This document shows positions 1-38,975 of a DNA stretch of 38,975 nt, piece by piece. Made by a program: the position numbers and the translations under genes. The number at the start of each line of letters is the position of its first letter. Position 1 is the first letter of the stretch. The DNA lies in the NCBI RefSeq assembly GCF_010672385.1, contig NZ_JAAHGT010000020.1:27717-66691 (forward strand). Reading direction: 5' to 3'. The stretch comes from Okeania sp. SIO2F4 (GTDB lineage: Bacteria > Cyanobacteriota > Cyanobacteriia > Cyanobacteriales > Microcoleaceae). A model generated the notes under the pieces. It was not told where the DNA came from, ran no database searches, and saw only the letters and a program-made list of their open reading frames with translations.

Positions 1-135
1 TGTAATGGGGCTGCAAATATTGGAGTCAAAAGCAACCTGAATGGGTTTACCCCGGACAGACTAGAGGCATCTTTGGCTATGCCATTAAGGGTAAAATTTG
101 ACGTGGCTTTAGCCCGTAAAATTTGTGACCCTTAA
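1..135 (+). CDS. tnpB: C-terminal end of TnpB (IS605/IS607-type OrfB), partial
   Basis: Frame 1 is open from the window edge to a TAA at 133-135 and gives 44 residues beginning CNGAANIGVKS. The (D)CNGAANI signature is the tail of the zinc-ribbon/RuvC-III region of TnpB, the RNA-guided nuclease encoded by IS605 and IS607 elements. The catalytic body lies upstream of the window, so completeness cannot be judged. It is not obviously the partner of the recombinase at 384-989, because in IS607 elements tnpA precedes tnpB and here the order is reversed. The family call rests on one short motif and its position against a transposon-like right end. Confidence 0.6.
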   Translation, partial: CNGAANIGVKSNLNGFTPDRLEASLAMPLRVKFDVALARKICDP

Positions 136-172
136 GAATCCACGCGGATTTATCCCGTGGAGTGTCAATCAG
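136..172 (+). mobile_element. Probable right end of the upstream tnpB element
   Basis: Directly after the tnpB stop, CCACG and CGTGG (about 143-163) form a short hairpin around CGGATTTATCC, ending in GGAGTGTCAA. Right ends of cyanobacterial IS200/IS605-type elements commonly carry such a subterminal hairpin, which also forms the 3' part of the omega/reRNA guide. The exact cleavage site cannot be placed without the left end. Confidence 0.45.
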
Positions 173-383
173 AAGCTAATTTAATTGTTTTATCAAAAAT
201 AGAAAATATATTCATTACTATTGCGCAATAGTTAAGCCTTAAAGTTTAAATATATTAAATTTATAGTTACGCATAAAAATATTAATTTTTATAATACTTG
301 TCAAAAAAAAGAATTCTAAGATACTTACAAAAACTTACTGGTTATTTGCTAAAATTGCTTACCAAATATCCTAATCATAGAAA

Positions 384-989
384 ATGAGCAAAATTTCTAT
401 AGGAAAGGCTGCTGAATTGCTAGGAGTAGCAGAAAGTACCCTGAGAAGATGGGAACGTGAAGGCAAAATCCAGTCAGAAAGAACCAAAAATGGACATCGC
501 CGATATGATGTAGCAACTCTTCTTGGACTTAGAGCTGGAGAACGTAAAACCATTGGTTATGCCTGTATTTCCAATTCTGAGCAAACAGCCAATTTAGATA
601 AACAAATCATGGTATTAGAAGCCTACTGTAATAATCAGGGCTGGCTAGTAGAAATCATTCGAGATTTAGGTTCAGGAATAAATTACAGAAAAAGAGGACT
701 GGTAAGGTTAATCAAAATGATCTGCTCAGAAAAAGTAGAGCGTTTAGTATTAACGAATAAAGACCGTTTGCTAAGATTTGGCGCTGAACTAATATTTACC
801 ATTTGTGAGATTTTTGGCACAGAAATTGTGATTATTAATCACTGTTCTGAATCCACAGAAGAAGAAGATTTAGATCGAGATATCTTAGAAATTATCAAAG
901 TTTTTACAGCTAGATTGTATGGTAGTCGGAGCCAAAAAAACCAAAAAATAGTGGAAAAATTGCAAGAAGCAGCTAATCAAATAAATTGA
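384..989 (+). CDS. tnpA: Orphan IS607-family serine recombinase (TnpA-like)
   Basis: 201 residues. Residues 1-45 form a MerR-type helix-turn-helix (ISIGKAAELLGVAESTLRRW ...), which in IS607 binds the element ends. Residues 57-200 are a resolvase/invertase catalytic domain. The nucleophilic serine is in YACISNSEQ, and the KDRLLRFG block carries the arginine pair of the active site. The usual YARVS is YACIS here, so the conserved arginine two residues before the catalytic serine is a cysteine. IS607 normally has tnpB overlapping the 3' end of tnpA, but nothing TnpB-like follows (990-1595). The gene is therefore an orphan: either a remnant, a standalone recombinase, or the transposase of a tnpB-less element. 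Start is ATG at 384. Confidence 0.85.
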   Translation: MSKISIGKAAELLGVAESTLRRWEREGKIQSERTKNGHRRYDVATLLGLRAGERKTIGYACISNSEQTANLDKQIMVLEAYCNNQGWLVEIIRDLGSGINYRKRGLVRLIKMICSEKVERLVLTNKDRLLRFGAELIFTICEIFGTEIVIINHCSESTEEEDLDRDILEIIKVFTARLYGSRSQKNQKIVEKLQEAANQIN

Positions 990-1595
990 TATGTAAACAT
1001 TTCCTGCGGAATGCTGCCAATTTATATCGCGCAGGGAAACAGCCATTAGCTTTTAGCTGTCAGCTATTAATTTACTATCTTTGAAAGAGGAAGTAAAATT
1101 GAAAGATTGAGCAAAAATTAAAAGTTACTATCAAAACAGATTAGCTAATCTTCCTCAGAAATTAAAAAGCTGTTAGTGCATTACGATCTAGAAAAAGCTA
1201 CCTACTGATACCTGAATCCTGACATTGATAGTTACTAAGTCAAAAAATAAAAGTAATATAAGTCATGTAAATCAACTTGCCAAGTTATATCATGTCCGGA
1301 TAATTAGTGATAAAAAAAACTTTCTCCTTTTCCTCCTCTTTATTCTTTCTTGCTTCTTTCTTCCCTCCTGACTCCTGACTCTTGACTCCTGACTCCTCCG
1401 TCGTTTATTTATAAGTATTCAACCGGACATGATATTACACACTTTATAGCTTGGAGGAGAATATTTTTTTGCTTTTATGAATTAGCTTAATGTAATATGA
1501 AACTAATTTACTATCCAGCAATTTTTCTCAAGTGAAAAGTCAATAAATGCTCAATTAACTGATAAAATCTTGAAGGTTTTTCTAAATTTTGATAA
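990..1595. other. 606-bp spacer with an inverted-repeat element
   Basis: No coding signal. It contains a perfect 13-bp inverted repeat, ATATCATGTCCGG at 1287-1299 and CCGGACATGATAT at 1423-1435. The repeat encloses a pyrimidine-rich strand with heptamer-like GACTCCT repeats (about 1368-1400). Related ends occur at 19191-19438, so this looks like a small non-autonomous element. The rest is AT-rich leader of plsX with no promoter I can defend. Confidence 0.5.
1287..1435. repeat. Inverted-repeat element with ATATCATGTCCGG ends
   Basis: Perfect 13-bp terminal inverted repeats enclose about 123 bp of C/T-rich sequence. A diverged relative with ends TATGATGTCCGG and CCAGACATGATATA lies at 19191-19438. 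No open frame lies between the ends. No clear target duplication was found, so transposition is inferred only from recurrence. Confidence 0.45.
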
Positions 1596-2633
1596 ATGGG
1601 AATAATACCTACACGAATCGCAATCGACGCTATGGGTGGGGACCATGCCCCATCAGAAATTGTTGAGGGAGCACTCAAAGCCCAAGAAGCTTATGGTGTC
1701 AAAGTATTGCTAGTTGGCGACCCTCAGCAAATTAAAGCCTGTATACATCACAAATCAAACCAACCTCTGCCAGAAATAGTTCCTGCTGAGGACATAGTAG
1801 AAATGCACGAAGAACCTTTGACTGCCATTAGGCGCAAGTCCAAGGCATCTATTAATGTAGCTATGAACTTAGTAAAGGAGAAAGAAGCAGATGCTGTAGT
1901 TTCCGCAGGTCATTCAGGAGCTGCAATGGCTTCCGCTTTGCTGCGTCTGGGAAGAATACCAGGAATAGATCGCCCTGCAATTGGGGCAGTTTTACCTACT
2001 ATGATTAAGAAAAAACCAGTCCTGATTCTGGATGTGGGAGCGAATGTGGACTGTCGCCCCAAATATTTAGAGCAGTTTGCAGTGATGGGGACAATTTATA
2101 GTGAATATGTTTTGAGGACTTCCGACCCAAAAGTGGGACTACTTAATATTGGGGAAGAGCCATCAAAAGGAAATGATTTGGCAGTACGAACTCACCAAAT
2201 ATTGCAAGAAAATAGTCAAATCAAATTTATCGGTAATGCAGAAGGTCGTGATGTTTTATCTGGTGAATTTGATGTAATAGTTTGTGATGGTTTTGCAGGT
2301 AATGTGTTATTAAAGTTTGCGGAGGCAGTGGGTGATGCTGTACTGCAAATGATGAGGGAAGAATTGACACCTGGTCTGAGTGGGAAAATAGGTACTGCAA
2401 TATTACGACCTAATTTAAAACGTATGAAACAAAGAATAGACCATGTAGAACATGGAGGGGGATTATTATTAGGAGTAGGAGGAATTTGTATTATTAGTCA
2501 TGGTTCTTCTAAAGCACCAGCTATATATAATGCGGTTCGTTCAGCAAAAGAAGCTGTTGAAAATAGAGTGCTGGAACGAATTAATTCTAAGTATTTACCA
2601 GAAAGTAAAAAGTCAATAGTTAGTAATCAGTAG
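1596..2633 (+). CDS. plsX: Phosphate acyltransferase PlsX
   Basis: PlsX makes acyl-phosphate from acyl-ACP, the first committed step toward phosphatidic acid in bacteria. The acyl-phosphate feeds PlsY, and PlsC then acts on the lysophosphatidate. The 345-residue protein has the hallmark AIDAMGGDHAP near residues 9-19, the VSAGHSGAAMASA segment, and the C-terminal HVEHGGGLLLGVGG and ISHGSS blocks, so it is full length. ATG at 1596 matches the usual cyanobacterial N-terminus (MG...RIAIDAMGG). It leads a set with fabH, fabD and plsC, a known cyanobacterial arrangement, although gaps of 0.5-1.3 kb here replace the usual short spacers. Confidence 0.96.
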   Translation: MGIIPTRIAIDAMGGDHAPSEIVEGALKAQEAYGVKVLLVGDPQQIKACIHHKSNQPLPEIVPAEDIVEMHEEPLTAIRRKSKASINVAMNLVKEKEADAVVSAGHSGAAMASALLRLGRIPGIDRPAIGAVLPTMIKKKPVLILDVGANVDCRPKYLEQFAVMGTIYSEYVLRTSDPKVGLLNIGEEPSKGNDLAVRTHQILQENSQIKFIGNAEGRDVLSGEFDVIVCDGFAGNVLLKFAEAVGDAVLQMMREELTPGLSGKIGTAILRPNLKRMKQRIDHVEHGGGLLLGVGGICIISHGSSKAPAIYNAVRSAKEAVENRVLERINSKYLPESKKSIVSNQ

Positions 2634-3241
2634 TGCTTCTGTTATAGCGATTACCTGATTTCTGGCAACCATCAAAAGCTTGACTCAAAAGCAAAACCAT
2701 TTTTGCATAATTTTTGACTTTTCATTATTCAATTGAAAAAGACGAGGATTTAGAATTCAACTGTTTCAATTTTATTCAGTTTATTTCTTAAGATATAGCG
2801 GTTCTCATATTAATGAGATACTGTATTTTTTTCCCTTTATATGTTACATCTTCCCTGTTACCTAAAATTAAAAAATTGTCTACATCATTGATTTGAGAAA
2901 AGCTAAGTACCCGGTAAAGAGTCAAGTGAACTTGAAATTAGCAGAATTCAGGAGTTAGAATTAAGAATGATTTTGGAAAAATTACTTCTGACAGTAATCT
3001 GATATTTAATTTTTCCTATTTACTCCTACTTATATAAGTTATAATGATTATTTAGTAAACTTGACTCTGTAGTTTTCCTTGTTAGGATATTGCTAATAAT
3101 TTTGCTGTTTTAAACAAGCTTTTATAAGTCGTGAGGGTAAACAAAACAAGAAAATTTGCAGTACTAAGGTATAGATTCAGGAAAGATTGATGAAAAGCAG
3201 TAAGTAATACTAGAAAACAAGTAATAATTAAAAACTGACAG
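2634..3241 (+). other. 608-bp spacer between plsX and fabH
   Basis: AT-rich, no frame resembling a protein and no clear element ends. Scattered fragments such as GAATTCAGGAGTTAG resemble the short repeats elsewhere in the window. The distance suggests fabH may need its own promoter, but none is evident. Confidence 0.5.
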
Positions 3242-4252
3242 ATGACAAATATAGGTATTTCCATAACCGGAAGCGGTTCCGCCACACCAAAAGTATCTCT
3301 AGATAATCAAAAATTATCCCAAATAGTAGAGACTTCTGACGAATGGATCAGTTCTCGTACTGGGATTAGTAAGCGACAACTGGCAGATACAACAGAATCA
3401 TTATGTAGCCTCGCAACTCAAGCGTCTCTAGCAGCTCTTGACCAAGCAAATATTACTCCTGCAGATATTTACCTGATTATTCTGGCTACATCTAGTCCAG
3501 ATGATTTATTTGGCACTGCTAGTCAAATTCAAGGGGAGTTGGGGGCTACAAAAGCAGTCGCCTTTGACCTGACTGCAGCTTGTTCTGGTTTTGTATTTGG
3601 CCTAGTTACAGGAGCGCAGTTTATCCGTAATGGAGTTTATCAAAATGTCTTATTAATTGGGGCAGATATTCTCTCACGTTGGGTAGACTGGGAAGACCGA
3701 ACCACCTGTGTTTTATTTGGAGATGGAGCAGGTGCAGTGATTTTGCAAGCTTCAGAAAGCGATCGCCTCCTGGGTTTTGAACTTCGCAGTGATGGTAGTC
3801 AAAATGGCTGTTTAAATCTTTCTTACCAACCCCAAGCAAAGGAAATAATTGAGGGAGTAACTGTTAGTCAAGGTACTTATCAACCAATAAGTATGAATGG
3901 TAAAGAAGTCTATCGTTTTGCCGTACAAAAAGTACCAGAAGTGATAGAAAAAACTCTGTTTAGAGCTGATATTGGTGTGGATAAAATTGACTGGTTGTTA
4001 TTACATCAAGCTAACCAAAGAATAATTGATGCTGTTGCTAATAGACTGAAAATTCCCTCGGAAAAAGTTATTAGTAATCTTAGTAATTATGGCAATACTT
4101 CTGCAGCTTCTATACCTCTAGCTTTAGATGAAGCTGTTAGAAAAGGTAAGGTTAAATCAGGGGATATTATTGCTGCCTCTGGTTTTGGAGCTGGATTAAC
4201 TTGGGGGGCGGTAATTTTTGAGTGGAGCGGTATTGATTTAAGTCAAAAGTGA
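3242..4252 (+). CDS. fabH: 3-oxoacyl-ACP synthase III FabH
   Basis: FabH condenses acetyl-CoA with malonyl-ACP to start fatty-acid synthesis. The 336-residue protein carries the complete Cys-His-Asn triad: C114 in TAACSGF, H255 in LLHQANQR and N285 in SNYGNTSAASIPLAL. The N-terminal ETSDEWISSRTGISKRQ segment that defines the CoA-binding entrance is present, as is the C-terminal GFGAGLTWG loop. Length and start (ATG, MTNIGISITGSGSATP) match cyanobacterial FabH. It sits between plsX and fabD on the same strand. Confidence 0.97.
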   Translation: MTNIGISITGSGSATPKVSLDNQKLSQIVETSDEWISSRTGISKRQLADTTESLCSLATQASLAALDQANITPADIYLIILATSSPDDLFGTASQIQGELGATKAVAFDLTAACSGFVFGLVTGAQFIRNGVYQNVLLIGADILSRWVDWEDRTTCVLFGDGAGAVILQASESDRLLGFELRSDGSQNGCLNLSYQPQAKEIIEGVTVSQGTYQPISMNGKEVYRFAVQKVPEVIEKTLFRADIGVDKIDWLLLHQANQRIIDAVANRLKIPSEKVISNLSNYGNTSAASIPLALDEAVRKGKVKSGDIIAASGFGAGLTWGAVIFEWSGIDLSQK

Positions 4253-4783
4253 AAATTCAAAATTAATATCCTCTGTACAACTTTTTCCAAACTCCAATAT
4301 TTATGGAGTTTGAGAATAAAACTTTCAGCAAAATAAGCTTAAAACTTTTGTTCTACCATAATTGAAGTAGCAGTCAGTACTCAGCTATTAACAAGCTTCT
4401 TACAGAGAAACTGCGTTATTAGCTTCTCAAGGTATATAATAAGATATTTAAATCCCCATTAACACGCAACACCTGCTTTTCCAAATAAGTGTGGGGGACT
4501 TAAACCCTCGAATTTTTAGCTGACAGCTAAATGCTGTTTACGGAGCATTTCGTAAGGAAAAGCTGATAGCTAGTTAAATGGAAATAAGGAAGGATAGATA
4601 CAGGTAGCAAATAGGATTTTAGTGGCAATTAATGAATTGCCACTACTTCAGAAGTATAAATTTTTAATCTTCTTTATTCTAGTATTTTTTGAGTATTTTT
4701 TCCGAGCGTTAGTATATATAAATTATGATGTAAATTTAGGGGTTAAAAACAAATCTTTGCATAGTTAAATTTATAATATCAAA
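4253..4783 (+). repeat. Spacer with hairpin-rich repeat (GTCAG...AGCTGATAGC family)
   Basis: A perfect 9-bp inverted repeat (CAAACTCCA/TGGAGTTTG, 4288-4312) lies just after fabH, without a T-run. About 4366-4580 is a dispersed repeat: a CAGTCAGTACTCAGC start, a GTGGGGGACTTAAACCCTCG block, and a TAGCTGACAGCTAAATGC ... AAGCTGATAGCTAGTTAA end. Relatives occur at 5689-5890 and 35557-35726, with end fragments at 11249-11284, 19155-19185 and 28370-28440. No gene is seen. Confidence 0.55.
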
Positions 4784-5665
4784 ATGACAAAAACAGCATG
4801 GGTGTTTCCAGGACAAGGTTCTCAAAAAGTTGGTATGGGAATAGGTTTATTAGATTTACCTTCTGCCAAAGCAAAATTTGAGCAAGCAAACGAAATTTTA
4901 GGTTGGTCTGTAACGGAAATTTGCCAAAGTGAAGAAGAAAAATTATCTCAAACTCTCTATACTCAACCTTGTTTGTATGTAGTGGAAAGTATATTAGCAG
5001 ATGAAATGTTTGCTCATTCTTTTCAACCAAATTTAGTTGCAGGTCATAGTTTAGGAGAATATGTTGCTCTCTATGTTGCTGGAGTATTTGATTTTGAGAC
5101 AGGATTAAAATTAGTTAAAAAACGTTCTGAACTAATGAATAATGTCACAGATGGAAAGATGGCAGCTTTAATGGGATTTGACCGAAAACAGCTTGAGGAA
5201 GAACTTCAGCAAACCCCTGGTGTAGTTTTGGCAAATGATAATAATTCTGCTCAAGTTGTGATATCTGGTACACCAGAAGCAGTAGAAATTTTACTTGGAA
5301 AAATTAAGACTAAACGTGCAGTTAAATTAAATGTTTCTGGAGCATTTCATTCTCCTTTAATGGAGTCTGCATCTAGGGAATTTCAACAAATATTAAAATC
5401 TGTAGAATTTGCTGATGCTAAAGTACCAATAATTTCCAATTTTGAACCTATTGCTTCTCAAGATGCAGAGACAATAAAACTTCGTCTTTATCAACAAATG
5501 ACAAATGGTGTGCGATGGCGTGAAACATCTATAGAGATAGAAAAAGAAGGAATAGAAAAAGTTATAGAAATAGGTCCAGGAAAGGTTCTTACAGGTTTGA
5601 TTAAACGAACTTGTCCAGATTTAAAATTGGTAAATGTGAGTAATTTGGAGCAAATAGTTCAATAA
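4784..5665 (+). CDS. fabD: Malonyl-CoA:ACP transacylase FabD
   Basis: FabD moves malonyl from CoA to ACP, supplying the extender unit for FabH and FabF. The 293-residue protein has WVFPGQGSQ near the N-terminus, the nucleophile S89 in GHSLGEY, carboxylate-binding R114 in KKRSELM, and the catalytic histidine H189 in SGAFHSPLM. The C-terminal IEIGPGKVLTGLIKR block is intact. Length is normal for the family, and ATG at 4784 gives the canonical start MTKTAWVFPGQG. It is the third gene of the lipid-initiation set. The next functional member, plsC, is 1.85 kb downstream beyond a pseudogene. Confidence 0.97.
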   Translation: MTKTAWVFPGQGSQKVGMGIGLLDLPSAKAKFEQANEILGWSVTEICQSEEEKLSQTLYTQPCLYVVESILADEMFAHSFQPNLVAGHSLGEYVALYVAGVFDFETGLKLVKKRSELMNNVTDGKMAALMGFDRKQLEEELQQTPGVVLANDNNSAQVVISGTPEAVEILLGKIKTKRAVKLNVSGAFHSPLMESASREFQQILKSVEFADAKVPIISNFEPIASQDAETIKLRLYQQMTNGVRWRETSIEIEKEGIEKVIEIGPGKVLTGLIKRTCPDLKLVNVSNLEQIVQ

Positions 5666-6310
5666 TTAATAATTAACAATTAATAATTAATAATTGAAGT
5701 AGCACTCAGCACTCAGCTAGCCTCCTGGGTCGTAACTGCGGCCTTCAGCAGTCAGCTTATTCTTGGTGTATAATGGGGGATTCAAACCCCCAAAAAAGCG
5801 CACCACTAATTTTTTTAAATATAGTGGGGGACTTAAACCCTCGAATTGAAGAGCGCTCCAGCTAAATGCGCTCCAGCTAATAGCTAGTTAATAATTACCT
5901 CTTCTTCAAACAGATAGGATTGGTTAAAAGGGATTTTTTCTTTTTTTATCCTTGAAATGAGAGGCTTTCAACCTTGATTTTTCGGTAAATAGCTGTAATA
6001 CCATTTCTCTGTAACAATGCGCTTAATAATTCTTACTCAAACCTGAATTTTACTAATAGCTGTTATCTTTTATTAAGCGCAACATCAGGTCGAAATGGTA
6101 TAAGGTGGGTAGTGTTGATTTTGAGGAAATACTTCAGAATTAACAGATTAATTATGTAACCATTTTTTTTATTTAGGATTAGCTGATGGGTGACGACTGA
6201 ATGTTTATGATTTAATACTTGAAAAAGAGTAAAAATTTATAATTTACAGGTCAGCATTCGCTATACAGCACATAATTTTGCCATATTTAAATTACAATAC
6301 CCACCTTAAT
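5666..6310 (+). repeat. Spacer with second copy of the hairpin-rich repeat
   Basis: Just after the fabD stop there is an AATTAATAATT-type tandem run. About 5689-5890 resembles 4366-4580: a CACTCAGCACTCAGC start, a GGGGGATTCAAACCCCC hairpin near 5773-5789, GTGGGGGACTTAAACCCTCG, and a TAATAGCTAGTTAA end. Around 5970-5990 is a solo GATTTTTCGGTAAAT, the right end of the modular repeat described at 12699-12945. No gene is seen. Confidence 0.5.
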
Positions 6311-7290
6311 ATGAATCTAAGCCAAATAATTATGACTAAAAGTAGCGGACCACCAGCAATTGTTTTTATTCTATTAAGTGGAGGAGGGTATTGGTTTTTA
6401 TTAAATCAAAATAAACTACAGAATACTAATAATTAAGATAGTTAATAATCCAACAGGAAAACTAAGTTTGCTGAAAGAAGCTAATCAAATAGTTTCTAAC
6501 CTAGATGCTTCTCTACCAAATCCTAATGTATTAGCAATAGATGGTAGTGTGACAATGGTTAAGTTAATCAAGCTACTAGAAAATGCTTATGAACAAAAAT
6601 ATCCTAATATTCCTGTCACTTATGGAGTACCTGAAGGTATGCCAAATGGTTCTAATCAAGGCATCAAAAATTTACTGACAAATCAGGTACAAATAGCAGC
6701 AATATCTCGCCCATTACAACCAGAAGAAGCTCCGGCAAATATAAAATTAATATCCTATTGCTAAAGATGCTTTGGCGATAGTAGTAGGAATCAATAATCC
6801 CTACACAGGAGGCTTAACATTAGACCAACTAAAAGATATTTATCAGGGAAAAATTACTAATTGGTCAGAAGTTGGCGGTGTTGATTTACGGATTAAAGTT
6901 ATCAATCGTTATCCCAAAAGTGGCATCTACAATTTATTCCAAGATTTTGTCTTGTTAGGAGAATCTTTTGCTCCAGATAGTGCCAACTTTATTACATATA
7001 AAAGAGATGTTACAACTCCAATTTTACGAGAGTTGAAAACTAATGGAATTAGCTATACCACAATAGCTCAGGCCAAAAATCAAACTACAGTTAGAATTGT
7101 ACCAATTAACGGAATTTCACCTGTCGTCAATCGAGCTACTATCAATAATTATAATTATCCCCTCACTCGCCACATATTTTTAGCAGTACCAAGCAAAACA
7201 AGTTTAGTAGTAAAAAAATTTCTGGTATTTGCTGTGTCAAACCAAGGTCAAAATTTTGTACAACAGGTAGATTTTGTACCTTTGAAATGA
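6311..7290 (+). pseudogene. Phosphate-binding protein (PstS/SphX-like) with two frameshifts
   Basis: Three frames join into one protein of about 320 residues. 6311-6436 gives an N-terminal membrane anchor/signal (likely start ATG 6332, MTKSSGPPAIVFILL). About 6438-6764 gives VLAIDGSVTMVKLIKLLENAY and NGSNQGIKNLLTNQVQIAAISRPL. 6754-7290 gives PIAKDALAIVVGINNPYTGG, LKDIYQGKITNWSEVGG and a C-terminal QGQNFVQQVDFVPL. These are the hallmarks of periplasmic phosphate-binding proteins of the PstS family. Each join needs a +1 shift. At the second, removing one T near 6752-6754 restores KLIPIAKD. No slippery site justifies programmed frameshifting, so decay or sequencing indels are the simplest readings. 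Its place between fabD and plsC suggests insertion into the lipid gene set. Confidence 0.85.
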
Positions 7291-7513
7291 ATTAGTTTTT
7301 TTAGCATCAAGATCGAAAAACTGATACAGTAATCTGTGTAAGATTTGTCAAAAATCCTCCAATAGATAATAAAGTGTAAAATTATTATTCCTGTTCACAA
7401 TTCCCGGTTAGGTCTACCCTAAATTATGCAAATATTTTCTGCACAACTGTACCAAAAAATGCTATAGGCTATATTGTGAAATAACTTACTTAAAATTAAT
7501 AATGTAAAATCCT

Positions 7514-8149
7514 GTGGCTAGAAATCGTGAACCAGTTAAGAATTTAGTTCTTTATCGCTTATTAAAATGGTCATTAATAGTTCCTATACTTCGTTTTTAT
7601 TTTCGGAGTAATATTTATGGGGTCGAAAATGTTCCACAACAGGGACCTTTAGTCATAGTTAGTAACCATGCTAGCGATCTAGACCCTCCAATTTTATCTG
7701 TTTCTGTCAGAAGACCAGTTGCTTATATGGCAAAGGAGGAATTATTTGATGTGCCAATTTTGAAACAGATAATTAACCTATATGGTGCTTATCCTGTAAA
7801 AAGAGGATCGGCAGATCGAAGTGCTATTCGTTCCGCTATGAATAGTTTAGCAGAAGGATGGGCTGCGGGTATCTTTCTACAGGGAACTCGGACTCCTGAT
7901 GGTAGAATTACAGAACCAAAGTTGGGTGCTGCTTTAATCGCGGCAAAGGCAAAAGTACCATTATTACCAGTTTGTATTTGGGGTACTCATGCAGTCAAGC
8001 GTCAAGGTTTGATGGCTAATTATGTACCAATAACTGTCAGAATAGGAGAGATTATACCTCCTCCTGAATCAACTAAAAAAGAAGAGTTAGAATTAATCAG
8101 CCAGAAATGTGCAGATATAATTAACAAAATGCACGATTTAGGACGTTAA
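7514..8149 (+). CDS. plsC: 1-acyl-sn-glycerol-3-phosphate acyltransferase PlsC
   Basis: PlsC acylates lysophosphatidate at sn-2 to give phosphatidate at the membrane. The 211-residue protein has the acyltransferase block I NHASDLDP (H52 and D57 form the HX4D catalytic pair), block II around YGAYPVKRGSADRSAIR, and block III FLQGTRT at 121-127. The canonical block III is EGTR. Here the acid is glutamine, a substitution whose effect I cannot judge. The start is GTG at 7514, giving MARNREPV as in cyanobacterial homologues. No ATG fits upstream because the nearest, in AATAATGTAAAA, is followed at once by a stop. No good ribosome-binding site is visible. Confidence 0.92.
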   Translation: MARNREPVKNLVLYRLLKWSLIVPILRFYFRSNIYGVENVPQQGPLVIVSNHASDLDPPILSVSVRRPVAYMAKEELFDVPILKQIINLYGAYPVKRGSADRSAIRSAMNSLAEGWAAGIFLQGTRTPDGRITEPKLGAALIAAKAKVPLLPVCIWGTHAVKRQGLMANYVPITVRIGEIIPPPESTKKEELELISQKCADIINKMHDLGR

Positions 8150-8244
8150 CTAGAATTCAGAATTTAGAATTTAGAATTTAAAATTCTACTGAGTGCTGAG
8201 TGCTTATTTAATAAATTTAGTTAGTAAATTTAGTTAGAAAGAAA

Positions 8245-8559
8245 ATGGAAGATATTAATATTAGAGAACGATTGGCTGAAAATTTCGATGTGGCTGAATG
8301 GAATTGGTTAGTACCTCATGTTAAACGTGATGTTGTAGTAATTATAGACCAAAAATTAGATTTGCTAGATGTCGGAGAAGCGATCGCTTCTGATAATACA
8401 TCTTCTGTCCAAGACTGGATGAACCAAGAACTTATTTATAAACCTTCAGCAGAACAATTGTCGATTTGGAATAGTAACGATACCAAAAAGTTTAATGCTT
8501 TGATAGTAGAGCCTTTTGTTTTAATCCAAGAACCTGTAGAAATTCAAGGGGATAATTGA
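8245..8559 (+). CDS. DUF2288 family protein
   Basis: 104 residues matching the small DUF2288 family found in cyanobacteria and proteobacteria. The pattern is an acidic N-terminus (RERLAENFDVAEWNWLVPHVKRD), a central LDLLDVGEAIASDNTSSVQDWM, KPSAEQLSIWN, and a C-terminal ALIVEPFVLIQE. The length is normal. Function is unknown, and no enzyme motif or membrane segment is visible. It follows plsC by 95 bp on the same strand and may be cotranscribed. Its 3' end overlaps the convergent YdcF-like gene by 16 bp. Confidence 0.8.
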   Translation: MEDINIRERLAENFDVAEWNWLVPHVKRDVVVIIDQKLDLLDVGEAIASDNTSSVQDWMNQELIYKPSAEQLSIWNSNDTKKFNALIVEPFVLIQEPVEIQGDN

Positions 8560-9086
8560 TGGGGCAAATTGGCTCCCGTATAACCAGTAGTTAACCAAAC
8601 AATTCCTCTAATTCCATCTCGAATCACTTTTTCGATAGGTTCTGGCGATCGCCCAGAGGGAACTGGTAGGGGTTTAAAAGTAATACCCCTACTACCCAAA
8701 ATAATTTGGCCGATAACTGCAGCACGACGCATATGGTCATCGGAGGTAACTAAATAAACGCTTGTAATACCTTGGGATTCTAGTTTATCCACTATTGTAG
8801 TAAAATTAGTTACAGTATCTACAGCATCATAGTCCAAATGTAAACGGGTTTGTGATATCCCAGCCTGGGAGAATAACCACTCTGCATATTCTGGGTTCGT
8901 GCCAGAAGATACCCAAATATCTAGATGAGGATGTTGGCGGGCAAATTCTGCAGCAAATACTTCTCTTTCTATGGCCCCACCAAGTACCAATAAAGCTTGA
9001 GGAGGTTCAATACTACCTGCAAATTGCTGGTAACTAATCCAAAAAGTCACTAAAAATCCTACTAAAAACCAGGAAATTCGAGACAT
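8544..9086 (-). CDS. YdcF/SanA-like (DUF218) membrane-anchored protein
   Basis: DUF218 family proteins are thought to act at the envelope, but their biochemistry is poorly known. I chose the start at 9086 (MSRISWFLVG), which puts a hydrophobic anchor at residues 4-18. The longer frame to 9134 only adds a charged extension. Family motifs are QALLVLGGAIERE, the DYDAVDTVTNFTTIV segment carrying the conserved (D/E)xxxxxT region, and VYLVTSDDHMRRA. About 180 residues is usual for the cyanobacterial subgroup. It is convergent with the DUF2288 gene, overlapping by 16 bp. Confidence 0.78.
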   Translation of the reverse strand: MSRISWFLVGFLVTFWISYQQFAGSIEPPQALLVLGGAIEREVFAAEFARQHPHLDIWVSSGTNPEYAEWLFSQAGISQTRLHLDYDAVDTVTNFTTIVDKLESQGITSVYLVTSDDHMRRAAVIGQIILGSRGITFKPLPVPSGRSPEPIEKVIRDGIRGIVWLTTGYTGANLPHQLSP

Positions 9087-9141
9087 ATTCAATGCTTTAT
9101 ATAATTTTTTACTAGAAACTACCCTCAAAACCATATCTTTA

Positions 9142-9174
9142 AAAATAAAAAACCATCTGTAGTTTTACAGATGG
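9142..9174 (-). terminator. Candidate Rho-independent terminator
   Basis: CCATCTGTA and TACAGATGG (9153-9174) form a perfect 9-bp stem with a 4-nt loop. Read on the minus strand the hairpin is followed by TTTTTTATTTTT, the layout of an intrinsic terminator. It lies 5' of the YdcF-like gene, so it would stop minus-strand transcription arriving from the tnpB scar region. Confidence 0.55.
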
Positions 9175-9263
9175 AAAGAGTTTCAATATCAATATTCAGA
9201 AAGTATTATCTACCATCCGGAGTAGGAAATAGAGATAATATCATACTATTTACATTTGAGATG

Positions 9264-9495
9264 TGACATCCTCCCCACCCTAAAGGCACAGGAATTCCTA
9301 CTGAGTAGTAACTCTTCGGCGGGTTAGCGCTTCACAGGGTGCTGCTACCTTGGCAGTAGTCTAACGCTTCCCTCCTGGTCTGTTTAATGTTTCGGATTGG
9401 CCACCCGCGACAACAATACTATAGATTATGTCTTCCTACTTAATCAATCAAAAAGTTGCTCTAGAAGAGCAAGGCTTCAGACCCAATTTTTCGGT
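9264..9495 (-). mobile_element. Eroded tnpB 3' end plus right end/omegaRNA region, copy 1
   Basis: On the minus strand, 9361-9435 is a short open frame containing VVAGGQSETLN, typical of the extreme C-terminus of IS605-group TnpB. It is followed by a conserved non-coding tract with GTAGCAGCACC and a terminal hairpin (GTGCCTTTAGGGTGGGGAGG) ending GATGTCAC at 9264. That is the layout of a TnpB element's 3' end, where the guide RNA scaffold overlaps the right end. The rest of tnpB is absent. Its outer edge carries CCCAATTTTTCGGT (about 9482-9495), a motif shared with other repeats in the window. Confidence 0.6.
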
Positions 9496-9555
9496 CAAAA
9501 AAAATAACAGTCTAGTTTCAGAAATCACATGGTAGATGGGGATCAAAAATGCTTA

Positions 9556-9928
9556 TTGACATCCTCCCCTGCCTTTAGGCAGAGGAATTCCTACCGAGCC
9601 CTAGATACTCGGCGAGTTGACATATCACCGGCTGCTGCTACCGTCAAGGTAGTCTTACAGTTGCCTCCAAGTCCATTTAGAGTCTCGGAATGCCCTCCCG
9701 CAACAAGAGCAAGAATTCTTATAGATGCTTATCTGTGCCTTCTCTTTTTGGCTCCTCATTGACCTGAAAGCTTCCCAAGTTCAGCTCTGAAGGTTAAGAA
9801 GTTTCGACAAACATCTTCTTTTCTAGAGTATTTATGAGACTTGGCGGGTACATAACTAATCTCATTATTAGCATACTATAGAAAGTCGCCCGCGCCTTGG
9901 CGAGGCTTTAAACCCAATTTTTCGGTAA
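9556..9928 (-). mobile_element. Eroded tnpB 3' end plus right end/omegaRNA region, copy 2
   Basis: Diverged paralogue of copy 1 in the same orientation. On the minus strand 9591-9728 stays open for 45 residues including LVAGGHSETLNGLGG and ends STRRVSRAR, a TnpB-type C-terminus, with a stop immediately upstream. The end hairpin GCCTAAAGGC (in the tract reading CAGAGGAATT on the plus strand) leads to GATGTCAA at 9556. The distal part ends TTTAAACCCAATTTTTCGGT near 9908-9925. No transposase or intact tnpB remains in the window, so guide-RNA function would need TnpB from elsewhere. Confidence 0.6.
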
Positions 9929-9984
9929 AGAAGCAAGATGCTCCCACTGTACCCTTGACCAAAATAATTACAATAAACCACCAT

Positions 9985-10342
9985 TACCGAATAATTGGTA
10001 ATTATTAATTATTAATTAAATAATTCAGCTTTACCAGCCTCCCCTTTCAAGGGGAAAAAAGCGGTCGAGGGATGGCGAGGTCTCCTCGCCATATCTAATC
10101 GACCAAGAGAGCGGTCGGAAAGCGGAGCATGAGCTTAGAATGGGATGGCGTTTCGCGGAGCGACTTGAATTGCGCACTTCGCAGCTCCTCTGTAAGAGGC
10201 AGCGGCTCTGTCAAGAGCGGGTCTCCTCGCTTGCCTCCAATCTCCCAAGAGAGAAGAAATAGTATTTCCTTGTATTCAATTCCCGAACGGTTTCAACCTT
10301 CTTGTAATTATCCATTATCCATTATCCATTATCCATTAATGA
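9985..10342 (-). repeat. Modular heptamer-armed repeat, copy A
   Basis: Longest copy of the family described under 12699-12945, in minus orientation. The ends are TTCGGTAA (at 9985) and TCATTAAT (at 10342). The outer arms are heptamer runs: ATTATTA/ATTAATT near 10000-10020 and TTATCCA repeated near 10308-10338. The core shares CCCCTTTCAAGGGGA, AAGCGGTC, GAGGTCTCCTCGCC, TTGCCTCCAATCTC and GGTTTCAACCTTCTTGTAATTA with other copies. It carries about 120 bp of extra GC-rich sequence near 10110-10220. Confidence 0.7.
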
Positions 10343-10427
10343 AAATGCACCACCACCGAAAAGTCTAATTTGTAATCAAACACAATCAAACTTTTAACTT
10401 TTAATTTTTAACTTTTGACTTAATTTA

Positions 10428-10746
10428 CGGGACTGGCGCGATTCGAACGCGCGACCTAGCGCTTCAGATTTGTGTGAGTTTCCCCACTCTCTGGACTATC
10501 CCTTCACCATAGCTCTCATAGCTTTAGGTGGTGGCCTAACGCTTAAGGATAATTTTAATTACTCCTTAAAACTCTAGTCTCTGCACCTTCTTTACCCATA
10601 ATCAGGTAAAGCTTGGCTCAAGATTACCTTATCTGTATAAAAGACTTAGGCTTCCTTGAGTTTGACCACATTCACTCACGGAGTTTCCTCACATGGTGCC
10701 CGATATTTCAGGAGGCGCTTGCTCTATCCATCTGAGCCACAGCCCC
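10428..10746 (-). tRNA. tRNA-Arg(CCU), split by a group I intron
   Basis: On the minus strand the 5' exon is 10746-10710 and the 3' exon 10464-10428, together 74 nt. Acceptor GGGGCTG pairs with CAGTCCC, the D stem is GCTC/GAGC, the anticodon stem AGCGC/GCGCT, and the T arm GCGCG-TTCGAAT-CGCGC. Loop positions 32-38 read CTCCTAA, giving anticodon CCU for arginine (AGG codons). The discriminator is G and CCA is not encoded. The intron sits directly after the anticodon, between positions 36 and 37. The exons fold only when the intron is removed, so the gene needs splicing. Confidence 0.93.
10465..10709 (-). ncRNA. Group I intron in tRNA-Arg(CCU)
   Basis: A 245-nt self-splicing candidate. The 5' splice site follows a U (the T of CCT) and the last intron base is G, as group I chemistry requires. 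Core elements in order on the minus strand are a P3/P4-like CTCAAGGAAGCCTAAG, a P6-side GGTAATCTTGAGCC, P7 5' strand with guanosine-binding site GTGCAGAGACTAGA, and P7 3' strand AAGGGATAGTCCAG. The length leaves no room for a homing endonuclease. Group I introns in tRNA-Arg(CCU) are known from some bacteria, including cyanobacteria. Self-splicing is inferred from the intact core. Confidence 0.88.
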
Positions 10747-11106
10747 ATTTATGGCTACAAGTCAGAAGTCAGAAGTCAGAAGTCAGAAGTAATCTCTGAT
10801 TATATATCTTAACCTCTGCTTTGACTGCTATAACCTCTAGCTTACAGAGCTTACAAAAAAAGCATTAGCAGTTAAGAATGCTTTTTATTTGATATACTCC
10901 CGACGTTGCGCCTACGCGAAAACGAGGGATTCTTCAGCCTGAAAAATTTGGCTGCTGTTTATACAGAGATGATGCTCTACCCCTGTTTTGATAATAATAT
11001 ATCATATTCTGGCTTTCGACACTGAATTGAAAATTACAGCGCGGGACTTCTTGAGAGGAGTGTTAAATATGGTAAAATCCTACTATATACAGGATTTTAA
11101 GATTAA
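10747..11106. other. 360-bp spacer upstream of tRNA-Arg
   Basis: AGTCAGA heptamers occur just after the tRNA (about 10758-10790). A hairpin with flanking T/A runs follows at 10857-10886. Near 10900-10945 a fragment with CTCCCGACG ... GAGGGATTCTT resembles the hairpin of a tnpB-element right end. No gene is seen: the frame at 10988-11179 runs through the MITE and has no family resemblance. Confidence 0.45.
10857..10886. terminator. Bidirectional hairpin terminator candidate
   Basis: AAAAAGCATT (10857-10866) and AATGCTTTTT (10877-10886) form a perfect 10-bp stem with a 10-nt loop and A/T runs on both sides. Only chlP (ends at 11286) points toward it from the right, so it may be the distal terminator of chlP, now separated from it by a MITE insertion. 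Confidence 0.6.
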
Positions 11107-11198
11107 TATGACTTACGCACCAGACCATATATATAGCGTTAAAAACCATAACGTTATAGTTTTTGAACTCTATATATAGTAGCTTTGCGTAAGTCCTG
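11107..11198. mobile_element. MITE, CAGGACTTACGC family, copy 1 (degenerate left end)
   Basis: 92 bp ending GCGTAAGTCCTG at 11198; the left end reads TATGACTTACGC. Flanked by a perfect 5-bp duplication ATTAA (11102-11106 and 11199-11203). The interior has a long AT-rich inverted repeat (ATATATAGCGTTAAAAA ... TTTGAACTCTATATATAG). It has no coding capacity. Confidence 0.75.
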
Positions 11199-11285
11199 AT
11201 TAATTTAATTAACTGTAGGGAGTTTGGAGAGCAAACCACCTACAGAATTAAAGCTAATAGCTGAATGCTAAAAGCTGATAGCTAA

Positions 11286-12506
11286 TTAAGGAGCTAAAGC
11301 ATGACCCCGGAGCATACTACCAATAGTTTTAGCAGTAATCTTCATTTGAACTAAAGGATTAGCAGGTACGACAGTTTTGTACAAATAACTATCAAAAGTT
11401 AATTTCTGTACATCCCGGTCAGCACACATTTCTACAAATGCCTCGCGAGTAGCATCAGAACGATAGAATACTGTCTGTAAAATATCCAATACTTTATAAG
11501 TCATGCCATATTTCTTATCCCACCGCTTCAGATAAAGTTTCAAATCTGCTTCAGTCGGGACAATAGCACCATTATTAGAAGTCTCAACAATAGTTTCAGC
11601 ACACATCCGAGCAGACTTAGCTGCAAAATAGATACCTTCACCAGAAGACTTAGTAACAGTACCCGCAGCATCTCCTACTAGAGCAACTCTACCACGAACC
11701 CGATGGGGGCGAGGATGTTCGGGAATGGGGTGAGCTTCTACCTTGATAATTTCCCCACCTTCGAGGCGTTTAGCTGCACGAGCGCGAATACCTGCTTGTA
11801 ACTGTTTAATTCTGGCCTGGTTAGGTTTCATTGTGCCAGTACCTACAGCAACGTGGTCATATTTGGGGAAGACCCAAGCGTAGAAGTCTGGGGAAACATC
11901 ATCTCCCACATACATTTCTGCTAGGTCTTCATAATATGCCATGAGATGGTCAGGGAGACGAATACGCTCTTGGAAGGCGATCGCGTAATTATAATCTCCT
12001 GCATCAATAGCTTTAGCTACACGGGAGTTTGCCCCATCAGCTCCAATAACTAAATCCACTTTTAAGGTTTTGGCTGTTCCTTGAATATCTCCTTCTGAAT
12101 GGTCAGAGTAATGGATAGTGTAGGGGTCTCTATCATTAGTAGGAAGATCCAGTTTATAAACTGTGCCATTAATTAGGTTAGCTCCTAGGGAAGCTGCTCG
12201 GTCTCTGAGGAAGCCGTCTAATACTTCCCGACGGCACATACCTATATATTCATCTTGTTTTTCTATATGGATATCTACCTCAACATTGGAGGGAGATATC
12301 ATTTTCATTTTTCTCACCCGGCGATCGATAATTTCTGGTGGTAGCTCAAATTCACTAACCATGCAGAGGGGAATAGCTCCACCGCAAGGTTTGGCGTTAT
12401 CTAGTTTACGTTCAAATAAATAAGTTTCAATGCCTGCTTTTACTAAGGTCTCGGCAGCAGAGGAACCCGCTGGACCAGAACCAACAACAGCAACCCTTAA
12501 AGTCAA
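11286..12506 (-). CDS. chlP: Geranylgeranyl reductase ChlP
   Basis: ChlP reduces the geranylgeranyl group to phytyl for chlorophyll and tocopherol synthesis, using NADPH. From L12 of the longer frame the protein has 406 residues, the usual cyanobacterial length. It begins (M)TLRVAVVGSGPAGSSAAETL with the GxGxxG FAD-binding fold. Family blocks CGGAIPLCMVSEF, VIGADGANSRVAKA, and GRVALVGDAAGTVTKSSGEGIYFA (second FAD contact) follow. I chose the TTG start at 12506 because AAGGAG lies 7 nt upstream (12514-12519) and homologues begin here. The ATG at 12539 adds 11 unlikely basic residues. The gene is monocistronic, with a long repeat-filled upstream region. Confidence 0.95.
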   Translation of the reverse strand: MTLRVAVVGSGPAGSSAAETLVKAGIETYLFERKLDNAKPCGGAIPLCMVSEFELPPEIIDRRVRKMKMISPSNVEVDIHIEKQDEYIGMCRREVLDGFLRDRAASLGANLINGTVYKLDLPTNDRDPYTIHYSDHSEGDIQGTAKTLKVDLVIGADGANSRVAKAIDAGDYNYAIAFQERIRLPDHLMAYYEDLAEMYVGDDVSPDFYAWVFPKYDHVAVGTGTMKPNQARIKQLQAGIRARAAKRLEGGEIIKVEAHPIPEHPRPHRVRGRVALVGDAAGTVTKSSGEGIYFAAKSARMCAETIVETSNNGAIVPTEADLKLYLKRWDKKYGMTYKVLDILQTVFYRSDATREAFVEMCADRDVQKLTFDSYLYKTVVPANPLVQMKITAKTIGSMLRGHALAP

Positions 12507-12513
12507 AGGTCTT

Positions 12514-12519
12514 CTCCTT
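12514..12519 (-). promoter_or_regulatory. Ribosome-binding site deciding the chlP TTG start
   Basis: AAGGAG on the minus strand, 7 nt before TTG at 12506. It lies inside the longer frame from 12539, which supports initiation at TTG. Confidence 0.75.
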
Positions 12520-12698
12520 AATCTTTTTTCTATATACAAATTGGGATGGTATCACGGACTTAGGTCTCGTAGTTGATTTTGTCAGGGTATGTAAAGAAAA
12601 TGCAACAGACTTTAATATTTTGATACTAAATTGGCAGGAGTCAGGAGACAGGAGACAGGAGACAGGAGTTAGGAGTTAGGAGTTAGGGGAGGTAGGAT

Positions 12699-12945
12699 TC
12701 ATTAATGGATAATGGATAATGGATAATGGATAATGGATAATTACAAGAAGGTTGAAACCGTTACGGAATTAAATACAAGGAAATACTGTTTCTTCTCTCT
12801 TGAGAGATTGGAGGCAAGCGAGGAGACCTCGCCATCCCATCCTTCGGAATGCTCCGCTTTCCGACCGCTTTTTTCCCCTATCCAAGGGGAGGCTGGTAAA
12901 GCTGAATTATTTAATTAATAATTAATAATTATTAATTATTCGGTA
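12699..12945 (+). repeat. Modular heptamer-armed repeat, copy B (reference)
   Basis: The left end is TCATTAAT followed by GGATAAT heptamers. The core then holds TTACAAGAAGGTTGAAACCG, TTACGGAATT, CTTGAGAGATTGGAGGC, GAGGAGACCTCGCC and GACCGCTTTTTTCCCCTATCC with AAGGGGAGGCT. The right arm is an AATTAATA/ATTATTA run ending TTCGGTAA. Copies: A 9985-10342 (minus), C 13632-13845, D 31371-31527, E 33505-33658 (minus), and half copy F 25296-25334. Copies differ by loss or gain of inner modules and heptamer count. No terminal inverted repeat or coding frame was found. Confidence 0.75.
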
Positions 12946-13144
12946 AGAATTGTCCCAAGATTGTTCTGCTTAACTCTTGCCTAAAATACTAACTTTTGGA
13001 GCGTTTCAGCCTGAAACAGGCGCATTTTCTTCGACAAAAAAAATGCTAAAGTCTTTATATATCAATCCTTTTAGATAGTTTCAGCTAGCTCTAATTACCT
13101 CTTATTTTTAAGAAGAGGATTGGTTCAAATGAAAACCTCTGTAA

Positions 13145-13237
13145 CAGGACTTGCGCATAACCACCACATCTAGCAGGGGCATCTATGGGAATCACCCCTA
13201 CAGATAGGGTATAATTCAAGATTTTGCGTAAGTCCTG
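13145..13237. mobile_element. MITE, CAGGACTTACGC family, copy 2
   Basis: 93 bp running from CAGGACTTGCGCA to TTTTGCGTAAGTCCTG, flanked by a perfect 5-bp duplication TGTAA (13140-13144 and 13238-13242). The interior contains GGGGCATCTATGGGAATCACC, also found in copy 3, so the two are close relatives. Confidence 0.85.
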
Positions 13238-13631
13238 TGTAATTCTAAATTCTAAATTCTAAATCAGAAATTGTGCATCTTTTCTGCTAAAGTACACTAA
13301 AAATTGGGTATTTATTTGGATATGCTCTGAATTTGAAGCTGAATATACGATTAATTTTTTAGAGGAGACAGGGAATTGAGAATTGAGAATTAGGAATTAG
13401 GAGGAATAAATATTGACAAATATTTGTCTGTTTTAAATCTAGAAAGATATGTACCAAACATCTCTATATTTACCAGATTTCAATTGTTTAAAGTCTTAGT
13501 GCTTTTAGATTTTAGTCACTATTTAGGGTTTGCTTATGGAAGTATGCATGGTTGAGGTAGGGAGTAGGGAGTAGGGGCATCTATGCGAATCGCCCGTACA
13601 GGAGTAGTGAAGAGTCAAGAGGAATAGGGAT

Positions 13632-13845
13632 TCATTAATTGATAATTGATAATGGATAATTGATAATTACAAGAAGGTTAAAACCGTTACGGAATTGAAG
13701 ATTGGGAAATATCATTTCTTCTCAAGGGGAGATTGGAGGCAAGCGAGGAAACCTCGCCATCCAAGGACCGCTTTTTTCCCCTATCCAAGGGGAGGCTTTA
13801 AACCACAATTATTTAATTAACAATTAATAATTAATAATTCGGTAA
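13632..13845 (+). repeat. Modular heptamer-armed repeat, copy C
   Basis: TCATTAATTGATAATTG left arm, ACAAGAAGGTTAAAACCG and GAGATTGGAGGCAAGCGAGG core, CCCCTATCCAAGGGGAGGCT hairpin, then TTTAAACCACAATTATTTAA and an ending ATTCGGTAA. It lacks the CCTTCGGAATGCTCCG module found in copy B. Confidence 0.7.
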
Positions 13846-14232
13846 GAGAGGAGGTACTCGGAAAAATTATCCCTTGATTTTTCTGTCCAACTCTTACCTA
13901 AAATACTAACTTTTTGAGCCTTATCAGGCAAAAATATATTACTTTTGGCAACCTAAAAATGCTTTTACCATTAGAATGTCAATGCTTTTAGATTTAACCA
14001 GCAAGCCCTATTTAATTTCTTAATACTTATTTGACAAACAGTTTATAAGTGATAGGAAAAGAGTAGAAACATTTAAAAACTACACAAGTCATTCGTTTTG
14101 TGATTTTTTCAGCAAACCCCAAAGTAAAATTATAGTTTGCACCTCCTGTAAAACTTTCTTGGCGATCGCTAGTTTCATTCAATAAAGCCATCTAAGAACG
14201 AGAAAACCCACCAAAAAATCCAAACTAAAAGA

Positions 14233-15732
14233 ATGAAACTACAGCCGGAAAAAAAGTTATTTGTAGTCGGTATAGCAATATTTACAGATAATTTTCAGCA
14301 GTTAGAAGAATTTTTTCTTAATCTGCCGGACAAGATAAATGCTGCATTTATAATATTACTCCACACTCAATCTCCTAATTTCATCATTCGATTGACTCAA
14401 CTCCTAGAAGAAAAAACTCCCTCAAAAGTCTATACAATAGAAAATGAGACAGTTATTCTCTCCAATAGTTTCTATGTTCTGGCAGCCACAGAAGACAAAT
14501 ATCTACAGCTAGAAAATTGCATTCTACGTTTACTAGACAATCCTCCAGAGTCTGACACCCCCATCAATAGCTTTTTCAAGTCCCTAGCTCAAGAATGGGG
14601 AGAGCAAGTTGTTGCTATTCTCATTGCAGGTAATCAGAATGATGGCCAAGAAGGGTTGAGAGCCATTAACAAAGCTAATGGCATATCCCTAGCCCAAGCT
14701 TCAGAAACAGGCAACTTTACGAATGTGTCTACTAATGCCATTTCCTCGGAGTTAGTTGAGGAAATCTTATCTCCAAGAGAACTTGCTCAATTTGTGTATC
14801 AGATTGTGGAGTGGGGAAGAAATCCATTATTCTCTCAAGAGAATCAAAAAGGAGAATTATCATTAGTTATCCCTGAAGAACTACAAGAAATATTAAGTAT
14901 CCTCTACAGAACTCAGGAAATAGATTTTTCTTATTACAAAACTTCTACTCTCAGCCGTCGCATTATTCATCGCTGCGCTCTGTCACGATACGGAAAGCTA
15001 GAAAATTATATTCATTACCTGACAAATTCTTCAGAGGAACAAAAAATACTTTGCCAAGATTTGCTGATCGGTGCTACCTCATTTTGGCGAGACCCTCCAG
15101 CATGGGAATATTTAAAGACAGAAATTTTTCCCCAAATCGTAAATAGGATTCAACAGGAAGAAAAACAACTGTGTATTTGGGTCTGTGCTTGTGCAACTGG
15201 AGAAGAAGCTTATTCAATGGCAATACTGGTTAATGAAGCTATACTGCAAACGAGTAAATCTCTCAATGTGAAAATTTTTGCCACTGACATAGATACTAAT
15301 GCTCTAGAAACTGCTGCCAGGGGAATTTATCCAGAAAATATTGCCGCTCATGTGCCTCAAGAATACCTACAAAAATATTTTCATCATGAATTAAATAGTT
15401 ATCAGGTAAAGCGATCGCTACGGGAAATACTAATATTTGCTCCTCACGACCTGACCAAAAATCCTGGTTTTTCCCAAAGTTCTTGTAATATTTCCTCTAC
15501 TCCTACAGACTCGACTTTACCAATATCTAGTTTATCTCCAGAAATCTTAAGTTTTATGGGTAAAGATTTTTGCTCTGAACTCCACATAGCAGCTATTAGC
15601 TGTAACTCTCAGGAAGTCATTTCTTTATTAGAGCAAATTCCAGAGTCACACCAGCAAATCAAAGAAACTTTGCTCAAATTGGCTAATGAGTATTGGTTGG
15701 ATATCATTGCAGAATTAGGAGAAGAGGAATAG
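14233..15732 (+). CDS. CheB-CheR fusion, internally deleted, with a hybrid-kinase-like tail
   Basis: 499 residues. 1-195 resemble a CheB methylesterase domain (VVGIAIFTDNFQQLEEFF, LLHTQSPNF, AGNQNDGQEGLRAI). The GxSxGG nucleophile motif is replaced by IFTDN, so esterase activity is unlikely. 215-270 resemble the CheR N-terminal domain, and 275-415 the SAM-dependent methyltransferase (TSFWRDPPAWEYL, CACATGEEAYSMA, IFATDIDTNALETA, IFAPHDLTKNPGFS). The fold stops where CheR continues SCRNxLIYL. The remaining ~80 residues (LHIAAISCNSQEVISLLEQIP ... LLKLANEYWLDIIAEL) resemble the helical tail that ends many cyanobacterial hybrid kinases. Full CheB-CheR-PAS-kinase-receiver proteins exceed 1000 residues, so I infer a large in-frame deletion joining head to tail. 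No other chemotaxis gene is nearby. Confidence 0.75.
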   Translation: MKLQPEKKLFVVGIAIFTDNFQQLEEFFLNLPDKINAAFIILLHTQSPNFIIRLTQLLEEKTPSKVYTIENETVILSNSFYVLAATEDKYLQLENCILRLLDNPPESDTPINSFFKSLAQEWGEQVVAILIAGNQNDGQEGLRAINKANGISLAQASETGNFTNVSTNAISSELVEEILSPRELAQFVYQIVEWGRNPLFSQENQKGELSLVIPEELQEILSILYRTQEIDFSYYKTSTLSRRIIHRCALSRYGKLENYIHYLTNSSEEQKILCQDLLIGATSFWRDPPAWEYLKTEIFPQIVNRIQQEEKQLCIWVCACATGEEAYSMAILVNEAILQTSKSLNVKIFATDIDTNALETAARGIYPENIAAHVPQEYLQKYFHHELNSYQVKRSLREILIFAPHDLTKNPGFSQSSCNISSTPTDSTLPISSLSPEILSFMGKDFCSELHIAAISCNSQEVISLLEQIPESHQQIKETLLKLANEYWLDIIAELGEEE

Positions 15733-15738
15733 GATGAT

Positions 15739-15981
15739 GTGGAAGGAGCGCCAGAATTAATTCTGGAAATTGCTGTGAGTAGTGTTTCTCTTGATGTGGA
15801 TGATCAGCTCAAACAGGACTTACGCAAAATATGGAATTATACGCCATCTGTAGGGGCGATTCCCATAGATGCCCCTACTAGATATGGCGCTTGGAGCGTA
15901 AGTCCTGTCAAAGTTTATTGTCAAAATCAAGTTCAAGAGTATTTAGTTTGGCGTTGGAGCCAAGTATTTAAAATTTATTAA
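15739..15981 (+). pseudogene. Uma2/DUF820 C-terminal fragment carrying an in-frame MITE
   Basis: Residues GAPELILEIAVSSVSLDVDDQLK and KVYCQNQVQEYLVWRW are the C-terminal core of a Uma2-type PD-(D/E)XK protein, nearly the same as the neighbour at 16366-16480. The segment between them, QDLRKIW ... WSVSPV, is translated from the MITE at 15814-15907. Element plus duplicated target is 99 bp, so the frame stays open. The N-terminal half, including the PD motif, is missing. The fragment begins 6 bp after the CheB-CheR stop, so it is probably not a working nuclease. Confidence 0.8.
15814..15907. mobile_element. MITE, CAGGACTTACGC family, copy 3, in frame within a Uma2 fragment
   Basis: 94 bp between CAGGACTTACGCAAAA and GCGTAAGTCCTG, flanked by the perfect 5-bp duplication TCAAA (15809-15813 and 15908-15912). 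Removing element plus one duplication restores the Uma2 reading LDVDDQLK-VYCQNQVQEY, matching the neighbouring paralogue. This gives direct evidence of both insertion site and boundaries. Confidence 0.92.
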
Positions 15982-16013
15982 AATGTAATTTATAAGGCGA
16001 TGAGGCGAAAATT

Positions 16014-16700
16014 ATGACAAGTAAATTGAAAAATAGAGTATTAATGTCAACAATTCCTACCCTAGAAAATGGCGATCGCCTAACTAGAATAGAATTTGAA
16101 AATCGTTACAGCAAGTCAAATATAAAAAAAGCAGAATTAATTGAGGGAATAGTTTATATGGCTTCTCCTTTACGAATTACAAAACATGGTAATCCTCATG
16201 CACGAATTATGACTTGGTTGGGCATTTATTGGTCAGCAACTCCAGGTATAGAACTTGGAGATAATTCTACTGTTCGTTTGGATGGAGATAATGAACCTCA
16301 ACCAGATGCTTTGCTCAGAATTGAAAATGGTGGGCAGTCAATTATTAGTGAGGATGGGTATGTGGAAGGAGCGCCAGAATTAATAGTATAAATTGCTGCT
16401 AGTAGTGTTTCTCTTGATGTAAATGATAAGCTAAAAGTTTATCGTCGTAATCAAGTTCAAGAGTATTTAGTTTGGCGAGTTGAGGATGGAGAAATTGATT
16501 GGTTTCGGTTAAAATCAGGGGAATATATTCAGCTTCAACCTAATTCATAAGGCATAACTTATAGTGAAATTTTTCCAGGGTTATGGTTAGATAAAACTGC
16601 TTTATTAACAGGAAATTTAATGAAAGTTATTGAAGTAGTACAACTGGGGTTAGCTACAGTAGAACATCAAAATTTTGTGGATAATTTGGGCAGTTCATAA
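16014..16700 (+). pseudogene. Uma2/DUF820 family gene with two in-frame stops
   Basis: One frame runs 16014-16700, interrupted by TAA at 16389-16391 and by a second TAA near 16547-16549. The joined product of about 228 residues has the Uma2 pattern: LTRIEFENRYSKSNIKKAELIEG, VRLDGDNEPQPDALLRI (PD-type acidic motif), EGAPELIV-stop-IAASS, LKVYRRNQVQEYLVW and FPGLWLDKTALLTG. Uma2 proteins are PD-(D/E)XK-fold putative nucleases, abundant in cyanobacteria and of unsettled role. The first stop sits where ELIVEI-type homologues have the second acidic residue of the motif, and a GAA-to-TAA change would explain it. The start may instead be the ATG ten codons in (MSTIPTLENGDRL). Confidence 0.82.
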
Positions 16701-16799
16701 GGTGGAAAAATGTTTATTTATCTATAACTTATAGTTAAGCTGTTTTTGTCTATCAAAAGCGAGTCTATTTGTGTGGGTAAATTTGAGCAAATTAATACC

Positions 16800-16890
16800 T
16801 CTTCCCCGACCCCTCTCCTACAAGGAGAGGGGAGAAATATTCTCCCCCTTCCCTGGTAGGGAAGGGGGTTGGGGGGTTAGGTTTTTTTTC
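16800..16890. repeat. Double-hairpin repeat, copy 1
   Basis: Two adjacent stems, CCCCTCTCCT-ACA-AGGAGAGGGG and CCCCCTTCCCT-GGT-AGGGAAGGGGG, followed by TTGGGGGGTTAGG. Copies at 23071-23152 and (inverted) 34914-35008 keep the stems while the loops vary. This type is frequent in cyanobacterial spacers. Confidence 0.65.
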
Positions 16891-16923
16891 TGAAAATTTT
16901 AGTCTGACTCCAGTAGTCCAGTA

Positions 16924-17070
16924 GTGGATTGTTTCATCTTAAATGGTGCAATAGAAAAGTGTCTGGAGATTGCTATCCTTACGGACTGCTTCGCAAACAC
17001 TGTCGTTTGCTATCGCAAAGCTGCGCTTTTCATGTCGCGGAGCGAAACGCAATGACAAATCTAATGCACT
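16924..17070. repeat. Dispersed repeat paired with 32993-33115 (inverted)
   Basis: GTTTCATCTTAAATG, GCAATAGAAAAGTGTCTGG, AGATTGCTATCCTTACGGAC, TGCTTCGCAAACACTGTC and GCAATGACAAATCTAATGCA recur in reverse complement at 32993-33115. This copy has about 40 bp of extra GC-rich sequence near 17003-17045. Confidence 0.7.
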
Positions 17071-17456
17071 ATTTTGAAACGGTCTAGTAGGGTGCGTATT
17101 TACGGCTAAAATTTAGACTGTGAAAGGGATTTAACAATCTGTCGTAACGCACCATATTAGATATGTCAGTTTACTACTAGACCGACACAGCTAAAACTGT
17201 AGATTAGGGGGTAGGGACGTTGCACAGGCAAAAATGCGTTTCATGTCGCGCAGCGTTAGCGGAGCTTTGCGTCAGCAAAACGTCCGTACGGTCGGAGGGG
17301 AGAAAGATGGTTGTTGGGTTACCCTGACGGGAAGCAAGCTACGTCCCTCAACTCAACCTACACTTATTGCACCATTTTAGATGTGTCAGTTTACTACCTT
17401 TATCTAATAGCTATTTGCGCAGCATTCTGTAGAAAATGCTGATTTCTAAAAGCTAT

Positions 17457-18884
17457 TTAATTCCGATAAACTTCATCTAAAACTGTGCCATTTGCTGAAA
17501 TTAATTGAATATGTAATGGCATTTGACCTGCTGCATGAGTAGAACAACTAAGGCAAGGATCGAAAGCGCGAATACCAGCTTCAACTCTGTTTAACATTCC
17601 TTCTGGAATTTGATTATTGTGAATATAATGTTTGGCTATTTGAGTGACAGTTTGATTCATTGCCAAATTATTTTGACCAGTAGCAATAATCATATTTACT
17701 TTCTGAATAATGCCATTTTCATCTACTTTATAATGATGGAATAAAGTACCCCTTGGCGCTTCACTAACTCCCACTCCTTCTAAACAGTTAATACCAGCAG
17801 TAGCACGGGTGCGTGGAGAAACAATATCTGGGTCATCTATCAATTGTTCAATTCTTTCTAAACAAGCAATAATTTCTACCAAACGAGCATAATGATAGAA
17901 GAAAGAAGAAGTCGGAACACCACCTGCACGGTCTCGAAATTCTTTTAATTCTCGGTCTGCTTTTTCTGTACCAATTTGCGAACAAACGTTCAAGCGAGCA
18001 AGAGGTCCGACTCGATAAATACCATTAGGATAACCCATTGGTTTGTAGTAGGGGAATTTCAAATAAGACCAACTTTCTACTGCTTCTCCTAAAAATTCCT
18101 GATAATTATCTTCACTTAAATTATCGGCAACAATATTACCTTCACTATCAGTAAACCGTAATTTTCCGCCGTAATGTTCCCAATCACCATTTGCCCCAAC
18201 TAACCCCATAAATAATGATGGAAACTTACCAAAAACTTCGGCTTCAGTCTTCAATTGTTCGTCTAATAAATATTTAAACAAATTGAGAGCAATATTAGCA
18301 GTTTCAAAAGATTCTGGCAGACGATTTTTTATCCATTCTCGCCCTTCTTCAGAGAGGGGAGTTCGTACACCACCAGGCACCGCCCAAGCCGCATGAATTT
18401 TTTTAGCTCCTAACAATTCAATCACAGTTTGACCGAACTGTCGGAGTCGAATTCCTGCCCTTGCTAAATTAGGACTTTCTGCCATTAACCCAAAGACATT
18501 TCGTTTAGCAGGGTCGCTATCCCAACCTAATAGAAAATCAGGACTACTAAGATGGAAAAAACTTAAAGCATGAGACTGAGTTAACTGCCCTAAATTCATC
18601 ATTCGGCGTAATTTTTCTCCGGCGGTAGGAACTTGCACTGCGAGAATTTTATCTCCTGTTTTTGCAGATGCTAATAAATGACTGACAGGGCAAATTCCAC
18701 AAATTCTTGCTGTTATTCCTGCCATTTCGGTAAAGGGTCGTCCTTCACAGAATTTTTCAAAGCCGCGATATTCTACGACATGAAATCGACAGTCGGATAC
18801 TTCTCCAGCATCGTCTAATATAACGGATATTTTGCCATGACCTTCGATTCTAGTTACGGGGTCTATGACTACTGTTTTAGACAT
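17457..18884 (-). CDS. hoxH: Bidirectional [NiFe] hydrogenase large subunit HoxH
   Basis: HoxH holds the NiFe active site of the NAD(P)-linked bidirectional hydrogenase HoxEFUYH. The 475-residue precursor has the first nickel motif [11 protein letters not shown] (C62, C65) and the second DPCLSCSTH (C444, C447, H450). The ~25 residues after the second motif form the tail removed by the HoxW protease during maturation, so the gene looks intact and unprocessed. Start ATG at 18884 has AAGGAG 10 nt upstream. It lies 1.6 kb downstream of hoxY, with a SNase pseudogene and repeats between them, as part of a minus-strand hox cluster. Neither hoxW nor the hyp genes are in the window. Confidence 0.97.
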
Positions 18885-19513
18885 AGTTTATTTTCTCCTT
18901 AGTTTAATAAAATTATGATTTTTGCTGATTAAAGAAGCGGTAATTTCAGTTATCAGTTATCAGAAATCAGTAAGACTTTCTTTTAGTTACGAGAAGGGTA
19001 TTTTAAGCAAAACGAAAAAAGCTGATAGCTGATGAAATTTTTACTGATTAAGTTTAGAGATAAATTTCATAAATGTAAGAATTTAACTATTAGCAGTAAC
19101 TTTTAATTCTCTCTCAATTTCTCATTCTAAACTGCTTTTATTTCCTCCAAAATCAATAGCTAATAGCTGACTGCTAAATGCTTACCCTAATATGATGTCC
19201 GGATTGAGTTATAAAAAAGTTTTTGTTTGTAGTAGGGCTTTAGCCCATAATATCGTGTCCGCTCCGCCTGAATACTTATACTTTGCTGGAAGGAAGACAG
19301 AAAGCAGAAAAGTTTCTTTCAATTGTAATTTTATTTTATACAGGCTCCGATGCTACCATACATGATATGAAATATCTATCTTATTGCTCAAGCCCTACTA
19401 CAAGCTTTAATTATAACTATTTAACCAGACATGATATAAGACCTTCTTTAATTATAATTACAAACGCGAGCTTTTCCCCAATATTGTTGAGAATTCCAGA
19501 CACCTAAACCTGC
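18885..19513. other. 629-bp spacer between hoxH and the SNase pseudogene
   Basis: Heptamer CAGTTAT-type repeats occur near 18948-18965, and AATAGCTGACTGCTAAATGC-type fragments near 19155-19185. An imperfect inverted-repeat element follows at 19191-19438. The 74-codon plus-strand frame at 19283-19507 overlaps that element and resembles no known protein. Confidence 0.45.
19191..19438. repeat. Imperfect inverted-repeat element (ATRTCCGG ends)
   Basis: The outer ends TATGATGTCCGG and CCAGACATGATATA are diverged relatives of the 13-bp ends at 1287/1435. Inner partial ends (AATATCGTGTCCG near 19251; ACATGATATGAAAT near 19360) suggest nesting or duplication. AGTAGGGCTT and AAGCCCTACTAC also form an internal inverted pair. 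Confidence 0.4.
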
Positions 19514-19993
19514 TTATCTAGCAGAATTTTTAGCATTTAAGTAAGCACTTTTTGAACTAGGGCAAGTATCATCTAAATGTTTACAGAAAAGAGAAGCTTT
19601 TCCTTCACGAACCAGTTGTAAATTAAGAGAAGTATTATCTTTAAATACCTCTGGAACTATCCGTTGACAACTACTTTTTCCTGTATCAATAACTGATAAT
19701 ATTGTACCTCTAGGAATTAATGTTTCAAGTCTACTTTTGGTAGTCTCAAAAAACGAACTATCTCCATAATCAAGACTATCAATACAAGCAAGTTATAGCC
19801 GACATAACTTTGACTTTCCTTCCCAATAAATTCGACATTGTGACATAGTAACTTCTAAAGTATCTCCATCAATAATCTGAGAAATTATTGCCTGTTGAGT
19901 AGCTAAAGACTGGGGAATATTTAATAGAGATAATTTTATTAAAATTCCACAGGATATGAAAGCTAAAATTAGATGAATTTTTTGTCTTTTCAT
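19514..19993 (-). pseudogene. Thermonuclease (SNase)-like secreted nuclease, one in-frame stop
   Basis: Starting at ATG 19993 (MKRQKIHLILAFISCGILIK, signal-peptide-like), the frame reads IISQIIDGDTLEV and CRIYWEGKSKLCRL, stops (TAA, 19793-19795), then continues in the same frame as LACIDSLDYG, ETLIPRGTILSV, QRIVPEVF and LNLQLVREGKASLFCKHLD to TAA at 19514. The order matches the staphylococcal-nuclease fold: the GDT strand, the R/D region before IDAPE, the RIVxEVF strand and LVxxGxA. The active-site acid after ID appears altered (SLD for APE). The gene sits between hoxY and hoxH, where cyanobacterial hox operons often carry unrelated genes. Confidence 0.8.
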
Positions 19994-20461
19994 CAGCTTT
20001 TCTTGGTTACTTATTAGTAGTAGACTGACACAACTAAAACTGTGCAATAGATTTTTGTTTCTAGGTGTCTTTTTCTCCCCACACTCCCCACACTTCCCAC
20101 CCTCCCCACACTCCCCATCTAACGCACCACTTAAGCTAGTAGGTTGGGTTAAGCGACAGCGCAACCCAACAGAAATATGTATACCAATCCTAAATCTTAT
20201 GTAAAAATACAGGCATTAGATAAAAAGTTTAAAATTATTACTTTTGTTACTTGTTACCTTCTGGAGTTGTTGCATTTTTGCCTGGTATTTTTTACACAAC
20301 TACGCCGAGAATTAATAATACCAAATCCGGTTATAAAAAGTACCTTTTTGAAATTTATCTCTAACCCTTCTGCCTTACCCTTATTATAAGGCTGCCATGT
20401 AAACCGGATTTAGTATAATATATTTGTTGGGTTTCGTTTCCTTAACCAAACCTACTCAATT
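19994..20461. other. 468-bp spacer between hoxY and the SNase pseudogene
   Basis: Near 20022-20050 is GTAGACTGACACAACTAAAACTG, of the same repeat type as 17163-17398. A CCCCACACTCCCCAC-type C-rich tract follows (20076-20118). An inverted-repeat element spans about 20319-20414, with ends TACCAAATCCGGTT and AACCGGATTTAGTA (13 of 14 matching). The frame at 20177-20389 runs into that element and is not credible. Confidence 0.5.
20319..20414. repeat. MITE-like element with TACCAAATCCGGTT ends
   Basis: 14-bp ends with one mismatch bound about 96 bp of non-coding sequence, including AAGTACCTTTTTG and a CCTTATTATAAGG palindrome. The AT-rich flanks do not allow an unambiguous target duplication. Confidence 0.5.
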
Positions 20462-21013
20462 TCACCCAAACTTAATCATTTCTCGACCTTCCATTTTTGG
20501 CTTTTCACCCTTTAATAAAGGTTCTAAAGTTGCTTTAATTCGATCGGCAGGAGGCGGACATCCAGGCATAAAAATATCCACAGGTACTACTTCATGCACA
20601 GGCAAAACTTTGTCAAGTAATTCTGGTACAATTCCAGGCGCGTTTGGTAATTGCTTATTTTTATCTGCCAATTCTAAATAACCTCGTTCTAAAACAGGTT
20701 TTGTACCACCTAACATATTTCGCATAGCTGGCACATTTGCAGTAACAGCACAATCTCCAAAAGAAATTAACGTCTTAGTCTTTTTCCTCACCTCAATAAT
20801 TATTTCTAAATTATCTTGATTGGCAACGCCTCCTTCCACTAAACAAACATCAACATTTTCTGGATATTCTTTAATATCACTTCCAACCGGACTATAAACA
20901 ACCTCAACATGATTTGCCAATTCAAACAACCATTCATCCAAGTCGAGAAACGACATATGACAACCAGAACATCCAGCTAACCAAACTGTGGCAAATTTTA
21001 TTTTATTTGACAT
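20462..21013 (-). CDS. hoxY: Bidirectional [NiFe] hydrogenase small subunit HoxY
   Basis: HoxY carries the proximal FeS cluster next to the NiFe site and links HoxH to the HoxFU diaphorase. The 183-residue protein has the four expected cluster cysteines: C15 and C18 in WLAGCSGCHMS, C88 in SFGDCAVTANVPAMRN, and C152 in FMPGCPPPADRI. Length is normal and the ATG at 21013 gives MSNKIKFATVWLAGCSGC. It is 180 bp downstream of truncated hoxU, and the gap is filled by GGGAGTA and ACTGATA heptamer runs. It appears functional in sequence, although its electron partner here is damaged. Confidence 0.96.
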   Translation of the reverse strand: MSNKIKFATVWLAGCSGCHMSFLDLDEWLFELANHVEVVYSPVGSDIKEYPENVDVCLVEGGVANQDNLEIIIEVRKKTKTLISFGDCAVTANVPAMRNMLGGTKPVLERGYLELADKNKQLPNAPGIVPELLDKVLPVHEVVPVDIFMPGCPPPADRIKATLEPLLKGEKPKMEGREMIKFG

Positions 21014-21193
21014 AATTAATACCTTGAATTAGGGAGTAGGGAGTAGGGAGTAGGGAGTAGGGAGTAGGGAATAGGGAGTTTTATAAATTCAGTCTCTAAC
21101 TATAAATTAGGGAATAGAGAGTAGGGAGTAGGGAGCAGTTAATAGTGCTAAATCAATAACTGTTAACTGATAACTGATAACTGATAACTGTAT
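21014..21193. repeat. Heptamer tandem repeats between hoxU and hoxY
   Basis: AGGGAGT units repeat about five times near 21031-21080 and again near 21119-21136. AACTGAT units repeat about four times near 21163-21190. They resemble the short tandem heptamer repeats (STRR) known in filamentous cyanobacteria. No gene. Confidence 0.7.
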
Positions 21194-21739
21194 TCACCTC
21201 GTCCATTGTTTATTTTCTCTCGCATTGACCAAAAATTCTAATTTCGAGCGATCGCGTTTCATCTCAGCTACCGTTGCACCCTTACGGAAAATTGCCCCAG
21301 TAGGACAAGCATCCACACATTTACCGCAGGAAGTACAAGTATCCACCTCTCCCCAAGGTTGATTTAAACCAGAAACAATAAAACAATCAGCACCACGACT
21401 CCCCACATCCCAAACGTGGGCACCTTCTATTTCATCACAAACCCGCACACAGCGAGTACACAAAATACAACGATTATGATCTATCCCAAACTGCTTGTGA
21501 GATAAATCCATTCCTCGCTCTGGAAAACGATAAGCAAACCGACTATGATCCATCCCCACCTCGATCGCTATATTTTGCAACTCACAGTTTTCATTAGCAA
21601 CACAAACCGCACAAACATGATTCCCCTCAGAAAATATTAACTCCACCAACATTCGCCGATATTCTTGCAACTTCGGAGTCTGAGTCTCTATTTCCATTCC
21701 CTCCGCAACCTCGGTCACGCAAGCAGGTAATAATGCTAC
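21194..21739 (-). pseudogene. hoxU: HoxU, 5'-truncated diaphorase subunit
   Basis: HoxU is the small FeS subunit of the hydrogenase diaphorase, normally about 238 residues. Here homology starts at [20 protein letters not shown] and continues intact through [31 protein letters not shown] and [15 protein letters not shown] to the normal C-terminus. The first ~60 residues, including most cysteines of the N-terminal [2Fe-2S] domain, are absent. An in-frame stop occurs at 21740-21742, and the next bases encode an oppositely oriented restriction-modification protein. GTG at 21718 could start a 174-residue remnant. hoxE and hoxF, expected upstream, are not in the window. The cause is either a rearrangement or a chimeric assembly join. 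Confidence 0.9.
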
Positions 21740-22733
21740 TTATAATGAACAAGTGAGAAAATGGCAGGGTTGTCAAGACAAATCTGTTAAAGTCGATGAT
21801 TTTGTCATTTATGATGATACTAAAATTAGCTGGTCTGGAGATTTGAAAGACCATTTAAAGCGGGGGATTGTCGTAGAATACGATCAGAATAATATTAGAC
21901 AGTCTCTTTATCGTCCTTTTACTAAATCTTGCCTTTATTTTGATGCTCACTTAAATAATCGTCGTTATCAATTTCCCTACATATTCCCTACCCCGGACAC
22001 TGAGAAAGAGAATCGGGTGATTTGTTTAAGTGGAGTCGGTAGTAGTAAGCCTTTTCATAGTCTGATGACTTCACAAATACCTTGCTTAGATATTTTAGAA
22101 AAAACCCAATGTTTCCCCTTCTACAGCTACAACGAAGACGGAACCAACCGCCAAGAAAATATCACCAAGTGGAGCTTAGACACCTTTCGCCAAAAATACC
22201 AAGACGAGGCGATCGCTAAATGGGATATCTTCTATTATATCTACGCCGTTTTACATCATCCCACCTATCGAGAAAAATACGCCGATAACCTGAAACGAGA
22301 ATTACCCCGCATCCCCTACGCTCCCGACTTTCAGCGATTTGCCAATGCCGGAAAACGCCTCGCCGAAATTCACATCAACTATGAACAACAACCCGAATAT
22401 CCCTTAAAATTTATCGAGAATGAAGAAGTTCCCTTAAATTGGCGAGTCGAAAAAATGAAACTCAGCAAAGACAAAACCCAATTAATTTATAACGACTTTC
22501 TCACCTTAGCCAATATTCCGCCAAAAGTCTTTGAGTATCGTCTCGGTAATCGTTCCGCTTTAGATTGGATTATCGATCGCTACCAAGTAAAAGTAGACAA
22601 ACGCAGTGACATTGAAAATGACCCCAACCGCTTAAACGACGAACAATATATTGTCCGATTAATTCGTCAAGTAATTACAGTTAGTTTAGAAACTGTAAAT
22701 ATTGTCAATAACTTACCGTCCCTAAAGGAGTAG
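21729..22733 (+). pseudogene. C-terminal fragment of a type ISP restriction-modification enzyme
   Basis: The frame (GTG at 21753, open upstream into antisense hoxU) encodes about 335 residues matching the C-terminal target-recognition region of single-chain type ISP/helicase-methylase enzymes. Segments are SFVVYDD-like DFVIYDDTKISWSGDLK, NIRQSLYRPFTKSCLYFD, RRYQFPYIFPTP, the ALDWIIDRYQVKVDKRSDI block, and the final RQVITVSLETVNIVNNLP. Full proteins have roughly 1500 residues with nuclease, helicase and methylase domains upstream, and all of these are missing. The first recognisable residues, [13 protein letters not shown], begin at the breakpoint with hoxU near 21729. It presumably has no activity alone. 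Confidence 0.8.
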
Positions 22734-22837
22734 GGGAGCGGGGGAGTAGCTAAAACTGTAGGTTGGGTTGAACGACAGTGAAACCCAACAAAACTCTACT
22801 ATTGTTTGGTTTCGTTTCCATGCTTTGCTTTGCTTTG

Positions 22838-22892
22838 CAACGCTAACGCTAACGCTAAAGCTAAAGCTAACGCTAACGCTAACGCAACCCTA
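22838..22892. repeat. GCTAAC/GCTAAA hexamer tandem repeat
   Basis: About eight near-perfect 6-bp units (GCTAAC with GCTAAA variants), unlike the heptamers that dominate elsewhere. Replication slippage is the likely origin. Confidence 0.7.
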
Positions 22893-23070
22893 ACGGGAAC
22901 AACCCAACCTACATCTACTAAAATGGTGCATTAGGAAGTAGGGTAGGGACGTTGCACCGGCAAAAATGCGAACGTCCGTACGGGAGTAGGGGAGAAAGAT
23001 TTTTGTTGGGTTTCGTTCCTCAACCCAACCTACATCTAAAATTGTGGGTTAGGAGCGAGCAACCTTGGAG

Positions 23071-23152
23071 ACCTCTCCCCCCTCTCCTGCGAGGAGAGGG
23101 GAGTTTTCTCCCCCTTCCCTTGCAGGGAAGGGGGTTGGGGGGTTAGGTTTCT
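23071..23152. repeat. Double-hairpin repeat, copy 2
   Basis: CCCCTCTCCT-GCG-AGGAGAGGGG then CCCCCTTCCCT-TGC-AGGGAAGGGGG and TTGGGGGGTTAGG, 70 bp upstream of the methyltransferase gene at 23221. The stems are identical to copy 1 and only the loops differ. Confidence 0.65.
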
Positions 23153-23220
23153 TAACTCACATTTTAACGATAAAATTTTGAAAATCTAATATAATACCAA
23201 TAAACTTGTAAATAAACACC

Positions 23221-24219
23221 ATGATTTCTCCAATGTACCTATATTACACCCTTGGATTTCTACTTTTACTATCAGTAATAGGCATTGTGCTTTACCTGAA
23301 AAATCCTCGCAGTTATCAATCATCAGAAACTGTAGCCAATTCCTACGATGAATGGACTGAAGACGGTATCGTCGAATTTTACTGGGGCGAACACATTCAT
23401 TTAGGTCATTATGGCTCGCCACCACAGAAGAAAAATTTCTTGACAGCAAAATCTGACTTTGTGCATGAAATGGTTAAATGGGGCGGCGTCGATAAGTTAC
23501 CCCGTGGTACTACTGTTTTAGACGTAGGTTGTGGAATTGGTGGTAGTAGCCGTATTTTAGCCAAAGACTACGGATTTAATGTTACGGGTATTACCATTAG
23601 TCCTAAACAAGTACAACGCGCACAGGAGTTAACCCCAGAAGGAGTTGATGCTAAATTTAAGGTAGATGATGCTTTGGCACTCTCTTTCCCAGATAATAGT
23701 TTTGATGTAGTTTGGTCTATTGAAGCAGGACCTCATATGCCAGATAAAGCTAAATATGCTCAAGAAATGATACGGGTATTAAAGCCTGGTGGAATATTGG
23801 TTGTAGCTGACTGGAATCAGCGAGACGATCGCCAAAAACCACTCAATTTTTGGGAAAAACCTGTAATGCGTCAATTATTAGAGCAGTGGTCTCATCCTGC
23901 TTTTTCTAGTATCGAAGGCTTTTCGGAACTAATAGCAGAAACTGGATTAGTAGAAGGGGAAGTAATAACCGCAGATTGGACGCCAGAAACTCTTCCTTCT
24001 TGGTTTGATTCTATTTGGCAAGGTGTAATTAGACCTCAAGGAATGATTCTCTCTGGTTTATCAGGGATAATTAAGTCTATACGAGAAGTACCCACTTTGC
24101 TACTAATGCGTCTTGCATTTGGGAGTGGTCTTTGTCGCTTTGGAATGTTCCGTGCAGTCAAAACTAATTCAGTTTTAAAATCAGCCGATAATATTCAAAC
24201 TGAAGTAGTTAAAATGTAA
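23221..24219 (+). CDS. MPBQ/MSBQ methyltransferase (sll0418-like)
   Basis: Methylates 2-methyl-6-phytyl (or solanesyl) benzoquinol in tocopherol and plastoquinone synthesis at the membrane. The 332-residue protein has an N-terminal transmembrane helix (about 6-26), then YQSSETVANSYDEWTEDGI and YWGEHIHLGHYG, SAM motif I VLDVGCGIGGSS (99-110), GITISPKQVQRA, the SIEAGPHMPDK segment and VLKPGGILVVADWNQRDDR. The whole closely follows Synechocystis sll0418 as I recall that sequence. ATG at 23221 gives the expected membrane-anchored start. It stands alone, flanked by repeats. chlP at 11286 feeds the same tocopherol branch by making phytyl groups. Confidence 0.92.
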   Translation: MISPMYLYYTLGFLLLLSVIGIVLYLKNPRSYQSSETVANSYDEWTEDGIVEFYWGEHIHLGHYGSPPQKKNFLTAKSDFVHEMVKWGGVDKLPRGTTVLDVGCGIGGSSRILAKDYGFNVTGITISPKQVQRAQELTPEGVDAKFKVDDALALSFPDNSFDVVWSIEAGPHMPDKAKYAQEMIRVLKPGGILVVADWNQRDDRQKPLNFWEKPVMRQLLEQWSHPAFSSIEGFSELIAETGLVEGEVITADWTPETLPSWFDSIWQGVIRPQGMILSGLSGIIKSIREVPTLLLMRLAFGSGLCRFGMFRAVKTNSVLKSADNIQTEVVKM

Positions 24220-25295
24220 TCTAATACCATTTCTCAAGGCAAATGCTACAAGATAGAAAGCTAGAAATTTATTTTTATGCTTGAGCTTATTCAATCATAT
24301 GATATACCTATTTATATCATTTCCCCCTTTTTTTATTCCTTATTTCTTGGCTATACTATTTTTTACAAATAGTTATCAAATTGGGATAAAATCTGTTTAA
24401 TTAACCCAAAAAAAGCTACTCCTTCTTAGTGAGCGATCGCGCAGATTATTATGCGCGATTAATTATCTTCTATGTGCATAAAAAAAACAGAGACTTTAAT
24501 GCTGCTGTCAACGAGCAAAAACTATGTGAATCAGTAGCTTGAATTCCAAGGGATTAGAAGATAAGTTACAGACAATAGTCAGTGGTCTTCAGTGAAGCAG
24601 GAAGCTAGCTCCAAAACCCTCATGGGTAAGTTTGGGTAAGTTTAGTAGAACCGTGTGTTTAGCTAGCGCACAACTTCGTTTGGCTAGCGCAAAGCGGAAA
24701 AAAGTGAACCGTAACGCACCATTTTTTTTGATATAGAATCTGGTTGAACAGTAGTCATTGCGACGCCAGGAAGGAATCTCCGCCCATCCCTGAGATTGCT
24801 TCCTTCCACGGAGTGACCGTCGCTGCGGACTTGGCTATACTAATTATCCGGATTTTATATGAGGGTGTGACAGTAGTCATTGCGACGCCAGGAAGCAATC
24901 TCCGCCCATCCCTGAGATTGCTTCCTTCCACGGAGTGACCGTCGCTGCGGACTTGGCTATACTAATTATCCGGATTTTATATGAGGGTGTGACAGTAGTC
25001 ATTGCGACACCAGGAAGCAATCTCCGCCCATCCCTGAGATTGCTTCCTTCCACGGAGTGACCGTCGCTGCGGACTTGGCTATACTAATTATCCGGATTTT
25101 ATATGAGGGTGTGGGTGACATTCAAAAGTAGGGACGGGTTTAGCCAAAAGCCTTGACATTTCCCCATAAATTCAATCAACCCGCCCCCATTCATTGTCCG
25201 TGCATGAAACAGGGGGCGGGTTTAGGAAAATCTTTGACATCAGCAGGATGTTCTCCTCAAAACCCGCCCCTACAGATTGGCAGGTAATGGGTGAG
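24220..25295. other. 1.1-kb spacer with 122-bp tandem repeats
   Basis: Three 122-bp tandem units occupy 24749-25114. After them, ACCCGCCCCCATTC and CAGGGGGCGGGTTT (about 25177-25224) form an inverted pair, and AAAACCCGCCCCTAC follows at 25259. A HIP1 site lies at 24432. No gene is seen; the 64-codon frame at 24744-24938 is repeat sequence. Confidence 0.6.
24749..25114. repeat. Three tandem 122-bp repeats with a 13-bp hairpin
   Basis: Units start at CAGTAGTCATTGCGAC, positions 24749, 24871 and 24993, and are nearly identical (for example GGAAGG for GGAAGC in unit 1 and GACACC for GACGCC in unit 3). Units 2 and 3 contain a perfect 13-bp stem, AGGAAGCAATCTC/GAGATTGCTTCCT, with the 11-nt loop CGCCCATCCCT. 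Each unit also carries CTAATTATCCGGATTTTATA. GTCATTGCGA...AGCAATCTC recurs as a single variant near 33003-33054. Confidence 0.9.
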
Positions 25296-25334
25296 GTAAT
25301 TATCAATTATCAATTATCAATTATCAATTAATGA
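25296..25334 (-). repeat. Half copy of the modular repeat (F) at the adhE 3' end
   Basis: AATTATC heptamers followed by AATTAATGA form the TCATTAAT arm alone, in minus orientation. Its TCATTAATTGATAA end supplies the last residues (V-I-N) and the TGA stop of adhE. Confidence 0.6.
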
Positions 25335-27981
25335 CCCCTATTTTCTCCTGAGTCCTTAGTCCTGACCCCTGATTCCCATTACCATTACTATTTAATTCTC
25401 CACCATAATAAGCATTAGTTAACAACTGCTTAATATCATTAATCAAAGGATAACGAGGGTTGGAACCCGTACATTGGTCATCAAAAGCTTGGTCTGCTAA
25501 ATCATCCAACTTGGCAAAAAATTCTGCCTCACTCACTGAAACCGCATCCTTTATTCCCTTGGGAATACCTACTTTACTCTTCAATTCTTCAATAGCAGCA
25601 ATTAACAAATCTACCTTTTCATCCTCAGTTTCTCCACCAAGTTCCAAATAATCAGCAATTTGAGAATAACGCCATTTAGCATTAGGATATCTATACTGAG
25701 AGAAAGTAGCTTGTTTGAATGGCGCATCGGTAGCGTTGTAACGAATAATATGAGAAATCATCAACGCATTTGCCAAACCGTGGGGAACATGAAAAATAGC
25801 TCCTAACTGGTGAGCAATGGAATGGCAAATACCCAAAAAACTGTTAGCAAAAGCCATACCTGCAATAGTTGCAGCGTAGTGCATTTTTTCTCGTGCTTTG
25901 GGGTCTTTAGCACCATTGTCATAAGCAGAAGGCAGATATTTAAAAATTAATCCAATAGCTTTCAAAGCCAGACCATTAGTATATTCGGAAGCTAAAACAG
26001 AAACATAAGCTTCCACTGCATGAGTCAAAGCATCTATTCCACCAAAAGCAGTCAAACCTTTTGGCATATTTAACACCAACTCCGGATCGACTATTGCCAT
26101 ACTAGGAGTCAAAGCATAATCTGCCAGAGGATACTTAATATTATTCTGGCGGTCAGTCACCACAGCAAAAGGCGTAACTTCTGAACCTGTACCGGAAGTT
26201 GTAGGTACTGCCACCAAAATAGCCTTCTCTCCCAAAGGTGGTAACTCATAAACCCGTTTGCGGATATCCATAAACCGCATTGCCAAACCTTCAAACTCAA
26301 TTTCTGGATGCTCGTACATCAACCACATAATTTTGGCAGCATCCATAGGCGAACCACCACCAATAGCAATAATCACATCAGGATTAAACTTTCGCATCAT
26401 ATCCAAACCCCGGTTAACAGTATCCAGGGAAGGATCGGGTTCCACATCATAAAAGATGTCATATTTAACCCCAAGTTCATCCAGCACATTTTCTAAACCG
26501 CGAGTCATCCCAAGTTCGTATATGGGTTTATCAGTGACAACAAACGCCCGTTGTTTACCTGCCAACTCTCGCATGGCAGTAGGTAAAGCTCCATATTTAA
26601 AGTAAATTTTGGGGGGAACGCGGAACCACAACATATTTTCTCGACGTTCTGCCACTGTTTTAATATTGAGCAGATGGTGAGGTTCAACGTTTTCACTAAC
26701 GGAGTTACCCCCCCAAGTTCCACAACCAAGAGTTAGGGAAGGGTCAAGGCGGAAATTATAGATATCGCCGATCGCTCCTTGGGAAGAAGGGGTATTAATC
26801 AAAACTCTGGCTGTTTCGACTGTATCTTCAAATCGTTTAATATGATCTGTATTAGCAGGGGAAGTATATAGAGCTGCCGTATGTCCGCGTCCGCCAAATT
26901 CGACTAAACTTTCTGCTTTGTCTACAGCTTCCTCAAAGCTACTTGCATGATACATTGCCAAAATGGGAGAGAGTTTTTCATGGGCAAAGGGTTCTTGTTT
27001 ATTGACATCTTCCACTTCACCAATAATTACTCTGGTTTTTTCTGGGATGGAGAAACCTGCCATTTCGGCAATTTTTTGCACTGGTTGACCGACAATTTCT
27101 GCATTCAACCGTCCGTTGACAATAATTTTGCTGCGCAGTTTGTCTTTTTCTTCTGGAGTTAAGAAGTGAGCACCTCGGTCGATAAATTCTTGTCTGACTG
27201 TATCATAAACACTATCAACCACAACGACTGATTGTTCGCTAGCGCAAATCATCCCATTATCAAAGGTTTTACTAAGGATAATTGAAGAGACTGCCATTTT
27301 AATATCGGCAGTTTCATCAATCAAAGCTGGAGTATTACCAGCACCAACTCCTAGAGATGGATGACCGGAGGAGTAAGCAGCTTTAACCATTCCCGGTCCA
27401 CCAGTAGCTAGAATGAGTTTAATATCTGGATGTTGCATCAGTTGTTGAGATAGGGGAAGTGTTGGTTCATCTATCCAACCGATAATTTGTTCTGGTGCCC
27501 CTGCTGCAACTGCTGCTTCGAGAACTACTCTAGCTGCTTCGCAGGTACATTTTTTGGCTCTGGGGTGAGGAGAAAATATAATTGCGTTACGAGTTTTGAG
27601 ACTTATTAATGATTTAAAAATTGCTGTTGAGGTAGGATTAGTTGTGGGAACTATTCCGGCAAGAATTCCTACTGGTTCGGCAATTTTTTGAAAGCCAAAA
27701 GATTTGTCTTCTGCGATAACTCCACAGGTTTTTTCGCCTTTATATTTGTTATAGATTATTTCTGAGGCAAAGTGATTTTTAATTACTTTGTCTTCTACTA
27801 ATCCCATGCCTGTTTCTGTTGCTGCCATTTTTGCTAGGGGAATTCTAGCTGCGTTGGCTGCTAGGGCTGCTTTTTTGAATATGTAGTCTACTTGTTCTTG
27901 AGTATAAGTGGCGTATTTTTCTTGGGCTAGTTTGACTTTCTGTATGAGCTCTTCTAGTTCATGCTCGTTTGTTACTTTCAT
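25324..27981 (-). CDS. adhE: Bifunctional aldehyde-alcohol dehydrogenase AdhE
   Basis: AdhE reduces acetyl-CoA to acetaldehyde and then ethanol with NADH, serving fermentation in the dark or without oxygen. The 885-residue protein has an N-terminal CoA-acylating aldehyde dehydrogenase (about 1-440), with VGILAGIVPTTNPTSTA, GVGAGNTPALID, and the catalytic C246 in DNGMICASEQ. The C-terminal iron alcohol dehydrogenase (about 455-865) has the GGGSPMDAAK nucleotide site, GTGSEVTPFAV, and the metal-binding histidines of GICHSIAHQLGAIFHVPHGLANAL. Length is normal. The final ~25 residues are low-complexity (NSNGNGNQGSG) and the last codons come from a repeat. Together with HoxYH it suggests a fermentative redox role, although the genes are not an operon. 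Confidence 0.97.
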   Translation of the reverse strand: MKVTNEHELEELIQKVKLAQEKYATYTQEQVDYIFKKAALAANAARIPLAKMAATETGMGLVEDKVIKNHFASEIIYNKYKGEKTCGVIAEDKSFGFQKIAEPVGILAGIVPTTNPTSTAIFKSLISLKTRNAIIFSPHPRAKKCTCEAARVVLEAAVAAGAPEQIIGWIDEPTLPLSQQLMQHPDIKLILATGGPGMVKAAYSSGHPSLGVGAGNTPALIDETADIKMAVSSIILSKTFDNGMICASEQSVVVVDSVYDTVRQEFIDRGAHFLTPEEKDKLRSKIIVNGRLNAEIVGQPVQKIAEMAGFSIPEKTRVIIGEVEDVNKQEPFAHEKLSPILAMYHASSFEEAVDKAESLVEFGGRGHTAALYTSPANTDHIKRFEDTVETARVLINTPSSQGAIGDIYNFRLDPSLTLGCGTWGGNSVSENVEPHHLLNIKTVAERRENMLWFRVPPKIYFKYGALPTAMRELAGKQRAFVVTDKPIYELGMTRGLENVLDELGVKYDIFYDVEPDPSLDTVNRGLDMMRKFNPDVIIAIGGGSPMDAAKIMWLMYEHPEIEFEGLAMRFMDIRKRVYELPPLGEKAILVAVPTTSGTGSEVTPFAVVTDRQNNIKYPLADYALTPSMAIVDPELVLNMPKGLTAFGGIDALTHAVEAYVSVLASEYTNGLALKAIGLIFKYLPSAYDNGAKDPKAREKMHYAATIAGMAFANSFLGICHSIAHQLGAIFHVPHGLANALMISHIIRYNATDAPFKQATFSQYRYPNAKWRYSQIADYLELGGETEDEKVDLLIAAIEELKSKVGIPKGIKDAVSVSEAEFFAKLDDLADQAFDDQCTGSNPRYPLINDIKQLLTNAYYGGELNSNGNGNQGSGLRTQEKIGVIN

Positions 27982-29764
27982 ATTATCTTCTTGCCCTAAT
28001 GAATGACTTTTTCTAGGTATGACTTGATACCTATTTAGATTATAATTCCATTCTTTATCTTATGAGGTTAATTGTAAGTTGATTAAATCAACTTTTTGTA
28101 TTGTTTTGAAATATTTTTTGATTTTTATGTTTAGTGAATTTTAAATCAGTATTAAGTTTAATTTTCTTAAGTTTAAATCAGTATATAATTGAAATTTTAT
28201 ATGATGTTTTTTTTGAATAGCGGTCAGGTTTTAGCACTCAGCATTTACCTCAAAAAGGCAACAGGAAATAGAGTTATACCAAATCTCAAAAGTTTTGCTA
28301 CATCTGACAAAAAATCAGGTCTATAGGCTCCCCTTGGATAGGGGATGAAAAAAATCAACTTTAGTATTTCAAGCCTCTGGCTTCAGCGGTCAGTACTGTT
28401 AACGCAGTTCCTCCCCCTGTAGGCTAACTGAAATGATTGAGTGGGAGAGCGCTTGAGCAGGGGAGTGGGGCAGAGATAAAAATAGTAATAATATACATTT
28501 ACTAACTGATAATTGTCAAAAACATTATTGAATTTTACTGATTACTTAATCGTTGAAGTCTTGGTGAAGTCTGGCATTATTTTTGGTAATTGGCATTGGA
28601 GATAATTTTTCCAAATTCCCTTTCGATGGGAAAATTTAGTAGGATAGATAGTTAATTATACTTGAAAGTAATTATTACCATATTAGATTTTTTAAGTCAA
28701 CACTAGAAAGCTATTTCATAAATAAAAGTTGTCTAAAATAGAGATTATGTTTTAAATTTTAAATAAAAAGAATCAAATTCGGCGGAAAATTTTGCTTTCT
28801 ATTTCTACGAGCTTGCGTTTTTTCAGGCATTTGGTATCATATATAAACAATGATATAGTGCTATTTTTATGACTAATTTTCAAAATGCTTAGGAGATAAT
28901 AGCCTTAAACCATAGTAGAGTCGTTGATGAAGTGGCTAAAAAATAGTAACTGGGTAAGGAGCGATCGCCTAGATGGCTAACTAATTTTCAAACTGATAAT
29001 TTGTCTGGTTTGACAGAATCAAAATTTAGTGGTAATAGGGGTTGATTTAACTATTCAGGGGTCGGGAGTATCAGGAAAACTATAGCTGAAGTCAGAACTC
29101 AGAGGCTATTTCATTCTTGGTTAATTATCACAAATTTTTTGACTACGGATTAAAATCCGTCGAGTTGTTTCCATCCAGCAGTTAAAAGCGAGTGCCTAAT
29201 TCTGGGGTCTCCCCAGAATGAATGAATGTAAGACGCACCGAAGACACTGGCACTTTTCCCACTTACCGAAATTTTACGATGATCTGAAATAATCGCTCTG
29301 AGTTATTAATAGTTTCAAAGTTTTTAGTCGATACAATCTTAATTTGAAATTTTGACTTCCTTCACCAAATTCCCCAAAATAATGCAAGACCTTGCTCAAG
29401 ACTTCAGTTATTAAGTAATAAGTAAGCTTGAGCAATGTTTTTAACGATTCATTGCATTAGCCATCTCCGGAAAAGAGGGAACAGGGAACACTTAACAGGG
29501 AACACTTAACAGGGAGAAAGAATTGATAATTTTTGCGTATGGGATTGATTTTATTTTTGATTATCACGCCCATGTCTATTAAGCTGATTGACTACCTATT
29601 CGGTTGAACTCTACTTTCTAACTTCCTACTCTCCTACTCTAAAGAATATTTAGCAATACTTTTGAGATTTGCTATAAATTTTATAGCATAGAGTGATGAT
29701 GAACTTAAACTAGAAAATATCTTTCCCATACCACTTTTGCCTATTACCTCTTGCCTGTTATATA
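27982..29764. other. 1.8-kb gene-free region upstream of adhE
   Basis: Longest stretch without a recognised gene. It contains AT-rich adhE leader to about 28250, then a fragment of the modular repeat core (CTCCCCTTGGATAGGGGATG near 28328). Fragments of the GGTCAGTACTGTTAACGCAGTTCC repeat lie near 28388, and a HIP1 site at 28960. There is a hairpin TTCTGGGG-TCT-CCCCAGAA (29201-29219), and an inverted pair TTGCTCAAG/CTTGAGCAA (about 29393-29435). A 15-bp tandem, GGGAACACTTAACAG, lies near 29484-29515. I cannot recognise a decayed gene. Confidence 0.5.
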
Positions 29765-30370
29765 TTACAAAACTTCTCCATCAAACAGACTAATCCAAAA
29801 CCGCTGCATACCGGTCGTACCAGTACAGAATAGCAACTTACCCAATAACTCTAACCCTAGTTGATTTAACTTTTCCTCCGAATTGTAGGCCATTACACCA
29901 GAACGCCTAGGGTTCATACGACTGCGAAAGTGCGCTCTAAACTGTTCTAAATAAAAGGATAATTGTAAATGACTTTCTATTGGTAACTGTTTTTGGCTTA
30001 ACTGCTGATAGTCAAACAAAAGTTTCCGAATTGGGACAGTTAAACGTTTGGCCAAGTGACAAGCAATAATTACTAGGGCCTTCGCTTCACTTAATGTCAA
30101 GGGACGGCGTTGACTGTTTTGACGTAGAGGATTTGTACTACGCAGTCGCCACAAAGAAACACGATTAGGAATAATCTCTTCTAGTTCCAAGTCTTTGACA
30201 ACCTTCAGCATCACTTCAGCTCCTCCAAGCTGCAAAGCTTCAATTGCCAAAAGCATTAAATCGATTTGTGTTCTACTTCTTCGAGGACACCCGCCATCAG
30301 GGAGAGGCATATCTGGTAAATTATTCAATATCAATGGTTTAGATGGACTGGGGGAAGTTTTTAATTCCAT
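29765..30370 (-). CDS. DUF3038 family protein
   Basis: 201 residues resembling the cyanobacterial DUF3038 family. The pattern is DLMLLAIEALQLGGAEVMLKVVKDLELEEIIPNRVSLWRLRSTNPLR, then RRPLTLSEAKALVIIACHLAKRLTVPIRKLL. No enzyme motif, signal peptide or membrane segment is visible, and the helix-rich profile suggests a soluble protein. The ATG at 30370 gives an N-terminus with a proline-rich lead (SPSPSKPLI). Function is unknown. Divergent from apt by about 460 bp. Confidence 0.72.
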   Translation of the reverse strand: MELKTSPSPSKPLILNNLPDMPLPDGGCPRRSRTQIDLMLLAIEALQLGGAEVMLKVVKDLELEEIIPNRVSLWRLRSTNPLRQNSQRRPLTLSEAKALVIIACHLAKRLTVPIRKLLFDYQQLSQKQLPIESHLQLSFYLEQFRAHFRSRMNPRRSGVMAYNSEEKLNQLGLELLGKLLFCTGTTGMQRFWISLFDGEVL

Positions 30371-30831
30371 TACTTCGTTGTTAAAATTACCTTAATTACC
30401 TACCATTTCTGCTTTATTACGATAACACTTCTATTAACTTTGTTTGGAGAATTTGAACAAAGTTTCGATTACTCTTTATGATATTTTCAGCACTACCAAA
30501 TTTTTTACCATTGAGAAATTACAAGAATTGGTCCAAATATGTTAATGAAGTCATTAAGTCAGATAGGGGAACTGTCTCCTTGGCGAGGTACAGAGGTTGT
30601 TTTTGTAAAGGGTATTTAGCCCGCCCTCCAAAAACATTTCGCCTTAATAAGGCATGATAATGATATCAAATCCTGTAATCGGTACAATTCAAGATTTTAG
30701 GCGTTTGGTGACCAAACACCTACCTTGACTTGGAATTTTTGCCTCTTGAATGAATCTCCCAACTCCAAAGTAATCGGATTTGATATTACCCAATTATTTT
30801 GTTATTTTGATAAATTTTGATTTTAATCCCA
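30371..30831. other. 461-bp divergent intergenic region
   Basis: Lies between DUF3038 (minus) and apt (plus) and so should hold both promoters. I see no confident -10/-35 pair. AATCCTGTAATCGGTAC and AGTAATCGGATTTGATATTACC near 30667 and 30766 share ATCGG/GATATTA fragments, possibly eroded element ends. Confidence 0.4.
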
Positions 30832-31344
30832 ATGGAACTAAAAAATTTAATCCGCGAAATCCCAAATTTTCCTAAATCGGGAATTCTCTTCCGAGATATT
30901 ACTACCCTTCTGAGCAACCCAGATGGTTTACATTATACTATTGACATTTTGACAGAAAAATGCTCAGAATTTAAACCAGATTATGTAGTGGGCATGGAAT
31001 CTCGGGGATTTATTTTTGGTGTACCTTTAGCTTATCAGTTGAATGTAGGGTTTATACCAGTTCGCAAACCAGGAAAGCTACCCGCAGAAGTCTACTCAGT
31101 TGTTTATGATTTAGAGTATGGCCAAGATAGTTTAGAGATGCACCAAGATGCAATGCCACCAGGTAGTCGAGTTTTAGTAATTGACGATCTGTTGGCAACT
31201 GGTGGGACTGCGGAAGCTACAGCTCAATTAATTGAAAAAGCAAATTGTAATTTAGTAGGTTTTGGTTTTGTGATTGAGTTAAAAGACTTAGGTGGGCGTC
31301 AAAAATTGCCAAAAGTGCCAATTATTAGCTTAATTGAATACTAA
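30832..31344 (+). CDS. apt: Adenine phosphoribosyltransferase
   Basis: Salvages adenine to AMP using PRPP. From ATG at 30832 the protein has 170 residues, the family norm: [57 protein letters not shown], and the PRPP-binding loop [14 protein letters not shown]. The five-codon upstream extension from TTG 30817 has no homologous counterpart, so I reject it. It stands apart from other purine genes. Modular repeat copy D follows 26 bp after the stop. Confidence 0.96.
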
Positions 31345-31702
31345 TTAGAGAGGGAACAGAGAACAGGGATTCATTAATGGATAATGGATAATTGCGAACT
31401 TGATAATTACAAGAAGGTTAAAACCGCTCGGGAATTGAATATAAGGAATATTGTCTTTGTTTTCCCCTATCCAAGGGGAGGTTTCAAGGCGCGAATTATT
31501 TAATTATTAATTATTAATTTTTCGGTAAATTAGGATATATAATTAATTTTACACAGGAATTTGGTATAGTAAACGTTCTCAAGAAATATAGTCATATATT
31601 TGGAATGAATATTTATAATTCATATATAGTTAACTTATATAAAATACCAAAAATTTTGCCAATATTACGAATCTCCCTATCACCCCATCTCCCTATCAAT
31701 CT
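31345..31702 (+). other. Spacer holding modular repeat copy D
   Basis: Repeat copy D fills 31371-31527. The remaining 175 bp is AT-rich with ATCTCCCTATCACCCC-type short repeats just before the permease gene. No promoter can be defended. Confidence 0.5.
31371..31527 (+). repeat. Modular heptamer-armed repeat, copy D (short form)
   Basis: TCATTAATGGATAATGG left arm, ATTACAAGAAGGTTAAAACC, CCCCTATCCAAGGGGAGG, GAATTATTTAATTATTAA right arm, end TTCGGTAA. It lacks the GAGGC/CTCGCC module found in copies A-C. Confidence 0.7.
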
Positions 31703-32770
31703 TTGGTAGCAAATATTGACGTATTTCATATTAGTTTGGCGGATAGAAAATTGAAGTATAACAAGCTAAAACAACTAATTACCAGTGATACTTTTGCTTA
31801 TATATTGAAGAGATTATTACAAGCAATCTTGACTTTATTCCTAGCATCTGCTCTTTGTTTTGCTGTAATTCAGTTGGCTCCAGGTAGTTATTTAGATACT
31901 CTAAGTCAAAATCCCCAAATTTCTCAAGAAACTATTCAACAACTTGAGCAACAATTTGGGTTAGATAAGTCTCCTTTAGAACAATACTTACGTTGGTTAG
32001 GAGAAATTATTACCAGTGGAAATTTTGGTAGAAGTTTTGTTTTTCAACAACCAGTGGCGGATTTATTATGGGAGAGGATACCAGCAACTCTAATTTTATC
32101 TATTTCTTCTTTAATAATGACTTGGGCGATCGCTATTCCTTTAGGGATTATTGCTGGAGTTAATCAAAACCGTTTTTTAGACCGTTTTCTGCAATTAATT
32201 AGTTACACTGGTCAAGGTTTTCCTAGTTTTATTACTGCTCTGTTGTTATTATTTTTAGCCCAAAATATTTCTCCTTTATTACCAGTTGGAGGAATGCAAA
32301 GTATCGACTATGATGATTTCTCTTTTGTGGGTAAAGTTTTAGATATGGGTTGGCACATGATTTTACCGACAATTGCTTTAAGTATTACCAGTTTTGCTGG
32401 TTTACAGAGGTTAATGCGGGGGCAATTATTGGATGTTTTGCGACAAAATTATATTCAAACGGCGAGAGCTAAAGGTCTTCCTGAGAATCGAGTGATTTAT
32501 GTTCATGCTTTGAGAAATGCTATTAACCCTTTAGTAACATTATTGGGATTTGAATTTGCTTCATTATTAAGTGGTTCGTTTATTGCTGAATATTTCTTTA
32601 ACTGGCCTGGGTTAGGAAGTCTGATTTTAGAAGCTGTAAGAAACCAGGATTTATATTTAGTTATGGCAAGTTTAATGATGGGTGCTTTAATGTTAATTAT
32701 TGGTAATTTGTTGGCTGATTTGTTGTTGAAAGCTGTAGACCCTCGGATTAAATTAGAAAGTCTGAAGTGA
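31703..32770 (+). CDS. ABC transporter permease, DppB/OppB (peptide/nickel) type
   Basis: Membrane subunit of a peptide/nickel-class ABC importer. An N-terminal transmembrane helix (about 40-59, LLQAILTLFLASALCFAVIQ) precedes the OppB-type N-terminal block LAPGSYLDTLSQNP and QQLEQQFGLDKSPLEQYLRWL. Five more hydrophobic segments follow, and the cytoplasmic EAA loop YIQTARAKGLPENRVIYVHALRNAI (about 250-274) contacts the ATPase. The C-terminal GSFIAEYFFNWPGLGSLILEAV block is typical of the family. The start is uncertain: TTG at 31703 is the first possible, and a start closer to residue 26 would also fit. No ATPase, binding protein or DppC partner is adjacent, so the substrate is unknown. Confidence 0.9.
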   Translation: MVANIDVFHISLADRKLKYNKLKQLITSDTFAYILKRLLQAILTLFLASALCFAVIQLAPGSYLDTLSQNPQISQETIQQLEQQFGLDKSPLEQYLRWLGEIITSGNFGRSFVFQQPVADLLWERIPATLILSISSLIMTWAIAIPLGIIAGVNQNRFLDRFLQLISYTGQGFPSFITALLLLFLAQNISPLLPVGGMQSIDYDDFSFVGKVLDMGWHMILPTIALSITSFAGLQRLMRGQLLDVLRQNYIQTARAKGLPENRVIYVHALRNAINPLVTLLGFEFASLLSGSFIAEYFFNWPGLGSLILEAVRNQDLYLVMASLMMGALMLIIGNLLADLLLKAVDPRIKLESLK

Positions 32771-33158
32771 TGCACTTCAGTTATCAGTTATCAGTTATCA
32801 TCTATCAGTTTTTGTAATAAAGTTTGTAGTAATGGACTGTTTCAACTAAAATATAGGAATCCTAAATTGGTCGTGACAATTTTTATAATAGTTAATTTGA
32901 GCTGAAAACCTTGAAAATTCAGAATTCTGAATTCTGAATTCAGACTCCTAACTACCAGCAAAATATTACAATTTAAATAGGGTTGCTATAGTGTATTAGA
33001 TTTGTCATTGCGAATGACAGTGTTTGCGAAGCAGTCCGTAAGGATAGCAATCTCCAGACACTTTTCTATTGCAACATTTAATATTGCAACATTTAAGATG
33101 AAACAGTCCACTACAATGTTATTAAGTATTAAGATAAAATGGGAAATTTATAACTTTT
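32771..33158. other. 388-bp spacer with AGTTATC heptamers and an inverted repeat copy
   Basis: AGTTATC repeats lie at about 32778-32800, GAATTCTGAATTCTGAATTC near 32921-32942, and the inverted partner of 16924-17070 at 32993-33115. No gene is seen. Confidence 0.55.
32993..33115. repeat. Dispersed repeat paired with 16924-17070 (inverted)
   Basis: TAGATTTGTCATTGCG, GACAGTGTTTGCGAAGCAG, TCCGTAAGGATAGCAATCTC, CAGACACTTTTCTATTGC and TTAAGATGAAAC match the other copy in reverse complement. It has a small tandem TTGCAACATTTAA duplication near 33069-33096. The GTCATTGCGA ... AGCAATCTC theme links it to the 122-bp tandem units. Confidence 0.65.
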
Positions 33159-33722
33159 TTAATTAGGATTGAGCCAGTTTTCAACTTTCAAATTAGGGAT
33201 ACGGGAAAATTCACTAACATTGGCTGTAATAACTGTTAAATTTAATGTTAAAGCATGAGCAGCAATTAATAAATCATTACCTCCAATGGGAGTTCCTTGA
33301 CTTTCTAAATAAGTACGAATTTCTGCGTAATATTCCTCGATAGGATTAGCGATCGGTAGTATTTCAAGACTCTCCAAGATGATTTCCAGTTTTTCTATGA
33401 GTTTTTGAGAGTTCTTTTTTTTAGCTCCAAATTTTAATTCACAAGCGAGGATAATACTTGTACAAATTTTATTTTCTCCAACTTCTTGAATTTTGAAAAA
33501 TCTCACCGAATAATTAATAATTATTAATTAAATAATTCAGGTTAAAAGTCTCTCCTTTCCAGGTAAAAAAACTGCTAGGATATTTCCTTATATTCAATTC
33601 CGTTACGGTTTTTCTTGAGGTAATTATCAATTATCAATTATCAATTATCAATTAATGAAGCCTCTTGGGTTTTTTATCAATTCGGAAATGATATTTGTAT
33701 CTAATAAATATAAATAACTCAT
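33159..33722 (-). pseudogene. vapC: VapC-type PIN toxin gene split by a repeat insertion
   Basis: The N-terminal piece 33722-33659 reads MSYLYLLDTNIISELIKNPRG, with the first PIN aspartate D8. The C-terminal piece 33504-33159 reads RFFKIQEVGENKICTSIILACELKFG, then GTPIGGNDLLIAAHA and VITANVSEFSRIPNLKVENWL. Together they make a VapC/tRNA(fMet)-endonuclease-like PIN protein with all acidic motifs. Modular repeat copy E (33505-33658) separates them and adds in-frame stops, one at 33528-33530. The two halves are in the same reading frame. Its vapB antitoxin, expected just upstream on this strand, is absent because rbcL sequence starts 6 bp past the start codon. The toxin is therefore probably dead, which would explain survival without the antitoxin. 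Confidence 0.88.
33505..33658 (-). repeat. Modular heptamer-armed repeat, copy E, inserted in vapC
   Basis: In minus orientation it starts TCATTAATTGATAATTG, holds AACCGTAACGGAATTGAA, and ends AATTATTCGGT. It is the only copy whose insertion into a known coding sequence fixes both ends. The flanks are AACCCAAGAGGC on one side and GAGATTTTTCAAAATTC on the other. No clear target duplication is seen. Confidence 0.8.
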
Positions 33723-33727
33723 TTTGA

Positions 33728-34801
33728 TCTATTGTAGGTAACGTATTTGGTTTCAAAGCACTACGGGCGCTACGTTTGGAAGATATGCGGATTCCTGTAG
33801 CTTACTTGAAGACTTTCCAAGGTCCTCCTCACGGTATTACTGTTGAGCGTGATAAGTTAAACAAATATGGTCGTCCTTTATTAGGTTGTACTATTAAGCC
33901 TAAGTTAGGTCTATCTGCTAAGAACTACGGTAGAGCAGTTTATGAGTGCTTGCGTGGTGGTTTAGACTTCACAAAAGATGACGAAAATATTAACTCTCAA
34001 CCTTTCATGCGTTGGCGCGATCGCTTCCTGTTCGTTCAAGAAGCTATTGAAAAGGCCCAAGCTGAAACTGGTGAAATTAAAGGCCACTATCTCAATGTAA
34101 CTGCCCCCACAGTTGAACAAATGATGGAGCGTGCTGAGTTTGCAAAGGAAATTGGCACTCCAATCATCATGCACGACTACCTAACAGGTGGCTTTACTGC
34201 CAACACAACTTTGGCAAGATGGTGTCGTAGCAATGGTGTTCTATTGCACATCCACCGGGCAATGCACGCTGTAATTGACCGTCAGAAAGCCCACGGTATT
34301 CACTTCCGCGTTTTGGCTAAGTGCTTGAGAATGTCTGGTGGAGACCACCTACACTCTGGTACTGTGGTTGGTAAGCTTGAAGGTGAAAAAGGTATCACAA
34401 TGGGCTTTGTGGACCTAATGCGTGAAGACCACATCGAGCAAGACCGCGAACGTGGTATCTACTTTACTCAAGATTGGGCCTCCATGCCTGGTGTAATGCC
34501 AGTTGCTTCTGGTGGTATTCACGTTTGGCACATGCCAGCTTTGGTTGAAATCTTCGGTGATGATTCCTGCTTACAATTCGGTGGTGGTACTTTAGGCCAC
34601 CCTTGGGGTAATGCTCCTGGTGCAACAGCTAACCGTGTAGCTCTAGAAGCTTGTATCCAAGCTCGTAACGAAGGTCGTAACCTCTTCAAGGAAGGTGGCG
34701 ATGTGATTCGTGAAGCTGCTAAGTGGTCTCCTGACTTGGCCGTTGCTTGCGAACTCTGGAAAGAAATCAAGTTCGAGTTCGAGGCAATGGATACCCTCTA
34801 A
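33728..34801 (+). CDS. rbcL: Rubisco large subunit RbcL, 5'-truncated
   Basis: RbcL fixes CO2 onto ribulose-1,5-bisphosphate and normally has about 475 residues. Here homology begins at [23 protein letters not shown] (33728) and runs to the normal C-terminus: [40 protein letters not shown] (carbamylated Lys and metal ligands), [25 protein letters not shown] (loop 6), and [11 protein letters not shown]. About the first 120 residues, including the N-terminal domain that completes the active site, are missing, with an in-frame TGA at 33725-33727. Internal TTG/ATG starts (33776/33785) would give a nonfunctional ~340-residue product. rbcX and rbcS downstream are intact. A photoautotroph needs a full copy, so this is either a rearranged duplicate or an assembly chimera. 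Confidence 0.95.
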
Positions 34802-35095
34802 GTCTGTCTTTGAGATGTGAGATTTTAGATTTTAGATGGCAAGAGATGAATAGATATGTCACACTTGTCTGCTAAGAAGCTGTTTGAGAAGTACTGCATG
34901 GAACCGATCGATCCTAAAAACCTAACCCCCATGCCCCCTTCCCTACAAGGGAATGGGGTTTTCAAAGCCTCTCTCCTAAGAGGAGAGAAGTTTGGAGATA
35001 GGTTTTTATGAGTTGACAAACAGTTTCTCAGGATTGATTAAATCCTTAATCTAAAATCTAAAGTCTAACATTATAGATTCAGGCTGGGGTCAAAA
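34802..35095 (+). other. rbcL-rbcX spacer with inverted double-hairpin repeat
   Basis: 34914-35008 is a diverged, reverse-oriented copy of the double-hairpin repeat (CCTAACCCCC, CCCCTTCCCT-ACA-AGGGAATGGGG, TCTCTCCT-AAG-AGGAGAGA). TAGATTTTAGAT and AATCTAAAATCTAAAGTC short repeats flank it. The spacer may form RNA structure within the rbc transcript. Confidence 0.6.
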
Positions 35096-35476
35096 ATGGA
35101 TATTAAAAAAGTTGCGAAAGATACTGCAAAGGTACTGACGAGCTACCTGACCTATCAAGCTGTGCGGACTGTAACTGCTCAGTTACGAGAGACAAACCCT
35201 CCCTTAGCAATTTGGTTAAGTGGTTTTTCCTCAACAGGCAAAATTCAAGATGGAGAAGCTTATCTACAAGAGTTGCTCCAGGAAAATAAAGAATTAGCAT
35301 TTAGAGTGATGACCGTTCGAGAACATTTAGCAGAGGAAGTGGCTGAGTATTTACCAGAAATGCTTCGCAGTGGTATTCAGAAAGATAACATGGAACATCG
35401 CCGTCGGTATCTGGAAAAGATAACGCAACTGGAAATAGCAGACCCTAGTCTAGATCCAGAACAACAAACAGATTAG
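35096..35476 (+). CDS. rbcX: Rubisco assembly chaperone RbcX
   Basis: RbcX dimers bind the C-terminal tail of folded RbcL and assist assembly of the L8 core. The 126-residue protein matches the family throughout: MDIKKVAKDTAKVLTSYLTYQAVRTVTAQL (helix that forms the RbcL-peptide groove), ETNPPLAIWLSGFS, and the C-terminal helix VAEYLPEMLRSGIQKDNMEHRRRYLE. Start ATG 35096. Its place between rbcL and rbcS is the standard beta-cyanobacterial order rbcL-rbcX-rbcS. Confidence 0.97.
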   Translation: MDIKKVAKDTAKVLTSYLTYQAVRTVTAQLRETNPPLAIWLSGFSSTGKIQDGEAYLQELLQENKELAFRVMTVREHLAEEVAEYLPEMLRSGIQKDNMEHRRRYLEKITQLEIADPSLDPEQQTD

Positions 35477-35766
35477 CCAAGAAAATTTCCAATTCATTTT
35501 TCCCCACGGGTAAATCCGCAGGTGAGTTTCCAAAGTCCTTTTTCGTAAAAAAAGCGGTCAGCAGTCAGCAAGATTGTTTTTTTGTAAGTTTGGGGATTTC
35601 AACCCCGACTCAAAAATCCTGCTTATAGAAGAAGCACAGGATTTTAACCCAGAGCTACAAAAAGCTGTTAACGCAGTTCCTCTGCAAGAGGCTAGCTGAA
35701 TGCTAAAAGCTGATAGCCAGTTAAAAGCTTTGGAGAAATTGTACATTGATTAAACAGTAAAAAAAC
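35477..35766 (+). repeat. rbcX-rbcS spacer with hairpin-rich repeat
   Basis: About 35557-35726 is another member of the family seen at 4366-4580 and 5689-5890. It has GGTCAGCAGTCAGC, a GGGGATTTCAACCCC hairpin (35593-35607), AAATCCTGCTT ... AGCACAGGATTT pairing, CTGTTAACGCAGTTCC and GAATGCTAAAAGCTGATAGC. It lies inside the rbc operon and would be transcribed. Confidence 0.55.
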
Positions 35767-36102
35767 ATGAGAACATTACCAAAAGAGCGTCGTTACGAAA
35801 CCCTTTCCTATTTGCCTCCTCTGACTGAGATGCAAACTCGTAAACAACTTGGGTATATTCTGGATCAAGGTTTCATTGCTGGTGTAGAATTCAGTGAGTC
35901 TTCTGCACCAGAAATGCACTACTGGACTTTGTGGAAGTTACCTCTATTCCATGCCAAAACAGTTGAAGAAGTTTTAATAGAAATTGATGCTTGTCGTAGT
36001 GAAAATCCTGATTGCTTTATCCGCGTGATGGGTTTTGATAACGTGAAGCAATGTCAAGTATTGAGCTTTATTGTACACAAGCCTAATCAAAGAAGATACT
36101 AA
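35767..36102 (+). CDS. rbcS: Rubisco small subunit RbcS
   Basis: RbcS caps the RbcL octamer in form I Rubisco. The 111-residue protein has the cyanobacterial form IB pattern: [70 protein letters not shown], and the FIVHKP end. There is no carboxysomal-targeting or transit extension. It follows rbcX by 290 bp. A strong intrinsic terminator lies about 135 bp after the stop. Confidence 0.98.
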
Positions 36103-36238
36103 TTTTCTATAGCAGGGAACAGGGAACACTTAACTGGGAATAGGGAACTCTTGAGAGTTGGAAAAATATTTCGGCTGTTTAAGATTCATCATCACTCTAT
36201 GTCCTAACCAATTCTTTCTTAGCTATAATTTAGAAAAC

Positions 36239-36275
36239 AGTGGGATAGGCAATAGTCTGTCCCACTATTTTTTTG
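36239..36275 (+). terminator. Rho-independent terminator of the rbc operon
   Basis: AGTGGGA (36239-36245) pairs with TCCCACT (36260-36266), and the hairpin is followed by ATTTTTTTG. It stands 137 bp after rbcS in the right orientation, beyond a short GGGAACACTTAAC repeat that may have lengthened the 3' UTR. Confidence 0.85.
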
Positions 36276-36683
36276 TATAGAGATTTTAATAGAAGTATAG
36301 CGCTACGCGCTAGGGAATAGGGAACAGGGAACACTTAACTGGGAACAGAAGACTGTAAAAGGGTTTTCCTACGGAATGCTGCGCAAACAGGATTTAAAAA
36401 TGTCCTAACCTATTTGCGTAGTGCTATAATGGCGTGACACACGGCTTTGTTGCAATAGTAGGGGCGGGTTTCCCCGTTAAATTAATCAGCTTTCACATTT
36501 GATTAGATAAATCCGCCCCCAATGATGTAACCCATCATTTTAGCTGTGTCGGTTAACTACTGGAGCGTTTCTTTCAGCTAAAATAGTCGATTAGATAGGC
36601 TATTTTGGCAAGAGTAAAGAATGCGTAAGTCCTCAAATTAGCGATCGCTCAAGTAACTACTAAATATTTACCTTATTTTTTCA
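36276..36683. other. 408-bp spacer with small repeat fragments
   Basis: GGGAACACTTAACTGGGAA near 36323, a TTAGCTGTGTCGGTTAACTAC fragment near 36539 (the repeat type of 17163-17398), and a solitary MITE-like end TGCGTAAGTCCT near 36623. A HIP1 site GCGATCGC lies at 36641, 40 bp before the methyltransferase gene. No gene is seen. Confidence 0.5.
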
Positions 36684-38453
36684 ATGAAAATTCAATACAA
36701 ATCTCCAGAAAACTTTCAATCCTCTGAAATTGAGCGCAACTCGCTACAGAATCAGAAACTTGTCGCTCCACCACTGGATGATAAGTTTTACGCTGAGAGT
36801 TATGAGTTACGGAAGGCAGCTTCGACCATGACAGTTTCTGCCATTGACTGGTTCCGCAATAACATAACAGTATTGCTGGAGGAAAATTATTCACGCTCAC
36901 ACCAAGACGATACCTTCTCGGTACTCAGTATTGGTAGTGGCGAGGGTGATATTGATATTGAAATTATACAGAGCTTAATTCCCAGACTTAATCCACAGTG
37001 GAAACAGTTACGATATGTAGCACTTGAACCTAACCAGATTCATCGCGATCGCTTTCTCCAACGGCTCGACCAAGCATCTTTTGGCAAAAATGTCAAGGTG
37101 TCTGTGCATGATGAATATTTTGAACCGGGTAGATTTGAAAGGGAACAGAAGTATGATTTAGTTCTGTTGACCCATGTTTTATATTACTTTGACGAGCCTT
37201 ACCAAGCAATTCAGAGTGCTTTAAAGCAAACGAAGGAAGGTGGACGGGTGGTCATTGTCCACCAAACTGCTACAGGTATCCCTCAAATTCAGCGCGAGTT
37301 TATGCTGGAAGCAAAAGGAAATCAGAACGAGATGTTCACAGCAGAGGACATTAGAAATTTACTTGATACTCAATCCCATCCGCATCAGTATTACCATGTC
37401 GATGCTCGTCTGGATGTAACTGAATGTCTCCAAGGGTTGGAAAATGGCGTTAAAATTATGTCCTTTTGTATGGAATGCGATTTGCGCCAGCTTCAGGAAG
37501 CAAAATTTGCTAAGATTCTCCAGGCATTTTGGAGATTGGCTGAGATTGAGGAAAGTGGAAAAGCATTTATAAATGAACCCATTGGGGTTTTTGTCTTGCC
37601 AGTTCCGAGTGTTACTGTTGAACAAAGAAGTCCAGAAGACAAAGATCCAGTAATTGATTATTGGCAGTTAGCGCAGCGTTTCGACTGGTTGGGTACTTTT
37701 TTATCACAATATAATCGAGGAGAATCTTCGTCTCTAAGATTACTGGATGTTGCCTGTGGTACAGGGCGTTGGTTGGAAGCTTTTAGTCACTACATCCAAC
37801 TTGATGAAGAAATTGGCAATATTGTCTACGATTGCTTAGATCCTTCTGAGAGTTCAATTGCTCAAGCTAGTCAGAAAATCCATCTTCCCTTAGAGCAAGG
37901 GAACAAATATGTTAATACAATTCAATCAGCAAATCTAGAAAGAAATGCTTACGACTTATTATGGTCCATGCACGGCTTTTATATGATTCCACGCCAGGAT
38001 TTAGGGGTTGTATTGAAAAAGTGTGCTAGTTTGCTCAAGGATACAGGAGTTGGATTTATTGCTTTGGCTACTCGTAAATCTTTCTATGTGGATTTCTATG
38101 AGCAATACCTGCAAATTTTCAAGGAAGGAAAAGGTGAAGGATTTACCTCTGCTGAAGATGTCATAGAAAGTCTGGAAGAATGTGGAATTGAGTATCAAGT
38201 TCATAAGATATTCTATGAAGAGCCAATCAAAGCTGATGACTATGCAGCATTAGAGCATTACATCAAACATGAGGCAACAGTTAACTGCTTTAACAAGGAT
38301 AAGGAAACAGAGCAGTTATCTGAATCGCACGAGATTACCTTGGAAGAATTACTGTCTCATCCAGAGATGGAACGATACCTCAATTCATTGATGAGAAACT
38401 CCGTCTATTACTTTCCTGAGGAGATTTTGCTGATTTCATTTAATGCTAATTAA
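36684..38453 (+). CDS. Two-domain SAM methyltransferase (HNMT-like plus class I)
   Basis: 589 residues with two complete class I methyltransferase folds. Domain 1 (about 35-310) starts FYAESYELRKAAS and has motif I LSIGSGEGDIDIEI (81-94), EPN acid loop ALEPNQIHRDRF, and the LLTHVLYYFDEP post-motif. The SxGSGEGxxD signature resembles histamine N-methyltransferase-like enzymes. Domain 2 (about 325-585) has LLDVACGTGRWLEAF (353-367), DCLDPSESSIAQA, and LLWSMHGFYMIP. Tandem methyltransferases of this kind suggest successive methylations of one small molecule. The substrate cannot be read from sequence. The class II aldolase/adducin gene begins about 170 bp downstream on the same strand, past a MITE, and the two probably belong to one pathway. 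Start ATG 36684. Confidence 0.8.
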   Translation: MKIQYKSPENFQSSEIERNSLQNQKLVAPPLDDKFYAESYELRKAASTMTVSAIDWFRNNITVLLEENYSRSHQDDTFSVLSIGSGEGDIDIEIIQSLIPRLNPQWKQLRYVALEPNQIHRDRFLQRLDQASFGKNVKVSVHDEYFEPGRFEREQKYDLVLLTHVLYYFDEPYQAIQSALKQTKEGGRVVIVHQTATGIPQIQREFMLEAKGNQNEMFTAEDIRNLLDTQSHPHQYYHVDARLDVTECLQGLENGVKIMSFCMECDLRQLQEAKFAKILQAFWRLAEIEESGKAFINEPIGVFVLPVPSVTVEQRSPEDKDPVIDYWQLAQRFDWLGTFLSQYNRGESSSLRLLDVACGTGRWLEAFSHYIQLDEEIGNIVYDCLDPSESSIAQASQKIHLPLEQGNKYVNTIQSANLERNAYDLLWSMHGFYMIPRQDLGVVLKKCASLLKDTGVGFIALATRKSFYVDFYEQYLQIFKEGKGEGFTSAEDVIESLEECGIEYQVHKIFYEEPIKADDYAALEHYIKHEATVNCFNKDKETEQLSESHEITLEELLSHPEMERYLNSLMRNSVYYFPEEILLISFNAN

Positions 38454-38460
38454 CTATGGA

Positions 38461-38620
38461 CAGGACTTAGGTATAACCACTATCTGTAGTAGTGGCGATT
38501 TCCTGCGGAATGCTGCGCAAACGGGAATCATCTGTAGTGGCGATTTCCTAACGGAATGCTCCTAATTACGCGAATCGCCACTACAAATGGTGTATAAATT
38601 GAGGTTTTGCGTAAGTCCTG
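38461..38620. mobile_element. MITE, CAGGACTTACGC family, copy 4
   Basis: 160 bp from CAGGACTTAGG to TTTTGCGTAAGTCCTG with a perfect 5-bp duplication ATGGA (38456-38460 and 38621-38625). Larger than the other copies because of an internal near-duplicate (ATCTGTAGTAGTGGCGATTT and ATCTGTAGTGGCGATTT). It separates the methyltransferase stop from the next start codons by insertion. Confidence 0.9.
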
Positions 38621-38632
38621 ATGGATATAACT

Positions 38633-38975
38633 ATGAATATAAATATGAGCATTATGAAAACTAGGGAAACTGCAACCAAGTCCTACTCCCAGAATGAACA
38701 AGACTTGCGCGAAGACCTTGCTGCTGCATACCGCTTGATTCACCACTACGGTATGACAGATACAATCTACAGCCATATTTCCGTCCGCATTCAGGAGCAA
38801 CCAGCTATATTCGTGATCAATCCCTATGGTCTGCTTTTCGATGAGATATGTGCATCAAATCTAGTGCGAGTTGATGTCAATGGCAACAAAATTGATGCTA
38901 CAGATGCTGATGTGAATCCGGCAGGATTCACTATTCATAGCGCCATTCATCTAGGTTGTCCTAATGCTCATGCTA
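38633..38975 (+). CDS. Class II aldolase/adducin family protein, N-terminal part
   Basis: The frame is open to the window edge. Several in-frame ATGs (38621, 38633, 38645, 38654) precede KTRETATKSYSQNEQDLREDLAAAYRLIHHYG. I favour 38633 or 38654, because 38621 lies in the MITE target duplication. Class II aldolase/adducin features follow: MTDTIYSHISVRI, FVINPYGLLFDEI, SNLVRVDVNGN and the metal-site beginning FTIHSAIHLGCPNAHA. The family includes zinc aldolases, epimerases and MtnB-type dehydratases acting on small hydroxylated substrates, and cannot be resolved from half a protein. Its pairing with a double methyltransferase suggests a small-molecule pathway. Confidence 0.85.
   Translation, partial: MNINMSIMKTRETATKSYSQNEQDLREDLAAAYRLIHHYGMTDTIYSHISVRIQEQPAIFVINPYGLLFDEICASNLVRVDVNGNKIDATDADVNPAGFTIHSAIHLGCPNAHA

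Follow-up and report, generated by a model that had tools for sequence, protein, structure and literature searches.

The rbcL gene of Okeania sp. SIO2F4 raises a simple question: why would the large-subunit gene of Rubisco begin in mid-protein, next to a putative toxin gene? The gene lies in a window of 38,975 nucleotides (the whole stretch analyzed here; C626:27717-66691) from an assembly of 10.18 Mb in 1512 contigs that is 99.93% complete. Its frame (33728-34801, plus strand) opens with S-I-V-G-N-V-F-G-F, lacks its own start codon, and ends in a stop codon at 34801; its first residue is Ser-120 when numbered on the intact N-terminus encoded by contig C1432. By Pfam, the RuBisCO_large domain is complete (1-299/299), while only positions 97-120 of the 120 in RuBisCO_large_N are present. 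A vapC-like PIN-domain gene on the minus strand has its start codon at 33722-33720, so our coordinates bear out the preliminary description of this DNA, which had rbcL start at SIVGNVFGF, about 120 residues in and 6 bp from the vapC start codon. It was also right that the rest of the operon is intact: rbcX (35096-35476, plus strand; Pfam RbcX 1-111/111) and rbcS (35767-36102, plus strand; RuBisCO_small 1-97/97) are followed by a terminator-like hairpin at 36239-36266 (plus strand; 12 pairs and a T tail), one of two such sites found by a terminator scan, compared with a mean of 0.2 in shuffled sequences. The rbcL-rbcX spacer (~34873-35031) and the rbcX-rbcS spacer (~35592-35727) each hold a copy belonging to a family of interspersed repeats that recurs throughout the genome.

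The missing front of rbcL is present elsewhere in the assembly. A genome-wide profile search located the full N-terminal Rubisco domain at C1432:3403-3765 and a partial one in the window. On C1432 (3821 bp), rbcL runs from an ATG at 3331 through the contig end, covering codons 1-163, with the codon for Ser-120 at 3688. The two contigs overlap: C1432:3688-3821 and window positions 33728-33861 are identical at 132 of 134 bases and are divergent upstream of them. Both differences are synonymous T/C changes (33730 and 33857), and they flank an exact overlap of 126 bp (33731-33856). A complete form I large subunit, with N-terminal and catalytic domains, is therefore found only across C1432 and the window combined, the 5' part corresponding to C1432:3331-3821. 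The rbcL regions of eight relatives were fetched, and six of them show conservation of the leader that precedes rbcL on C1432, indicating that the right-hand piece of the window continues on C1432 into its native neighbor. The argument made earlier that Rubisco cannot be missing was thus sound: the gene is there, divided between two contigs.

Searches of the genome gave no sign of another copy. Among PF00016 matches (all four candidates scored), there was no second form-I catalytic part, only the one on C626 and a distant homologue on C642, and when all candidates for the N-terminal domain were scored, one full copy was found. The C642 gene (4478-5239, minus strand; a frame of 380 codons) is a distant Rubisco-like gene, presumably of form IV, and was rejected as a second form-I rbcL. 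DNA searches agreed: the one with window positions 33500-34801 gave no second rbcL coding copy among the best 40 of 867 candidate places scored, and the one with the rbcX-rbcS region gave neither gene a second time in the best 40 of 440; the further matches listed were repeats, in addition to those from the overlaps with C1237 and C1432. The second complete rbcL that the preliminary description proposed to look for is not seen; the domain searches give a single form-I catalytic part and a single full N-terminal domain.

The left side of the junction has a second continuation as well. Window positions 33532-33727 match C1237:1-196 at 195 of 196 bases, and the two diverge right at 33727; an exact overlap of 126 bp (33602-33727) extends from a C/T difference at 33601 to the junction. 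The change-overs to C1237 (33727) and to C1432 (33728) thus sit on adjacent bases, which places the junction between the last base of the left piece and the first base of the rbcL piece. C1237 carries an intact 78-aa gene (188-424, minus strand) whose end overlaps the vapC start. Pfam puts it close to the Phd/YefM antitoxins, although its 23.9 bits fall short of the curated threshold of 29.8, and it is probably the antitoxin of the vapC-like toxin. Further along come a gene for a CHAT-domain protein and the first part of a ribonucleotide reductase gene (Pfam RNR_Alpha), which we take to be nrdJ. A methyltransferase label for the C1237 frames at 742-1119 and 1127-1543 (minus strand) was dropped because Pfam gave no match. 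The vapC-like gene is not intact either: its translation (33722-33651, minus strand) halts at a stop after 24 codons and resumes as an open reading frame at 33506-33159, the frame being split by an interspersed repeat (33505-33664) with at least 43 matches elsewhere in the genome at 74-91% identity (among the best 40 of 867 candidate places scored). The remainder of the gene (33159-33506, minus strand) matches the Pfam PIN domain (E=2.3e-13, profile 29-118/120), and the 24-codon piece by itself has no Pfam match. Beyond it lies the native left neighbor, an ABC transporter permease gene (31703-32770, plus strand; presumably dppB), assigned from a Pfam BPD_transp_1 match and gene order in relatives.

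Gene order in relatives supported both continuations. In all eight fetched relatives, from Trichodesmium, Okeania, and Hydrocoleum, 33728 is where homology to the window starts, and the order is rbcL-rbcX-rbcS, the same as in the window; the rbcL part shares 91-94% DNA identity with five congeners (in one of them, over the first 643 bases only). Of 19 other genomes, 16 carry rbcL as an open frame of 472-521 codons; of the remaining three, two gave no match and one a distant homologue only. Unlike the operon of these relatives, rbcL here is split over two contigs, and C1432 has ~320 extra bases between the leader and rbcL. These extra bases (C1432 ~2955-3310), which are absent or shorter in six relatives and of which a part resembles window positions 10889-10940 on the minus strand (81%), may represent a small mobile element. 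After rbcS, the window encodes a 589-aa protein with methyltransferase domains and then a class II aldolase; both also come after rbcS in one congener (G002), and the start of the 589-aa gene does so in G012, whereas neither gene is seen in the stretches fetched from the remaining six relatives.

On the left side, nrdJ follows dppB on the same strand at seven of the 10 closest dppB loci (86-97% protein identity); of the remaining three, the flank is short in two and, in Okeania sp. SIO3I5, full but lacking nrdJ. Across all 80 dppB loci fetched, nrdJ follows in 10, while 43, mostly from distant cyanobacteria, have ~10 kb without it and 27 have less than 9 kb of flank. By dppB, Trichodesmium sp. 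MAG_R02, Okeania sp. SIO3I5, and Hydrocoleum sp. CS-953 rank as the closest named relatives. Between dppB and nrdJ, Okeania sp. SIO1I7 has the antitoxin gene and Okeania hirsuta has the CHAT gene, and the remainder of the PIN gene adjoins dppB in Hydrocoleum sp. CS-953, suggesting that the left-hand piece of the window likewise continues on C1237 into its native neighbor. rbcL and dppB are on different contigs in 14 of the 15 other genomes carrying both, although these 14 are fragmented assemblies in which different contigs are compatible with closeness, and in the sole single-contig genome they are 1.25 Mb apart on opposite strands. In Anabaena azotica, one of the 80 dppB records, the two genes are ~7 kb apart and on opposite strands, an arrangement unlike that of the window. 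In two Trichodesmium records, the start of nrdJ matches in two pieces 2.4-2.5 kb apart (L079 14063-16889 and L083 7515-10433), which would fit an intervening intein or intron.

Because the window overlaps both C1432 and C1237, and because these alternative continuations both exist and correspond to the usual gene order of relatives, C626 is very probably an assembly chimera at 33727|33728, the headless rbcL being an artefact rather than a real feature. A chimera at 33723-33728 was one of two possibilities raised in the preliminary description, and our analysis favors it and narrows its position to a single pair of bases. The overlaps are imperfect, however, with 2 of 134 and 1 of 196 bases differing, and overlap identity alone would also be compatible with a second real allele or paralogue. 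The join itself contains no N, and the Ser codon is retained by TCT at 33728-33730; since TCT is the Ser codon at this place in three of the eight relatives, the junction is not random filler. Two other origins for the break were set aside. GATC spans the junction, as a restriction-site fill-in might leave it, yet is absent from both 30-base parental stretches, and Rfam, at the gathering threshold, detected an intron at the break in neither the window nor C1432.

The other possibility raised earlier was that rbcLXS had been duplicated, with one copy cut by a real rearrangement beside vapC and the intact copy starting on C1432. The overlap does exist in two slightly different versions (2 synonymous differences in 134 bp), as two copies would produce, but an assembly of this completeness has only one form-I catalytic part, all four candidates having been scored. 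The corresponding DNA search for rbcX and rbcS, a weaker argument given that it covers the best 40 of 440 places, points the same way. Furthermore, C1237 and the window continue the left side differently, so a duplication would have to involve both sides. We consider it highly improbable. Alternatively, a minority of the chromosomes, or a single strain, could truly carry the junction: if the population is polyploid or a mixture of strains, illegitimate recombination may have left the rbcL of some chromosomes without its first 119 codons and beside vapC, with intact Rubisco on further chromosome copies or in different cells. The coexistence of the joined and both unjoined versions in the assembly is what such a population would yield, and the sequence differences would fit more than one strain. 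However, the parental sites, TTTTGA|CAAG and TTAACC|TCCA, share no common core, and cells with this version alone would be without Rubisco. A search for the junction 28-mer with up to three mismatches, which a more diverged junction would escape, matched none of 60 other genomes of the family and only the genome itself among 61. On balance, a real minority junction seems very unlikely.

Programmed excision is known in other cyanobacteria from the DNA elements of heterocysts, and an excision element interrupting rbcL between C1432 and C626 would account for a gene divided in the assembly. But C1432 extends 134 bp beyond the break in rbcL sequence, passing through the break site, and rbcL is therefore uninterrupted there; no direct-repeat core was found at the break, and the full-length open frames in 16 of 19 relatives also speak against such an element, which we regard as having almost no likelihood.

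If C626 is a chimera, the apt/dppB/vapC-like locus would have been wrongly joined to the inside of rbcL at 33727|33728. The native arrangement most likely has the left piece running on into C1237, with the antitoxin, the CHAT protein, and the ribonucleotide reductase, and a complete rbcL that starts on C1432, preceded by its own leader, with rbcX and rbcS after it. We infer that the sample contained closely related strains and that contig ends left loose by breaks at variants may then have been misjoined. The contig ends are partly consistent with such a history. Besides the two exact overlaps of 126 bp, C1432:1-127 is identical to C1078:1-127, the two diverging thereafter; at the opposite end of C1237, 135 bases overlap with the start of C1216, with two differences and an exact run of 104 bp; and both ends of C626 have only repeat or paralogue matches of 78-86%. 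Exact overlaps thus measure 126, 126, and 127 bp at three of the six contig ends inspected, and the other three give 104 bp or no such overlap, a pattern that could come from closely related strains having been assembled in a de Bruijn graph at k=127. Chimeric contigs are a familiar product of de Bruijn graph assemblies, and the present case resembles them in that two loci meet at one base, in that both alternative continuations are on short contigs, and in that three contig ends overlap by 126 or 127 bases; it differs from them in the three further ends without an overlap of k-mer length. Our search for literature on Hydrocoleum or Trichodesmium genome assembly with SPAdes returned nothing.

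Over its whole length, C626 also contains three single Ns, at 422, 27716, and 66692, at which pieces of the contig are joined. In window numbering the last two are positions 0 and 38976, so that the window fills precisely the interval from one to the other and itself contains no N. The N at 422 cuts a psbA-like gene (Photo_RC 1-76/260), that at 27716 lies 20 bases past a complete 23S rRNA gene, and that at 66692 cuts a class II aldolase gene (1-86/183). The finding is of cautionary value only: a complete Rubisco gene looks broken in this assembly, and conclusions on gene order that cross 33727|33728 or any of the single Ns of C626 would be unsafe.

Two further features were seen, one in the window and one on C1432. 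ARAGORN reported no tRNA within the window, which has a group I intron at 10472-10722 (minus strand; Rfam RF00028, 64.2 bits) that is flanked at both ends by tRNA-like sequence. On C1432, 5' of rbcL, a gene with UPF0004, Radical_SAM, and TRAM domains, which we assume to be MiaB-like (651-2005, minus strand), is broken into two frames at 1229/1247.
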